Positions 1 to 64,000 of a stretch of 64,000 nt of DNA are shown here, piece by piece (position 1 is the stretch's first letter; each line of letters starts with the position of its first letter). This DNA comes from Streptomyces sp. NBC_00285 (GTDB taxonomy: Bacteria > Actinomycetota > Actinomycetes > Streptomycetales > Streptomycetaceae): positions 3,844,001 through 3,908,000 of the forward strand of contig NZ_CP108055.1 of assembly GCF_036174265.1 (NCBI RefSeq). Reading direction: 5' to 3'. The notes beneath the pieces are model-generated. The model did not search any database, was not told where the DNA came from, and worked only from the letters and a program-made list of their open reading frames with translations. The position numbers and the translations under genes are program-made.

Positions 1-544
1 GGGTCAGGATGATGCGGCTGACCTGCTTGGTCTGCAGCGCCTGCACCGCCTTGGCCATGGCGAGGTAGGTCTTGCCGGTACCGGCGGGGCCGATGCCGAA
101 GACGATCGTGTGCGTGTCGATCGCGTCGACGTACCGCTTCTGGTTGAGGGTCTTGGGGCGGATGGTGCGACCGCGCGAGGACAGGATGTTCTGCGTGAGC
201 ACTTCGGCCGGGGTCTCCTGGCCGTCACTCGTCCCGTTCTCGCTCGCTCGCAGCATGGCGATCGAGCGTTCCACTGCGTCCTCCGTCATCGGCTGTCCGG
301 TGCGGAGCACCAGCATCATCTCGTCGAACAGACGCTGGACGAGGGCGACGTCCGCCGCCTCACCTGTAGCGCTGATCTCGTTGCCCCGGACATGGATGTC
401 GGCCGCCGGGAAAGCCTGCTCTATGACGCGCAGAAGGGAGTCGCCGGATCCCAGGATCGAGACCATGGGGTGCTGGGCGGGGACCGTGAACTGTGCTCTC
501 GCCTGCCCCTGCGCGGGGCTGTGACCTGTGGGTGTCTGAGTCAT
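1..544 (-). CDS. phoH: PhoH family ATPase (partial, C-terminus outside window)
   Basis: About 181 N-terminal residues are visible; the gene runs off the left edge. The translation starts [10 protein letters not shown] Walker A motif, GPAGTGKT, lies near residue 150, followed by the [10 protein letters not shown] segment typical of the PhoH ATPase core. The first ~130 residues form a small, KH-like N-terminal region with [10 protein letters not shown], as in PhoH-like proteins. PhoH proteins are cytosolic P-loop ATPases linked to RNA metabolism. In Streptomyces the next gene is usually ybeY, which would lie outside the window. The ATG at 544 is chosen because it gives the normal PhoH N-terminus. 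Identification is strong; the precise substrate is unknown. Confidence 0.9.
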
Positions 545-787
545 GGGCCGGCGCTGAAGGCCTGCGGTTCCTCCTCGTCACGGCCGCACCACTGGAGGCG
601 GCCTCACGGTGTCAAGAGTACGTCGGTGCACTGACAACCCCGTAGGGCTTTTCGACGGTGAGGGCGCCCTCAATGCGGCGATGAGCCCTGCACGCTCCCC
701 CACACCCCGGGGAAGAATGCGCTCACTACCACGTGTGTTCGAAGCGGCGTCGGCCACGGGGGTCCGTACAGAGAAAGCAGGAAGACC

Positions 788-1504
788 GTGCTGTTGCGTC
801 TGCCCACGTCCCTGCCCGAGGCACAGGAGTGCCTGGCCGAGGGAGCGATACCCGTCGGCGGTGCCACGCTCGTGTGGGCCGCCTGGCAACGCGACGGCTT
901 CCCCGAACAGTCCGTGTCACTGCGCGAGGTACCGGAGGCGAACGTCCTCGACGCCGGGGCGGTCGGGGCCGCGGTCCTGCTGCACCGGATCGACGAGCGG
1001 GTGCCGGAGGTGCTGCGGCGGGCCGCGTCCGGCATCGGCACCGGGGCCGTGCGGCGGACCGCCACGGTGGGCGGGAACATCGTCGGCAGCACCCTGCGCT
1101 GTCTACTGCCCGCGGCGCTCGTCCTGGACGCCCGTGCGCGGGTGCTGGCGGCGGAGGGGCCGTTCGAGACCGACCTCGCCGAACTGCTCGCCAAGAAGCC
1201 GCTGTTGCTGAGCCTGCACTGGGACGAACCGCTGGTCAGCGGCTACCACAAGGGGGCCGAGGCCCCGGGCGGCCCGCCTCCGCTGGTCGTCGCCACGGCG
1301 GTGGACGCGGGCGCCCGTCCCCTGCTGCGCATCGCCGTCCGCGACGGCTACGACTTCCTGGACGAGAGCGTGCCCTGCGAGCCGGACGCGCGGAGCGTGC
1401 TCGACGCGTTGAGCGGAACGGCGATCGGGGCGCTCCCCGCCGGGGCCCGCGAGGCGGTCCGGGAACAGGTCACCTCGGTACTGGAGCGCGCGGCCGAGCG
1501 CTGA
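788..1504 (+). CDS. FAD-binding subunit of a molybdenum hydroxylase (orphan)
   Basis: A 238-residue protein resembling the medium (FAD) subunit of xanthine dehydrogenase or CO dehydrogenase. The N-terminal GGATLVW loop (residues 24-30) and the TATVGGNIVGS segment near residues 91-101 match the two FAD/pyrophosphate-binding signatures (family form TIGGNI). It is slightly shorter than usual (about 270-290 residues). Start is GTG. Neither a 2Fe-2S subunit nor a molybdopterin subunit is next to it, so its electron-transfer partner is unknown; it may have been retained for another FAD-dependent role. The reading frame is intact and codon bias is normal. Family assignment is good, function uncertain. 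Confidence 0.8.
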   Translation: MLLRLPTSLPEAQECLAEGAIPVGGATLVWAAWQRDGFPEQSVSLREVPEANVLDAGAVGAAVLLHRIDERVPEVLRRAASGIGTGAVRRTATVGGNIVGSTLRCLLPAALVLDARARVLAAEGPFETDLAELLAKKPLLLSLHWDEPLVSGYHKGAEAPGGPPPLVVATAVDAGARPLLRIAVRDGYDFLDESVPCEPDARSVLDALSGTAIGALPAGAREAVREQVTSVLERAAER

Positions 1505-1710
1505 CGCCGACCCGCCCACACGCGGCGCACCGGATCCGCGAGCCCGTCGCCACCGACGCCCGAAGCGGTCCGGCAAGCCCTCACAGCGACCGACCCGCTC
1601 GGCGGAGCGCTGATGTGGTCCGGACTCAGGCGTCGGTGTCCTCGGGGCCGCCACCCCGATGTGCCGTGGAGAAAGGCCGGTCGGCGGCGATGCGCTGCGG
1701 CCCCGGGCCC
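1505..1710. other. Intergenic region between convergent genes, no gene seen
   Basis: About 206 bases between the convergent ends of the FAD-subunit gene and the PfkB kinase gene. I see no credible coding frame; the frames here look like antisense shadows of the neighbours. No clear terminator hairpin was recognised. Confidence 0.4.
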
Positions 1711-2871
1711 TCAGGCCGATCTGCCGAACCCGATCGTCGGCACTGCCCGCCGCAGTGGCCAGCCCGGGGACTCCTCCTCCGGGATCAGGGCCGCGAGGAA
1801 CGCGTACCGTCGCAGGGCCGCCGGGTCCTGGGAGTCGACGGACTGGACCTTGCGCCACCAGGCGCCGATCTCGGACCAGCCCGGGGCGGACAGGGAGCCG
1901 CCGAACTCCTGGACGGAGAGCGCGGCGGTCAGGCCGGCGAAGGCCAGCCGGTCCGCGAGCGGCCAGCCCGCCAGGGTGCCGGTGACGAAGCCGGCCACGA
2001 AGACGTCCCCGGCACCGGTCGGGTCGAGCGCCTCGACCTCGATCGCCGGGACCTCGGCCGTCTCGCCGGTCCGCCGGTCCACGGCGTACGCGCCGTCCGA
2101 GCCGAGGGTGACCACGGCGAGCGGCACGTGGTCGGTGAGTGCGTGCGCGGCTTCCCGTGGGCAGGTGGCGCCGGTGTACCGCATGGCCTCCTCGGCGTTC
2201 GGCAGGAAGGCCTCGCAGTGTTCGAGGTCGGCCAGGCCCGCCAGGTCCCACGCCCCGGTCTCGTCCCAGCCGACGTCGGCGAAGATCCGGGTGCCGTGGC
2301 TCGCGGCCCGGGCGATCCAGGGTGCGCGTCTGCCCGGCTCCAGCGACGCCACCGCCGCACGCGCGCGGGGCGGGTGGTCGTCGGGGGCGCTCTCCTGGAG
2401 GAGCGCGGCTTCCGGGGGCGGTTCGTGGCCGTGGGAGACCATCGTGCGCTCGCCCTCGTAGGCCATGGAGACGGTGACCGGGGAGTGCCAGCCGGGGACG
2501 CTGCGGGACGGGGAGAGGTCGATGCCTTCTCCCTGTTCCAGCGCGTCCCAGCAGTACTCGCCGTAGTGGTCGTCGCCGAAGGCCGCGGCCAGCGAGGTGC
2601 GCAGCCCGAGGCGTGCCAGGGCGGTCGCCATGTTCGCCACACCGCCGGGGCTGGAGCCCATCCCGCGGGCCCAGGACTCGGTGCCGCGCACGGGGGCCGA
2701 GCCGAGCCCGGTGAAGACGATGTCGAGGAAGACGGTGCCGGTGAGATAGACGTCGCAGGGCGGATCGCCGGGTACGCGCACGGCTGCCAGGGGATCGACC
2801 CGGGCCTGGCACGGCCCGGTCTCTCCGAAGTGCGACGGTCCCTTTCCGGTGGACGCGTTGGACGCGATCAC
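1711..2871 (-). CDS. PfkB family carbohydrate kinase
   Basis: A 386-residue ribokinase-fold sugar kinase. It shows the N-terminal signature GGVANMATALARLG (from about residue 77) and the C-terminal PfkB signature DPTGAGDVFVAGF near residue 283, whose Asp is the catalytic base of the family. NAEE around residue 225 is also typical. Family members phosphorylate sugars or nucleosides with ATP; the substrate cannot be read from sequence. The first ~35 residues extend beyond the normal domain. Start is GTG with a good upstream AGGGAG. It lies 107 bp downstream of the glucarate dehydratase gene on the same strand, so it could be read through from that operon, but the known glucarate route needs no kinase. 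Confidence 0.85.
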   Translation of the reverse strand: MIASNASTGKGPSHFGETGPCQARVDPLAAVRVPGDPPCDVYLTGTVFLDIVFTGLGSAPVRGTESWARGMGSSPGGVANMATALARLGLRTSLAAAFGDDHYGEYCWDALEQGEGIDLSPSRSVPGWHSPVTVSMAYEGERTMVSHGHEPPPEAALLQESAPDDHPPRARAAVASLEPGRRAPWIARAASHGTRIFADVGWDETGAWDLAGLADLEHCEAFLPNAEEAMRYTGATCPREAAHALTDHVPLAVVTLGSDGAYAVDRRTGETAEVPAIEVEALDPTGAGDVFVAGFVTGTLAGWPLADRLAFAGLTAALSVQEFGGSLSAPGWSEIGAWWRKVQSVDSQDPAALRRYAFLAALIPEEESPGWPLRRAVPTIGFGRSA

Positions 2872-2978
2872 GGTGCGCTCCCTGACATGTTGCCGATCAG
2901 GCCAGTTTGCACCACAGCACCGACAACGTGTCGGCGGTCACGTCCGTGCCACGCCGGGACCACCGCCCGCCGGCCCCA

Positions 2979-4268
2979 TTACCAGCGCGGCACGCTCGGT
3001 GTGACCCAGTCCCGCTCGGCGACCCGCATCGCCGCCGCGTCGTCCCGTTCCCGCAGCGAACCGTCGTCGTCGAGCCACCGCTGGTGCAGGAACCGCACCT
3101 TGTCGTGGTCGAGCTCGACACCGAGGCCCGGCGCGTCGGAGACCGTGAGGGCCCCGCCCTCGAAGGTCAGCCGTTCGGTGAGCACGTCCTCCGACTGCCA
3201 CGGATAGTGCGAGTCGCAGGCGTGGTGGAGATCGGGCACGGTGGACGCGACGTGGGTCATGGCGGCCAGCGAGATCCCGAGGTGTGTGTTGGAGTGCATG
3301 GACACTCCGACCCCGAACGTCCGGCAGATCGCGGCGAGTTGCTGGGTGTTCCGCAGGCCGCCCCAGTAGTGGTGGTCGGAGAGCACCACCTGGACCGCGT
3401 CCCGGGCGAACGCCTCCTTGATCTCGGCGAAGGTCGTCACGCACATGTTGGTGGCCAGCGGCACGTCGGTCCCGGCGGACACCTGAGCCATGGCCGCGGT
3501 TCCGAGCGCGGGATCCTCCAGGTACTCCAGGAGGTCCCCGAGTTCCTGGGCCACCTTCAGGGAAGTCTCCACGCTCCAGGCCCCGTTGGGGTCGAGCCGC
3601 AGCGGGTGTCCGGGAAACGCCTCGGCCAGTGCCCGTACGGCCGCGATCTCCTCGTCCGGCGGGAAGACCCCGCCCTTGAGCTTGAAGGAGGTGAACCCGT
3701 ACCGCTGGGTGAACAGCCGGGCCTGCTCCACCACTCCGGCCGGATCGAGGGCCGCCCCCCAGTCGTCCTTCTCACAGGCCACGCCCTCAGGATGGTCGGC
3801 CCACTTGTAGAACAGGTAGGCGCTGTACTCGACGGCGCCTCGCACCTTGCCGCCGAGCAGTGCGTGCACGGGCAGGCCGAGTGCCTTGCCGAGGGCGTCG
3901 AGGCAGGCGACCTCGAATCCGGAGACGACGGACAACCGGAGCTTGTCGGCGGTCTGGACGCCCCGTAGCCCGCCGACGTCGACCTGACCGGAGACCCGGG
4001 AGGAATCGACGGCCACCTGGTCGGCGACCGTGAACAGCCCGTTCAGGTCGCTGACCTGACGGCCGATCAGCTTCTCCGCGAACGGCCGTGCCAGTTCCAG
4101 GTACTTGGTGTCGCCGTACGTCTCCCCGACCCCCGTGACCCCGTCGGCGGTCTCGACCTCGACGATCAGCCGGGGCGTGTACGGCTGGTGCACGCCCTGT
4201 GTGTTCAGCAGCGGCGGGTCGGCGACCAGGATCGGGGTCAGGCGGACGTCGGCGATCGTGAGGTTCAC
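2979..4268 (-). CDS. gudD: Glucarate dehydratase (enolase superfamily)
   Basis: A 429-residue enolase-superfamily protein of the mandelate racemase / glucarate dehydratase type. Visible signatures: FKLKGG (K-x-K base motif), RLDPNGAW (metal Asp), EYLEDPAL (metal Glu), ATNMCVTTF, SDHHYWGG, and SMHSNTHLGIS, with the His expected for the His-Asp dyad. The enzyme dehydrates D-glucarate to 5-dehydro-4-deoxyglucarate. The GTG start overlaps the stop of the upstream kdgD-like gene in a GTGA motif, so the two are translationally coupled. The neighbouring enzyme would consume the product, which supports the assignment over other acid-sugar dehydratases. An IclR regulator is divergent upstream. Confidence 0.9.
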   Translation of the reverse strand: MNLTIADVRLTPILVADPPLLNTQGVHQPYTPRLIVEVETADGVTGVGETYGDTKYLELARPFAEKLIGRQVSDLNGLFTVADQVAVDSSRVSGQVDVGGLRGVQTADKLRLSVVSGFEVACLDALGKALGLPVHALLGGKVRGAVEYSAYLFYKWADHPEGVACEKDDWGAALDPAGVVEQARLFTQRYGFTSFKLKGGVFPPDEEIAAVRALAEAFPGHPLRLDPNGAWSVETSLKVAQELGDLLEYLEDPALGTAAMAQVSAGTDVPLATNMCVTTFAEIKEAFARDAVQVVLSDHHYWGGLRNTQQLAAICRTFGVGVSMHSNTHLGISLAAMTHVASTVPDLHHACDSHYPWQSEDVLTERLTFEGGALTVSDAPGLGVELDHDKVRFLHQRWLDDDGSLRERDDAAAMRVAERDWVTPSVPRW

Positions 4269-5209
4269 AGCTGGGCTCCTACGAGGTCGAGTCCGGTGGT
4301 GAGCAGCGACCTGAGGTCCGCCAGGTCGGCGGGGGACGGGTCGGTGAGAGGTGCGCGCACGGGCCCCACCGGGCGTCCTCGCAGCCGTGCGGCCGCCTTC
4401 ACCAGGGACACGGCGTAGCCGGGCACCCGGTCGCGGAGTTCGACGAGCGGGACGTAGAAGTCGCGCAGCAGTTTCTCGACCGTGCCGTCGTCGCCGTCGC
4501 GCAGGGCGGTGAAGAAGGCGTTCGCGATCTCGGGGGCGAAGGCGTGGACGGCCGAGGAGTAGGCGGGGACGCCGACGGTGGCGTAGGCGCGGGCCTGGAT
4601 CTCGGCGGTGGAGGCGCCGTTGAAGAAGAGGAAGCCGTCGGGGGCGGCGAGGGTGAGGCGCTGGAGCCGGTCGAGGTCGCTGTGGCCGTCCTTGAGGCCG
4701 ATGACGCCGGGGATGGCGGCGACGCGCCTGAAGGCGTCCGCGCCGAAGGCGACCTGGCCTCGCTGGTAGGCGATGAGCGGCAGCCGTGTCCGGTGCGCGA
4801 TCTGCTCCAGCTGGGCGACCAGCCCGTCCTGCGGGGCGGCGACGAGGTAGTGCGGGAGGACGAGCAGGGCGTCCGCGCCCGCTTCCTCGGCGATCCGGGC
4901 GAAGCGAACGGCCTGGGCCCAGCCGTAGCCGGTCCCGGCGACGACGGGCAGCCGGCCGTCGGCCTCCTCGACGGTGATGGTGACAACCTGCCGGTACTCG
5001 TCCTCGTCGAGTGAGAAGAACTCGCCGGTGCCGCAGGCCGGGAAGACGGCTCCGGGGCCGGTGGCGATCTGGGCGGCGACGTGCGTGCGGAAGCCGTCCG
5101 GGTCGAGGGTGCCGTCGTCGTGGAAGCTCGTGAGCGGGAACGACAGCACGCCGTGTGTCATGCCGTCTCGCAGTCGTCGGGCCGTGTCCGGATCGAGGGC
5201 CACCCTCAC
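4265..5209 (-). CDS. kdgD: 5-dehydro-4-deoxyglucarate dehydratase (DapA family)
   Basis: A 314-residue TIM-barrel protein of the DapA/NAL superfamily. The Schiff-base lysine is in GVIGLKDG (Lys173) and the catalytic Tyr is in LIAYQRG (Tyr148); PACGTGEFFSL replaces the GTTGE loop, as in KDG dehydratases. It converts 5-dehydro-4-deoxyglucarate to 2,5-dioxopentanoate with loss of CO2 and water. A dioxopentanoate dehydrogenase is needed next but none is nearby. Start is GTG with GGGAG just upstream. First gene of a probable operon with gudD, facing an IclR gene. Confidence 0.88.
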   Translation of the reverse strand: MRVALDPDTARRLRDGMTHGVLSFPLTSFHDDGTLDPDGFRTHVAAQIATGPGAVFPACGTGEFFSLDEDEYRQVVTITVEEADGRLPVVAGTGYGWAQAVRFARIAEEAGADALLVLPHYLVAAPQDGLVAQLEQIAHRTRLPLIAYQRGQVAFGADAFRRVAAIPGVIGLKDGHSDLDRLQRLTLAAPDGFLFFNGASTAEIQARAYATVGVPAYSSAVHAFAPEIANAFFTALRDGDDGTVEKLLRDFYVPLVELRDRVPGYAVSLVKAAARLRGRPVGPVRAPLTDPSPADLADLRSLLTTGLDLVGAQL

Positions 5210-5211
5210 TC

Positions 5212-5252
5212 ATCTCCCTATGTAGATGGCATCCACGTATGAAGATGGAGAT
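5212..5252. promoter_or_regulatory. Candidate IclR operator in the kdgD/iclR divergent region
   Basis: An inverted repeat ATCTCC (5212-5217) / GGAGAT (5247-5252) flanks an imperfect direct repeat TGTAGATGGCATCC (5221) and TGAAGATGGAGATT (5240). It lies between the divergent kdgD and IclR starts, where an IclR protein controlling both would bind. The palindrome is seen; binding is inference. Confidence 0.4.
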
Positions 5253-5318
5253 TAGGTACGCGAACCGTTCTCGTCAATGGTTCGGCGCGAGGTTTGGCGG
5301 GCCGATTACGATCGGCGC

Positions 5319-6122
5319 ATGTCGGAGACAGGGGGCGAACGCCCGGAGAGCGCTGGCGTCCGCGAGGTGAAGTCGGCGGCCCGCACGGTCGAGCTCCTCG
5401 AACTGCTGGCGGCGCGCGGCGACCGGCCGGCCCGGCTGCAGGAACTCGCCGCCGCGCTGGAAGTGCCACGCAGTTCGATGTACGCGCTGCTCCAGACCCT
5501 GATCTCGCGCGGCTGGGTCCGCACCGACAGCACCGGCTCGCTCTACGGCATCGGCATCCACGCCCTGCTCACCGGCACCAGCTACCTGGACTCCGACCCG
5601 CAGGTCCGGGCCGTACGGCCCTATCTCGACGAGGCGTCCCAGGCGCTGGGCGAGACGGTCCACCTGGGGCGGCTCGACGGCCGGGACGTGGCGTATCTGG
5701 CGACCCGCGAGTCGCACGAGTACCTGCGGACCATCAGCAGGGTGGGCCGCAGGCTGCCCGCGCACGTGGGTGCGCTGGGCAAGGCGCTGCTGGCCGAGCG
5801 GCCCGACGAAAGGCTGCCCGAGGGGCCGTACGAGGCACTCACTCCGAACTCCCACACCACCCGCGACTCCCTGCTGGCCGACCTCGCCGAGGTGCGCGCA
5901 CGGGGCTACGCGGTCGACCGCGAGGAGGGCGTCCTCGGGATCGTCGGCTTCGGCTTCGCCCTGCGCTACGACTCCCCCGCCCAGGACGCCGTCAGCTGCT
6001 CGGTCCCGGTCGCCCGCCTCACGCCGGAACACGAACGGCAGATCATCACGGTGATGCGGGAGATCAGGAGCAAGATCGAGGCGACGGCACGGGGCGCGGG
6101 GGGCGCGCCGAACTGGCGTTAG
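5319..6122 (+). CDS. IclR family transcriptional regulator
   Basis: A 267-residue IclR protein. The N-terminal winged helix-turn-helix covers AARTVELLELLAARG to LYGIGIHALLTG (about residues 16-85), with LQELAAALEVPRSSMYALLQTL as the recognition part. The C-terminal effector domain (about residues 95-260) contains GETVHLGRLDGRDVAYLA and GYAVDREEGVLGIVGFG, typical of IclR. It faces the glucarate operon and is the likely repressor or activator of it, with a sugar acid as probable ligand. I chose the ATG at 5319; an in-frame ATG at 5277 exists but adds 14 residues not typical of the family. No clear ribosome site precedes it, so it may be leaderless. Confidence 0.88.
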   Translation: MSETGGERPESAGVREVKSAARTVELLELLAARGDRPARLQELAAALEVPRSSMYALLQTLISRGWVRTDSTGSLYGIGIHALLTGTSYLDSDPQVRAVRPYLDEASQALGETVHLGRLDGRDVAYLATRESHEYLRTISRVGRRLPAHVGALGKALLAERPDERLPEGPYEALTPNSHTTRDSLLADLAEVRARGYAVDREEGVLGIVGFGFALRYDSPAQDAVSCSVPVARLTPEHERQIITVMREIRSKIEATARGAGGAPNWR

Positions 6123-6311
6123 CCGCACCGGAAAAGGCGCTCGTCTGCCCGGTATCACCCGCCCCAAACGGGACGTGAGACAGATCACGCCACCCGGGCT
6201 TCTTCCGCAACCGTGTGCTTGATACAAATTCTTCGCGCGTTCCTGTCCGTCGACGGCCTGCGCCCCACCCCCTTCTTGAGCCGCTTCTTTTCGCATGCCC
6301 TGGGAACGCCC
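6123..6311. other. Intergenic region, no gene seen
   Basis: Roughly 190 bases between the IclR gene and the chosen start of the MFS gene. An in-frame GTG at 6213 could extend the MFS protein by 33 residues but has no ribosome-binding site. No terminator or operator was recognised. Confidence 0.4.
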
Positions 6312-7499
6312 GTGTTCGCCCCTCGCACCACCCTGCCCTGGCCCCTCGTCGCCCTCTTCACGGCCGGGTACCTCGCCCCCTACCTCCTGCCCACCACCGT
6401 CGGAAGACTCGACTCGGGGCTTTCGCTGACCGCCACCGAGGCGGGCGCCGTCGGCAGCGCGCTGCTGCTGAGTTCGGCGGCCGCCGGCTTCCTGCTCGCC
6501 TCCCGAGTCGACCGCATCGGACCCCGCACACTGGCCCGCGTCGGCCTCACCCTCGCCGTCCTCGGCTACGGCGGCGCCGCCCTCGCCCACGCCGTCCCGG
6601 CCGTCGTCGCGGGCGCCCTGATCGGCGGTTTCGGATCCGGTACGTCGACGGCGGTGGCCGCCACCGGCATCGCCGCCCAGCCGGACCCGCACCGTACGAC
6701 CACCGTCGGCCTCCTCTGCGTCTCCGCGCTCGCGGGCGCCGTCTACCTCACCGTGCCCCACCTGGGCCCCGGCCACGGCCAGCCCCTCGCCGCGATCGCC
6801 CTCACCGCGCTCGCCGTGTGGCCGCTGACGGGCCGTCTCCCCCTGCGCACGGCCCCCGTCCGCAGCCGGGACACCGGCACCCCGCTCCCCCATCTCCGCG
6901 CCGGTCTCCTCCTCGCCGTCGCGCTCCTGTGCTGGTCCCTCGCCCAGAACGCCCTCTGGGGCGTCAGCGGCCGCATCGGCCTCACCCAGGCCCACCTCTC
7001 CGAGACCACGGTCGGCGCGGTCTTCGCGATCGCGCTCGGCACGGGACTGCTGGGCGTCGTCGGAGCGGGCGCGCTCGGCCCACGGCTCGGCCGCGCCCTG
7101 CCCATCGGCGGCGGAACGGTCCTGATCGCCGTCTGCATCACCCTCAGCGCCTCCGCGAACGACCTGACGTCCTTCGCGGCAGGCGAGATCGCCTGGAACA
7201 CGCTCTACCCGATCGTCCTGTCGTACCTCATCGGCCTCGCCGCCTCCCTCGACCCCCGCGGCCGTTGGGCGGTCCTGGTCGGCTCGGCGTCGTCGCTGGG
7301 CACGGCGGCGGGCCCGCTGACCGGCAGCCTGCTCGCGGCCCAGGCCGGCTTCCCGGCGATGGGCACGGTCCTGGCGGCGGGCCTACTGGTGATCGCCGTA
7401 CCGATGACGGCGGTGGCGACGGGTGCCGGGCGCCGGACCTTGCCGGTGGTGGAAATCCAGGTGGAAACCCAGGTGTACGACAAAGCAACGGCGGCGTAA
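6312..7499 (+). CDS. MFS family membrane transporter
   Basis: A hydrophobic ~395-residue protein with about 12 predicted membrane segments in two halves. The loop SRVDRIGPRTLARVGL after the second segments matches the MFS motif A region. It lacks the long N-terminal domain of sugar permeases and resembles small drug or metabolite MFS proteins. The GTG at 6312 is preferred because GGGAA lies 5 bases upstream. It is 189 bp downstream of the IclR gene, so it could serve uptake of sugar acids, but nothing in the sequence proves a substrate. The 3' end faces the deaminase gene across a repeat. Confidence 0.75.
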   Translation: MFAPRTTLPWPLVALFTAGYLAPYLLPTTVGRLDSGLSLTATEAGAVGSALLLSSAAAGFLLASRVDRIGPRTLARVGLTLAVLGYGGAALAHAVPAVVAGALIGGFGSGTSTAVAATGIAAQPDPHRTTTVGLLCVSALAGAVYLTVPHLGPGHGQPLAAIALTALAVWPLTGRLPLRTAPVRSRDTGTPLPHLRAGLLLAVALLCWSLAQNALWGVSGRIGLTQAHLSETTVGAVFAIALGTGLLGVVGAGALGPRLGRALPIGGGTVLIAVCITLSASANDLTSFAAGEIAWNTLYPIVLSYLIGLAASLDPRGRWAVLVGSASSLGTAAGPLTGSLLAAQAGFPAMGTVLAAGLLVIAVPMTAVATGAGRRTLPVVEIQVETQVYDKATAA

Positions 7500-7506
7500 G
7501 GCTTTT

Positions 7507-7540
7507 AGGGGCGCGGGGAACTGCGCGACCGGCCACGACG
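7507..7540. repeat. Interspersed 34-nt repeat, copy 1
   Basis: AGGGGCGCGGGGAACTGCGC and the following GACC-GGCCACGACG match copies at 20689, 28838 and, more weakly, 34650. It fills the gap between two convergent gene ends. Confidence 0.7.
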
Positions 7541-7562
7541 CACCCGCGGACGAGAACGCACC

Positions 7563-8552
7563 TCAGAACTCGTACGCGTCGACTTCCGCCAGATACCGAG
7601 CCCGCAGCTCCTCGTCGTGCTCCAGGAAGGACGCGAGGAAGGAGTTGCGGGCAAGCTCCCGCAACCGCTCCTCGCCCAGCCCCAGCGCCGAGCGCACCGC
7701 GTCGAAGTTGTCCCCCGCGTACCCGCCGAAGTACGCGGGGTCGTCGGAGTTCACCGTGCACATCAACCCGGCGTCCAGCATCGCCGGCAACGGATGATCG
7801 GCGAGCACATCCACCGTCCGAAGCCGCACGTTGGACAAGGGACACAGGGTCAGCGGCACTCGGTCCCGCACCAGCCGCGCGACCAGTTCCGGTGACTCCA
7901 TGCACCGCAGCCCGTGGTCGATCCGCTCCACGCCGAGCACGTCCAGCGCCTCGACGACGTACTCCGGCGGCCCCTCCTCGCCCGCGTGCGCGACCCGCCG
8001 CAGGCCCAGCGCGGCGGCGGCCTCGTACACCTCGCGGAACTTCACCGGCGGGTGTCCCACCTCGGCGGAGTCGAGTCCGACGCCGACGATCCGGTCGAGG
8101 TGGGGCTTCGCGGCCTCCAGCGTCGCGAGGGCCGACTCGGCGGACTCGTCCCGCAGGAAGCACATGATCAACTGTGTGGTGACGCCGTGGTTCTCCGCGC
8201 TGCTGCCCAGCGCCCGCCACAGCCCCTCGACGACCGTCCCCATGTCCACGCCCCGCGCGATGTGTGCCTGCGGGTCGAAGAAGATCTCCGCGTGCCGCAC
8301 CCCCTGCGCGGCGGCCCGGGCGAGATACGCGTTGGCAAGGTCCTCGAAGTCCCGCTCGGTGCGCAGGACGGCCATGAGCTCGTAGTACAGGTTCAGAAAG
8401 GACTGGAGGTCCTCGAACCGGTAGGCCTTGCTCAGCGCGTCCGCGTCGACGTAGGGCAGGTCGACGCCGTTGCGCTCGGCCAGCTCGAATGCGAGCTCCG
8501 GCTCCAGGGTGCCTTCGATGTGCAGGTGCAGTTCAGCTTTGGGGATGGACAT
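7563..8552 (-). CDS. Adenine/adenosine deaminase family protein
   Basis: A 329-residue amidohydrolase. The metal-binding ELHLHIEG is at residues 7-14 (His9, His11), HAGEEG carries the third metal-site His with its catalytic Glu, RIDHGLR the next His and VNSDDPAYFGGY the metal Asp pair. The SDDPAYFGGY form is, from memory, characteristic of adenine deaminases (Aah1/Ade type) rather than adenosine deaminases, which carry a TDDP-type variant. It therefore probably makes hypoxanthine from adenine in purine salvage, with adenosine as an alternative substrate. Length is normal. The gene stands alone; its 3' end faces the MFS gene across a repeat. Confidence 0.85.
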   Translation of the reverse strand: MSIPKAELHLHIEGTLEPELAFELAERNGVDLPYVDADALSKAYRFEDLQSFLNLYYELMAVLRTERDFEDLANAYLARAAAQGVRHAEIFFDPQAHIARGVDMGTVVEGLWRALGSSAENHGVTTQLIMCFLRDESAESALATLEAAKPHLDRIVGVGLDSAEVGHPPVKFREVYEAAAALGLRRVAHAGEEGPPEYVVEALDVLGVERIDHGLRCMESPELVARLVRDRVPLTLCPLSNVRLRTVDVLADHPLPAMLDAGLMCTVNSDDPAYFGGYAGDNFDAVRSALGLGEERLRELARNSFLASFLEHDEELRARYLAEVDAYEF

Positions 8553-8572
8553 CAGGGCATCGTACGGCGGCT

Positions 8573-9478
8573 TTACAGCCGTTTCGGAACCGGCACCCTC
8601 AGGAGATCATGGGCCACGGTCAGCTCGCCCTCGTATCCGGCCGCCCGAGCCTGCCGCTCGAACTCCTCCGGCTGCGGGTAGCGCTGGCTGAAGTGGGTGA
8701 GCACGAGGTGCCGTACACCGGCGTCACGGGCCACGCACGCTGCCTGACCTGCCGTCAGATGACCGTGGTCGAGAGCCAGTTGCTCGTCCTCGTCCAGGAA
8801 GGTCGACTCGATGACGAGCATGTCGACGCCGTCCGCGAGGGCGTGCACGCCGTCACAGAGGCGGGTGTCCATGACGAACGCGAACCGCTGGCCCGGGCGG
8901 ACCTCGCTGACGTCGTCGAGGGAGACACCGTTCAGGGAGCCTTCCCGCTGGATCCGTCCGACGTCGGGCCCCTTGACGCCGTGCGCGGCGAGACGGCCGG
9001 GGATCATGCGCCGGCCGTCGGGTTCGGTGAGGCGGTAGCCGTAGGACTCGACGGGGTGGGACAGCTTGCGGGCGTCCAGGGTGTAGCCGCCGGCCTGTGC
9101 GAGCACCCCGTCCTCGGCGACCGGCGCCTCGGTGAGCCGGACCGTCTCCCGGTACGCCGTCGCGTACCGGAGCCGGTCGAAGAAGCGCTGCCCCGACTTC
9201 GGGTAGTGGGCGGTGACCTCGTGCGGGACCCGGTCGAGGTTGATGCGCTGGATCACGCCCGCCAGGCCCAGGGAGTGGTCGCCGTGGAAGTGGGTGACAC
9301 AGATCCGGTTGAGGTCGTGGGCGGCGACACCGGCGCGCAGCATCTGACGCTGGGTGCCCTCGCCGGGATCGAAGAGGATGCCCTCGCCGTCCCACCTCAG
9401 CAGGTAGCCGTTGTGGTTGCGGTGCCTGGTCGGGACCTGGCTGGCTGTGCCGAGGACGACCAACTCACGTACAGACAC
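8573..9478 (-). CDS. rnz: Ribonuclease Z
   Basis: A 301-residue metallo-beta-lactamase-fold RNase. The Zn motif THFHGDH is at residues 62-68 (His63, His65, Asp67, His68). [10 protein letters not shown] at the N-terminus, DPGEGTQRQ and VLTHFSQRY near the C-terminus are the family hallmarks. It cleaves the 3' trailer of tRNA precursors, which fits the visible tRNA genes that lack an encoded CCA. Start is GTG. It follows the HIT gene on the same strand by 6 bp, so the two are probably co-transcribed. Confidence 0.93.
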
Positions 9479-9484
9479 GACGAG

Positions 9485-9838
9485 TTACCCGGGGGGCCAC
9501 TGGAGGCCACGGCCGCCGATCACATGGGCGTGGGCGTGCCAGACGGTCTGGCCGGCGCCGCTGCCCGTGTTGAAGACGGTGCGGTAGCTGTCCAGCTTCT
9601 CGTCGTGGGCGACCGCCTCGGTCTCGCGCAGGACGTCGGCGGCGAGTTCGGGCGCGGCGGCGGCGAGGGCGGCGGCGTTCTCGTGGTGGGCCTTGGGGAT
9701 CACGAGGACGTGGGTGGGTGCCTGGGGGTTGATGTCCCGGAAGGCGACGGTGGTGTCCGTCTCACGGATGATCGTCGCCGGGATCTGGCCTGCGACGATC
9801 TTGCAGAACAGGCAGTCGTCCTGGGGTTCCCCTGGCAT
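9485..9838 (-). CDS. HIT family nucleotide-binding protein
   Basis: A 117-residue histidine-triad protein. The triad HAHAHV is at residues 101-106 with His101, His103 and His105; a CxxC pair (Cys9, Cys12) may bind zinc, as in bacterial HIT proteins. FRDINPQAPTHVLVIPK is the usual central segment. HIT proteins hydrolyse nucleoside phosphoramidates or related adenylates. The ATG at 9838 gives the standard MPGEPQDDCLFCKI start. Precedes rnz on the same strand with a 6-bp gap. Confidence 0.92.
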   Translation of the reverse strand: MPGEPQDDCLFCKIVAGQIPATIIRETDTTVAFRDINPQAPTHVLVIPKAHHENAAALAAAAPELAADVLRETEAVAHDEKLDSYRTVFNTGSGAGQTVWHAHAHVIGGRGLQWPPG

Positions 9839-9870
9839 GTGGTTCCTTCCGTACGAGGTCCTGAGGCATC

Positions 9871-12800
9871 TTAACGAGGCAGGCTCGGTGGCATCTTCGC
9901 AGGACTGGCCTCCAGCGCCTCCAACGCGATCCGCACCGCCTCGTCGAGCTGCGTGTCCCTCCCCGCCGCGTGGTCCTGGGGCCGCTGCACCACCTCCACG
10001 TCGGGATCGACGCCGTGGTTCTCGACCCCCCACTCGTAACCCTCCAGCCAGAAGGCGTACTTCGGCTGGGTGATCAGCGTGCCGTCGACCAGGCGGTAGC
10101 GGCTGTCGATGCCGATGACACCTCCCCACGTGCGCGTGCCCACCACCGGGCCGATGCCCAGTGCCTTGATCGCCGCGTTGACGATGTCGCCGTCGGAACC
10201 CGAGAACTCGTTCGCCACCGCCACGACCGGACCGCGCGGCGCGTCCCTCGGATAGCTGTACGGCCGCATCCCCCGCGGCAGCGCCCAGCCGACGATCCTG
10301 CGGGCCAGCTTCTCGACGACCAGCTGGGAGGTGTGCCCGCCGCGGTTCTCGCGGACGTCGACCACGAGGCCCTCGCGGGCCACCTCGACGCGCAGATCAC
10401 GGTGGATCTGGGCCCAGCCCGGCGCCTGCATGTCCGGGACGTGCAGATATCCCAACCGGCCGCCGGACTTCTCGTGGACGTAGGCCCGCCGGTCGGCGAC
10501 CCACGCGTGGTAGCGCAGCGGCTCCTCGTCGGAGATCGGTACGACGACGGCGTGCCGTGGATCGCCGCCGCCGGACGGGGAGATGGTGAGCTCGACCGGT
10601 TTGCCCGCCGTGCCGACCAGGAGGGGGCCGGGGCCGGTGACCGGGTCGACCGGGTGGCCGCCGACCGCGACGATCGCGTCCCCGGCCCGGACCGCGGCGC
10701 CGGGTGCGGCCAGCGGGGAGCGGGCGTCCGGGTCGGAGGTCTCGGTCGGCAGAATCCGGTCGATGCGCCACTGCGCCGACCCCTGCGGGCCGTCCTCGTG
10801 GCGGGAGATGTCGGCGCCGAGGAGCCCCTGGTGGGGGCCGTGGCTGTGGCCGCCGCGAGGGGCGACGTAGGCGTGCGAGGTGCCGAGTTCGCCGTGCACC
10901 TCCCAGAGGAGGTCGACCAGGTCGTCGTGGGTGGCCAGCCGGTCCAGGACCGGGCGGTAGCGGTCGAGGACGCCGTTCCAGTCGACGCCGCTCATGTCGG
11001 GCCGCCAGAACTGGTCCCGCATGATGCGGCCGGTCTCCTCGAACATCTGCCGCCACTCGGCCGACGGGTCGCAGGTCTGCCGGATCCGTCCGAGGTCGAC
11101 GGTGATGTTCGTGTCGCTGTCGTCGTCGGAGGCGGCGCGGCGGTCGCTCGGTACGACCTTCAGCCGGCCGTCGGTCCACAGCAGGACGCGCTTGCCGTCG
11201 CCGCTGACGGCGAAGTGGTCGGCGTCGACGGCGAGGTGTTCGAGGCGCTGCTGGGCGAGGTCGTAGCGCTGCAGGTCGGTCTTGGGGTCGGGGTCGTCCG
11301 GGGTGGCCCGGGAGGAGCCGAGGACGCCCTGGACGGGGTGGCGCAGCCACAGGACGCCGTCCTTGGCCGCGCGCAGGTTGGAGTAGCGGCCGGCCTCGAC
11401 CGGGAAGGGCACGATCCGGTCGGCGAGGCCTTCGAGGTCGATGCGGGTGGCCGGGGTGCCCTCGCTGTCGGGGGTCTCGTCCTTGTCGGGGGCCTCGAAG
11501 GGTCGGCCGTGCCGCTGCGGGCCGAAGGGGGACGGGGTGGTCGCGGCCAGGGTGATCAGGTGCGGGCGGTCGCCGACGACGAAGGCGAGGTCGAAGACGT
11601 GCTCGTCGTAGACCGGGTCGAAGGAGCGGTTGGAGAGGAAGGCCAGGTGTTTGCCGTCGAGGGTGAAAGCGGGGGCGTAGTCCTGGAAGCGCAGCGGGGT
11701 GGCCTCGGTGACGGATAGGTCGGTGGTGTTGGCGAGGCGCAGCTGGCAGAGCGGGGTGGGGCCGGGGTGCGACCAGGCGAGCCAGGCCGAGTCGGGCGAG
11801 AAGGCCAGGCCCCGGACATCGCCGTCCTCGCTGCGGTCGACCTCGCGGACCTCACCGGTCTCCCGCTCGACGAGCAGGACGCGGCCGTCGTGGGCGGCGA
11901 CCGCGGCCCGGCTGCCGTCGGGGGCCATGGCGAGGCCCAGGACGCGGCCGAGCTGTCCGGCGGCGAGGCGGCGCGGGGTGGCGCCCGGGGCGAGGCCGGT
12001 GGCGGGCGCGAACTCCAGGGCGTCGTCGCCCTCCGCGTCCGTCACCCACACCGCCCACTCCTCGCCCTCGGTGCGGAAGGTGCGCGGCAGCCGGGCCCGG
12101 ACGCCGGGTTCGACGGCGAGCGCGCGGGCCGGGCCCGAGCGGTGGGTGACCCAGTGGACGGCTCCGCGTACGGCGACCGCGCTGCCGCGTGCGGTGTGGT
12201 CGGGTGCGGCGGACCCGAACCAGTGGGCGGCGTTCACCGGGAACGGCTGCCGGTCGGCACGCTGGCCGGCCAGCCGGACGTCCAGGCGGCGCGGTTCGGC
12301 ACCGTCGAGGTCGTCGAGGATCCACAGCTCGCCGGCCGAGGTGTAGACGACGCGGGTGCCGTCGCCGGAGGCGTGCCGGGCGTAGTAGCCGTCGAGGGGC
12401 GTGTGCCGTCGCAGGTCGGAGCCGTCGGCGAGGGAGGAGTAGAGGGCGCCGGTGCCCTCGTGGTCGGAGAGGAACGCGATGCGCTCCCCCGCCCACACCG
12501 GGTATTCGAGGTTCCCGTCCAGGTCCTCGTGCAGCCTGACGAACTCGCCGTCGCCCTCGCGGTCGATCCACAGCTTGCCCGCCGTGCCGCCCCGGTACCG
12601 CTTCCACCAGGCGGCCTCCCGGCCCATGGGCGCGGAGAGCACCACGGTCGCCGGGCCGTAGGCGACATGGCCGACCGGGCCGTACGGCAGGACGGTGCCG
12701 GGTCCGCCGTCGAGCGGCAGGGCGTGCGCCCAGCTGCGGCGCAGGCTCGCCCGGCCGTGGGTGGTGATCGCGAGGACGTCCCCGTCCGGGGTCCAGCCGC

Positions 12801-13086
12801 GCACCTGGGTGCGTGAACTGCCCCAGTGGGTCAGCCTCCTGACCGGTCCGCCGTCGACCGGGGCGATGTGCACCTCGGGGGCGCCTCCGTAGGGGGAGGT
12901 CCAGGCGACGGTGGTGCCGTCGGGTGAGATACGGGGGTGGGTGACGGGCACGTTGTCCGCGCTGACACGCCAGGCGCGGCCGCCGTCGAGCGGCGCGAGC
13001 CACACGTCGTCCTCGGCGGTGAAGGCCACCAACTCGCCCTGCAGATGCGGAAACCGGAGATATGCGGACGTCGCAGGCTGTGTCAC
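9871..13086 (-). CDS. Tricorn protease homolog (S41 family)
   Basis: A 1071-residue cytosolic protease matching the size of Thermoplasma tricorn. Residues ~1-660 are beta-propeller repeats (repeated DG...ISPDG, FSPDSAWLAWS). A PDZ-like segment with GDAIVAVGG follows near 790-850, then the S41 catalytic core. The nucleophile Ser is in EFSGSDGD (Ser964) and a His in GTSHAYV (His738), close to the tricorn Ser965/His746 positions. GTRTWGGVIG and VENHGVDPDVEV are also conserved. It degrades oligopeptides released by the proteasome, which Streptomyces possess. It lies 32 bp upstream of the HIT gene on the same strand. Confidence 0.93.
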   Translation of the reverse strand: MTQPATSAYLRFPHLQGELVAFTAEDDVWLAPLDGGRAWRVSADNVPVTHPRISPDGTTVAWTSPYGGAPEVHIAPVDGGPVRRLTHWGSSRTQVRGWTPDGDVLAITTHGRASLRRSWAHALPLDGGPGTVLPYGPVGHVAYGPATVVLSAPMGREAAWWKRYRGGTAGKLWIDREGDGEFVRLHEDLDGNLEYPVWAGERIAFLSDHEGTGALYSSLADGSDLRRHTPLDGYYARHASGDGTRVVYTSAGELWILDDLDGAEPRRLDVRLAGQRADRQPFPVNAAHWFGSAAPDHTARGSAVAVRGAVHWVTHRSGPARALAVEPGVRARLPRTFRTEGEEWAVWVTDAEGDDALEFAPATGLAPGATPRRLAAGQLGRVLGLAMAPDGSRAAVAAHDGRVLLVERETGEVREVDRSEDGDVRGLAFSPDSAWLAWSHPGPTPLCQLRLANTTDLSVTEATPLRFQDYAPAFTLDGKHLAFLSNRSFDPVYDEHVFDLAFVVGDRPHLITLAATTPSPFGPQRHGRPFEAPDKDETPDSEGTPATRIDLEGLADRIVPFPVEAGRYSNLRAAKDGVLWLRHPVQGVLGSSRATPDDPDPKTDLQRYDLAQQRLEHLAVDADHFAVSGDGKRVLLWTDGRLKVVPSDRRAASDDDSDTNITVDLGRIRQTCDPSAEWRQMFEETGRIMRDQFWRPDMSGVDWNGVLDRYRPVLDRLATHDDLVDLLWEVHGELGTSHAYVAPRGGHSHGPHQGLLGADISRHEDGPQGSAQWRIDRILPTETSDPDARSPLAAPGAAVRAGDAIVAVGGHPVDPVTGPGPLLVGTAGKPVELTISPSGGGDPRHAVVVPISDEEPLRYHAWVADRRAYVHEKSGGRLGYLHVPDMQAPGWAQIHRDLRVEVAREGLVVDVRENRGGHTSQLVVEKLARRIVGWALPRGMRPYSYPRDAPRGPVVAVANEFSGSDGDIVNAAIKALGIGPVVGTRTWGGVIGIDSRYRLVDGTLITQPKYAFWLEGYEWGVENHGVDPDVEVVQRPQDHAAGRDTQLDEAVRIALEALEASPAKMPPSLPR

Positions 13087-13131
13087 CCGGTCACCCTATG
13101 CACGGGCGGTCCCCGTGCACAGCTTTTTCGA

Positions 13132-13665
13132 TCACTTGCCGTCGGGCCAGCACTGCGGGTCCTTCTGGCACCAGATGGTCTTCGTGACCGTCACGGTGAC
13201 GGTGGGGCCGGGCTGTCCCGGGTTGTTGACCGGCGGCGTGGGCGTGGCGGTGCAGTCGCCGAGGCCCTGCACGTGGAACCACTGCTTGCCGCCCACCGTG
13301 GCGGTGAGGTCGCCGCGCACACACGCACCGCTGACGGCCCGGGTCACCTTGCCCTTGACGGTGATGTCCTTGCCGTCATTCGTCTTTCCCTGGCAGTCGA
13401 CGGTGGCGACGGGGTTCACACTGGCGCTGGGGGTCCGGTCGCCGTTGCCGTAGGAGGCCCGGCAGGTCAGCCATGTCACGTCGGCCTTCTGCCGGTTGAG
13501 CTCCTTGGTGACCAGCTGGTCGGTGGTGTACGAGATGGTCGCGGAGCTGACCACGCCGGCCGGGTCACAGGCGGCGACCCCGCCCACGGCCAGTACGGCA
13601 CCCCCGACCACGCCCGCCACCCGCATCCCGCGCGGCCGACGCCCGTTCCGTCTCAACGCCACCAT
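13132..13665 (-). CDS. Putative secreted lipoprotein
   Basis: A 177-residue protein with a signal peptide ending in a lipobox: arginine-rich start, then VAGVVGGAVLAVGG and VAAC, so it should be lipid-anchored at the Cys. The mature part contains four further Cys and a CxxC-free, DUF4333-like arrangement (SSATISYTTDQLVTKEL near its start, DITVKGKV later), a pattern I associate with actinobacterial lipoproteins of unknown function. It ends in a Pro/Thr-rich tail with WCQKDPQCWPDG. The start at 13665 is chosen to include the basic N-region. Function unknown. Confidence 0.7.
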   Translation of the reverse strand: MVALRRNGRRPRGMRVAGVVGGAVLAVGGVAACDPAGVVSSATISYTTDQLVTKELNRQKADVTWLTCRASYGNGDRTPSASVNPVATVDCQGKTNDGKDITVKGKVTRAVSGACVRGDLTATVGGKQWFHVQGLGDCTATPTPPVNNPGQPGPTVTVTVTKTIWCQKDPQCWPDGK

Positions 13666-13746
13666 GGAGGGCAGCCTGCCACTGTCCCGCCCCGGAGGGT
13701 AGGGCGCATACGGCCACGCGCGCGCCGGTCGGGCTACGTTGGGCGG

Positions 13747-14136
13747 ATGCGTGGAAACCGTGCGGCGAGACGGCTCGTCGTGGACGACCGGACCTACATA
13801 TGGAGCCTCCGGCACAAGCACCGGGACGGCGACGTCTGCCGCGACGTGCTCCAGCTGATCCTCGACGGGGTCCGCACCCGGATCGTCTTCCGGACGGGCG
13901 AGGGCCGGGGCATCTCCGGCTGCTACGCGCTCGACGGCTTTGTGGCGACCGGCCCCGGCAGGGCGCTCAACCTGAACGAGCCCGGTACCGTACGCCGTCT
14001 GGTCGACGAGGCGACGGCCCGCGGACTCCTACCGCACGGCGGGGAGTTGGACGGCTGGGACCTGTTCGACGCAGTGCTCAGCCGCGCAGCAGCAGCCACT
14101 CCTGAAGCTCCACCAGGTTCCCCTCCGGGTCCTTGA
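13747..14136 (+). CDS. Hypothetical protein
   Basis: A 129-residue protein starting MRGNRAARRLVVDDRTY; no signal peptide or membrane segment. The core DRTYIWSLRHKHRDGDVCRDV looks like a small cytosolic actinobacterial protein; I do not recognise a family. The last ~15 residues (AATPEAPPGSPPGP) are low complexity and overlap the 3' end of the convergent VOC gene by 59 bp, so the natural end may be less constrained. ATG start. Confidence 0.6.
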   Translation: MRGNRAARRLVVDDRTYIWSLRHKHRDGDVCRDVLQLILDGVRTRIVFRTGEGRGISGCYALDGFVATGPGRALNLNEPGTVRRLVDEATARGLLPHGGELDGWDLFDAVLSRAAAATPEAPPGSPPGP

Positions 14137-14470
14137 GGTGGGCGACCCGCATCCGCTCCGTCATGGGGACCGGGCCGCGCAGCAGGGTGGCGCCGCGGGC
14201 GGTGATCTGCTCGCAGTAGGCGTCCAGTTCGTCCACGCGCAGCACCACGAGGGAGCGGTGGCCGGTGGCCGTGTCACCCAGTTCGCCGAGGACCTCCGCC
14301 ATCATCGACCGGTCCTGCAGGGCGATGCCCGCCGAGCCGGTGGCGGGGCTGAACTTCTCGTACGGTCCGCCCGTCGCCCCCGACTGGGGCTTGAGGCCGA
14401 GGACGTCGGCGTAGAAGTGGTAGCAGGCGGCGAAGTCGCTGACGAGCAGGCGTACCTGGGCGAGTTCCAC
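14078..14470 (-). CDS. VOC (glyoxalase/bleomycin-resistance) family protein
   Basis: A 130-residue single-domain VOC protein. VRLLVSDFAACYHFYADVLG is the first beta-alpha unit and HLKDPEGNLVELQEW the last, with the Glu of NLVELQ as a possible metal ligand. Such proteins bind metals, isomerise or cleave small metabolites, or sequester drugs; the substrate cannot be inferred. The GTG at 14470 is chosen because AGAGG precedes it and the protein then begins at the domain edge. It ends 59 bp inside the convergent hypothetical gene. Confidence 0.85.
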   Translation of the reverse strand: MELAQVRLLVSDFAACYHFYADVLGLKPQSGATGGPYEKFSPATGSAGIALQDRSMMAEVLGELGDTATGHRSLVVLRVDELDAYCEQITARGATLLRGPVPMTERMRVAHLKDPEGNLVELQEWLLLRG

Positions 14471-14486
14471 GGTGTTCCTCTCGGGC

Positions 14487-15248
14487 TCAGGACCAGCGGC
14501 CGGTACGGCCCAGCAGCAGGGCCGCGGCCGCCGTCCCGGCGGTAGATGTCCGCAACACGGTAGGTCCGAGGACATACGCCCGCGCACCCGCCTCTTCGAA
14601 AAGCGTCAACTCGTCCTTGGCGACGCCGCCTTCGGGGCCGACGACCAGCACGATCTCGCCCTCGTCGGGGAGTTCGGCGGTGGCCAGTGGCCACCTGCCG
14701 CGCTCGAAGTCGGAGTGGAGCACGGCGGCGAAGTCGGCTTCGGCGAGAAGTGCGGCAACCTGTTTCGTGGTCGCCGCGTCCGCGATCTCGGGGAAGCGGA
14801 GCCGCCTGGACTGCTTGCCGGCCTCACGGGCGGTGGCCCGCCACTTGCCGAGCGACTTCAGTCCCCGTTCGCCCTTCCACTGGGTGATGCAGCGGGCCGC
14901 CTGCCAGGGCACGACGGCGTCGACGCCGACCTCGGTCATGGTCTCGACGGCCAACTCACCGCGGTCGCCCTTGGGGAGTGCCTGGACGACGGTGATACGG
15001 GGCTGTGCGGCGGGTTGTTCGGACACCGAGTCCAGCTGGACGATCAGCCGGTCCTTGCCCTCGGTTCCGAGCACCACGCAGTCGGCCCAGCGCCCGGCGC
15101 CGTCGGTGAGAATGACGTCCTCGCCGGGCTGGAGCCGCTTCACGGAAACGGCGTGGCGCCCTTCGGGGCCGTCGAGGACGTACCGTCCGCCGCTGCCCGG
15201 CTCGGTCTGCTCGACGAAGCGCTCGACGACGAACACCGGTGCGGTCAT
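14487..15248 (-). CDS. rsmE: 16S rRNA (uracil-1498-N3)-methyltransferase
   Basis: A 253-residue SPOUT methyltransferase. Starts MTAPVFVVERF; the N-terminal PUA-like domain holds the HAVSVKRLQPGE segment. The C-terminal SPOUT knot has ALPKGDRGELAVETMTEVGV, VVGPEGGVAKDELTLFEEAG and LGPTVLRTSTAGTAA, all RsmE hallmarks. It methylates U1498 of 16S rRNA using SAM. Its ATG overlaps the TGA of the upstream nitronate monooxygenase gene (ATGA), so the two are coupled. In many bacteria rsmE follows dnaJ closely, as it does here with one gene between. Confidence 0.93.
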   Translation of the reverse strand: MTAPVFVVERFVEQTEPGSGGRYVLDGPEGRHAVSVKRLQPGEDVILTDGAGRWADCVVLGTEGKDRLIVQLDSVSEQPAAQPRITVVQALPKGDRGELAVETMTEVGVDAVVPWQAARCITQWKGERGLKSLGKWRATAREAGKQSRRLRFPEIADAATTKQVAALLAEADFAAVLHSDFERGRWPLATAELPDEGEIVLVVGPEGGVAKDELTLFEEAGARAYVLGPTVLRTSTAGTAAAALLLGRTGRWS

Positions 15249-16321
15249 CGCAGGTCCCCCTTGGCCGACAACGCTGTCCTGGCGTCCGCGAGTTCGGCCG
15301 CGAGGAGCTCCACGAGCTGTCCGGCCGGCAGTTCGCGTGCCATCCGGTGTCCCTGTCCGGCCCACAGCGACATGCCCTGCGCGTCCTTGGCCTTGGCGGC
15401 GGCCTTTCGCAGGGGCGTGGTGAGGTGGTGGATCTCGGGGTAGGCGGCGGGGGCGTAGGGGCCGTGCTCGCGCATGAAGCGGTTGACCAGACCGCGGGCG
15501 GGGCGGCCGGAGAAGGCGCGGGTCAACTCGGTGCGCACGTAGAGGGGGTTGGTCAGCGCCTGCTTGTGCACGTCGTGGGCGCCGGACTCGTGTGTGGCGA
15601 GGAACGCCGTGCCGAGCTGGGCCGCGTCGGCTCCGGCGGCGAGGACGGCGGCGATCTGGCTGCCGCGCATGATGCCGCCGGCGGCGACGATCGGAAGGGT
15701 CACCGTCTCGCGTATCTGGGCGACGAGGGACAGCAGGCCGAGGCCGGAGTCGTCCTGCTCGGGGATGTCCCGGTGGGTGCCCTGGTGACCGCCGGCCTCC
15801 ACGCCCTGGGCGATCACGGCGTCGGCGCCCGCGTACTGCACGGCGAGGGCCTCTTCGGGGGTGGTCGCGGTGACGAGGGTGAAGGTGCCGGCCCGGCGCA
15901 GCGTCTGAAGGGCCTCACCACTCGGGATGCCGAAGTGGAAGGAGGCCACCTTGACCGGGTTGTCGAGCAGGACGGCGAACTTGGCGTCGTAGCCGTCGTC
16001 ACGTCCGCTGTCGGGGTCGCCGAGCTCGGTCTCGTACCAGGTGGCCTCGCCGGCCAGCTGGTGGGCGTAGACCTCGACGGCGGCCGGGTCCGCGGACTCC
16101 GGCTGCGGCATGAAGAGGTTGACGCCGAAGGGCCGTCCGGTGAGCCCCCGAAGCTGCTTGATCTCCTGGTACATCCCGTCGGCCGTCTTGTGTCCGGCGG
16201 CGAGGAACCCGAGCCCGCCCGCGTCGGACACGGCGGCGGCGAGCCGCGGCACGGAGACGCCGCCCGCCATGGGCGCCTGCACGATCGGGTGAGGGAAGAG
16301 ATCGGTCAGTGCGGAGGACAT
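15245..16321 (-). CDS. Nitronate monooxygenase (NPD family flavoprotein)
   Basis: A 358-residue FMN-dependent TIM-barrel protein. FPHPIVQAPMAGGVSVPRLAAAVSDAGGLGFLA at the N-terminus (two segments), GADAVIAQGVEAGGHQG, LPIVAAGGIMRG and GADAAQLGTAFLAT are the FMN-binding motifs of the 2-nitropropane dioxygenase family. It oxidises toxic nitronates such as propionate 3-nitronate. It lies between dnaJ and rsmE and overlaps rsmE by 4 bp; the linkage to those housekeeping genes is probably only transcriptional. Confidence 0.9.
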   Translation of the reverse strand: MSSALTDLFPHPIVQAPMAGGVSVPRLAAAVSDAGGLGFLAAGHKTADGMYQEIKQLRGLTGRPFGVNLFMPQPESADPAAVEVYAHQLAGEATWYETELGDPDSGRDDGYDAKFAVLLDNPVKVASFHFGIPSGEALQTLRRAGTFTLVTATTPEEALAVQYAGADAVIAQGVEAGGHQGTHRDIPEQDDSGLGLLSLVAQIRETVTLPIVAAGGIMRGSQIAAVLAAGADAAQLGTAFLATHESGAHDVHKQALTNPLYVRTELTRAFSGRPARGLVNRFMREHGPYAPAAYPEIHHLTTPLRKAAAKAKDAQGMSLWAGQGHRMARELPAGQLVELLAAELADARTALSAKGDLR

Positions 16322-16470
16322 GACGGCATGTTGTCACGTCCTCCGGACAAGTCCGAATCCGGCCTTCGACCCGGCGAGGACCACCGGAGCGCCGGTCGAC
16401 GACCGGCGGATTCCGGCCCGTCCGGCGTCCGGGGCAAGGCCGTTCGGGCCGAGAGAAGCCGAGGGAGGCC

Positions 16471-16492
16471 GGCCGCCGGGGCCCCGGCGGCC
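16471..16492 (-). terminator. Candidate terminator after dnaJ
   Basis: A perfect 22-bp palindrome of the form GGCCGCCGGGG followed directly by its complement, 18 bases past the dnaJ stop. It lacks a T-run, as is usual for Streptomyces terminators. Confidence 0.55.
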
Positions 16493-16509
16493 GTCCCACG
16501 GCTCATGGC

Positions 16510-17649
16510 TCACGCGCGACCGTTGAACGCGTCCTTCAGCCGGGAGAACAAGCCCTGCTGTCCGGGCTGGAACTGCCCGGTGGGCCGCTCCTCGCCCCGC
16601 AGCTTGGCCAGCTCGCGCAGCAGCCGCTCCTGCTCGGGGTCGAGCTTGTTCGGCGTCTGGACCTCGACGTGCACGATGAGGTCGCCCCGGCCGCCGCCGC
16701 GCAGGTGCGTGACGCCCCGGCTGTGCAGGGGGATCGACTGGCCGGACTGGGTGCCCGGTCGGATGTCGACCTCCTCCATGCCGTCGAGGGTCTCCAGCGG
16801 GACCTTGGTGCCGAGGGAGGCCGCGGTCATCGGGAGGGTGACCGTGCAGTGCAGGTCGTCGCCGCGCCGCTGGAACTGCGAGTGCGGCAGCTCGTGGATC
16901 TCGACGTACAGGTCACCGGCGGGACCGCCGCCGGGGCCGACCTCGCCCTCACCGGCGAGCTGGATCCGGGTGCCGTTGTCGACACCGGCCGGGATCTTGA
17001 CCGTCAGCGTCCGGCGCGAGCGGACCCGGCCGTCGCCGGCGCACTCGGGGCACGGGGTCGGGACGACGGTGCCGAAGCCCTGGCACTGCGGGCACGGCCG
17101 CGAGGTCATGACCTGGCCGAGGAAGGACCGCGTCACCTGCGACACCTCACCGCGGCCGCGGCACATGTCACACGTCTGCGCGGAGGTGCCCGGCGCCGCG
17201 CCCTCACCGCTGCAGGTGGTGCAGACGATCGCCGTGTCGACCTGGATGTCCTTCGTCGTGCCGAAGGCCGCCTCGTCGAGCTCGATCTCCAGCCGGATCA
17301 TGGCGTCCTGGCCGCGCCGGGTGCGTGAGCGCGGACCCCGCTGCGACGCCGTACCGAAGAACGCGTCCATGATGTCCGAGAAGTTCCCGAACCCGCCGGC
17401 TCCGAAGCCGCCCGCGCCGCCGCCGCCCGCCTGCGAGAGCGGGTCGCCGCCGAGGTCGTAGACCTGCTTCTTCTGCGGGTCCGACAGCACCTCGTAGGCG
17501 GCGTTGATCTCCTTGAACCGCTCCTGGGTCTTCGGATCCGGGTTGACGTCCGGGTGCAGCTCGCGAGCGAGCCGACGGAACGCCTTCTTGATCTCTTCCT
17601 GCGACGCGTCGCGGCGCACGCCGAGAACGGCGTAGTAGTCCGTGGCCAC
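16510..17649 (-). CDS. dnaJ: Chaperone DnaJ
   Basis: A 379-residue type I DnaJ. J domain at residues 1-65 with HPD at 32-34, a Gly-rich linker ([16 protein letters not shown]), then a zinc-finger domain with four CxxCxGxG repeats ([32 protein letters not shown]) and a C-terminal substrate-binding domain. It stimulates DnaK ATPase and delivers unfolded clients. The GTG start directly abuts the hrcA stop, so hrcA-dnaJ is an operon under the CIRCE operator upstream of hrcA. This is the second, dnaK-unlinked dnaJ type of Streptomyces. Confidence 0.95.
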
Positions 17650-18666
17650 TTACGACTCCGCCAGGATCTGTCCGACGTACCGTGCCACTGCGCGTACCGC
17701 TCCCATCGTTCCCGGGTAATCCATGCGGGTCGGTCCGACCACGCCGAGCTTGGCGACCGCCTCGTTGCCCGAACCGTAGCCGACCGACACCACTGAAGTG
17801 GAGTTGAGTCCCTCGTAGGCGTTCTCGTGACCGATGCGTACGGTCATGCCCGAATCTCCGGCCTCACCAAGGAGTTTGAGGAGGACGACCTGCTCCTCCA
17901 GAGCCTCCAGGACGGGCCGGATGGTGAGGGGAAAGTCATGTCCGAAGCGGGTGAGATTGGCGGTGCCGCCGATCATCAGCCGCTCCTCGTTCTCCTCGAC
18001 GAGCGTCTCCAAAAGAGTGGAGAGCACCGTGGTGACGGTACCCCGGTCCTCGCCGTCGAACCCCTCCGGCAGGTCCTCGACCAGCCGGGGCACATCGGCG
18101 AACCGCCGCCCCGCGACCCGGCTGTTGAGCCGCGCCCGCAGATCGGCGAGCGAGGCCTCCCCGAAGGGCGCCGGGCAGTCGACCATGCGCTGCTCGACCC
18201 GGCCGGTGTCCGTGATCAGCACGAGCATCACGCGCGCGGGGGCGAGTGACAGCAGTTCCACGTGCCGCACGGTCGAGCGGGTCAGTGAGGGGTACTGCAC
18301 GACGGCGACCTGCCGCGTGAGCTGCGCGAGCAGCCGCACGGTCCGCGCCACCACGTCGTCGAGGTCGACGGCGCCGTCGAGGAAGTTCTGGATGGCGCGC
18401 CGCTCGGGCGCGGTCATCGGCTTGACGCCGGCCAGCTTGTCGACGAAGAGGCGGTACCCCTTGTCCGTGGGGATCCGCCCGGCACTGGTGTGCGGCTGGG
18501 CGATGAACCCCTCGTCCTCCAGGGCCGCCATGTCGTTACGGACGGTCGCCGGGGACACTCCGAGGTTGTGCCGCTCGGTCAGGGCCTTCGACCCGACCGG
18601 CTCCTCGGTGCCGACATAATCCTGGACGATGGCGCGCAGCACCTGGAGCCTGCGTTCACTCAGCAT
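17650..18666 (-). CDS. hrcA: Heat-inducible transcription repressor HrcA
   Basis: A 338-residue repressor. The N-terminal winged helix ([18 protein letters not shown] through [16 protein letters not shown]) and [15 protein letters not shown] are diagnostic, with the GAF-like domain after residue ~100. It binds CIRCE operators and is folded by GroEL, so it is inactivated at heat shock. The ATG at 18666 gives the standard N-terminus; an upstream frame would cross the CIRCE and is rejected. It represses its own operon with dnaJ and probably groE operons elsewhere. Confidence 0.95.
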
Positions 18667-18704
18667 CGCGCACACCTCCAGAAGTCGATCCCTCGTCGCC
18701 TCGC

Positions 18705-18731
18705 CTGGCACTCTGTCCGTCCGAGTGCCAG
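18705..18731. promoter_or_regulatory. CIRCE operator (HrcA binding site)
   Basis: CTGGCACTC-N9-GAGTGCCAG, a perfect 9-bp inverted repeat with the canonical 9-base spacer, 39-65 bases upstream of the hrcA start. CIRCE consensus is TTAGCACTC-N9-GAGTGCTAA, so this is a clear autoregulatory site. Confidence 0.95.
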
Positions 18732-19016
18732 CGCTCCCGGGCCAGTGTACGGCGGTGGGGTACTCCCAGGGCAAGGCTGGTCCCGGCAGGACCGCTTGGA
18801 CCGGCAGGGCCCGTCCGGCGGATCAGGCCGACTTTCAGGGGCGACGCCCCATACGTGCAGGTGGGCGGGGGCGATGGGGGTGCCTCCCGCGCAAGGTCGA
18901 TTCGAGCGCGGGGGCGTGCCGCTGCACGCCGGAGGAGGGAGTCGACGCGGAGCTCCGGCGAGTGCCGACAACGCGGCCGCCTGCACGAACCGCCGGACAG
19001 GGCCTAGCGTCGCGGT
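18732..19016. other. Intergenic region upstream of the MBL gene
   Basis: About 285 bases between the CIRCE element and the MBL start, high GC. No gene is supported. TAGCGT about a dozen bases before the MBL ATG could be a -10 element of a leaderless transcript. Confidence 0.35.
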
Positions 19017-19745
19017 ATGACGGTGACTTGGGAAGAGCTCGGGTGGGAGCGGGTCGCGGCCGGGGTGGGGCGGTGCCGGCTGCCCGGCTGGGACTGCACG
19101 GCGGGCCTGGTGATCGGCGAGGGCACGGCCCTGTTGATCGATTCCGGCTCCGGTCTCGCGGAGGGCGTCCGCCTGCGCGCACAGGCCGAGGAACTCGCCG
19201 GTCACCGTGTGACCCATCTCGCGCTCACCCACCCCCACTTCGACCATGTCTTCGGCGCGGCGGCGTTCGCGGGGGCGGAGGTGTTCGGCGCGGTGGGTGT
19301 GGAGACGGTGCTGGCGGGGCGCCTCGGCCGCGCGGAACTGCGGGCGGACGCGGTACGCAACGGCCTGGATGCCTCGTCGGCGGACGAGGCGGTGGACGCG
19401 CTCGTCTCCCCGGGGCATCACGTCAGTGGTGAGTGGACGCTCGACATGGGCGGCGGCCGGCAGGTCCTGCTGGCGAACGTCGGACCCGGCCACACGGCCC
19501 ACGACCTCGCGGTCCTCGTCCCCGGTTCACCGGAGGTGGTGTTCTGCGGCGACCTGGTCGAGGAGTCGGGCGAACCGCAGGCGGGGCCGGACGCCGTACC
19601 GACGCGCTGGCCCGACGCGCTGGACCGGCTGCTGGCGCTGGGCGGCGAGGACGCGCTGTACGTGCCCGGTCACGGAGCGGTGGTGGACGCGGCGTTCGTA
19701 CGGGCCCAGCGGGACGCGCTGGCGGCGCGCTTCGGCGTGTCGTGA
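19017..19745 (+). CDS. MBL fold metallo-hydrolase
   Basis: A 242-residue metallo-beta-lactamase-fold protein. The metal motif THPHFDH is at residues 71-77 (His72, His74, Asp76, His77), with further ligand candidates in VGPGHTAHD, FCGDLVE and VPGHGAV. There is no signal peptide, so it is cytosolic. This resembles generic glyoxalase-II-like or lactonase-like hydrolases; the substrate is unknown. ATG start with no strong ribosome site and a possible -10 close by, suggesting leaderless translation. The DUF3097 gene follows on the same strand after 34 bp. Confidence 0.85.
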   Translation: MTVTWEELGWERVAAGVGRCRLPGWDCTAGLVIGEGTALLIDSGSGLAEGVRLRAQAEELAGHRVTHLALTHPHFDHVFGAAAFAGAEVFGAVGVETVLAGRLGRAELRADAVRNGLDASSADEAVDALVSPGHHVSGEWTLDMGGGRQVLLANVGPGHTAHDLAVLVPGSPEVVFCGDLVEESGEPQAGPDAVPTRWPDALDRLLALGGEDALYVPGHGAVVDAAFVRAQRDALAARFGVS

Positions 19746-19779
19746 GGACTCCCGGGCCGCTTCTCCTATCGTCATCCGA

Positions 19780-20586
19780 ATGCGCCAGTACTCCGCCGAC
19801 CTGACCCCTCCGTGGAAGAAGCCCAAGCCGGTGCCGGAGGTGCCCGCCGATCCCGGTCTGGTGGTCGAGGAGCCGGGCACCGGCTTCTGCGGCGCGGTGA
19901 TCCGCTGCGAGGCGGGCACGGTGACCCTGGAGGACCGTTTCGGCAAGCACCGGGTGTTCCCGCTGGAGCCCCGCGGTTTCCTGCTGGAGGGCCGGGTGGT
20001 GACCCTGGTCCGGCCCGCGGCCGCGGCTCCCGTACGACCCTCACGGACCGCCTCCGGTTCGGTCGCCGTGCCCGGCGCACGCGCGCGCGTGGCCCGCGCC
20101 GGCCGGATCTACGTCGAGGGCCGCCACGACGCGGAACTGGTGGAGCGGGTCTGGGGCGACGACCTGCGCATCGAGGGCGTGGTCGTGGAGTACCTGGAGG
20201 GCGTGGACGACCTCCCGTCGATCGTGGCCGAATTCGCGCCGGGGCCGGACGCCCGGCTGGGTGTGCTGGTGGACCACCTGGTGCCGGGCAGCAAGGAGTC
20301 CCGGATCGCCGCGTCGGTGACCAGCGAACACGCGCTGGTCGTCGGCCACCCGTACATCGACATCTGGGCGGCGGTGAAGCCGTCGTCCCTGGGCATCGAG
20401 GCGTGGCCCGAAGTCCCCCGCGGTCAGGACTGGAAGACGGGAGTGTGCCGGGCGCTGGGCTGGCCGTCGGAGAACACGGGCGCGGTGTGGCAGGCGATCC
20501 TGAAGCGGGTGAACTCGTACAAGGACCTGGAGCCGGAGCTGCTGGGGCGGGTGGAGGAGCTGATCGACTTCGTCACGGCGCCGTAG
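19780..20586 (+). CDS. DUF3097 family protein
   Basis: A 268-residue actinobacterial protein. MRQYSADLTPPWKKPKPVPEVPAD, read in two parts, and FGKHRVFPLEPRGFLLEG are conserved features I associate with DUF3097. The central ARAGRIYVEGRHDAELVERVWG looks like a Toprim-type strand with acidic residues, suggesting nucleic-acid-related phosphotransfer, but this is inference. VDHLVPGSKESRIA and GHPYIDIWAAVKP are also conserved. It follows the MBL gene by 34 bp. Function unknown. Confidence 0.82.
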   Translation: MRQYSADLTPPWKKPKPVPEVPADPGLVVEEPGTGFCGAVIRCEAGTVTLEDRFGKHRVFPLEPRGFLLEGRVVTLVRPAAAAPVRPSRTASGSVAVPGARARVARAGRIYVEGRHDAELVERVWGDDLRIEGVVVEYLEGVDDLPSIVAEFAPGPDARLGVLVDHLVPGSKESRIAASVTSEHALVVGHPYIDIWAAVKPSSLGIEAWPEVPRGQDWKTGVCRALGWPSENTGAVWQAILKRVNSYKDLEPELLGRVEELIDFVTAP

Positions 20587-20613
20587 CGAATACGCGCGGC
20601 GAGTCTGCGGGCG

Positions 20614-20722
20614 GGTCGCGCAGCCGCCGCGCCCCTTGGGTGGGTGCAGCTGCGTCTGCGTGCGACTGACCGCAGCCGCAACCTGCTCAGGGGCGCGAGG
20701 AACTGCGCGACCAGCCACAACG
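20614..20722. repeat. Interspersed repeat copy 2, with inverted arms
   Basis: The 34-nt repeat is at 20689-20722. A left arm GGTCGCGCAG...GCGCCCCT (20614-20636) is the reverse complement of AGGGGCGC...CTGCGCGACC (20689-20712), making a ~100-bp hairpin-forming element. It sits between the convergent DUF3097 and hemW ends and may act as a bidirectional terminator. Confidence 0.7.
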
Positions 20723-20768
20723 AACCCGTAGCCGCCGCACAACCCGACGCGCCACCCCCACCAGGCCC

Positions 20769-22010
20769 CTAATCCACCAGATCCCGAACCACCGCATCCG
20801 CCAGCAACCGCCCCCGCAGCGTCAGCACACCCTGCCCCTCCCCATACGGCCCCGCCTCCAGCAGCCCCTCCCCCAGCGCCCTGCGGGAAGCCGCCAGCCC
20901 CGCCTCCCGCAGCAGCGACAACGGCACGCCCTCCCGCAACCGCAGCTCCAGCAGGATCCGCTCGACCCTGCGGTCCTCCTCGGACAGCAGCTCCCGCCCC
21001 GCCCCCGGCGACCGCCCCGCGGCCAGCGCACCCGCGTACGCCCCGGGGTGCTTCACGTTCCACCACCGCACCCCGCCCACGTGCGAGTGCGCCCCGGGCC
21101 CGGCGCCCCACCAGTCCGCCCCGCGCCAGTACAGCTCGTTGTGCAGACACCGGCCCGCGTCCGAGGTGGCCCAGTTGGACACCTCGTACCAGTCGAACCC
21201 GGCGCCCGACAGCACGTCCTCCGCGATCAGGTACCGGTCCGCGTGGACGTCGTCGTCGGTCATCGGGACCTCGCCCCGGCGGATACGGCGAGCCAGCTGG
21301 GTGCCCTCCTCGACGATCAGTGCGTACGCCGACACATGGTCCGGTCCGGCCCCGATCGCCGCCTCCAGGGAGGCCCGCCAGTCGTCGTCGGACTCCCCCG
21401 GGGTGCCGTAGATCAGGTCCAGGTTCACGTGGTCGAAGCCCGCTGCTCGGGCCTCCGCCACGCAGGCCTCGGGCCGCCCCGGCGTGTGCGTGCGGTCCAG
21501 GACCTTCAGCACGTGCTGCTTCGCGCTCTGCATGCCGAAGGACACCCGGTTGAAGCCGCCCTCCCGCAGAGCGGCCAGATACGCCGGGTCCACCGACTCC
21601 GGGTTCGCCTCGGTCGTCACCTCCGCGTCCGCCGCGAGCCCGAACTCGTCGCGGATCGCCCCCAGCATCCGTACGAGGTCCCCGGCGGCCAGCAGGGTCG
21701 GCGTGCCGCCGCCCACGAACACCGTGCGGACCGGCCGCGGATCGTCGCCGAGGACCTTCCGGGCGAGCCGGATCTCGTCGATCAGGGTGTCCGCGTAGTT
21801 GTCGCGGGAGGCCAGCACCCCGCCCGAGCCGCGCAGCTCGGTCGCGGTGTAGGTGTTGAAGTCGCAGTAGCCGCAGCGGGTCGCGCAGTACGGGACGTGC
21901 AGATAGAAGCCGAGGGGACGGTCGGTGGATCCGGCGAGCGCGGACGCGGGGAGTGAGCCGTCGTCGGGAACGGGTTCGCCGTCGGGGAGTGCGGAAGGCA
22001 TGCCCTCCAT
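20769..22010 (-). CDS. hemW: HemW-like radical SAM protein
   Basis: A 413-residue radical SAM protein. The cluster motif YCATRCGYCDFNTY gives CxxxCxxC at Cys42, Cys46 and Cys49; VFVGGGTPTLL, TTEANPESVD and VSFGMQSAKQHVLK are family signatures. HemW is a heme chaperone often misnamed oxygen-independent coproporphyrinogen III oxidase; true HemN carries an extra Cys (CxxxCxxCxC) while here the fourth position is Phe-Asn. Start ATG. It follows the SpoIIE phosphatase gene by 21 bp on the same strand. Confidence 0.9.
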   Translation of the reverse strand: MEGMPSALPDGEPVPDDGSLPASALAGSTDRPLGFYLHVPYCATRCGYCDFNTYTATELRGSGGVLASRDNYADTLIDEIRLARKVLGDDPRPVRTVFVGGGTPTLLAAGDLVRMLGAIRDEFGLAADAEVTTEANPESVDPAYLAALREGGFNRVSFGMQSAKQHVLKVLDRTHTPGRPEACVAEARAAGFDHVNLDLIYGTPGESDDDWRASLEAAIGAGPDHVSAYALIVEEGTQLARRIRRGEVPMTDDDVHADRYLIAEDVLSGAGFDWYEVSNWATSDAGRCLHNELYWRGADWWGAGPGAHSHVGGVRWWNVKHPGAYAGALAAGRSPGAGRELLSEEDRRVERILLELRLREGVPLSLLREAGLAASRRALGEGLLEAGPYGEGQGVLTLRGRLLADAVVRDLVD

Positions 22011-22031
22011 TGTCCAGCACCCGGCCGGGGG

Positions 22032-24038
22032 CTACTCCGCCTGCAGCACCAGCAGCGCCAGGTCGTCCTCCGGCGGCCGCGCACCGAACTCGTGCACCAG
22101 CCGTCTGATCCGCTCCGCGATCAGCTCGGCGTCCAGCCCCGCGCATCCCGCCAGCGCCTGGGCGAGCCCGTCCTCGTCGTCGAACTGCCGGGGGCCTCTG
22201 CGCCGCTCGGTCACCCCGTCGGTGACGCACAGCAGGCTGTCGCCGGGGCGCAGCTCGAAGGTCTCGCTGGTGTACGTCTCGTCCTCGACGACCCCGATGA
22301 GGGTCTGCGGCCGCGCGACCGTACGGACCGTGCCGTCCGCCCCGAGGAGCAGCGGCAGCGGGTGTCCGGCGGAGGCGAGAGTGCAGCGCACTCCGCCGTC
22401 GAAGGGGACGAGCTCGCCGTAGAGGAGGGACAGGAAGCGGGTCTGCGGGCCGTCGCCGGGGTTCACGGGGCGTCCGCCCGCGGCGGCCAGGGCCCGCGCC
22501 GCCGCGTCCGCGGTCTCCGTCGCGTCGTCGAGGAGCAGCTGGTTGAGGCGGTCCAGTACGTCGGCGACGCGATAGCCCTCGCGGGCCAGCAGCCGCAGCC
22601 AGGGCCGGGCCAGCCCGACGACCACGGCGGCCTCGGGACCCTTGCCCTGGACGTCGCCGAGGGCGAAGCACCAGCGGCCTTCGTCGGCCGGGAAGAGGTC
22701 GTAGAAGTCGCCGCTGGGCCCGCCCTTGTCGCACGGCTCGTACACCAGGGCGCTGCGCATCCCGGGGATCTCGGCGACCGCGCCGGGCAGCAGACCGCGC
22801 TGGAGCACCGCACTGATGGTGGCTTGCCGGGCGTACTGGCGGGCCGCGCCGATGGCGAGCGCCACCCGGCGGCTGAGGTCCTCGACGAGCCCGGTGATCT
22901 CGTCGGGGAAGGAGAGCAGCCCGGCCCGGCCGATGACCAGGGTGCCCAGCGGGCGGCCGCCGGCGGTGAGGCGGTAGGCGAGCGCGGAGCCGTGGGTGCC
23001 GTGCGGGCCGAGCGCCTCGCCGGGCCAGGGAAACGGCGCGGGCCCGGACCGGTCCATGGCGAAGGGGCTCGGCGGCTCCTTCTCCAGAGCGCGCCGCAGC
23101 TCGTCGATCCGGGCCTCGGCGCCGTGCCACACCCGGGCCAGCCGGGGTCCGGGCGCGGCGCCCTCGCCTCGGCCAGGCGCGTTCTCGGCCCCGCCGGGGC
23201 TCGGGGATCCCCAGCGTCCGGCGACCTCGTCCTCCAGCCACACCGCACACCAGTCGGCCAGCCGCGGCACGATCAGCTGGCCGGCGAGGGCGGCGACGAG
23301 GTTCTCGTCGAGTTGTCCGGCGAGCAGATCGGAGGCCTCGGCGAGGAAGGACAGGGCGCCGCGGTTGAGCCAGTCCCGGTCCTGCTCCCCGCGGGAGGTG
23401 GGCGGGGCGGGTGCCCGGGGCGGCTCCGGGGCGGGTTTCCCTGCGATCCGCAGCCCCCGTTCGTGCGCGCCCTCCGGCTCCCGTCCCCGCGCGGCCTCCC
23501 CGGCGTACGCCTGGATCCCGTCGACGGCCTCCTTGCCGCCGGCCGGCAGCTGCGCCCACACCGTCTTGGCGCCGGTGCGGTAGGTGACGCCCCAGGACTC
23601 GGCGAGGGCTGCGACCAGGCGCAGTCCGCGCCCGTACTCCGGTATGCCGTAGGACAGTTCGGGATCACCGTCGTGCGCGGCACGCGAGGGATGGTGGTCG
23701 AGGACCTCGATGACGAGGGCGCCGGTGCGCGCCTCCAGACGGCAGCGCAGTTCGACTTCGGTACCCGCGTGCACGACGGCATTGGTGACGAGCTCACTGA
23801 CGACGGCCACGCCGTCGTCGGCCTGCCGGTCGGTGAGGAACTCCGTGCCGGGCAGGCCGAGTTCGGTCCATTCGGCGATCGTGTCCCGTAACAGGGCCCT
23901 GGCCGAGGCCAGCGCGAACGGCACGCCGGGGAGAGTGGCCTGGACGTACGCCGCCGCGTGCGGGAGAGCGCCGTCACCGACTACCGGTGCGACGGACGCA
24001 CGGGCAACCCACTCCCGTTGCACCGGAATGGCCCCCAT
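22032..24038 (-). CDS. SpoIIE-type PP2C phosphatase with RsbW-like ATPase and GAF-like domains
   Basis: A 668-residue cytosolic protein. Residues ~40-165 form an RsbW-like HATPase (VSELVTNAVVHAG, then YGRGLRLVAALAESWG). Residues ~225-410 look GAF-like. Residues ~430-668 are a PP2C/SpoIIE phosphatase with PSGDFYDLF, CFALGDVQGKGPEAA and LLCVTDGVTERR holding the metal Asp residues. Such proteins both phosphorylate and dephosphorylate anti-sigma-factor antagonists. It is divergent from the poly-HAMP kinase across 102 bp, which suggests a shared signalling role. The ligand and the antagonist target are unknown; no anti-sigma pair is nearby. Confidence 0.9.
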   Translation of the reverse strand: MGAIPVQREWVARASVAPVVGDGALPHAAAYVQATLPGVPFALASARALLRDTIAEWTELGLPGTEFLTDRQADDGVAVVSELVTNAVVHAGTEVELRCRLEARTGALVIEVLDHHPSRAAHDGDPELSYGIPEYGRGLRLVAALAESWGVTYRTGAKTVWAQLPAGGKEAVDGIQAYAGEAARGREPEGAHERGLRIAGKPAPEPPRAPAPPTSRGEQDRDWLNRGALSFLAEASDLLAGQLDENLVAALAGQLIVPRLADWCAVWLEDEVAGRWGSPSPGGAENAPGRGEGAAPGPRLARVWHGAEARIDELRRALEKEPPSPFAMDRSGPAPFPWPGEALGPHGTHGSALAYRLTAGGRPLGTLVIGRAGLLSFPDEITGLVEDLSRRVALAIGAARQYARQATISAVLQRGLLPGAVAEIPGMRSALVYEPCDKGGPSGDFYDLFPADEGRWCFALGDVQGKGPEAAVVVGLARPWLRLLAREGYRVADVLDRLNQLLLDDATETADAAARALAAAGGRPVNPGDGPQTRFLSLLYGELVPFDGGVRCTLASAGHPLPLLLGADGTVRTVARPQTLIGVVEDETYTSETFELRPGDSLLCVTDGVTERRRGPRQFDDEDGLAQALAGCAGLDAELIAERIRRLVHEFGARPPEDDLALLVLQAE

Positions 24039-24140
24039 GGCCGTCTCCCCGAGCAGTTCGGACGAATACGCCTCAGTCGATGCGGACAGAGTGACAGACT
24101 GGCCGCGCCCATAAGCGCCGAGTTACCGAAGTGGGCCGCC
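24039..24140. promoter_or_regulatory. Divergent promoter region of phosphatase and kinase
   Basis: 102 bases separate the divergent ATG codons of the phosphatase and poly-HAMP kinase genes and must carry both promoters. I could not assign -35/-10 boxes or an operator with confidence. Confidence 0.4.
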
Positions 24141-28271
<4,131 letters not shown>

Positions 28272-28284
28272 ATGAGGCAGTCCT

Positions 28285-28830
28285 ATGAGCGCTGAGGCAA
28301 CGACCGACGACAGTGCGGGCATCCTCCTGGTCGACGACATGGAGGACAACCTGCTCGCGCTGGAGGCCGTCCTGGGGTCTCTCAACGAACCGCTGGTCCG
28401 CGCCCGTTCGGGCGAGGAGGCGATGAAGGCGCTGCTGCGCCGCCCGTTCGCCCTGGTCCTCCTGGATGTCCGCATGCCGGGCATGGACGGCTTCGAGACG
28501 GCGGCGAACATCAAACGCCTGGACCAGACGAAGGACGTCCCGATCATCTTCCTCACCGGCACGGAGGACGAACCCGGCTACGCCTTCCGCGGCTACGCGA
28601 CCGGCGCGGCGGACTACGTGACCAAGCCGTTCGACCCGTGGGTGCTGCGCGCGAAGGTGAGCGTCTTCCTGGAACTGCACAGGAAGAACCAGCAGTTGGA
28701 ACGGCTGCTGACACGGCAACGGGCCGACTACGAAGAGGTGAGCAAGCGTCTGACCGCGCTGGAGGACGAGTTGACGGAACCCCAGCGCGCCCAGGTGACG
28801 GAACTCCGGCACCTTCTTAAAGGAAGGTAG
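28285..28830 (+). CDS. Response regulator (receiver plus coiled coil)
   Basis: A 181-residue protein. The receiver domain (residues 10-128) has LVDDMEDN, the phospho-acceptor Asp61 in LLDVRMPG and Lys114 in VTKPFDP. A ~45-residue coiled coil (HRKNQQLERLLTRQRADYEE) follows with no DNA-binding or enzymatic domain, so it probably signals by protein contact. It lies 13 bp after the poly-HAMP kinase and is its likely phospho-relay partner, since that kinase ends in its own receiver. Confidence 0.92.
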   Translation: MSAEATTDDSAGILLVDDMEDNLLALEAVLGSLNEPLVRARSGEEAMKALLRRPFALVLLDVRMPGMDGFETAANIKRLDQTKDVPIIFLTGTEDEPGYAFRGYATGAADYVTKPFDPWVLRAKVSVFLELHRKNQQLERLLTRQRADYEEVSKRLTALEDELTEPQRAQVTELRHLLKGR

Positions 28831-28837
28831 GCCTTCA

Positions 28838-28896
28838 GGGGCGCGGGGAGCGTGCCCGACCAGCCACGGCGAACCGGCAGCCGCGCACGCTCCCCG
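28838..28896. terminator. Interspersed repeat copy 3 with 12-bp inverted repeat
   Basis: The repeat begins TTCAGGGGCGCGGGGAG near 28834. CGGGGAGCGTGC (28844-28855) pairs perfectly with GCACGCTCCCCG (28885-28896) across a 29-base loop. It lies exactly between the convergent response-regulator and fadD ends and is a plausible bidirectional terminator. Confidence 0.65.
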
Positions 28897-28904
28897 GCCA
28901 CCCC

Positions 28905-30779
28905 CTACGCCTCGCGCGACCCCGCGTACATCTCGTCGATGAGCCCCTTGTACTCCCGCTCCACGACAGGGCGCTTCAGCTTGAGGCTCGGCGTGATCTC
29001 ACCGTGCTCGATGTCCAGGTCCCTCGGCAGCAGCCGGAACTTCTTGATGGTCTGCCAGCGCTGCAGCCCCTCGTTGAGCTCCTTCACATAGCCCTCGACC
29101 ATGGCCACGGTCACCGGCGCGGCGACGACCTCCGCGTACGGCTTGCCCTCGAGCCCGTTCTCCTTGGCCCACTCCAGGACGGACACCTCGTCCAGCGCGA
29201 TGAGCGCCGTGCAGAAGTTCCGGTCCGCCCCGTGCACCAGGATGTTGGACACGTACGGGCACACCGCCTTGAACTGTCCCTCGACCTCGGCGGGCGCGAT
29301 GTACTTGCCGCCGGACGTCTTGATGAGGTCCTTCTTGCGGTCGGTGATCCGCAGATACCCGTCGGGCGACAGCTCACCGATGTCCCCGGTGTGGAACCAC
29401 CCGTCGGCCTCCAGCACCTCGGCCGTCTTCTCGGGCAGCCCGTGGTAGCCCTCCATGATGCCGGGCCCGCGCAGCAGGATCTCCCCGTCGTCGGCGATCC
29501 TGACCTCCGTGCCGGGCAGCGGCTTGCCGACCGTGCCGGTGCGGTAGGCCTCACCGGGGTTCACGAAGGAGGCCGCGGAGGACTCCGTGAGGCCGTATCC
29601 CTCGAGGATGTGGATGCCGGCGCCGGCGAAGAAGTACCCGATCTCCGGCGCGAGGGCGGCGGACCCGGACACACACGCCCGCAGGTTCCCGCCGAAGGCC
29701 TCCCGGATCTTCGAGAAGACCAGCGCGTCGGCCACCTTGTGCTTGGCGCTCAGCCCGAAGGACGCGCCCGCGGTACCGGTGCGCCGGAAGTTGTCCTGGC
29801 TCTCCTTGGCGTAGGCGCGGCCGACCTCGGCGGCCCACTGGAAGATCTTGTACTTGGCGCCGCCGGCGGCACGGGCCTTCGCGGCGACCCCGTTGTAGAC
29901 CTTCTCGAAGATGCGCGGGACAGCCGCCATGTACGTCGGCTGCACGACCGGCAGATTCTCGATGATCTTGTCGACACGACCGTCGACGGCGGTGACGTGA
30001 CCGACCTCGATCTGCCCGGAGGTGAGGACCTTGCCGAAGACGTGGGCGAGCGGCAGCCACAGGTACTGCACGTCCTCGGCACTGACCAGCCCGGTCGCGG
30101 CGATCGCCTTCGCCATGTACGCCCAGTTGTCGTGCGGCAGGCGCACACCCTTGGGGCGGCCGGTGGTGCCCGAGGTGTAGATGAGGGTGGCGAGCTGGTC
30201 CTTGGTGATGGCACCGACCCGCTCCTCGATCAGGTCGGAGTCCTTCTCCAGGCGGGCCGCGCCACGGGCCTCCAGCTCGGTGAGGGTGAGGATCCAGTCG
30301 CTGGTCTCGACGCCGGCCGGGTCGATGACGACGACGTGCGTGAGGTGCGGCAGCTCGGCCTTCTTCTCGACCGCCTTGGCGAGCTGCGCCGCGTCCTCCG
30401 CGATCAGCACCCGGCTCTCGGAGTCGGAGAGGATGAAGGCCGACTCGTCGGCGTTGGTCTGCGGGTAGACCGTGGTCGTGGCGGCGCCGGCGCACATGAT
30501 GCCGAGGTCCACGAGGATCCACTCGAGCCGGGTCGACGCGGCGAGGGCCACCCGCTGCTCCGGCTGCACTCCCAGCTCGATCAGTCCGGCCGCGATGGCG
30601 TGCACGCGCTCCGCGGCCTGCGCCCAGGTGAGCGACTTCCAGGTGTCCGGCCCCTGGCCGGCGGCCGCGGGCACCGGGTACCGGTACGCCTCGGCGTCCG
30701 GTGTGGCCGCAACGCGCTCCAGGAAGAGGCTCGCCACACTCGGCGGACGGTTCTCGATCAGTGTCTGTGTGTCGCTCAC
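28905..30779 (-). CDS. fadD: Long-chain fatty-acid-CoA ligase
   Basis: A 624-residue AMP-forming acyl-CoA synthetase. The P-loop YTSGTTGRPKG (~205) and LEGYGLTESSA, plus GWFHTGDIGELSPDGYLRITDRKKDLIKT in overlapping parts, are the adenylation motifs; GGKYIAPAEVE follows and holds the C-terminal hinge. It activates long-chain fatty acids with ATP and CoA for beta-oxidation or lipid use. A 10-bp palindrome lies ~55 bases upstream. The 3' end faces the response regulator. Confidence 0.93.
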   Translation of the reverse strand: MSDTQTLIENRPPSVASLFLERVAATPDAEAYRYPVPAAAGQGPDTWKSLTWAQAAERVHAIAAGLIELGVQPEQRVALAASTRLEWILVDLGIMCAGAATTTVYPQTNADESAFILSDSESRVLIAEDAAQLAKAVEKKAELPHLTHVVVIDPAGVETSDWILTLTELEARGAARLEKDSDLIEERVGAITKDQLATLIYTSGTTGRPKGVRLPHDNWAYMAKAIAATGLVSAEDVQYLWLPLAHVFGKVLTSGQIEVGHVTAVDGRVDKIIENLPVVQPTYMAAVPRIFEKVYNGVAAKARAAGGAKYKIFQWAAEVGRAYAKESQDNFRRTGTAGASFGLSAKHKVADALVFSKIREAFGGNLRACVSGSAALAPEIGYFFAGAGIHILEGYGLTESSAASFVNPGEAYRTGTVGKPLPGTEVRIADDGEILLRGPGIMEGYHGLPEKTAEVLEADGWFHTGDIGELSPDGYLRITDRKKDLIKTSGGKYIAPAEVEGQFKAVCPYVSNILVHGADRNFCTALIALDEVSVLEWAKENGLEGKPYAEVVAAPVTVAMVEGYVKELNEGLQRWQTIKKFRLLPRDLDIEHGEITPSLKLKRPVVEREYKGLIDEMYAGSREA

Positions 30780-30832
30780 GACATCCTCCGGGGCTCGCGA
30801 CAGTGCGGCCGGCTCAGGTTTGCGGCTGTTTA

Positions 30833-30842
30833 ACTCGCGAGT
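30833..30842. promoter_or_regulatory. Palindrome upstream of fadD, possible operator
   Basis: A perfect 10-bp palindrome ACTCGCGAGT, flanked by TTA and AA, 54-63 bases upstream of the fadD ATG. A TetR-like fatty-acid regulator could bind here; this is inference. A related TTACTTCGCGTAAC is upstream of the gene at 46532. Confidence 0.4.
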
Positions 30843-30973
30843 AACTATCGAGCAGGCATCAGAGTAAAGGCCGACCGGCTGCTACGTAAGGGGTCCTGGT
30901 CTGCGATCTTCCAAATCCCCGGATTCTTCACCCGTGAGCTCGCCAGGCTGTGTACAGCGCGTTGCGAGAACCA

Positions 30974-31002
30974 AGCACGTGCTATTTGACACTTGCTGTC
31001 AA
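30974..31002. promoter_or_regulatory. Pair of palindromes in the fadD-lepA gap
   Basis: AGCACGTGCT (30974-30983, perfect) and TTGACA-CTTGC-TGTCAA (30986-31002, perfect 6-5-6) lie 2 bases apart. They could be an operator or a small hairpin. TTGACA would suit a -35 box but no matching -10 is seen in either direction. Confidence 0.3.
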
Positions 31003-31032
31003 CCGGGCTGGTCCCAACCCGGCTGATGTCGA

Positions 31033-31132
31033 TCGCGTAGGTCTCGACCGCCCGCTGGGCGACCGAGCAGCGTGAGTCAGGAATCCCGCTGCTTCGACAG
31101 AGAGAGGGTTCAATTCCTGCAGAGCGCGACCA
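31033..31132 (+). ncRNA. Possible structured or tRNA-like RNA (speculative)
   Basis: Within this non-coding stretch three hairpins occur in a row: CGCCC-GCT-GGGCG, GAGCAGCG...CGCTGCTT, and a T-arm-like GAGGG-TTCAATT-CCTGC. It ends GCGCG-A-CCA and TCGCG (31033) can pair with CGCGA (31125). It lacks a credible D-arm and a full acceptor stem, so it is not a normal tRNA. It might be a degenerate tRNA, an attachment-site remnant or a regulatory RNA. Confidence 0.2.
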
Positions 31133-31144
31133 CTCACACGCTGA

Positions 31145-31175
31145 GGGGCCCGCCGCACCTGCTGCGACGGGCCCC
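31145..31175 (-). terminator. Candidate terminator after lepA
   Basis: GGGGCCCG (31145-31152) and CGGGCCCC (31168-31175) form an 8-bp perfect stem with a 15-base loop, 27 bases past the lepA stop on the minus strand. No T-run follows. Confidence 0.6.
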
Positions 31176-31201
31176 CAAGGTCGCCGACGGGGGCCGACCG
31201 G

Positions 31202-33070
31202 CTACTTCTTGCCCTTGCCCGACCCCGCGTTTTCATCGCTGGAGAGCACGGCGATGAAGGCCTCCTGCGGAACCTCCACGGAACCCACCATCTTCATGCG
31301 CTTCTTGCCTTCCTTCTGCTTCTCCAGCAGCTTCCGCTTACGGGAGATGTCACCGCCGTAGCACTTGGCGAGGACGTCCTTGCGGATGGCGCGGATGGTC
31401 TCGCGGGCGATCACCCGGGAGCCGATGGCGGCCTGGATGGGCACCTCGAAGGCCTGCCGCGGGATGAGCTCGCGCAGCTTGGCGACAAGCCGCACACCGT
31501 AGGCGTAGGCCGCGTCCTTGTGCGTGACGGCCGAGAAGGCGTCGACCTTGTCGCCGTGCAGCAGGATGTCGACCTTGACCAGGCTGGAGGCCTGCTCGCC
31601 GGTGGGCTCGTAATCGAGCGAGGCGTACCCGCGCGTCTTGGACTTCAGCTGGTCGAAGAAGTCGAAGACGATCTCCGCGAGGGGGAGCGTGTAACGGATC
31701 TCGACCCGGTCCTCGGACAGGTAGTCCATGCCGAGCAGGGTGCCGCGCCGGGTCTGGCACAGCTCCATGATCGACCCGATGAACTCGGTCGGCGCGAGGA
31801 TCGTGGCGCGTACGACGGGCTCGTACACCTCGTCGATCTTCCCCTCGGGGAACTCGCTCGGGTTGGTGACCGTGTACTCGCTCCGGTCCTCCATGACGAC
31901 GCGGTAGACGACGTTGGGGGCGGTGGCGATGAGGTCGAGTCCGAACTCGCGCTCCAGCCGCTCACGGATCACGTCGAGGTGCAGCAGGCCGAGGAAGCCG
32001 ACCCGGAAGCCGAAGCCCAGGGCGGCGGAGGTCTCCGGCTCGTAGACCAGCGCGGCGTCGTTGAGCTGGAGCTTGTCGAGGGCGTCACGCAGCTCCGGGT
32101 AGTCCGAGCCGTCCAGGGGATACAGACCCGAGAACACCATCGGCTTGGGGTCCTTGTAGCCGCCGAGCGCCTCGGTCGCACCCTTGTGCAGGGTGGTGAT
32201 GGTGTCACCGACCTTGGACTGGCGAACGTCCTTCACGCCGGTGATCAGATAGCCGACCTCGCCGACGCCGAGGCCGTCCGCCGCAGTCATCTCGGGGGCG
32301 GAGACGCCGATCTCCAGCAGTTCGTGGGTCGCGCCGGTGGACATCATCCGGATCCGCTCACGCTTGTTGAGCTGACCGTCGATGACACGCACATACGTCA
32401 CGACACCGCGGTAGGAGTCGTAGACCGAGTCGAAGATCATGGCGCGTGCGGGGGCGTCCTGGACGCCGACCGGCGCGGGGACCTCGGCGACGACCCGGTC
32501 CAGCAGCGCCTCGACGCCCAGACCGGTCTTGGCGGAGACCTTGAGCACGTCCCCGGGGTCGCAGCCGATGAGGTTGGCGAGCTCCTCGGAGAACTTCTCC
32601 GGCTGGGCGGCCGGCAGGTCGATCTTGTTCAGTACGGGGATGATCTTGAGGTCGTTCTCCATCGCCAGGTAGAGGTTGGCGAGGGTCTGGGCCTCGATGC
32701 CCTGGGCGGCGTCGACGAGGAGGACGGTCCCCTCACAGGCGGCGAGCGACCGCGAGACCTCGTAGGTGAAGTCGACGTGCCCCGGGGTGTCGATCATGTT
32801 GAGGATGTGCGTGTTGCTCTTGTCGTGGGTCGGGGCCCACGGCAGACGCACCGCCTGCGACTTGATCGTGATTCCGCGCTCACGCTCGATGTCCATACGG
32901 TCGAGGTACTGAGCACGCATCTGGCGCTGGTCGACCACGCCGGTCAGCTGGAGCATCCGGTCGGCGAGCGTGGACTTGCCGTGGTCGATGTGCGCGATGA
33001 TGCAGAAGTTGCGGATCTGAGCCGGGTCGGTACGGCTCGGCTCGGGCACGTGGCTGGGGATCGCGGGCAC
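31202..33070 (-). CDS. lepA: Elongation factor 4 (LepA), translational GTPase
   Basis: A 622-residue GTPase. G1 AHIDHGKST (~25-33), G3 DTPGHVDF and G4 NKIDLP are present, then the EF4-specific C-terminal region ending [17 protein letters not shown] in parts. LepA back-translocates or rescues stalled ribosomes and assists initiation. The GTG at 33070 is preceded by AGGA six bases upstream; an earlier in-frame start would extend into the promoter region. It is divergent from rpsT, a common pairing in actinobacteria. Confidence 0.95.
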
Positions 33071-33165
33071 GCAGGGTCCTGATTCTTGAGGCGTCCGCAG
33101 TGTCTGCGGTCTCGGGTCGGATCGATACGTAGCCTCCATGGTCCCACGGGCGGGGACCGGCGACC

Positions 33166-33195
33166 GGTTTGGGCCAGCCGTGGACCCGCTGATAG
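33166..33195 (+). promoter_or_regulatory. Candidate rpsT promoter
   Basis: TTGGGC near 33166 and TAGTGT near 33192 with ~18 bases between resemble -35/-10 boxes of a vegetative sigma promoter, about 100 bases upstream of rpsT. Weak evidence. Confidence 0.3.
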
Positions 33196-33300
33196 TGTGG
33201 GTAGCTGTGTCTCCTGCCCTCTCAGCATGGGACACATCGTGTAGAAATCATCGGCACGGGACCCCTGCGGCCCCATGCCTGAACCTGTAGAGGCTCATTC

Positions 33301-33561
33301 GTGGCGAACATCAAGTCCCAGATCAAGCGGATCAAGACCAACGAGAAGGCTCGGCTGCGCAACAAGGCCGTCAAGTCCTCCCTGAAGACCGCGGTCCGCA
33401 AGGCTCGTGAGGCCGCTGCCGCGGGTGACACCGAGAAGGCCACCGAGCTGAACCGCGCTGCTGCGCGTGCGCTCGACAAGGCCGTCTCCAAGGGTGTCAT
33501 CCACAAGAACCAGGCCGCCAACAAGAAGTCGGCGCTTGCTTCGAAGGTCTCGTCCCTCTAA
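33301..33561 (+). CDS. rpsT: 30S ribosomal protein S20
   Basis: An 86-residue basic protein starting [19 protein letters not shown], the S20 signature, and rich in Lys and Ala helices throughout. It binds 16S rRNA in the body of the 30S subunit. GTG start with AGAGG nine bases upstream. Monocistronic: two strong hairpins follow downstream and the divergent lepA lies upstream. Confidence 0.97.
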
Positions 33562-33583
33562 GGCCGACCACTTCTGATCTGAC

Positions 33584-33604
33584 CGGTCCCGTCTCACGGG
33601 ACCG
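33584..33604 (+). terminator. rpsT terminator hairpin 1
   Basis: CGGTCCCGT-CTC-ACGGGACCG, a perfect 9-bp stem with a 3-base loop, 22 bases past the rpsT stop. Confidence 0.75.
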
Positions 33605-33713
33605 AACCGCCGGAAGGACCAGAGCGGGCCCTCTCTCATCCGCTCCCGACCGGCACCCAGGAGCCACGCGCGGCCTGCGTTCGCCACGCGGGCGTGACTC
33701 CGAAAGCTTGGAC

Positions 33714-33765
33714 CGAAGGCCCCGACGCATTGCCCTTCCCCAGGGCAGGGCGAGCGGGGCCTTCG
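33714..33765 (+). terminator. rpsT terminator hairpin 2
   Basis: CGAAGGCCCCG (33714-33724) and CGGGGCCTTCG (33755-33765) form a perfect 11-bp stem; the loop holds a nested TGCCC/GGGCA pair. Confidence 0.7.
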
Positions 33766-33769
33766 TCAT

Positions 33770-33800
33770 GGGGGTGGGGGCTGGGGGTGGGGGCTGGGGG
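33770..33800 (+). repeat. G-rich 13-nt tandem repeat
   Basis: GGGGGTGGGGGCT occurs twice in tandem, followed by a third GGGGG run. Non-coding, on the plus strand, directly after the rpsT terminator; potentially G-quadruplex forming. Confidence 0.85.
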
Positions 33801-33828
33801 CTCATTGAGCCATGGGCGCTTGGGCTCC

Positions 33829-33871
33829 GGGGGTTTGGGGGTTTGGGGGTTTGGGGGTTTGGGGGTTTGGG
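33829..33871 (+). repeat. Telomere-like (GGGGGTTT)5 tandem repeat
   Basis: Five perfect copies of GGGGGTTT followed by GGG. Six G-tracts with 3-base T loops should form a stable G-quadruplex on the plus strand. It lies in the rpsT-NTF2 intergenic region; copy number may vary between strains. Confidence 0.9.
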
Positions 33872-34024
33872 ACTCCGAGAGCTATGGGGGCTTGAGCTCT
33901 GGGGGCTTGGGCTCCGCGGCCCGGCAGTCCGAGGGGTCCTGGGGCTGCCGGGCGGTCCCGGCAGCCCCGGACAGCCCCGGCGGCCCGAGCGGCCCGAGCA
34001 GTCCCGGCGATCTGAGCGGTCGGG
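33872..34024. other. G-rich intergenic spacer
   Basis: About 150 bases between the two tandem arrays, with further GGGGGCTTG and GGCAG/CCGGG motifs that look like decayed repeat units. No gene is supported. Confidence 0.4.
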
Positions 34025-34091
34025 GCGGTCCGGACGGTCCGGACGGTCCGGGCGGTCCGGGCGGTCCGGGCGGTCCGGGCGGTCCGGGCGG
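34025..34091 (+). repeat. 9-nt tandem repeat (GCGGTCCGG)n
   Basis: About seven copies of GCGGTCCGG (A for the first G in copies 2 and 3) end right at the stop codon of the convergent NTF2-like gene. The plus-strand frame reads Gly-Gly-Pro repeats, but that frame is not a gene. Confidence 0.88.
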
Positions 34092-34490
34092 TCAGTCCGC
34101 CCAGAACTCGTTGCTCTTGTCGATGTCCTCGACGCACTCGTCGAGATCGGTGACCTTGTCCCCGACGATCCGGAAGACGATGCATCCGGTGTCGTCCAGG
34201 CGCCGGCCCTTCCTCTCTGCCCTGACCCGGCACATCCCGACGGCGTGACCCCGCCCGTCGACGGCGATCGTGAGCCTCTCCAGACGCATCGACCCGTCGG
34301 TCTCCACCGCGAGCCTCTGATACATGTCGATGATCGCGTCCTGCCCCTTGTAGTCCCCCGAGAGTGGGTGACTACCGGGCACGTGATGCGTGGCGTCCTT
34401 CGCGATCAACCCGCGCAGGGTGTCCAGGTCTCCACGCGTGAACGCCTCGTACCCCTTACGAACGAGCGCTGCATGCGGATGCTCAGCCAT
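34092..34490 (-). CDS. NTF2-like / SnoaL-like protein
   Basis: A 132-residue protein with the NTF2 fold pattern: HAALVRKGYEAFTRGDLDTL (cone helix), LSGDYKGQDAIIDMYQ and GCIVFRIVGDKVTDLDEC. This fold covers polyketide cyclases, ketosteroid isomerases and binding proteins, so its role cannot be assigned. The ATG at 34490 is used; an upstream GTG at 34502 lies too close to the GGAGAGG ribosome site. The stop codon abuts a 9-nt tandem repeat. Confidence 0.8.
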   Translation of the reverse strand: MAEHPHAALVRKGYEAFTRGDLDTLRGLIAKDATHHVPGSHPLSGDYKGQDAIIDMYQRLAVETDGSMRLERLTIAVDGRGHAVGMCRVRAERKGRRLDDTGCIVFRIVGDKVTDLDECVEDIDKSNEFWAD

Positions 34491-34823
34491 GACGACCGCC
34501 ACCTCTCCTTGTCCGGCGATGTTCGGCTGCCCCGTCCGATTCTCCTCCCGAGCAGCCGAGGGGACACCTTGGGAGGCTTGAGAGGTCTGGGAGGAGAGGT
34601 GTCAGGTCTCCGAGGCCGGCGCCGGGCACAGTGCCACGCGCGACGGACGGGACGCGGGAAACTGCGCGCTCGGCCACAACCCACACCGCAGCCCCGCTAC
34701 GGCAACACCTGGCACCCCCGATGACGCGACGGCCCTCAACCAAACGCACCGCGAACGCAGCCGAGCGAAGCCCACCCCCGCCCAGCCCTCACCTGCTCCA
34801 ACAGCCCGAACGCCGCCGCCCGG
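34491..34823. other. Intergenic region with degenerate interspersed repeat, copy 4
   Basis: About 330 bases between two minus-strand genes. GGGACGCGGGAAACTGCGCG and CTCGGCCACAACCCACACCG near 34650-34690 are a diverged copy of the 34-nt interspersed repeat. Beyond that I see no gene; the open frames have poor codon bias. Confidence 0.5.
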
Positions 34824-35813
34824 CTATCCACGCCCCCGGGACCGCGCCGCCCGCGCGATCGCGACGACCGCCTTCTCCAGGGCGTACTCAGGGTCGTCCC
34901 CCCCGCCCTTCACCCCGGCATCCGCCTCAGCCACAGCGCGCAGCGCAGCCGAGACCCCGTCCGGGGTCCAGCCCCGCATCTGCTGCCGCACCCGGTCGAT
35001 CTTCCACGGCGGCATCCCCAGCTCACGCGCGAGATCAGCCGGCCGCCCGCCCCGAGCGGACGACAACTTCCCGATCGCCCGCACCCCCTGCGCCAGCGCA
35101 CTGGTGATCAGGACAGGTGCGACCCCCGTCGACAACGACCACCGCAACGCCTCCAGCGCCTCCGCGGCCCGCCCCTCCACGGCCCGGTCGGCGACGGTGA
35201 AGCTGGAGGCCTCGGCCCGCCCCGTGTAGTACCGCCCCACTACGGCCTCGTCGATCGTCCCCTCGACATCGGCGACCAACTGCGTCACTGCGGACGCCAG
35301 TTCCCGCAGATCACTCCCGATCGCGTCGACGAGCGCCTGACACGCCTCGGGCGTGGCCGACCGCCCGGTCCCCCGGAACTCCTGCCGCACGAAGGCCAGC
35401 CGATCCGCCGGCTTGGTCATCTTCGGACAGGCGACCTCCCGCGCCCCCACCTTCCGCGCGGCGTCGAGCAGTCCCTTGCCCTTCGCTCCACCCGCATGCA
35501 GCAGCACGAGAGTGATCTCCTCGGCGGGCGCCCCGAGATACGCCTTCACGTCCTTGATCGTGTCGGCCGACAGATCCTGCGCGTTACGCACGACCACGAC
35601 CTTGCGCTCCGCGAACAACGACGGGCTGGTCAACTCGGCAAGCGTCCCAGGCTGCAACTGCTCCGGGGCCAGATCCCGCACATCCGTATCAGCGTCAGCG
35701 GCCCGCGCAGCGGCCACCACCTCCCGCACAGCCCGGTCGAGCAGAAGCTCCTCCTGCCCCACAGCAAGGGTCACAGGAGCGAGAGGGTCGTCATTCGCAG
35801 TGTTCTTGGCCAT
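34824..35813 (-). CDS. holA: DNA polymerase III subunit delta
   Basis: A 329-residue clamp-loader delta subunit. VTLAVGQEELLLDRAV at the N-terminus, LTSPSLFAERKVVVVRNAQ and the C-terminal PPWKIDRVRQQMRGWTPDG helical collar are family features; it lacks a Walker A, as delta does. It opens the beta sliding clamp. The ATG at 35813 begins MAKNTANDDPLAP, the usual Streptomyces start; an upstream GTG is possible. Located near comEC-comEA, as in many bacteria. Confidence 0.92.
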   Translation of the reverse strand: MAKNTANDDPLAPVTLAVGQEELLLDRAVREVVAAARAADADTDVRDLAPEQLQPGTLAELTSPSLFAERKVVVVRNAQDLSADTIKDVKAYLGAPAEEITLVLLHAGGAKGKGLLDAARKVGAREVACPKMTKPADRLAFVRQEFRGTGRSATPEACQALVDAIGSDLRELASAVTQLVADVEGTIDEAVVGRYYTGRAEASSFTVADRAVEGRAAEALEALRWSLSTGVAPVLITSALAQGVRAIGKLSSARGGRPADLARELGMPPWKIDRVRQQMRGWTPDGVSAALRAVAEADAGVKGGGDDPEYALEKAVVAIARAARSRGRG

Positions 35814-35935
35814 CGCGACAAGCATCCCACGGGCCACTGACATTGCTGCTGGTACTCACGTTCCGGTGATCGTGCCCGAGCCACTGACGGACGCCCTGCC
35901 GGGTTGTCTTCCCGTTGTTCTGTCCACCACCGCAC

Positions 35936-36114
35936 CCGGCGGCCCTACGACCCTGCCTGCCACCCCTCCCACTCCCCGCCGAACCCGCCGCACCGCGGAC
36001 CCGGCACCAACCCGACCGAGCACAGCCCTACGGCCCTCCCCGCCCCCATCCCACTCCCACCGGACCGGCGACCCGGCACAGCCCTACGGCTCCTCCCGCC
36101 ACCCGTCCCACTCC
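35936..36114. repeat. Degenerate C-rich repeat, three copies
   Basis: Three related blocks of ~45 bases, each with CCCTACG followed by C-rich sequence and ending CCCACTCCC, start near 35936, 36013 and 36069. Blocks 2 and 3 share GCACAGCCCTACGGC. The third overlaps the 3' end of the small gene at 36084. Confidence 0.55.
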
Positions 36115-36329
36115 CCCACGAACTCGTTCAGCTCGCCGGGATCGAGCCGGCCTGCCTCGTCCCGGAGCACCACAAGCCACTGCGCGTCCTCCGCATCGTC
36201 CTCCCCCGCCAACGCGTCCCGGACGACCTGCGGCTCCTCGGTCACCGCGAACCGCTCCCCGAGAGCCTCGACGACCTCCTCCGCAGCATCCCGGTCGGGC
36301 AGCACCAGCACATGTCTCACATCGCTCAC
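36084..36329 (-). CDS. Small hypothetical protein
   Basis: An 81-residue acidic cytosolic protein: starts (GTG) VSDVRHVLVLPDRDAAEEV, then ALGERFAVTEEPQVVRDAL and ends GWREEP. The pattern of a beta strand, an amphipathic helix and a second alternation suggests a small alpha/beta (possibly ferredoxin-like) fold. I do not recognise a family. Its GTG start is chosen by domain shape; upstream frame is low-complexity repeat. It lies between the NAT gene and holA on the same strand. Confidence 0.6.
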   Translation of the reverse strand: MSDVRHVLVLPDRDAAEEVVEALGERFAVTEEPQVVRDALAGEDDAEDAQWLVVLRDEAGRLDPGELNEFVGEWDGWREEP

Positions 36330-36507
36330 AGCACCATTTTCCAGGTCGGCGCCGACAGCCCTACCACCCCCCGCCCATCCCGTCACCGAGCGGTCCGCGC
36401 CACCACATCGCCAACCGCTTGCGCAGACCGCAGGCCGCAGGCCGCATACTGCAAGCCCCGAACCGCAGACCGCAGGCCGCGTACCGGCCCGCGCCCCATG
36501 GGCCGCA
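36330..36507. other. Intergenic region with CCGCAGGCCGCA-type repeats
   Basis: About 180 bases between two minus-strand genes. It holds a short degenerate repeat (ACCGCAGACCGCAGGCCGC and neighbours) near 36425-36480. No gene supported. Confidence 0.4.
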
Positions 36508-37362
36508 TCAGCCGTCCAGGTCAAGGCCCCGCACAGTCGGCACACGGCCGAGCCGGATACCGAACCTCTCCCAGTACACCTCCAGCACCTCCTCGTCCGT
36601 CCCCAACTCCCGTTCCTCCCGCGTCCCGTCGGGCGCCGTCACCTTGAGAACGCGACCGCTGAGCGTGATCCGCCCGCCGTCCTCCGTCACCCTCGAACAC
36701 ACCAGTGACTGCGTGAAGTGAGAGGCCGGCGAGGTGCTGTGCCACCAAGCTCCGGCCACGAAGTCACTGAGCACCCGAGGCCTCATCTCCAGCCGGTACT
36801 GGCGCCTGCCGCCCAAGAGGACATCCGCGTCCCCGGTGTCACCCCCGCCTTTCTCCACCGCGCTGTCCCCGCTGCACACCCCCGCCGCATCCGGCCCCGC
36901 CTCGTCGATCAGGAAGGTGCCTCCGGGGTCCTCCTGCCCGCCCCGCACCCCGAACGCCAACGGGTAGTGGCTGTGCGCCCCGAACCCGACATCGGCCAGC
37001 CACTCGCCCCCGTCCACCGTCCGCACCCGCAGCGCGAGATGGTCGTACGGGATCCCGAGCCGCCCCTCGTCCCCGTACACCCGGCCCGCGAGCAGCGTGA
37101 CGCCGAAGCCGAGCGCCGCCAGCAACGCCCCGAACGCCCCGTTCAGTTCGTAGCAGAACCCTCCTCTCCCGGCGTCCACCACCTTGTCCACCAGCCGCTT
37201 CTCCTCCAGCACGATCTCCTCACCAAGGTGGACCGACAGGTTCTCGAAGGGCACGGTCTGCAGATGCCGCAGATGCAACTCGCGCAGGACCTCCACGGTG
37301 GGCCCCACCGGTTGCCGGGCTCCCAGGCGGCGGAGATATGCGTCTACCTGTGTGGGATTCAT
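36508..37362 (-). CDS. nat: Arylamine N-acetyltransferase
   Basis: A 284-residue NAT. The catalytic triad is visible as Cys70 in GRGGFCYELN, His108 in PYDHLALRV and Asp124 in LADVGFG, matching the canonical Cys-His-Asp spacing. VPFENLSVHLGE is the usual N-terminal motif. It transfers acetyl from acetyl-CoA to arylamines or arylhydrazines; in actinobacteria relatives also act in secondary metabolism. An insert of ~30 residues (PDAAGVCSGDSAVEKGGGD) is unusual. The ATG at 37362 is chosen to give the normal start. It is 4 bp from the end of comEC on the same strand. Confidence 0.92.
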   Translation of the reverse strand: MNPTQVDAYLRRLGARQPVGPTVEVLRELHLRHLQTVPFENLSVHLGEEIVLEEKRLVDKVVDAGRGGFCYELNGAFGALLAALGFGVTLLAGRVYGDEGRLGIPYDHLALRVRTVDGGEWLADVGFGAHSHYPLAFGVRGGQEDPGGTFLIDEAGPDAAGVCSGDSAVEKGGGDTGDADVLLGGRRQYRLEMRPRVLSDFVAGAWWHSTSPASHFTQSLVCSRVTEDGGRITLSGRVLKVTAPDGTREERELGTDEEVLEVYWERFGIRLGRVPTVRGLDLDG

Positions 37363-37366
37363 GCCT

Positions 37367-40060
37367 TCAGTCTCGCGCCACCCACAGCTCCCCACCGCTC
37401 ACACCACCTCCAGCACCGCCCCCGACACCTCCACCTGCCCCCTCTCCGCCGCTACCCGTCCCGGCGACCGCCAGCGCCCCGTCCCGGTCCGTCCGAAGCA
37501 CCACAGCACCCCCGGCCCGCAGCGCGGCGACCGTACTGGCAGCCGGATGCCCGTACGAGTTGTCGGCCCCCACGGAAATGAGCGCCAGCCGCGGGGCGAC
37601 CCGGCGTATCAGCTCCGGGTCCTGGTAGGCCGAACCATGGTGAGCGACCTTGAGCACATCCACCCCGGCCAGCCGTGCACCCGCAGGTGACCTCAACAGC
37701 GCCTGCTGGGACGGGGGTTCGAGGTCCCCGAGCAGGAGGAAGCGCAACCCGGCCGAGTGGACGAGCATCGCGACACTGGCGTCGTTCGGCCCGTCCGCCA
37801 CCACCGGCTCCGGGCCCGCCGGCGGCCACAGCACCTCCCAGGTCAACGCCCCCGTACGCCGTTCCTCCCCGACCACGGCACGCGTCACCGGAATGTGCCG
37901 GGCCGCCGCCTCCCGCCGTACGAACGCGGCCTGGTCCACCGGCTCCTCGAACCCCGTCGTCTCGATCGCCCCCACCGACCGCCCTCGCAGCACCCCTGGC
38001 AATCCGGCCACATGGTCGGCGTGAAAGTGGGTCAGCACCACGAGTGGCACCTTGGTGATACCGAGCGTGCGCAGACAGTCGTCGACGAGCGCGGGATCGG
38101 GCCCGGCGTCCACGACCACACCCGTGCCCTCGCCCGCCGCCAGCACCGTCGCGTCGCCCTGGCCCACGTCGCACATCGCAAGCCGCCAGCCCGGTGGCGG
38201 CCAGCCCGTGACCACCCTGGTCAGCGGTGGCGGCTGCACGACCGCCAGCACGAACAGCACCGCGCAGACCGCACACCACCAGGGATGTCTCAGCAGCCGT
38301 CGCCCGAGGAGCACCACGAGCACCGTGACAAGAGCGAGCAGCCCCGCCCCCGCCCAACTGCCCGGCCAGTCCACTCCGCCGCCGGGCAGCGATGCCCCGG
38401 TGCGGGCGACATCCGCGATCCATCCGGCGGGCCAACTCGCGCACCAGGCAAGCCCCTTGGCCGCCGGCATCGCGAGGGGTGCCGTCGCCAGCGCCGCGAA
38501 GCCCAGCACCGTGGCCGGTGCGACCGCGAGCTCCACGAGCAGATTGCACGGCACCGCGACAAGGCTCACCCGCGCCGACAGCACGGCGACCACCGGCGCG
38601 CACAAGGCCTGCGCTGCGGCCGCTGCGCCCAACGCCTCCGCCAGTCGCGGCGGCACCCGGCGCCGGCGCAACGCCAGGCTCCAGCGCGGCGCGAGCGTGA
38701 GCAGGGCTCCGGTGGCCAGGACGGAGAGCAGGAAGCCGTAACTTCGGGCCAGCCACGGGTCGTACAGCACCAGGAGCAGTACGGCCGTCGCCAGCGCCGG
38801 GATCATCGATCTGCGGCGGCCGGTCGCGAGGGCGAGCAATGCGACGGCCCCGCAGGCCGCGGCCCGCAGCACACTCGGGTCCGGTCGGCAGACGACGACG
38901 AATGCCAGCGTGAGCCCCCCGCCGAGCAGCGCGGTCGTCCGCAGTGACACCCCGAGGCGAGGCGCCAGTCCCCGTCGCTCGACGAGTTGGGCGAGTCCGG
39001 GCGGCCCGATGAGCAGGGCGAGCAGAATCGTGAGGTTGCTCCCGGAGACGGCGAGCGTGTGCGCGAGGTCGGTCTCCTTGAAGGCCTCGTCCAACTCCGG
39101 CGTGATGCGCGCGGTGTCCCCCACGACCAGTCCCGGCAACAACGCCCGGGCATCTCCAGGCAGCCCCTCGGTGGCCTCCCGCAACCCCGCCCGCAACCGC
39201 CCCGCGAACCGCTGCGCCCTCGACGCCTCTCCCACGACGTCGGGTCCCGCCCGATCCCGCACCCTCAACACGGCCGCGACACGACCGCCCCCGACCAACG
39301 GCGGCGCGACCCTCGCGGTGACCCGCACCCGCGTGGACGGCAGCAGCGCGAGCCAGGGTGAGCGCGGCGGATCGTCCACCGCGGCCGGCGAGCCGGACGT
39401 CACCTCACCGGCACCAGGGCGACCGGCGCCCACCACCTCTCGACCCGAGCCCCTTCCCGCACCCGCGTCAATGATCAACAGCACCGGCGTGCGCGTGGTC
39501 TCCGCTCTCCCGTCCACGGTCTCCACCCGCCGGACGTCCGCTCCGATGACCACGGCGGTCGGAGCCGCGTGGTCGCCCGTGATCCGGGGCCGGGTGAGCC
39601 GGGGGTCGGCGGTCACCTCGACCTCGGCGGTCACGGTGGCGTACTGCCGGGCCAGCGCGGGCACCGGCCCCCGCCGCAGATCGGCTCCGTGCAGCCCGGC
39701 GGACACCGCGGCCGCGGCGACGCAGAGCAGCACGGCGGCGACCGGGATCCGGCCCGCCCCACCGAACCCCCGCATCCCAAGCCGCAGCCCGGACAACAAC
39801 ATGCAGGCGACGACGAGACACCCGACCACCAGGCCCACGCCCCAGCCCGGCGGGATGTCCAGGACCACCGCGGCTGTCGCCCAGGCCGCCAATGCCGCCG
39901 GTACGAGCCGCAGATCCGTGGGCCCTTCCTGCCGGGGGTTGGCATCCCCGAGCCGCTTCCCGGAACCGGCGTGCACAGCCGACCGTGCACGGCCGTCGGC
40001 ACCGGTCTCCCTCAGTCCCTCGTCCTCATCCCCTCGCAGCACCTCCGGGTCGTACCTCAT
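37367..40060 (-). CDS. comEC: ComEC/Rec2 family DNA-uptake channel protein
   Basis: An 897-residue membrane protein. Three membrane segments follow residue ~50, then the ComEC competence domain with the DLAHTLAVSGSNLTILL signature and a further group of helices. The C-terminal ~260 residues are an MBL domain with VLTHFHADHVAGLPG and VLKVAHHGSAYQ. ComEC transports single-stranded DNA across the membrane in competent bacteria. It overlaps comEA by ATGA. Streptomyces are not known to be naturally competent, so its role here may differ. Confidence 0.93.
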   Translation of the reverse strand: MRYDPEVLRGDEDEGLRETGADGRARSAVHAGSGKRLGDANPRQEGPTDLRLVPAALAAWATAAVVLDIPPGWGVGLVVGCLVVACMLLSGLRLGMRGFGGAGRIPVAAVLLCVAAAAVSAGLHGADLRRGPVPALARQYATVTAEVEVTADPRLTRPRITGDHAAPTAVVIGADVRRVETVDGRAETTRTPVLLIIDAGAGRGSGREVVGAGRPGAGEVTSGSPAAVDDPPRSPWLALLPSTRVRVTARVAPPLVGGGRVAAVLRVRDRAGPDVVGEASRAQRFAGRLRAGLREATEGLPGDARALLPGLVVGDTARITPELDEAFKETDLAHTLAVSGSNLTILLALLIGPPGLAQLVERRGLAPRLGVSLRTTALLGGGLTLAFVVVCRPDPSVLRAAACGAVALLALATGRRRSMIPALATAVLLLVLYDPWLARSYGFLLSVLATGALLTLAPRWSLALRRRRVPPRLAEALGAAAAAQALCAPVVAVLSARVSLVAVPCNLLVELAVAPATVLGFAALATAPLAMPAAKGLAWCASWPAGWIADVARTGASLPGGGVDWPGSWAGAGLLALVTVLVVLLGRRLLRHPWWCAVCAVLFVLAVVQPPPLTRVVTGWPPPGWRLAMCDVGQGDATVLAAGEGTGVVVDAGPDPALVDDCLRTLGITKVPLVVLTHFHADHVAGLPGVLRGRSVGAIETTGFEEPVDQAAFVRREAAARHIPVTRAVVGEERRTGALTWEVLWPPAGPEPVVADGPNDASVAMLVHSAGLRFLLLGDLEPPSQQALLRSPAGARLAGVDVLKVAHHGSAYQDPELIRRVAPRLALISVGADNSYGHPAASTVAALRAGGAVVLRTDRDGALAVAGTGSGGEGAGGGVGGGAGGGVSGGELWVARD

Positions 40061-41310
40061 GGCCGTACGAGATTCCGGAGGTCGGCGAAGCGACGGTCGC
40101 CGATGCCGTTGACTTCGCGCAGTTCGTCGACCGAGCGGAAACCGCCGTGCTGGGTGCGGTAGTCGAGGATGTGCCGGGCGAGCACGGGTCCGACCCCGGG
40201 CAGGGTGTCGAGCTGCTCCACAGTGGCGGTGTTCAAGGAGACGGGGGCCGCCGCCGCACCGACCGGGCCACCGCCGGTCACAGGACCACCGACGCCAGGC
40301 GCGGGTGCGGCGGCCGGGCCGCCTACGACGACCTGCTCGCCGTCCACGAGGAACCGCGCACGGTTGAGGGCGTCGGTGTTCGTGCCCGGCCGCACCCCAC
40401 CAGCCGCTTTGAGAGCATCGGCGACCCTGGACCCGGTCGGCAGCCGATGCACCCCGGGCTCACGGACCTTGCCGCTGACGTCCACGACGATCACGGCTCC
40501 GGCCGTCCCCGCCGTGCTCGAGACCCCACCCGAGGCCGCAGGCTCGGCCTCCCCGCGCGGCCCGCTCCCCCTGTCGCCGTTCGTCCCGCCCTCCCCGAAC
40601 GGAGCCCCCGCACGCACCACTTCAGGTGCCTGGACGTCCTGCGTGCGACCGGTCCAGAAGTGCTGTACGGCAAACACCGCGGCCACGACCAGCAGCACCG
40701 AGAGCGCGACCACGTTCCGCCGCTCCAGTCCGCACCGCGCCTGCAGCCACACGGGCATCCGCTCCCGCAGAGCGAACCCGGCCCGCTCCCGCCACGCCCC
40801 GCGCCCGGGATCTGGGGGTCGCCAGTCGACGTCCCCCGCCCCGTCGTCCCGCGAGGCGGTCTTCCCCGAGCCGGCATCACGCCGGCCCTCTCCCGAAGAA
40901 CCAGCCTCCCGCCATGCCTCCTCCGCGGAACTTCCAGCCTCCCTCCAGGTCTCTTCGGCGGGACCAGGCGCCCACGAGTCCTCTGCGACGGCTCCCCTCT
41001 CCCGCCGAGCCCCCGCCACGGAACCAACCGCGTCCAGAGCCCAGGAGGGACCTGAGGTCCGGACGGCCTCCGATCCTGCACCCGCCCCGCCGTCGGCCAT
41101 GCCCCGCCCACCCTCACCCGGCGGCGGCCCCTTCCCCGCGCGATCGGCGAAGAGCACCTCCGCACGCCGCCCGAGTTCGTCGGCCGAGGCGTCATGCCTC
41201 TGTCGTGCCCGGCTTCGGGCGGCGGGCGGGCGGCGGCGTGAGCGCCCGTCGGAGTGAGGGCCGCGTCCCGGCCCGCTGGTCGCCGTCGTTGTACGTGATC
41301 GAAGTGCCAT
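40057..41310 (-). CDS. comEA: ComEA-like DNA-binding protein
   Basis: About 417 residues. A long Arg/Gly/Ala-rich cytosolic N-terminus holds a tandem repeat of AEEAWREAGSS-type units, followed by one membrane segment near 195-215 (VVALSVLLVVAAVFAV), an SLBB domain (VSGKVREPGVHRLP) and a C-terminal double helix-hairpin-helix (SLNTATVEQLDTLPGVGP, GFRSVDELREVNGIG). The HhH binds double-stranded DNA outside the membrane and passes it to ComEC. An in-frame GTG at 41328 is an alternative start. Confidence 0.9.
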   Translation of the reverse strand: MALRSRTTTATSGPGRGPHSDGRSRRRPPAARSRARQRHDASADELGRRAEVLFADRAGKGPPPGEGGRGMADGGAGAGSEAVRTSGPSWALDAVGSVAGARRERGAVAEDSWAPGPAEETWREAGSSAEEAWREAGSSGEGRRDAGSGKTASRDDGAGDVDWRPPDPGRGAWRERAGFALRERMPVWLQARCGLERRNVVALSVLLVVAAVFAVQHFWTGRTQDVQAPEVVRAGAPFGEGGTNGDRGSGPRGEAEPAASGGVSSTAGTAGAVIVVDVSGKVREPGVHRLPTGSRVADALKAAGGVRPGTNTDALNRARFLVDGEQVVVGGPAAAPAPGVGGPVTGGGPVGAAAAPVSLNTATVEQLDTLPGVGPVLARHILDYRTQHGGFRSVDELREVNGIGDRRFADLRNLVRP

Positions 41311-41437
41311 GCGCCGAGGATCGGGCACATCGCCGAACTCGCGATGATCTTGGTCAATTCCCGGGGATTACCCACCGGTTGTGGAAAACTCCACCACTCG
41401 CACGGGTGACTCACACACTCCGTGCCGCCTCACTCCG

Positions 41438-42283
41438 TCACCGGGGTGAGACCACGACCCCCAGCAGCCCGGGTCCCGTGTGCGCCCCGATCACCGCCCC
41501 GACCTCGCTCACATGCAGGTCGGCGAGTCCCGTCACCCGCGCTCTCAGACGGTCCGCGAGCGCCGCCGCCCGGTCAGGGGCCGCCAGATGATGCACCGCG
41601 ATGTCGACCGGCGCACTGCCCGCCCGGTCGGCCGCGATCTCCTCCAGACGGGCGATGGCCCTCGACGCCGTCCGGACCTTCTCCAGTGGCTCGATACGAC
41701 CGCCGTCAAGCTTCAGCAGGGGTTTCACAGCGAGAGCGGAACCGAGAAGGGCCTGCGCGGCCCCGATCCGGCCGCCGCGGCGCAGATAGTCGAGGGTGTC
41801 GACGTAGAAGTAGGCGGAGGTGCCCGCGGCCCGCTTCTCCGCTGCCGTGACCGCCTCGTCGACCGTGCCGCCCGACTCCGCGGCCTCGGCGGCGGCGAGC
41901 GCGCAGAATCCGAGGGCCATCGCGATCATGCCGGTGTCGACCACGCGCACCGGGATCGGCGCCTCGCGCGCGGCCATGACCGCTGCGTCGTAGGTGCCGG
42001 AGAGCTCGGCGGACAGGTGCAGTGACACGATGGCCGTGGCGCCGGACTCGGCGACCTTGCGGTAATGCTCCGCGAAGAGCTGGGGGCTGGGTCGCGAGGT
42101 GGTGACGGGGCGCCGCTTCTGGAGCGCCTGGGCCAGTGAACGGGCCGTGATCTCGGTGCCCTCTTCCAGCGCGCGGTCGCCGAGGACCACGGTCAGGGGA
42201 ACCGCTGTGATGCCGTGCCGCTCCATCGTCCCCTGCGGCAGGTAGGCCGTTGAATCCGTGACGATCGCGACATGGCGGGACAT
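41438..42283 (-). CDS. DegV family fatty-acid-binding protein
   Basis: A 281-residue DegV protein. VAIVTDSTAYLP at the N-terminus and KRRPVTTSRPSPQLF (lipid carboxylate-binding Ser region), then LSAELSGTYDAA and DTLDYLRRGGRIG are signatures. DegV/FakB proteins bind a fatty acid for phosphorylation by FakA and feeding into phospholipid synthesis. No fakA is adjacent. Start ATG. It is 127 bp upstream of comEA. Confidence 0.93.
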   Translation of the reverse strand: MSRHVAIVTDSTAYLPQGTMERHGITAVPLTVVLGDRALEEGTEITARSLAQALQKRRPVTTSRPSPQLFAEHYRKVAESGATAIVSLHLSAELSGTYDAAVMAAREAPIPVRVVDTGMIAMALGFCALAAAEAAESGGTVDEAVTAAEKRAAGTSAYFYVDTLDYLRRGGRIGAAQALLGSALAVKPLLKLDGGRIEPLEKVRTASRAIARLEEIAADRAGSAPVDIAVHHLAAPDRAAALADRLRARVTGLADLHVSEVGAVIGAHTGPGLLGVVVSPR

Positions 42284-42355
42284 GAGCTGGAGGTTACCTG
42301 CCGTAGCGTCCGGGCGGCAGTCCGGCCCCTGTCACCCTGGGCCGCCGCGTCTGGA

Positions 42356-43090
42356 TCAAGTCGTGCTCTCGGGACGGGGTTTCTTCTGCCAGGGGTAGGC
42401 CGGGCGCGGGCCCGGTGGGGTGATCGCGGACCGTGTCGGTTCCTCGGCGGCGCGGGAGCGGGGCGTCTGCGGCCAGGTCTGCTGCTCGGCGCTGCCGTCG
42501 GCGACGGGGGTCTCCGGCCACGGGGGCGGCGTCGCGGTGGGCTCGGTCTTCGTCCAGTGCCGCAGGGCGCCGGACTCGACGTCGATCTGCGCGCTCAGCA
42601 TGTCCAGGTCGCCGTCGGCGAACCGGCGGGCCCGGTCGCGTGCCGCCCAGCGCAGGGAGTCCGCCGACCCAGTGATCCGCTCCGTACGTTCCCGCAGGCC
42701 CGGCAGGCGTCCGGCGAGCGTCGCGCGGTCGGGCTCGGACTCCAGACGCTTGAGTTCACCGTCCAGTTCGTGGCCGTGGGCGCTGAGCCGCTGGAAGAGG
42801 CCGAGGGACTCTTTGAGGGACTCGTCCTCGGCCGCGCCCGCATCCAGCGCTTCCTGTGTGGCCCGCATCGAGGTGCGCAGCTTCAGCCGCAGCTGGGCCA
42901 GTTCGCCCGCCGGGCCGAGCTGGGCGAAGGACTTGGCGCGCAGGGTGTGGTCCTCGACCGTGCGCCGCGCCTGGGTGATGGTGCGGTCCACACCGCGCTT
43001 GGCGGCGCCGACCACCTTCACCGTCGCGTACGCGCCGAGCGCCACGAAGAGCACGAAAAGCAGGGCCACGATTGCGATCACTGCTTCCAC
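42356..43090 (-). CDS. Hypothetical membrane-anchored coiled-coil protein
   Basis: A 244-residue protein with one N-terminal membrane segment (IAIVALLFVLFVALGAYATV, residues ~5-24), a helical, charged middle region (ELAQLRLKLRTSMRATQEAL, likely coiled coil) and a disordered Pro-rich C-tail. The body faces the cytosol if the short N-terminus is outside. Seen in Streptomyces beside leuS or degV; function unknown. ATG start; 116 bp after the leuS stop on the same strand. Confidence 0.75.
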   Translation of the reverse strand: MEAVIAIVALLFVLFVALGAYATVKVVGAAKRGVDRTITQARRTVEDHTLRAKSFAQLGPAGELAQLRLKLRTSMRATQEALDAGAAEDESLKESLGLFQRLSAHGHELDGELKRLESEPDRATLAGRLPGLRERTERITGSADSLRWAARDRARRFADGDLDMLSAQIDVESGALRHWTKTEPTATPPPWPETPVADGSAEQQTWPQTPRSRAAEEPTRSAITPPGPRPAYPWQKKPRPESTT

Positions 43091-43206
43091 GAAACTCCTC
43101 CTCCGCCCCGACGCGGCACTCGCCGCTCTTCAAAGGTAAACGCGACGGGCAGGCCCGGAGTTCCACAAGAACCCCGAACCTGCCCGCACGCGCCCCCTAG
43201 GGGGCG

Positions 43207-46086
<2,880 letters not shown>

Positions 46087-46140
46087 GGTCCTCAAAGCTC
46101 CATCGATCGTCTCTGCCAGCGGCTGTGTCGTCCGGAAACG

Positions 46141-46165
46141 AAAAATCCCCTCGCACAGGAGGGGA
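46141..46165 (-). terminator. leuS attenuator terminator
   Basis: TCCCCTC (46146-46152) and GAGGGGA (46159-46165) form a perfect 7-bp stem with a 6-base loop; on the minus strand it is followed by TTTTT. It is 55 bases upstream of the leuS start and about 45 bases after the leader stop, so it is an intrinsic terminator inside the leuS leader. Confidence 0.9.
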
Positions 46166-46166
46166 C

Positions 46167-46220
46167 GCCGCGCCGATTCCGACCACGTCTTCACCGGTGG
46201 TCGGGACTGATCAGCGCGGC
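46167..46220 (-). promoter_or_regulatory. leuS leader hairpins upstream of terminator
   Basis: GCGCGGC (46214-46220) pairs with GCCGCGC (46167-46173), enclosing an 8-bp stem CCGACCAC/GTGGTCGG (46179-46186 with 46197-46204). The outer stem overlaps the last codons of the leader peptide, so a ribosome stalled at the Leu codons would change its folding. Placement fits a pause/regulator stem of an attenuator. Confidence 0.7.
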
Positions 46221-46249
46221 TCACTAAGCAGAAGGCGTACGGCACGCAT
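46211..46249 (-). CDS. Leucine leader peptide of leuS
   Basis: A 12-residue reading frame, [12 protein letters not shown], with three consecutive Leu codons (CTT CTG CTT). It ends 45 bases before an intrinsic terminator and 125 bases before leuS. Slow decoding of these codons when Leu-tRNA is scarce should stall the ribosome and reshape the downstream hairpins, allowing read-through into leuS. A TACTCT hexamer 7 bases upstream (46256-46261) would start transcription near the ATG, so the leader may be translated leaderless. This is the same logic as amino-acid operon attenuators; the coupling is inferred, the codons and hairpins are seen. Confidence 0.85.
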
Positions 46250-46255
46250 GGCGTC

Positions 46256-46261
46256 AGAGTA
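46256..46261 (-). promoter_or_regulatory. Candidate leuS -10 element
   Basis: TACTCT on the minus strand, 6 bases before the leader-peptide ATG, suits a -10 box whose transcription start coincides with the ATG. No strong -35 is seen. Confidence 0.4.
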
Positions 46262-46531
46262 CCGCAGCCGTTGAGCAAGCCGCGACGAACTTACGTATGC
46301 CTCTGTGGCACCGGGTGCCGCACTCGCCGCCGCAGTCGAGAGCACCGTCCCACCCGACAGGAACTGAACAAAGATCAAAAGTTACTTCGCGTAACAGCTA
46401 CTAAGGGGCATCGCAGCAGCCCCATAGTCGTTTGATAACAACGCAATAACTCAAACGTCGTACCCGCCGGTATGGCGCCACTTAGAGTGCGGCAGCGGGA
46501 CCGCCTTCCCGAACCGCTCGGAGTTGCCCCC
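46262..46531. other. AT-rich divergent promoter region
   Basis: About 270 bases between the divergent leuS leader and the di-heme membrane-protein gene, with lower GC than elsewhere (46370-46460). A perfect inverted repeat GTTAC-TTCGC-GTAAC is at 46381-46395 and GGGGC...GCCCC near 46405-46423. They may be operators; no regulator is adjacent. Confidence 0.45.
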
Positions 46532-47863
46532 ATGAACGCTCGCAGTAGTTACAGCACGCCCCCCAAGGCCGGCCGGTCGACCTACGGGGTGGCGACGGCC
46601 GTCTTTCTGCTGGCCATCCCCCTGGTCGTGATCTACGGAGGTGTCTGGCTGCAGGACTTCCTCAACTTCGGGGCGGGCGTGCTGACGCTGGTCCTCCTCA
46701 CCTGCTCCGTGATCTGGGGCCTCGTCGCACAGGACCGGTTGATCCTCAACACCCGGCAGCGAATCGTCACGCAGGGTATCCACCGGATCACCGCCGTGGG
46801 CTCGATCGCGTTCCTCATGCTGCACATCGGAATCAAGCTCAGCCTCGATCACACGACGTGGATCGCGGCGTTCATCCCGTTCGGGCTCGGCTTCTCCAGC
46901 AGTGGAGGGCTCATCGGCCTCGGCACCCTGGCCGGCCAGCTCATGATCTTCGTCGGCATCACCGGCGCACTGCGCAACCGGTTCGCCTCCCCCGCACCGG
47001 TCGCGGCGCGATGGCGGGCGATGCACATGCTGGCCTACCCGGCCTGGTGCGCCGCACTGGTCCACGGCCTGTACGCGGGGCGCACGGTGAAGGCCCCGAT
47101 CTTCACGTACATGTACGTGGCCTGCCTGCTCGGTGTCATCGCTGCCCTCGCCCTGCGCGCGGCACCACGCCCGTTCAAGCGCAAGGTCACCGACCGGATC
47201 GCCATGCTCCTCGGCGCCGAGGAGCGGCCGGGCCGTGAGGAGCTGGAGGCCAGCCGCGCCAGGAGGGCCGCGGAGACCGCCGCGCCGGGCCGTGAGGGAC
47301 GTCGTTCGGCCGAGTCCGGCGCCCGGCGGTCCGAGTCCTCCCTGCCCGGCTACGAGGGCCTGACACAGCAGACCGGCGCCACGCCCGTCTACGAAGCCCC
47401 CGAACCCGCGGCGAACGGATTCGCGGCCGCCTACCGCGCCGTGACACCCAACACGGGCGCGCAGCAGCCCTACGAGACCGGCCAGACCGCACGCATGGAC
47501 ATGCCGATGGACATGCAGGCGGCCACGGAGTTCATTCCCCGCATGGACGGCGGCGGCAGCACGTCCGGCAGCTGGCCGATCCCGTCCCCGCCGCCGGTCG
47601 GCGAAGCACCCCCCTCCGCCTACGACCCGCTCCAGGACACGGGCTACAACATCCCGACTTATAACAGCAATTCGGGCACGGCCAGCTATCTCTCGGGTGA
47701 CGTGCGCGACACCGGTGAGTCAAACAACCTTTACGGCACGTACAACTCGAATGACACGTACAACAGCGGTCCCGCCACAGATCCAGCGCCCGGTCAGTCG
47801 TACGACTTCGACTCGCCGGGATCGGGCGAACCTTGGAACACGCCTTCCGGAGGCTATAGGTGA
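46532..47863 (+). CDS. Di-heme ferric-reductase-like membrane protein
   Basis: A 443-residue protein. Six membrane segments occupy residues ~20-215. Two helices carry His pairs: His84/His98 and His165/His178 (13-14 residues apart), the spacing of bis-His heme ligands in ferric reductase/NADPH-oxidase and b561-type proteins. From residue ~215 on, a Pro/Gly/Tyr/Asn-rich disordered tail (~225 residues) points into the cytosol. It lacks the FAD/NAD(P)H domain normal for ferric reductases. The stop overlaps the next gene in GTGA, and that gene supplies an FMN/NADH and Fe-S protein. Together they probably move electrons through the membrane. ATG at 46532 chosen; an upstream frame lacks conserved features. 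Confidence 0.85.
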   Translation: MNARSSYSTPPKAGRSTYGVATAVFLLAIPLVVIYGGVWLQDFLNFGAGVLTLVLLTCSVIWGLVAQDRLILNTRQRIVTQGIHRITAVGSIAFLMLHIGIKLSLDHTTWIAAFIPFGLGFSSSGGLIGLGTLAGQLMIFVGITGALRNRFASPAPVAARWRAMHMLAYPAWCAALVHGLYAGRTVKAPIFTYMYVACLLGVIAALALRAAPRPFKRKVTDRIAMLLGAEERPGREELEASRARRAAETAAPGREGRRSAESGARRSESSLPGYEGLTQQTGATPVYEAPEPAANGFAAAYRAVTPNTGAQQPYETGQTARMDMPMDMQAATEFIPRMDGGGSTSGSWPIPSPPPVGEAPPSAYDPLQDTGYNIPTYNSNSGTASYLSGDVRDTGESNNLYGTYNSNDTYNSGPATDPAPGQSYDFDSPGSGEPWNTPSGGYR

Positions 47864-49473
47864 ACGAGGCCCTGCCCGACGTACCAGAAGTCCGCGTGGT
47901 CGGACTTCCCCAACTCACGTCGGGCTTCGACCTTGTCGAACGTCTTGACCTGCCCATGCACCTGAAGGTGCATGGGCCACTCGAACCCATGGGCGGAGAG
48001 CAGCTCGCGAAGCTGTCCGAAGCCATCAACCTCAAGGGGCGCGGCGGTGCCGGCTTCCCCTTCCACAAGAAGCTGCGCTCGGTCGCCGAGGCGGCGATCA
48101 AGCGCGGCGTCCGGCCGGTCGTCGTCGTCAACGGCAGCGAGGACGAACCGGCCTGCCGCAAGGACACGGTGCTCATCAACCGTGCCCCGCACCTCATCCT
48201 GGACGGCGCCCTGCTGGCCGCCGAAGCGCTGGGTGCCCGCACGCTCGTGGTGGGGGTCACCAGGGAGTCCACACAGCGCTCCATGGAGGCTGCCCTCGCT
48301 GAGCGCGGCCTCAGCAACGGCCGCAGATCGGCTCTACGCGCACGCGTGCAGCGCAATCCCGTCCGTATGGTCACCGGAGCGGCAGCCTCGCTGATCCGTT
48401 CGATCGACGGCGGCCCGGCCATCCCGCCCGGCCGCAAGGTCAGCGCCTCACAGAACGGCGTAGGCGGCGCCCCCACTCTTCTGTCCAACGCCGAGACCTT
48501 CGCGCAGTTGGCGATCGCCGCGCGCATCGGCCCGGAGCGCTACGGCAACACCGGTCTGTACGACGAGCCGGGCACCGTCATGCTCACGGTCTCCGGAGCC
48601 GTCGCGCGGCCCATGGTGCTCGAGGTCCCCACCGGCGTACCGCTGCGCTACGTCCTCCAGCTGGCCGGCGCCCCGCCGGTTCCACAGGGCGTGCTGACGG
48701 GCGGTTACCACGGCAAGTGGATCGACGCGGCGACGGTCAACGAGGCGGTCGTCTCCCGCAACTCCCTGGACGCCGTGGGCGGCGCACTCGGCGCCGGCGC
48801 GATCCTGCCGATCACTCAGGAAACCTGCCCGCTGGGCGAGTCACTGCGCGTGGCGCAGTGGCTGGCCGAGGAGAGCGCGGGCCAGTGCGGCCCCTGCTAT
48901 CTCGGTCTGCCGGCGGCCGCACGCGGCCTGGAGGACATCCTCAACGGCGGCGGACCGGCCGCTCTCGAAGCACTCAAGCAGGTCGCCAAGAACGTGAAAC
49001 GGCGCGGTGCGTGCTCGCACCCGGACGGCTCCGCGATGTTCCTGGAGTCGACCATCAAGGCGTTCACGGACGACTTGGCCGCCCATGTCCTCGGCAACGG
49101 CTGCGGGCGGCCCGTGGAGGGCGTTCTGCCGCTCTTCGAGGGCGGCAAGATGCCCACGGGCATCGCGGGCGGCAGCGAGGCCGAGGAGACCGGTCCCAGC
49201 CGTCAGAAGATCTACGTCGACTGGACGCTGTGCCGGGGCCACGGACTGTGCGCCGACATCCTCCCCGAGGTCTTCGAACTCGGCGCCGACGGCTTCCCGA
49301 CCGTCGCCCAGGCACAAGTACCGCGCTATGCCGAGGCCAAGGCTCTACGCGCGGTGCGTCGCTGCCCCGCCCTCGCCCTGCGCTTGGAGGAGGAGACGGC
49401 GCGCGACAAGACTCCCGCCCGCAACCTGCCGGTCCTCTCCCAGGGCCGCGGGCGTCGCGCACTGGGCCGCTGA
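47860..49473 (+). CDS. NuoF-like NADH-binding protein fused to 3Fe-4S ferredoxin
   Basis: A 537-residue cytosolic protein. Residues ~50-250 match the NuoF FMN/NADH domain (GRGGAGFPFHKKL, VVNGSEDEP), ~250-330 are SLBB, and ~335-390 the NuoF 4Fe-4S domain. Here ESAGQCGPC shows Cys343 and Cys346, and Cys385 follows, but the first Cys of the usual SCGxCxPC motif is Ala340, so only three cluster ligands remain. The last ~90 residues are a small 3Fe-4S ferredoxin (Cys458, Cys464, Cys502) of the type that serves P450s. It is not part of a nuo operon. Its partner upstream is the di-heme membrane protein. It may oxidise NADH and reduce that protein. Confidence 0.9.
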   Translation: MNEALPDVPEVRVVGLPQLTSGFDLVERLDLPMHLKVHGPLEPMGGEQLAKLSEAINLKGRGGAGFPFHKKLRSVAEAAIKRGVRPVVVVNGSEDEPACRKDTVLINRAPHLILDGALLAAEALGARTLVVGVTRESTQRSMEAALAERGLSNGRRSALRARVQRNPVRMVTGAAASLIRSIDGGPAIPPGRKVSASQNGVGGAPTLLSNAETFAQLAIAARIGPERYGNTGLYDEPGTVMLTVSGAVARPMVLEVPTGVPLRYVLQLAGAPPVPQGVLTGGYHGKWIDAATVNEAVVSRNSLDAVGGALGAGAILPITQETCPLGESLRVAQWLAEESAGQCGPCYLGLPAAARGLEDILNGGGPAALEALKQVAKNVKRRGACSHPDGSAMFLESTIKAFTDDLAAHVLGNGCGRPVEGVLPLFEGGKMPTGIAGGSEAEETGPSRQKIYVDWTLCRGHGLCADILPEVFELGADGFPTVAQAQVPRYAEAKALRAVRRCPALALRLEEETARDKTPARNLPVLSQGRGRRALGR

Positions 49474-49477
49474 GCCG

Positions 49478-49525
49478 ACCACGCCGAGGGGGCCACCCGA
49501 TTTCGGGTGGCCCCCTCGGCGTGGT
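49478..49525 (+). terminator. Strong terminator after the NuoF-ferredoxin gene
   Basis: A 23-base arm (49478-49500, ACCACGCCGAGGGGG...) pairs perfectly with 49503-49525, leaving only a 2-base loop. It starts 4 bases after the stop codon. Confidence 0.85.
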
Positions 49526-49582
49526 GCGAAACAGTCCGGTGCGGAACAGTCCGTGCGGAACAACTGCCCCTGGAAAAACAGG

Positions 49583-49618
49583 AATCCCGCCGGATCGAGA
49601 TGATCCGGCGGGATTTTT
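49583..49618 (+). terminator. Terminator between NuoF-ferredoxin gene and tRNA-Ala
   Basis: ATCCCGCCGGATC and GATCCGGCGGGAT form a 13-bp stem with a short loop, followed by TTTTTTG on the plus strand. It probably stops plus-strand transcripts before the tRNA and may also terminate the minus-strand tRNA transcript. Confidence 0.75.
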
Positions 49619-49620
49619 TG

Positions 49621-49693
49621 TGGAGCTAAGGAGATTCGAACTCCTGACCCCCTGCATGCCATGCAGGTGCTCTACCAACTGAGCTATAGCCCC
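49621..49693 (-). tRNA. tRNA-Ala (GGC)
   Basis: Full cloverleaf on the minus strand: acceptor GGGGCTA/TAGCTCC, D-arm GCTCAGTTGGTAGAGC, anticodon stem CTGCA with loop TGGCATG (anticodon GGC), T-arm with TTCGAAT, discriminator A. CCA is not encoded. A near-identical copy lies at 52813. A TAATGT on the minus strand at 49732-49737 may be part of its promoter. Confidence 0.97.
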
Positions 49694-49821
49694 GTGTCGC
49701 CAACCGCCGAGTTGCCCCGGCGGCGACGCCAACATTACACGGTCCCCCGGGTGGAACACCAAATCGTTTCCCCGAGGCCCCAAGGCCTTCGAGACCTTGC
49801 GGCCCGCCTCGGCGACGGGCC
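49694..49821. other. tRNA-Ala promoter region
   Basis: About 130 bases between the zinc-finger gene and the tRNA, on the minus strand. TAATGT near 49735 resembles a -10 box; no clear -35. No gene. Confidence 0.35.
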
Positions 49822-50055
49822 TCAAGCAGTGACGAACGAGTAGAACCGTTTGAGCGTGCAGTGTTCTTCGAGGAGGCGGCCGTAGATCGGCTCACCCTCC
49901 AGTTCGCGGTACGTCTCGATGGGGTCGCCTTTTATGATCAGCGCCCGCGCGCACTCCTCGCACCAGTACTGATAGTCGGGATTGACCGGCTCCATGTCGC
50001 GTACGATCGGCGTCCCGCTGCCGCACCAGTCGCACTTTCGCCTGTGTGCACCCAT
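49822..50055 (-). CDS. Small zinc-binding protein
   Basis: A 77-residue protein. CDWCGSG and the later CEECARALI form a C-x2-C ... C-x2-C pattern for one zinc ion. The middle (PIVRDMEPVNPDYQYWCEECA) and the C-terminal EEHCTLKRFY are helical. It starts four bases after the stop of the next small zinc-ribbon gene on the same strand and probably forms an operon with it. Conserved-looking but I do not recognise a functional family. Confidence 0.7.
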   Translation of the reverse strand: MGAHRRKCDWCGSGTPIVRDMEPVNPDYQYWCEECARALIIKGDPIETYRELEGEPIYGRLLEEHCTLKRFYSFVTA

Positions 50056-50058
50056 CGA

Positions 50059-50232
50059 TCAGCTCCAGCTGTGGCCGCAGGCCGTGCACACGTAGGAAAT
50101 TCCGCCGTTGTCACCGAGTACCTGGGCGACGTGCACGGAACCGCAAGAAGGGCAGATGAGGCGCACCGTCGTGTCCCTCGACGACGCCTCTTCGCAGAGG
50201 TGGCCGCCCTCCACGAGGATGCTCGCAGGCAT
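50059..50232 (-). CDS. 57-residue zinc-ribbon protein
   Basis: MPASILVEGGHLCEEASS then ICPSCGSVHVAQVLGDN and YVCTACGHSWS: two CxxC knuckles, CPSC and CTAC, make a classic zinc ribbon, plus an extra Cys near the start. Start ATG. It ends four bases before the next small zinc protein's ATG, so the two form a tight operon. Function unknown. Confidence 0.65.
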   Translation of the reverse strand: MPASILVEGGHLCEEASSRDTTVRLICPSCGSVHVAQVLGDNGGISYVCTACGHSWS

Positions 50233-50301
50233 CACTACTCCCTCCCGTCGGGCCGCGCCCCCTTCCGGCCGTTTGATTCTGCCACGGCCGGACCAATACG
50301 G

Positions 50302-51774
50302 TCAGCGACGCCTGAGTACCAGTCCGGACACGGCACCCACCACAGCGGTCCCGGCCAGCGCGAACATGCACGCCAAAAGCGCCTCCGCAGAGGTATACGC
50401 CCCAGAGGGCCCCAGTGACTCAAGTCGGTTCAAGAAGAGTGTTCCGAAACCCGCGACACCGATCAACTGGCCGAGCTGGGTGACCGTGGCGAGCAGTCCG
50501 CTGGCGTCCGCCGCGTGGACGGGCGGCACTGTGGCGAGGGCCCGGGTGAGTGTGGGACTGAACGCGAGCGCGAGCCCCACGCCCACTCCGGCGTACGCGG
50601 CGTACAGCGCCACGCCTCCCGTACCGCCGTCCTTCAGGGCCAGGCCCACGCCCAGTACGGCCAGCGCGGTGATCGCGAACCCGGCGGGCGTCAACAGACG
50701 CTGCCAGGAGGCCGGCCAGGTGCGCCAGGTGAGCCCGACCATGCCGAAGATCACAGCGGTGGGCGCGAAGGAGAGCCCGGCCCGCAGGGCGCTGAAGCCG
50801 AGGCCGCCCTGCACGTACAGGGTGAGAACGAAGAGGAAGCCGCCGTTGACGGCCATGACCGCCATGATCCGGAAGACGGCGAGGCCCATCCCGGGATGAC
50901 GCAGCACGCCCGGTGCGATCAGCGGGGCGCCTCCTCGCCGGGCCAGCCGCGACTCGTAGACGCAGAAGACCGTGAAGAGGAGTGCGGCGGCGGACATGGA
51001 CAGCCAGGACCACGACGGCCAGCCCTCCTCCTGACCGAGCACCAGCGGCACCGTGCACAGCGACACGGCCGCGCCCAGCAGCACCAGGCCGGGGAGGTCG
51101 AGACCGCGCGCCCGGTCCCTGGGCGTCGCACGGTCCCCGGGCAGCAGGAGCCGGCTGCCGACGGCCAGCAGGACGAGGCCCACCGGCACGTTCACGAGGA
51201 ACACCGGCCGCCAGCTTGTGCCGAACAGGTCTGCGCTGACCAGGACTCCGCCGATGACCTGCCCTGCGGCGGCCCCGACCGCGAGGACCGCCGCGTACAC
51301 GCCGAGCGCCTTCATCCGGGCCTCACCGGTGAAGTTGCGCTGGATCAGGCTGAGCACCTGCGGGATCATCACCGCCGAACCGACACCCTGCACCAGCCGG
51401 AAGACGATCAGTTCGGTGGAGCCCTGCGCGAGTCCGCAGGCGAGCGAGGCCGCCGTGAACAGGGCGAGCCCGATGAGGTGGACCCGGCCGTGACCGAACC
51501 GTTCGCCGAGCCGGGCGCCGGTGATCAGCAGCACCGAGTACGTGATGGCGTATCCGGCGACGACCAGTTGGAGTTCGGCGCCCGAGGCGTGCAGTTCCGT
51601 GCCGATGGTGGGTGCCGCGACATTCACGATGAACACGTCGAGCAGGGCCATGAACTGGGCGGCGAGGACGAGGACGAGCAGCGGCCGGGGCCGATTGTCA
51701 GTGGCGGGTGCTTCACTTTTGGCAGGTGAGGAAACGGGTGCGGAACCCGGTCCCGTCCGGGGTGTTGTCGTCAT
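50302..51774 (-). CDS. MFS multidrug efflux transporter (DHA2, EmrB/QacA-like)
   Basis: A 490-residue exporter with about 14 membrane segments. MALLDVFIVNVAAPTI is the motif D/D1 seen in drug:H+ antiporters, GARLGERFGHGRVHLIG is motif A and VIMIPQVL-like VMIPQVLSLI is motif C region. It exports hydrophobic drugs using the proton gradient. The ATG at 51774 opens MTTTPRTG. It is divergent from an XRE-family regulator with an operator-like palindrome between, so it is probably controlled by it. Confidence 0.9.
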   Translation of the reverse strand: MTTTPRTGPGSAPVSSPAKSEAPATDNRPRPLLVLVLAAQFMALLDVFIVNVAAPTIGTELHASGAELQLVVAGYAITYSVLLITGARLGERFGHGRVHLIGLALFTAASLACGLAQGSTELIVFRLVQGVGSAVMIPQVLSLIQRNFTGEARMKALGVYAAVLAVGAAAGQVIGGVLVSADLFGTSWRPVFLVNVPVGLVLLAVGSRLLLPGDRATPRDRARGLDLPGLVLLGAAVSLCTVPLVLGQEEGWPSWSWLSMSAAALLFTVFCVYESRLARRGGAPLIAPGVLRHPGMGLAVFRIMAVMAVNGGFLFVLTLYVQGGLGFSALRAGLSFAPTAVIFGMVGLTWRTWPASWQRLLTPAGFAITALAVLGVGLALKDGGTGGVALYAAYAGVGVGLALAFSPTLTRALATVPPVHAADASGLLATVTQLGQLIGVAGFGTLFLNRLESLGPSGAYTSAEALLACMFALAGTAVVGAVSGLVLRRR

Positions 51775-51831
51775 GGCATCGAGCCTGAGGTCACTTCGGT
51801 ACGGGTGCCGAGAGCCCGCTGATACGGGTAC

Positions 51832-51846
51832 TGCCAGCACCTGGCA
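51832..51846. promoter_or_regulatory. Operator-like palindrome between MFS and XRE genes
   Basis: TGCCAG-CAC-CTGGCA, a perfect 6-3-6 inverted repeat in the divergent region. TACGGGT also occurs twice nearby (51800 and 51823). Probable site for the XRE regulator; binding is inference. Confidence 0.5.
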
Positions 51847-51894
51847 GGCGACGGTCCCGGCACCGAGGATGGTCGTGTCGAGGGGAGCATGACG

Positions 51895-52758
51895 ATGGGG
51901 GACAGGAAAGTGGCGACGACACAGCGACGGCGGCCCGAGCTGGCCTCGTTCCTGCGCGGCAGGCGTGCCCGGGTGACCCCGGCCGACGTGGGCATGCCGC
52001 CAGGCCTCAGGCGGCGCACCCCGGGGCTGCGCCGGGAGGAGGTCGCCCAGCTCTCCGGCGTCGGCGTGACCTGGTACACCTGGCTGGAGCAGGGACGGCC
52101 GATCAACGCGTCCGCCCAGGTCCTGGACGCCGTGGCCCGCACGCTACGGCTCGACGCGCCGGAGCGGGAGCATCTGTACCGCCTGGCACAGGTGCCGTTC
52201 GCCCACGACCCGCAGGGACTGAGGCGGTCGACCGGCCCGGAGGTGCAGGGCATCATCGACGCACTCGCCCCGCTCCCCGCGGTCGTCTACAGCTCGCGCT
52301 ACGACATCCTGGCCACCAACCCGGGCTACCGCGACCTGTTCCTGATCCCGGAGATCGTCGACATCAGGGTGCCGAACGCGCTGTGGACGCTGTTCACGGT
52401 GTCCGAGGAAGCCTGTCCGGTGATGTACCGGGAGCGCGAACTGCCCGTCATGGTGGCGACCTTGCGGTCCTCGTACGGCAGACATGTGGGCGAGCCGGCC
52501 TGGGAGGGCTTCATAGGCGCGCTGGCGGCGGCCAGCCCGTACTTCGCCGAGCTGTGGGCGAGCGGAGAAGTGGTCCAGCCGGGGCCCCGGGTCAAGACGT
52601 TCCGTCACAACGCCGTCGGCGAGCTGCGGATGACGTCGCAGTCGCTGTCGATCGACGGGATGCCGGAGTGCCGGATCGTGGTCTACACACCGGAGGACGA
52701 GGAGACACGAGAGAAAGCCGCACGGCTGCGGGAACACACAGAAAATCCCGCCTCCTGA
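51895..52758 (+). CDS. XRE family regulator with MmyB-like ligand domain
   Basis: A 287-residue regulator. The N-terminal half holds GLRRRTPGLRREEVAQLSGVG and WYTWLEQGRPINASAQVLDAV, a helix-turn-helix with the RRTPGLRREEVA signature of MmyB/helix-turn-helix XRE proteins. The C-terminal half (from ~residue 105) has the MmyB ligand domain (VYSSRYDILATNPGYRDLF). Such proteins bind fatty-acid-like ligands and regulate neighbouring transporters or metabolism. The ATG at 51895 is preferred: GGGGAG lies seven bases upstream; ATG 51889 is too close. Divergent from the MFS exporter. Confidence 0.88.
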   Translation: MGDRKVATTQRRRPELASFLRGRRARVTPADVGMPPGLRRRTPGLRREEVAQLSGVGVTWYTWLEQGRPINASAQVLDAVARTLRLDAPEREHLYRLAQVPFAHDPQGLRRSTGPEVQGIIDALAPLPAVVYSSRYDILATNPGYRDLFLIPEIVDIRVPNALWTLFTVSEEACPVMYRERELPVMVATLRSSYGRHVGEPAWEGFIGALAAASPYFAELWASGEVVQPGPRVKTFRHNAVGELRMTSQSLSIDGMPECRIVVYTPEDEETREKAARLREHTENPAS

Positions 52759-52770
52759 AGAAGACGGGAT
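52745..52770 (-). terminator. Terminator of tRNA-Ala copy 2
   Basis: On the minus strand ATCCCG...CGGGAT form an 11-bp imperfect stem followed by TTTTC. It overlaps the stop of the convergent XRE gene. Confidence 0.7.
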
Positions 52771-52812
52771 CCTCATAACCGATCTTTGACAACTCAACAG
52801 AGTGTCGATCTG

Positions 52813-52885
52813 TGGAGCTAAGGAGAATTGAACTCCTGACCTCCTGCATGCCATGCAGGCGCTCTACCAACTGAGCTATAGCCCC
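52813..52885 (-). tRNA. tRNA-Ala (GGC), second copy
   Basis: Same cloverleaf as the copy at 49621: acceptor GGGGCTA/TAGCTCC, anticodon loop TGGCATG (GGC), T-loop TTCAATT and discriminator A. It differs from that copy at four of 73 positions. CCA not encoded. Same orientation, 3.2 kb apart. Confidence 0.97.
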
Positions 52886-52895
52886 GCGTGTTCTT

Positions 52896-52908
52896 CCCGC
52901 TCGGCGGG
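52896..52908 (-). terminator. Small hairpin after the phosphatase gene
   Basis: CCCGC-TCG-GCGGG, a 5-bp stem, between the phosphatase stop and the second tRNA on the minus strand. Weak terminator or spacer. Confidence 0.35.
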
Positions 52909-52990
52909 GGCGAACAAGAAGAACTTTAGCCTGCGACCTGCCGGAAAGTGAAATCCGGGTCCGGGTCCTGGTGGACGCCGGTTCCGCCGC

Positions 52991-53650
52991 TCAGTCGTCG
53001 TCGCCGAGCACCGGCTCCGGCAGGGTGCCGGCGTTGTGCTCCAGAAGGCGCCAGCCGCGGGCGCCCTCGCCGAGGACGGACCAGCAGCAGTTGGAGAGGC
53101 CACCGAGGCTCTCCCAGTGGCGGGACTCCAGACCGAGCAGCCGTCCGATGGTGGTGCGGATCGTGCCGCCATGGCTGACCACGACGAGGGTGCCGTCGTC
53201 GGGGAGCTTCTCGGCGTACCGGAGAACGACGGGCGCGGCGCGGTCGGCGACCTCTGTCTCCAGTTCGCCACCGCCACGGCGCACCGGCTCGCCGCGCTTC
53301 CACGCGGCGTACTCCTCGCCGTGCCGGGCGATGATCTCCTCGTGCGTCAGCCCCTGCCAGACGCCCGCGTAGGTCTCGCGCAGGCCCTCGTCGTGGGTCA
53401 CGTCCAGGCCGGTGAGCTCGGCGAGCTCGGCGGCCGTGTTCGCGGCCCGCTGGAGGTCGGAGGCGACGATCGCGTCAGGCTCGAGGGAGGCCAGCAGCCG
53501 GGCGGCGCGGCGGGCCTGACCGACGCCGATCTCGGTGAGCTCGACGTCGGTGGTGCCCTGGAAGCGGCGTTCCACGTTCCAGGAGGTCTGGCCGTGCCGC
53601 CACAGGATGACGCGGCGGCCCCGGCCTTTGCGGCCTGTGGGAGCGGTCAC
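52991..53650 (-). CDS. Histidine phosphatase family protein
   Basis: A 219-residue phosphoglycerate-mutase-fold phosphatase. The catalytic RHG is in VILWRHGQTSWN (His19) and the second His in VVVSHGGTIRT. Family members hydrolyse phosphate esters such as phosphoglycerate or sugar phosphates. The GTG at 53650 overlaps the rsfS stop as GTGA, so the genes are coupled, a constant arrangement in Streptomyces. Catalytic class is firm; substrate unknown. Confidence 0.92.
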   Translation of the reverse strand: MTAPTGRKGRGRRVILWRHGQTSWNVERRFQGTTDVELTEIGVGQARRAARLLASLEPDAIVASDLQRAANTAAELAELTGLDVTHDEGLRETYAGVWQGLTHEEIIARHGEEYAAWKRGEPVRRGGGELETEVADRAAPVVLRYAEKLPDDGTLVVVSHGGTIRTTIGRLLGLESRHWESLGGLSNCCWSVLGEGARGWRLLEHNAGTLPEPVLGDDD

Positions 53651-54090
53651 CGCGGCTCCCCGAACGCGTCGTCGTCCTCCTCGGTCCGGAGCGCGGCGTG
53701 CTCCGCGGCCTTGCCGCGGGTCGCCTTGGCGTCGGCCGGCAGCTCCAGCTGGGGGCAGTCCTTCCACAGCCGCTCCAGGGCGTAGAAGACCCGCTCCTCG
53801 CTGTGCTGGACGTGGACGACGATGTCGACGTAGTCGAGCAGGACCCAGCGGGCCTCGCGGTCGCCCTCGCGGCGCACCGGCTTGACGCCGAGCTCCTTCT
53901 GGAGCCGCTCCTCGATCTCGTCGACGATGGACTTGACCTGACGGTCGTTGGGTGCGGACGCCAGCAGGAAGGCGTCGGTGATCGAGAGGACGTCGCTGAC
54001 GTCGTAGGCGATCACATCGTGGGCAAGCTTGTCGGCGGCCGCCTGCGCGGCGGTGCGGACGAGCTCGAGAGAACGGTCAGTGGCGGTCAC
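53647..54090 (-). CDS. rsfS: Ribosome silencing factor RsfS
   Basis: A 147-residue RsfS/iojap protein. KLAHDVIAYDVSDVLSITDAFLLASAPNDRQ in overlapping parts, RREGDREARWVLLDYVDIVVHV and RVFYALERLWKDCPQLELP match the family closely. It binds L14 and blocks 50S-30S joining under starvation. It overlaps the phosphatase by GTGA. Usually located near nadD, as here. Confidence 0.95.
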   Translation of the reverse strand: MTATDRSLELVRTAAQAAADKLAHDVIAYDVSDVLSITDAFLLASAPNDRQVKSIVDEIEERLQKELGVKPVRREGDREARWVLLDYVDIVVHVQHSEERVFYALERLWKDCPQLELPADAKATRGKAAEHAALRTEEDDDAFGEPR

Positions 54091-54142
54091 TACAAGGCTT
54101 TCGGTCGGCGGTCGATTGACGTCAAGGGTCTCACGGACCTAC

Positions 54143-54185
54143 GACGGCCCCCCACGTGATCGTGGAGATCACGCGGGGGGCCGTC
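54143..54185 (-). terminator. Terminator after the LCP gene
   Basis: A 19-bp stem (54143-54161 with 54167-54185) with one mismatch and a 5-base loop, reading GACGGCCCCCC... on the plus strand. It lies 20 bases after the LCP stop on the minus strand. Confidence 0.75.
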
Positions 54186-54204
54186 GGCGGCCCGGGAGCC
54201 GGGC

Positions 54205-56007
54205 CTACGTCGAGGAGTCCGGCTTGTAGTCCTGGCCGAGGATCACGGATACGTTCGCGCTCGACGCGATCGTGCCCTTCTTGACGGTACTGGTGGACAG
54301 GCCGAGGGTCTTGGCGACCTCGGTGGCGTTCGCCTTGTCCGAGGCGTCGGCGTAGACGACCTGGGACGTGACGCGGGTGGCGGCGGGCGTTCCGCCGTCG
54401 ACGAAGGTGAAGCCGCCGTTGAGGAGGATGACGCGGGCCTTCTCGGTGTTGTCCTTGGCGCCGGTGGCGTTCTGGACGGAGACGCTCACGGCCGCGTCCT
54501 TGTCGGGGCTCTTCGCCTTGCCGCCGAGGACGTCCTTGACCACGCTGGCACTGGCCTCGGCGCTCAGGGTGCCGTCCTGCTGGACGGGCAGCAGCGCGGT
54601 CTTGTAGTCGCCGCCCTTGGCGAGGTCGGCGAGCTTGGCGAGGAAAGCGCCGAGGTCGCTGTCGGTCAGAGGCGGGTCGAGGATCTGAGCCAGCGTCTGC
54701 ACGGTGGTGGTCGCGGCCTTCGGGTCGGAGGACAGTTTGCGCAGCACGCTCTGCATGACCTGGCCGAAGCGCTCCAGCTGGGCGTTCTGGGCCTCGCCTG
54801 AGGCGCGGTAGGTGGCGTAGGCGACGGCCATCTTGCCGCTGAGGGTCTGGCTCTTCCCCTTGTTCACCAGGGGTGCCTCGCCCTTCTTCTTGGCGGCCGG
54901 GTCGGGCACGGCGGTGTCGGTGTCGACGTCGATGTTGCCGACGAGGTCGACCAGGTTCTGGAGATAGGGGGTGTCGAGCCGCCAGGTGCCCTGGATATCG
55001 GTGCCCAGGACGGTGTTGAGGGAGTCGAGGGTCCCGGAGGAGCCGTCGTCGTCGACCGACTTGGCGAGGGTGGTCGTCGAACCGTCGTCGGCCGTCAGGG
55101 TGAGGGCGTTGGGGATCAGGACCGTCGTGCCCTGCTTGGTGGTGGTGTTGTCGACGAGCAGCGCCGTGGAGGTGCCGCCCTTCGCGGTGTTGTGCAGATG
55201 GACGACGATCACGTCGCGGTTCTGGGCGCTCGCGGCGATCGTGGTTCCCCGCTTGGAGTCCGGCGTCGAGAGGCCGGGCAGCTTTCCGGCGTGCCAGAGG
55301 TAGCCGACGCCGCCCGCCGCGACCAGGGCGAGGACGACGACCAGGGCGACGAGCCGGCTGCGGGCGCGGCGCTTGGCCTCTTCTCGGCGCTCGGTGCGGT
55401 TCTCGGTGAAGTTGAGCCAGTCGATGACGTCCTCGGAGTCACCGTCGGGCTCCTCGATGAACGCGAACTGCGCGGTGTGGTACTGCCGTTCGTCGCCGTC
55501 GGCAGGTTCCGCACCGGGACCGTCCGCGCCGGGACGGTCCTCCTCGGCCACGGGACGGAAACCCTGGCCGGCCTGGGTGTCCCCGGCATACCCCTGGCCG
55601 GCCTGTGTGGTCGGCTGCGTGCCCTCGCCGCGGGTGCCCTGCTGCGGGATGTAGGTGGTCTGCTCGGCGACGCGGGGCTGCTGGCCGCTCGCTGCGGCCC
55701 GGCCGTAGGGGTCGTGGGCCGGCGCCGAACCGCCGCCCTGCTGGGCCCCGTTGGCGTACGGGTCATAGGGCGGCACGGGTGCCTGCTGCCCGGTGCCGTA
55801 GGGGTCGTACGTCGGGACGGGATTCTGGGTGCCCGTGGCGTACGGATCGTAGCCGTAGCCCTGCTGTGCGTAGGGGTCGTACTGCTGCTGGGGGGCCTGC
55901 TGTGGCGGTGCCTGCTGGTAGACCGGCCTGCCGTAGTCGTCGTAACCGACGAGTACGTACTGGTTCTCCTGGTCGTCGCCGTAGCCCGCGTCGTATCGGT
56001 CGTTCAC
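54205..56007 (-). CDS. Divergent LCP (LytR-CpsA-Psr) family protein with LytR_C domain
   Basis: A 600-residue protein. The ~210-residue cytosolic N-terminus has tandem YDPYA-Q/G repeats. One membrane segment is at ~215-235. Residues ~255-420 are an LCP domain (NRDVIVVHLHN ... VLIPNALTLT) and ~490-595 a LytR_C domain. LCP enzymes attach wall polymers, but the conserved Arg of the SIPRD motif reads IPNAL here, so catalysis is doubtful. Genes of this type lie next to nadD in Streptomyces. Overlaps no neighbour; 16 bp from nadD. Confidence 0.88.
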   Translation of the reverse strand: MNDRYDAGYGDDQENQYVLVGYDDYGRPVYQQAPPQQAPQQQYDPYAQQGYGYDPYATGTQNPVPTYDPYGTGQQAPVPPYDPYANGAQQGGGSAPAHDPYGRAAASGQQPRVAEQTTYIPQQGTRGEGTQPTTQAGQGYAGDTQAGQGFRPVAEEDRPGADGPGAEPADGDERQYHTAQFAFIEEPDGDSEDVIDWLNFTENRTERREEAKRRARSRLVALVVVLALVAAGGVGYLWHAGKLPGLSTPDSKRGTTIAASAQNRDVIVVHLHNTAKGGTSTALLVDNTTTKQGTTVLIPNALTLTADDGSTTTLAKSVDDDGSSGTLDSLNTVLGTDIQGTWRLDTPYLQNLVDLVGNIDVDTDTAVPDPAAKKKGEAPLVNKGKSQTLSGKMAVAYATYRASGEAQNAQLERFGQVMQSVLRKLSSDPKAATTTVQTLAQILDPPLTDSDLGAFLAKLADLAKGGDYKTALLPVQQDGTLSAEASASVVKDVLGGKAKSPDKDAAVSVSVQNATGAKDNTEKARVILLNGGFTFVDGGTPAATRVTSQVVYADASDKANATEVAKTLGLSTSTVKKGTIASSANVSVILGQDYKPDSST

Positions 56008-56023
56008 CGGTGCCCCTCTCGGC

Positions 56024-56662
56024 TCACTCGTCGCGGTACAGCTCGCGCTTGTCGATGTAACGCACGACTCCGTCCGGCACCAGATACCAGACGGGGTCGC
56101 CCTTGGCGACTCTCACCCGGCAGTCGGTGGAGGAGATCGCCAGGGCGGGGACCTCGACGAGCGAGACGCCGCCCTCGGGCAGTCCGGGGTCGGCCAGGGT
56201 GTGCCCCGGCCGGGTGACTCCGATGAAGTGCGCGAGGGAGAACAGCTCTTCCACGTCCCGCCAGGTGAGGATCTGGCCGAGGGCGTCGGCGCCCGTGATG
56301 AAGAAGAGATCGGTTTCGGGGTTCAGGGCCTTCAGGTCGCGCAGCGTGTCCGTGGTGTAGGTCGCGCCGCCACGGTCGATGTCGATCCGGCTGACCGAGA
56401 ACTGCGGGTTCTCCGCGGTCGCGATGACCGTCATCAGATAGCGGTCCTCGGCCGGCGAGACCGCGCGGTGGGTCTTCTGCCAGGGCTGGCCGGTCGGTAC
56501 GAACACGACCTCGTCGAGGTGGAACTGCGCGGCGACCTCGCTGGCCGCCACGAGGTGCCCGTGGTGGATCGGGTCGAACGTTCCGCCCATGACACCGAGT
56601 CGGCGCTTGCCCGGGCTCGACGGGCCGTTGCCCTGGCCGGTAGGCATGTCCTGCTCTCCCAT
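56024..56662 (-). CDS. nadD: Nicotinate-nucleotide adenylyltransferase
   Basis: A 212-residue enzyme. [15 protein letters not shown] with HxGH at His33-His36, [11 protein letters not shown] and [10 protein letters not shown] (ISSTxxR) are the nucleotidyltransferase motifs. It makes deamido-NAD from NaMN and ATP in NAD synthesis. The ATG at 56662 (MGEQDMPTG) is preferred; ATG 56647 is a close alternative. Located between LCP/rsfS and two small membrane-protein genes. Confidence 0.95.
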
Positions 56663-56741
56663 GCGTGCAGACCCTACCGGCCCGGCCTGAGGGCACCGTC
56701 CGACGGTGGCCCGGAGTGCCCTGCTTTGAGCACCCGGCGCC

Positions 56742-56906
56742 TCAGCGGTCGCGGTTGAAACGGGTGGTGATCCACAGCAGAAGCAGCAGCAGGATGAACG
56801 CGCCACCGCCGGTCACCAGCGGGCTGAGGCTCTCGTGGTTGCCGCCGTGCTCCTCGCCCTCGGCAGCGAGGGTGACCAACTGGGCAGCGGTGCTGTGGAT
56901 GCTCAT
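56742..56906 (-). CDS. Small membrane protein (54 residues)
   Basis: [22 protein letters not shown] then a single membrane segment [18 protein letters not shown] and a short basic end NRDR. N-in or N-out cannot be told. Intact ATG frame with a normal codon pattern. It lies between nadD and another small membrane-protein gene, a pair that is regular beside nadD in Streptomyces. Function unknown. Confidence 0.6.
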
Positions 56907-57040
56907 CTTCGGCAGGACCTATCCGGTGGCGGGATAAAGATGTCGGCCCATGGTAAGCGGGCACTGAGGCGAGGATCACGCCGACTCCACCGTTGGGGGT
57001 GGCAAGGCGTTCGGGGACTGCGGGGAACCTTCGCTCTCCC

Positions 57041-57199
57041 TCAGTCGTCCTTCCGCTTGTACCCCCGCAGCAGGAACCACGCGGTGAACGCACAACCCAC
57101 AAACATCACGACCAGTACGACCCGGAGCAGATTTCCGGACCCTTGCTGCTCGGCGGCGCTCGCGGCCTCGGTGAGCCAGGCGGCCCGGGTGTGCTCCAT
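57041..57199 (-). CDS. Small membrane protein (52 residues)
   Basis: MEHTRAAWLTEAASAAEQQGSG, then a membrane segment LLRVVLVVMFVGCAFTAWFLL and a basic tail RGYKRKDD, giving a C-in topology by the positive-inside rule. A GGAG lies upstream of the ATG at 57199. Divergent from the M48 protease. Function unknown. Confidence 0.6.
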   Translation of the reverse strand: MEHTRAAWLTEAASAAEQQGSGNLLRVVLVVMFVGCAFTAWFLLRGYKRKDD

Positions 57200-57345
57200 G
57201 ACGTGGACTCCTTCGCTGTACTGCCCGTCCACGCTATCTCCGCCTAGGCTGGGGTCTGCTTCGGGGGCGCAAAGGACCGCACAAGGGTCCGCAAAGGATC
57301 ACAGAGGCCGAAGAGGCACAGCCAAAGACGCACATGGGGGAAGAC

Positions 57346-58482
57346 ATGTCCGACGACGGCCAACAGAACAACGGACACGAGAACGTGCCCAGCAGGCAGC
57401 GCAAACGATTCCCGGAAATCTCCTCGCGTGCGTACGAGCATCCCGCCGACCGCTCCGCCCTGGTGGCGCTGCGCAAGCTGAGCGGTTTCGACACGGTGTT
57501 CAAGGCACTCAGCGGTCTGCTCCCCGAGCGGAGCCTGCGGCTGCTGTTCCTGTCCGACTCGGTGCGCGTCTCCGACCAGCAGTTCGCGTATCTCAACGAC
57601 ATGCTGCGGGACGCGTGTTACATCCTGGATCTGGAGAAGGTCCCGCCGATGTACGTCAACCAGGACCCGCAGCCGAACGCGATGTGTATCGGCCTGGACG
57701 AACCGATCATCGTCGTCACCACGGGCCTGGTCGACCTGCTCGACGAGGAGGAGATGCGGGCGGTCGTCGGACACGAGGTGGGGCACGCCCTGTCCGGCCA
57801 CTCGGTCTACCGGACCATCCTGCTGTTCCTGACCGGCCTCGCTCTCAAGGTGGCGTGGATCCCGCTGGGGAACATCGCGATCATGGCGATCGTGACCGCG
57901 CTGCGTGAGTGGTTCCGCAAGTCGGAGCTGTCGGCGGACCGGGCGGGCCTGCTGGTCGGCCAGGACCTGCGGGCCTCGATGCGCGGCCTGATGAAGCTCG
58001 CCGGCGGCCACCATCTGCACGAGATGAACGTGGACGCGTTCCTCAAGCAGGCCGAGGAGTACGAGGCCGGCGGTGACCTGCGCGACTCGGTCCTGAAGAT
58101 CCTGAACATCCTGCCGCGCACCCACCCCTTCACCACCATCCGGGCGGCCGAGCTGAAGAAGTGGGCCGAGTCCCGCGACTACCAGCGGATCATGGACGGC
58201 CACTACCCGCGCCGTACCGAGGACAAGAACACCTCGGTCTCAGACTCCTTCCGGGAGTCGGCGGCCAGTTACGCGACGAACGTCAAGAGCTCCAAGGACC
58301 CTCTGATGAAGCTGGTCAGCGACATCGCGGGCGGAGCGGGTGACCTGGGCGGCCGGGTTCGTCGGGGCTTCGGCGGCTTCTCGAACTCCGCTCCGGGGCC
58401 GGACGCCCCACCGGCGGACACGCCTCGGAACGGGCAGGACCAGCCGCCGACGGACCCACCGCGAAACGACGAGGACGACTGA
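57346..58482 (+). CDS. M48 family metallopeptidase
   Basis: A 378-residue zinc peptidase. HEVGH is at residues 143-147, the third ligand region is ELSADRAGLL, and hydrophobic segments (~TILLFLTGLALKVAWIPLGN) follow the motif, suggesting HtpX-like membrane association. Its C-tail is disordered. Family roles include membrane protein quality control. GGGGGAAG precedes the ATG at 57346; the ATG at 57334 lacks a good site. Confidence 0.92.
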   Translation: MSDDGQQNNGHENVPSRQRKRFPEISSRAYEHPADRSALVALRKLSGFDTVFKALSGLLPERSLRLLFLSDSVRVSDQQFAYLNDMLRDACYILDLEKVPPMYVNQDPQPNAMCIGLDEPIIVVTTGLVDLLDEEEMRAVVGHEVGHALSGHSVYRTILLFLTGLALKVAWIPLGNIAIMAIVTALREWFRKSELSADRAGLLVGQDLRASMRGLMKLAGGHHLHEMNVDAFLKQAEEYEAGGDLRDSVLKILNILPRTHPFTTIRAAELKKWAESRDYQRIMDGHYPRRTEDKNTSVSDSFRESAASYATNVKSSKDPLMKLVSDIAGGAGDLGGRVRRGFGGFSNSAPGPDAPPADTPRNGQDQPPTDPPRNDEDD

Positions 58483-58767
58483 CGCGTCCTGGGGGCGCGG
58501 GGCCGTACCGACGCGAGAGCGTATCGATGTGCGGCTCCGCCACGGGGCATGACCGGCCCCGGACCGCACCGTTCCCATCGCGACCCGGCGCCGGCCCTAC
58601 CCATCGGCACGAGCGCATCGATGTGCGGCTCCGCCACGGGGCGTGACCGGCCCCGGGCCACCACCTGCCCGAACCCGCCGCCCCCACCCGTCACTGGTGC
58701 GCACCCGCCATCCGGCGCCACCCTCCACCCGCTCGTACCCGACGAACCGACCGGTGGCCCGGCCCGG
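58483..58767. other. Intergenic region with a 46-nt direct repeat
   Basis: About 285 bases between the convergent M48 gene and the next minus-strand gene. Two copies of a 46-nt unit lie at 58517-58562 and 58611-58656. Nothing coding is supported. Confidence 0.5.
58517..58656. repeat. 46-nt direct repeat, two copies
   Basis: GAGCGTATCGATGTGCGGCT... at 58517-58562 and GAGCGCATCGATGTGCGGCT... at 58611-58656 differ at two of 46 bases. The CGGCTCCGCC core is self-complementary-leaning. Located at the convergent end of the M48 gene. Confidence 0.85.
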
Positions 58768-59835
58768 TCACACCTTCGGCTGTGCGCTGGTGGCCAGGGA
58801 TCCGCAGAGCGCCGTCGCACTGCCCGTCGCGAACGGATCCGTGCCGGCCGGTCCGCCCGCCTTCGCGCTCTGGCCGGCCAGCAGGGGGTGCAACCGGTTC
58901 GTGGAGTCCTCCGCGCACGACAGCGGCCCGGCCTGGACGTAGGAGACGACCAACTGGGCCGTGTGCATCCGCAGGTCGTCCCGGTCGAACCGGAAGTGCA
59001 GCTCGCGCCGGACGGTGAACAGCGAGACCTCGGCATCCGCGCCGACGGTCGATCGCAGCGCGTAGACGAAGGTGTGGTCCGCGGTGACCTCCAGTGTCGA
59101 CGAGTCGGTCTCGGCGGCCTGGAGACTGCCCTGCACCCGGATCCTGTCGTCGGCCAGGTGTGCCTCGGCGGGGTCGAAGCGGACCAGCCACCCGGTCGGC
59201 GCGTGCCGCCCGTCCGCCGTCGGGTGGGCGAAACTCTGGTCGAACTGGTCGAGTTGGTCCGTGTCGAGGAGGACCCGCACTCCGCGGACCTGGTCACCGG
59301 CGAGGACGTCCGGGTCGAGCGAGGACCGCACGATGTAGTCCTTGGCCGTGGTCAGCGCGCTCACGACCTGGCTGTCGGAGAAGTGCTCGGTGCGGCGGGA
59401 GACCGGCAGCGGGATGCCCTCGGCGCCGATACGGAACTGCGCGGCGGGGCTGTGCGCGTACAGGTACTCGGCGTCGGGGTGGCCCGGGACGCTGCCCTCG
59501 GGGGCCAGCGGGATGACGGTCATCCGCAGCGGCTCGACGGGCTGCTGGACCGCGGAGGTCTGGTAGGGGTTCCGTACGCCCATGTAGATCGCGGTGCCGA
59601 AGGCGAGGGCGATCAGCAGGACCAGAATGAGCGCCTGCCGGGACAGTCCCCGGCGCAGCGGCGGGCGGCGGCGCACGGCGGGCGCGTGGTCGGCGATGCG
59701 CTCGTGCGCGGAGTACTCCTGGAGACGGGCAGCGCGGACGAACGACTCGTCGAAGACGACGGATCGGTACTCTTCCTCGCCACCTCCGGGGCCGCCCTCG
59801 GGTGTCCCCTCAGGCGGGTCTCCTGGCCCTCCCAT
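58768..59835 (-). CDS. Membrane protein, SVVFDESFV-motif paralog 1
   Basis: A 355-residue protein with one membrane segment near residues 68-88 (ALILVLLIALAFGTAIYMGV). The Gly/Pro-rich cytosolic N-terminus carries EEEYRSVVFDESFVRAARLQEYSAHERI, and the extracytoplasmic part holds LRMTVIPLAPEG, DDLRMHTAQLVVSYVQ and two Cys (LSCAEDSTN, TALCGSL) that may pair. Such proteins sit beside proA in Streptomyces. Its cytosolic motif recurs in the next gene. Function unknown. Confidence 0.75.
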   Translation of the reverse strand: MGGPGDPPEGTPEGGPGGGEEEYRSVVFDESFVRAARLQEYSAHERIADHAPAVRRRPPLRRGLSRQALILVLLIALAFGTAIYMGVRNPYQTSAVQQPVEPLRMTVIPLAPEGSVPGHPDAEYLYAHSPAAQFRIGAEGIPLPVSRRTEHFSDSQVVSALTTAKDYIVRSSLDPDVLAGDQVRGVRVLLDTDQLDQFDQSFAHPTADGRHAPTGWLVRFDPAEAHLADDRIRVQGSLQAAETDSSTLEVTADHTFVYALRSTVGADAEVSLFTVRRELHFRFDRDDLRMHTAQLVVSYVQAGPLSCAEDSTNRLHPLLAGQSAKAGGPAGTDPFATGSATALCGSLATSAQPKV

Positions 59836-59947
59836 ATCTTCAGAGTAGGTCTCGGGGAGCTCAGGTAAACGCCCTGCTGTGCGACAAGTTCTGACAGGTT
59901 CTCACCAGGAACGTCAGAGGTCGGCCCAGGGAGTGCCCGGGACGTGC

Positions 59948-60541
59948 TCAGGGAGTCCGCGGAACCGCCGAGACGGCTGGCTGGGAGTAGTCGGCGGACG
60001 CCGAGGGGGTCACCGTGCTCGCCTGTTCCAGGCCGGTCGAGGCGGGCGGCGGAACCCGGTCGCGGCTGCCGGAGGAGGAGCCCCGGTAGACCGCGGTGAA
60101 GGCCAGCGCGACCATGCCGATGCCCATGACCAGGGCGAGCATCCAGGCGACGGGGCGGTGCCAGCGGACCTGTTTGCCGTACGTCCCCGGGGCGCCGTAG
60201 CGGCCTTCGAGGATCTCGGTGTCGTTCAGGTCGTCGAGCTCGGGATCATGGCCGAAAGCGCCGGGTCCGTAGCCGTCCTTGTACCGCTCGCCTCTGGGGC
60301 GGGCGCGGCGGGCCTCGGCCTCGGAGGCTTCCGCTCTGGCCTGGGCCGCGGCCAGGAGGCGCTCGACGGCGGTCGGCTCGTGCACCACGGCCGCCTGTAC
60401 GAAGGCCTCGTCGAAGACCACGGAGGCGAACTCTTCGTCCGACACCCCGCGGTCGTGGTCGTCGTCGGGCTCCCAGCCGTCAGGGGACGGCGTGCCCCCC
60501 ACGTCCTCCGGCACGGATCCAGAGTAGACCTGGGGGGTCAT
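59948..60541 (-). CDS. Membrane protein, SVVFDEAFV-motif paralog 2
   Basis: A 197-residue protein. The cytosolic N-terminus has EEFASVVFDEAFVQAAVVHEPTAVERL, the same motif as the neighbouring gene, then DLNDTEILEGRYGAPGTYG, one membrane segment at ~135-155 and a Ser/Thr/Pro-rich external tail. ATG at 60541 chosen for the motif-containing start. It is 112 bp from the paralog and 68 bp upstream of proA's stop. Function unknown. Confidence 0.75.
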   Translation of the reverse strand: MTPQVYSGSVPEDVGGTPSPDGWEPDDDHDRGVSDEEFASVVFDEAFVQAAVVHEPTAVERLLAAAQARAEASEAEARRARPRGERYKDGYGPGAFGHDPELDDLNDTEILEGRYGAPGTYGKQVRWHRPVAWMLALVMGIGMVALAFTAVYRGSSSGSRDRVPPPASTGLEQASTVTPSASADYSQPAVSAVPRTP

Positions 60542-60609
60542 TTTGGGCAGACGGTATGGAAATTCATCCGCCCTGTGAGACGCAGCTCGTGCGTACCCGG
60601 CAGGCCGGC

Positions 60610-61896
60610 TCAGCGGCGGATGTGCCCGTCGCCGGTGACGATGTACTTCGTGCTGGTCAGCTCCGGCAGGCCCATCGGGCCGCGGGCGTGCAGCTTCTGG
60701 GTGGAGATGCCGATCTCCGCGCCGAAGCCGAACTGCCCGCCGTCGGTGAAGCGGGTGGAGGCGTTGACCGCGACGGTCGTGGAGTCGACCAGCTGGGTGA
60801 AGCGGCGGGCGGCCTGCTGGGAGGTGGTGACGATGGCCTCGGTGTGGCCGGAGGTCCACAGCCGGATGTGTTCGACGGCCTTGTCGAGCGAGTCGACGAC
60901 GGCGGCGGCGATGTCGTAGGAGAGGTACTCGGTGTCCCAGTCCTCGAGCGTGGCCTCGACGACGGTCGCCTTGGTGTCCTTCGCGTACGCCAGCACCCGC
61001 GGGTCGGCGTGGACGGTCACCCCGGCCTCCGCGAGGGCGTCCAGGGCGCGGGGCAGGAACTCGGGGGCGATGTCCTGGTGGACGAGGAGGGTCTCGGCGG
61101 CGTTGCAGACGCTGGGGCGCTGGGCCTTGGAGTTGATCAGGATGTCGATCGCCATGTCGAGGTCGGCGTGGGCGTCGACGTAGACGTGGCAGTTGCCGGT
61201 ACCGGTCTCGATGACGGGGACGATCGACTCGGTCACGACGGTCTGGATCAGCGAGGCGCCGCCGCGCGGGATCAGCACGTCGACCAGGCCGCGGGCGCGC
61301 ATCAGCTCGCGCACGCTCTCGCGGTTCTCCCCGGGCACGAGCTGGATGGCGTCGGCGGGCAGCCCGGCCCCGCCCACGGCGTCGCGCAGGACCCGCACGA
61401 GGGCGGCGTTCGACTCGTACGCGGAGGCCGAGCCGCGCAGCAGGACGGCGTTGCCGGACTTCAGGCACAGGGCGGCGGCGTCGACCGTGACGTTCGGGCG
61501 GGCCTCGTAGATGATCCCGACGACACCGAGCGGGACGCGGACCTGGCGCAGGTCGATGCCGTTGGGCAGGGTCGAGCCGCGGACGACCTCGCCGACGGGG
61601 TCGGGCAGTGCCACGACGTCCCGGACGTCGGAGGCGATCGCGCGCACCCGCTCCGGGGTGAGGGTGAGCCGGTCGATGACGGTCTCACTGGTGCCGGCCT
61701 CGCGGGCCTTGGCGATGTCCTTGGCGTTGGCCTCGACGATCTCGCTCGTACGGACCTCCAGCGCGTCCGCGATGGCGAGCAGCGCGTCGTCCTTCTCGGC
61801 CCTCGGCAGCGGGGCGAGGTCGGCGGCGGCGGCCTTGGCCCGGTAGGCGGCCTGGGTGACCGGAGTCATGGAGTCGTACGGCGAGAGCGAGGTCAT
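60610..61896 (-). CDS. proA: Gamma-glutamyl phosphate reductase
   Basis: A 428-residue aldehyde-dehydrogenase-like enzyme. The catalytic Cys264 is in [28 protein letters not shown] and [11 protein letters not shown] are conserved; [12 protein letters not shown] binds NADPH. It reduces gamma-glutamyl phosphate to glutamate semialdehyde, the second step of proline synthesis. proB lies upstream on the same strand with one hypothetical gene between. Start ATG 61896; ATG 61869 is possible. Confidence 0.96.
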
Positions 61897-61996
61897 ACCG
61901 GAAGGGTAGTGCGCCGCGCGGGGCCGTCCAGCAGATGTTTCACAGCGCGAGACGGGGTCGAAGGGGCACCGGTGGGCAGCCGCCGGAGGGCCGCCC

Positions 61997-62494
61997 TCAG
62001 AAGGGGTGGACTCCGACCGGCGACGCGGGCGGCGGACCGTAGCCTTCCGCGATCCGCTGGTGGTAGGTCTGGCGGTCGATGACCTCCAGGCCGACGATCT
62101 CCCACGGCGGCAGGCCCGCGGTCTGGCGGTGCTCGCCCCACAGGCGCAGGGCGACGGCGGCCGCGTCGTGCAGGTCGCGGGCCTCTTCCCAGTACCGGAT
62201 CTCCGCGTGGTCGTTGGCGTAGCGGCTGGTCAGCAGGAAGGGGTGGTCGTGGGCGAGCTGTTCGAGGGCGCGCCGGAGCTCCTTGAGCGGAGCCTCCTCG
62301 CCGGAGACGCTGAGCGTGACGTGCCACAGCCGGGGCAGATCCGCGGGTTCCTCATGCTGGAAGCTGTCCCCGGCGGCGACGCTCGTCAGCGTCCGCTCCT
62401 CGCCGGCCGCCCGCGCGACGGCACCGCCGGACCTGCCGCGGGAAGCGGCCGCACCGTCGCGGGACGCGGCCGCCCCAGGGCGCACTCGTCTCAC
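61997..62494 (-). CDS. Hypothetical protein between proB and proA
   Basis: A 165-residue protein. The N-terminal ~30 residues are Ala/Arg-rich; the core ([33 protein letters not shown]) and [32 protein letters not shown] show alternating strands and helices. A strong AAAGGAGG precedes the GTG start. It is located 100 bp from proA and 220 bp from proB on the same strand, but nothing links it to proline synthesis. Not recognised. Confidence 0.75.
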
Positions 62495-62714
62495 GACGGC
62501 CTCCTTTACGCACAGATCGACCCCACGGGTCTACGGAATGTGTCCCTGAGACAAAGTTGAGCAGGCCGCAAGAGCTCGTGGGGCGGTTTTGCGGAACGTC
62601 CACCTCAGGGCGACGCTCTTGGCAGGGCGTTCACCCCGTTTTCGGGCACCCGGGGCACGCGGGGCGCCTGTGGCGCCGGCAGCCGCCAGGCGGCCGGTGT
62701 CCGTCAGGTGGCTG
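62495..62714. other. Intergenic region, no gene seen
   Basis: About 220 bases between proB and the hypothetical gene, probably holding the promoter for the latter. No terminator hairpin was recognised with confidence. Confidence 0.35.
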
Positions 62715-63842
62715 TCAGGGGTGCAGGATCACGAGATCGTCCCGGTGGACGACCTCCCGCTCGTACGCGGGCCCCAGTTCCCGCGCCAGTTCCCGGGTGG
62801 AGCGGCCGATCAGCCGCGGGATCTCCTTGGCGTCGAAGTTCACGAGTCCGCGGGCCACCGCGTGCCCTGTGCCGTCCCGCAGTTCGACGGGGTCACCCGC
62901 GACGAACTCGCCCTCGACGGAGGCGATCCCGGCCGGCAGCAGGGACGTGCGGCGGTCGACGACCGCCTTCACCGCCCCGTCGTCCAGGGTCAGGGAGCCC
63001 TGCGGGGTGGACGCGTGCTGGAGCCACAGCAGCCGGTCCGCGGAGCGCTTGCGGGCGGGGTGGAAGTAGGTTCCGGTGTCGCCGCCGGACAGTGCGTCCG
63101 ACGCGTGGATCGTGCTGGTCAGCACCACGGGGATGCCGGCGGCGGCCGCGATCCGGGCGGCCTCGACCTTGGTGACCATGCCGCCGGTGCCGACGCCCGC
63201 CTTGCCGGCGCTGCCGATCTCGACGCTCGCCAGGTCGGCCGGTCCCCGCACCTCCGCTATCCGCGAGGTGCCCGGCCTGCTCGGGTCGCCGTCGTAGACG
63301 CCGTCGATGTCGGAGAGCAGGACCAGCAGGTCGGCGTGGACGAGATGCGCGACCAGTGCCGCGAGCCGGTCGTTGTCGCCGAAACGGATCTCGTCGGTGG
63401 CGACGGTGTCGTTCTCGTTGACGATCGGGAGGGCGCCCATCGCGAGGAGCTTGTCGAGGGTGCGGGAGGCGTTGCGGTGGTGGGCGCGGCGGCTCATGTC
63501 GTCGCTGGTCAGCAGTACTTGGCCGACGCGGACGCCGTAGCGGGCGAAGGAGGCGGTGTAGCGGGCGACGAGGAGGCCCTGGCCGACGCTGGCGGCGGCC
63601 TGCTGGCGGGCGAGGTCACGGGGGCGGCGGCGCAGCCCGAGCGGGGCGAGTCCGGCGGCGATGGCACCGGAGGAGACGAGCACGACCTCGCGCTCGCCGC
63701 CGCTACGGCACTTCGCGAGGACGTCGACGAGGGCGTCGACCCGGTCGGCGTCGAGGCCGCCGGAGGCGGTGGTCAGCGAGGAGGAGCCCACCTTGACGAC
63801 GATCCTGCGGGCCTCGCCCACGGCCTGCCTTGCCCCTGCCAC
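62715..63842 (-). CDS. proB: Glutamate 5-kinase
   Basis: A 375-residue kinase. RIVVKVGSSSLT (ATP-binding, ~15-26), VVLVSSGAIAAGLAPLG, PIVNENDTVATDEIRFGDND and GTGGMVTKVEAARIA are family motifs; a C-terminal PUA domain (LVNFDAKEIPRLIG) follows, as in bacterial ProB. It phosphorylates glutamate, the first step to proline, and is normally feedback-inhibited by proline. The GTG at 63842 has AGGA upstream. In Streptomyces the next gene upstream is usually obg, outside the window. Confidence 0.95.
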   Translation of the reverse strand: MAGARQAVGEARRIVVKVGSSSLTTASGGLDADRVDALVDVLAKCRSGGEREVVLVSSGAIAAGLAPLGLRRRPRDLARQQAAASVGQGLLVARYTASFARYGVRVGQVLLTSDDMSRRAHHRNASRTLDKLLAMGALPIVNENDTVATDEIRFGDNDRLAALVAHLVHADLLVLLSDIDGVYDGDPSRPGTSRIAEVRGPADLASVEIGSAGKAGVGTGGMVTKVEAARIAAAAGIPVVLTSTIHASDALSGGDTGTYFHPARKRSADRLLWLQHASTPQGSLTLDDGAVKAVVDRRTSLLPAGIASVEGEFVAGDPVELRDGTGHAVARGLVNFDAKEIPRLIGRSTRELARELGPAYEREVVHRDDLVILHP

Positions 63843-64000
63843 CTTGTGTCCTGTCCCCTCGCGCCACTTCGGGTACCTCGCCCGCAATGTACGCGAAGGG
63901 GACGTGGTGACGCGCATCCGTCCAGTCCCCGGACCCGGTATCGGACGCCTTTCGGGGCCGAGCCGGTTCCTCTTCCGAGAAAAGCGGAAGTACACCCTCC
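63843..64000. other. Upstream region of proB
   Basis: Probably intergenic between proB and a gene outside the window. CTTCCG (63972-63977) and CGGAAG (63985-63990) form a 6-bp hairpin that might be a terminator of the upstream gene. Nothing else recognised. Confidence 0.35.

Follow-up and report, generated by a model that had tools for sequence, protein, structure and literature searches.

Results

The leader region of leuS

The leuS gene, encoding a leucyl-tRNA synthetase, is preceded on the minus strand of the window (the whole stretch of 64,000 nucleotides from Streptomyces sp. NBC_00285 that was analysed) by a short leader open reading frame, two RNA arms that pair with each other and enclose a hairpin, and an intrinsic terminator (Table 1). 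A preliminary description of this region had proposed a leucine attenuator composed of a 12-codon leader with three consecutive Leu codons, an 8-bp inner stem and a perfect 7-bp terminator with TTTTT, and each of these parts is present as described. The leader starts 163 nt from the ATG of leuS (46086), in agreement with the earlier statement that all parts lie within 165 bases of the start of the gene. The outer stem that had been placed over the last codons of the leader also exists, but it contains 10 bp rather than 7 and takes in the stop codon. In the predicted fold of the whole leader, the outer helix and the terminator stand side by side and are both present.

Table 1. Features of the leuS leader region in the window (positions are those of the window).
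Feature	Position	Strand	Basis or remark
-10-like TACTCT	46256..46261	minus	6 nt 5' of the leader ATG; read from sequence
Leader ORF, ATG to TGA, 12 codons and stop	46211..46249	minus	sequence; peptide is that of published leuL2
Leu codon run CTT CTG CTT in the leader	46234-46226	minus	sequence
Last Leu codon CTT, 8 nt 5' of arm 1	46226..46228	minus	spacing and codon constant among loci
Arm 1, GCCGCGCTGA, stop codon within the arm	46211..46220	minus	pairs with arm 2; covariation
Hairpin of 8 bp enclosed by the two arms, strands CCGACCAC (46204-46197) and GTGGTCGG (46186-46179)	46179..46204	minus	sequence; not kept in every lineage
Arm 2, TCGGCGCGGC	46167..46176	minus	pairing and covariation with arm 1
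Outer stem, 10 bp, strands GCCGCGCUGA and UCGGCGCGGC	46220-46211 and 46176-46167	minus	one U.G pair
Intrinsic terminator, 7-bp stem TCCCCTC (46165-46159) and GAGGGGA (46152-46146), then TTTTT (46145-46141)	46141..46165	minus	sequence, fold, comparison, covariation
leuS, leucyl-tRNA synthetase, 959 aa	43207..46086	minus	match to TIGR00396 leuS_bact at 899 bits (cut-off 548)

Distribution of the leader

The leader region was matched in 60 of the 61 genomes of the genus, the genome of the window counted (in genome G045 the match covers only 25 bases), and the single genome without a match, G001, is 79% complete. Across the class and the order, protein matches were used to find the regions upstream of leuS, some of which were fetched. 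The leader was identified in 151 of 179 leuS loci, including all 117 from the same genus and 34 of the 62 from other genera, the latter belonging to 11 family labels besides that of the window. These 151 loci were chosen for two adjacent leucines (LL), a TAnnnT at a required spacing of 5-8 nt and the arm-1 motif, while arm 2 was not used; 29 of the same-genus loci had been found through similarity to the leader itself, and genome G013 is counted twice (loci L003 and L041). Two loci were removed, namely L031, which duplicates L001, and L181 (G045, same genus), which has no leuS match and only a weak match to the RNA model (E 0.022). The 28 of 62 other-genus loci without the element by these selection criteria include all sampled loci under the labels f4, f13, f16 and f22, and also L129, in which the element is present but its Leu run has decayed.

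We derived a covariance model from 30 sequences, and under strict filters it matched 32 of 396 genomes of the phylum. Three of these belong to family f74 of another class, in which the leader also precedes leuS and encodes, for example, the peptide MAAALLLSWPR*. A fourth match in the class of f74, in G502, was taken as false because there is no leuS in the surrounding stretch. Within family f28, the model matched 44 of 59 genomes; one genome gave two matches, the second of which is located at G770:C166:7621-7714 (E 1.2e-5).

A DNA pattern made of the Leu codons and the two arms, holding no information on leuS, was run on a public collection of named genomes and gave 65 matches. Directly downstream of 64 of these lies leuS, with its frame starting 16-149 nt further on, and the 65th locus ends 27 nt past the motif. 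According to their titles, the records come from Amycolatopsis, Prauserella, Saccharomonospora, Frankia, Kineosporia, Georgenia, Actinopolymorpha, Phytoactinopolyspora, Streptacidiphilus and others; for six of these genera the taxonomy was checked, and they belong to six orders. Conservation of the leader extends past the genus, to other families and to a second class.

Helix and terminator

The best downstream partner of arm 1 forms 10 of 10 pairs in 140 of the 151 loci, compared with 0.7% of mononucleotide shuffles. The 65 named loci had been picked by both arms, and helix 1 was therefore recounted without any of them in a set of 51 elements, many rows of which came via the RNA model that itself favours the arms. 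In this set, 96.9% of the pair cells pair, which falls to 41-58% when the partner is slid, and changes on both sides occur in 8 of 16 pairs. We counted 43 double-change cells against 9.1 in shuffles, none of 500 shuffles reaching as high a number, and 27 against 6.6 among 42 cluster representatives, 18 of which had been chosen by the pattern; the model had been used to align the sequences (A2 and A3) to the structure. Examples within the helix are a change from C-G to U-A at the seventh pair in 11 sequences, the same change at the fifth pair in two loci of family f32 (L110, L111), and a change from G-C to U-A at the sixth pair in L212.

A stem of at least 6 bp followed by at least four T in the next 8 nt was found in 38 of the 42 representatives, compared with 4.2% of shuffles, and all 117 loci of the same genus have at least five T in the 8 nt after the stem. 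Terminators of the Amycolatopsis type have no clear T run. The helix adjoins the terminator stem at a distance of 0-3 nt in all 42 representatives. The inner hairpin is not a general feature, since fewer than 20 nt separate the arms in 22 of the 42 representatives, although in none of the 117 same-genus loci.

The terminator loop (46153-46158 in the window, and its counterparts in relatives) opens with [CA]TG in 29 of the 42 clusters, which is more regular than a loop needs to be, and this trinucleotide resembles a polymerase pause motif. In an Actinophytocola MAG (L219:1280-1331), the leader and both arms are located before leuS and no terminator stem follows arm 2; this locus was left out of the structure counts for that reason.

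The -10-like element, control codon and leader peptide

A TAnnnT is located before the leader start in all 151 loci, at 6 nt in 138 and at 7 nt in 13, within the 5-8 nt that the selection demanded. The conserved spacing and the published RNA-seq data from S. lividans agree with the earlier proposal of a leaderless start from the -10-like TACTCT, and a leaderless leader is supported in this respect. For the window itself, it is the spacing of the -10-like element that agrees with such a start.

All 151 loci have 8 nt between the last Leu codon and arm 1, and this codon is CTT in 146 and CTC in 5. In the 51 aligned elements, the last Leu codon is CTT in 48, CTC in 2 and CTG in 1, and the penultimate codon is CTC in 29, CTT in 14, CTG in 5 and a non-Leu codon in 3. 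In the window, CTT accounts for 2.3% of the Leu codons in 37 likely genes, and 75 of the 75 Leu codons in leuS are CTG. The leader is a conserved open reading frame whose control codons specify Leu, the amino acid that the product of leuS loads onto its tRNA.

Decayed Leu runs were observed at L129:279-364 (MASQQQRLIGPR), likewise in L211, and at L301:1501-1592 (MAVTVHLPGPR); in L129 and L301 the CTT positioned 8 nt before arm 1 is retained. The stop codon lies upstream of arm 1 in L094, L128, L133, L264, L290, L292 and L304. Because arm 1 survives in these loci, it is kept as RNA rather than as codons for Pro-Arg.

Two types of LeuS behind one leader

The leader precedes two types of LeuS. 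The long type, of 936-959 aa where complete, is found in the window, in Amycolatopsis and in a Jiangellales MAG, and the short type, of 788-857 aa counted from the first match, in Frankia, Kineosporia, Actinopolymorpha, Phytoactinopolyspora and MAGs. Judged by the identity of cut reading frames, Georgenia and f28 have the long type and f74 and f3 the short type. Identity is 54-76% to the reference of the same type and 34-44% to that of the other type. The LeuS of the window is 76-77% identical to those of the Streptomyces loci L223 and L280, and equally so to those of Streptacidiphilus and Peterkaempfera.

A gene of the DegV family (TIGR00762 in the window) follows leuS in the short-type loci L248 and L264 and is located about 2 kb further on in L236, and among the long-type loci it follows leuS in L249 and, after one intervening gene, in L223. 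Among the loci examined, 3 of 13 of the short type and 2 of 16 of the long type have it downstream; some of the remaining loci end too early, and others (such as L229 and L237) have room for the gene and lack it. A replacement of leuS in place, while the leader stayed, would be compatible with these patterns.

Discussion

Relation to known attenuators

In the classical attenuators of the trp, leu and his type in E. coli, the antiterminator is defined and the leader carries a ribosome-binding site. The leuS leader resembles them in having its control codons immediately 5' of an arm whose partner arm precedes the terminator; it differs in that the leader in the window appears to be leaderless and in that an antiterminator conserved among relatives was not found.

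The element in the window is already known, having been published in Streptomyces. For S. avermitilis and S. coelicolor, attenuators of the classical type have been predicted upstream of leuS, and both leaders are stated to possess antiterminators (Seliverstov et al., 2005; PMC1262725). They share with our loci a leader open reading frame with Leu codons and a terminator before leuS, whereas they were described for some Streptomyces only and with an antiterminator; the element was found here in many more families, and an antiterminator is not conserved. In the 2021 reannotation of S. lividans TK24, leuL2 (SLIV_24828) is described as a leaderless gene upstream of leuS, followed by a hairpin and a stretch of uridines (PMC8079986). 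The leader peptide of the window is identical to that of leuL2, which is likewise located directly before leuS, and a text search for the peptide in the open-access literature had this reannotation as its sole match. The published description of leuL2 contains no difference from the element in the window, and conservation, paired arms and an antiterminator do not form part of that description (PMC8079986). A search of the open-access literature found no published report of the leader outside Streptomyces.

Another short leader open reading frame with a Leu run in Actinobacteria is the LEU element before leuA. According to its description, this element differs by a pseudoknot in which the Leu codons pair with the Shine-Dalgarno box (PMC1262725), and the leuA leader of S. 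lividans is described as being without a typical terminator (PMC8079986).

Proposed mechanism

We propose that this region, with its leaderless leader open reading frame, probably attenuates transcription of leuS in response to leucine by way of the translating ribosome, and that the helix next to the terminator would promote termination. This interpretation draws on the likeness to leuL2, the presence of the element in 117 of 117 and 34 of 62 loci, the covariation, the CTT at 8 nt (an infrequent Leu codon in the window), the persistence of this CTT where the run has decayed and of arm 1 where the stop codon has moved upstream, and the location of 64 of the 65 pattern matches before leuS. From the observed parts, their conservation, covariation and spacing, we infer the direction of the response, the footprint of the ribosome and the route to read-through. 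RNA polymerase would begin transcription at the ATG of the leader, and a ribosome would translate the 12-codon peptide. With ample leucyl-tRNA, the ribosome would clear the last CTT and be released at the UGA, after which arm 1 and arm 2 could form the 10-bp helix abutting the terminator, so that the terminator forms and leuS is left untranscribed. With scarce leucyl-tRNA, a ribosome with the last CTT in its A site would cover approximately the first five bases of arm 1, and with arm 1 covered the helix would not form, termination would be weaker and leuS would be read.

If the footprint of a ribosome reaches about 12 bases past the first base of the A-site codon, a stall at the last CTT would hide the first half of arm 1, while a stall one or two codons earlier would hide little or none of it. 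The 5' arm of the covarying upstream helix, located 8 nt from the last Leu codon, can accordingly be covered by a stalled ribosome, and the last CTT and its spacing are the most constant features of the leader, which agrees with a stall at this codon. The same footprint also provides an argument against the proposed attenuator, as arm 1 would stay uncovered if the ribosome stalled at one of the preceding Leu codons. The geometry predicts that under very severe starvation, when the ribosome stalls at the first Leu codon, termination would be restored. Further observations that speak against the model are the 28 of 62 other-genus loci without the element, the terminators of the Amycolatopsis type with their lack of a clear T run and the missing terminator stem in L219. 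The fold accommodates the helix and the terminator together, so that an influence of the former on the latter is assumed, and the absence of a conserved antiterminator speaks against the model at the read-through step.

Alternative explanations

In the textbook attenuator with three structures, arm 2 would be freed by the stalled ribosome and pair with the terminator loop, thereby blocking the terminator. Such a pairing is possible in the window, where GCGCGG of arm 2 and CUGUGC of the loop form a candidate helix of 6 bp with two G.U pairs, with a predicted -6.5 kcal/mol before the 3' arm of the terminator is made. Antiterminators have moreover been ascribed to the two leuS leaders of the 2005 paper (PMC1262725), and in 31 of the 42 representatives the opening of the terminator 5' arm costs over 0.5 kcal/mol more once arm 2 is freed, although any GC-rich strand might do likewise. 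When each sequence was set against its own shuffles, arm 2 hid the terminator 5' arm more in 6 of 42 representatives and less in 36, and only 17 of 54 distinct terminator loops beat the shuffle mean (63 of the 65 named loci entered this test). A scan for 5-bp helices in the 42 clusters recovered the two known stems as frequent, and the helix between arm 2 and the loop in at most 17%. The next most frequent pairing, between the Leu run and the terminator 3' arm (71%), was not counted, as 18 of the 42 had been fetched by a pattern that fixes CTCCTT and the pairing sets a pyrimidine run against a G run; outside that Leu-run region all others reached at most 31%. Neither the loop shuffles, the helix scan nor the arm-2 shuffles thus revealed a conserved antiterminator in the 42 clusters and 54 loops, and we consider the textbook mechanism unlikely. 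The earlier claim of a complete attenuator is supported in part: the leader peptide, the leaderless start and the terminator are backed by conservation, covariation and the published S. lividans RNA-seq data, and for a helix that would exclude the terminator the conservation did not exceed that of shuffles. Two readings follow, namely antitermination that is weak and limited to certain lineages, or control by the ribosome over the adjoining helix itself, and we favor the latter. A quite improbable alternative reverses the roles, so that a stall at the first or second Leu codon would free arm 1 to form a helix that hinders the terminator or pauses the polymerase, whereas a ribosome at the stop codon would cover arm 1 and let the terminator work. 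The geometry with the above footprint permits this, the close placement of the helix next to the terminator stem in all representatives would suit it, and so would the pause-like trinucleotide at the start of most terminator loops. However, the last CTT, which would be the least important codon under reversed roles, is the most conserved one, and neighbouring helices are not mutually exclusive in the fold.

Genes for synthetases are often controlled by a T-box, a riboswitch or binding of the synthetase to its own leader, and any such control in place of the ribosome is in our view very improbable for leuS here. The Rfam matches at gathering score in the window are two tRNAs elsewhere, and at the leader there are two weak matches far below the cut-off; a T-box is found neither at gathering score nor among the matches up to E 10. 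The occurrence of one leader before two LeuS types that are about 40% identical speaks against a specific contact between LeuS and its leader, and the retention of the Leu codons argues against non-ribosomal control in general. We give almost no credence to a +1 frameshift at CUU-A that would join the leader to leuS and produce an extended LeuS. CUU followed by A is a slip-prone type of site, and the frame of leuS is open upstream through the entire leader in the window (43207-46278), but it is open as far as the Leu run in only 49 of 109 same-genus loci and the phases vary (56, 28 and 25), which refutes the fusion as a conserved feature.

Implications for the evolution of leuS regulation

We tentatively suggest that the leader represents an old leuS attenuator of the Actinomycetota that works without an antiterminator, in which a single CTT at a fixed distance of 8 nt may decide whether a 10-bp helix forms at the base of the terminator and completes it, and that the leader may have been kept while leuS was swapped between two distant types of synthetase. 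The element in the window alone adds little, as it is already published, and what deserves attention is how widely the element occurs, that its control codon is fixed and that no antiterminator was found to be conserved. It is an RNA element supported by covariation for which Rfam release 15 gives no gathering-score match in the window, and it occurs in eleven further sampled family labels and in a second class, whereas the open-access literature speaks of Streptomyces. The findings also raise doubt about whether the leuS leader switches through an antiterminator. Loci with a single remaining Leu codon, with a moved stop codon or with the other type of LeuS constitute a natural set for testing these hypotheses.
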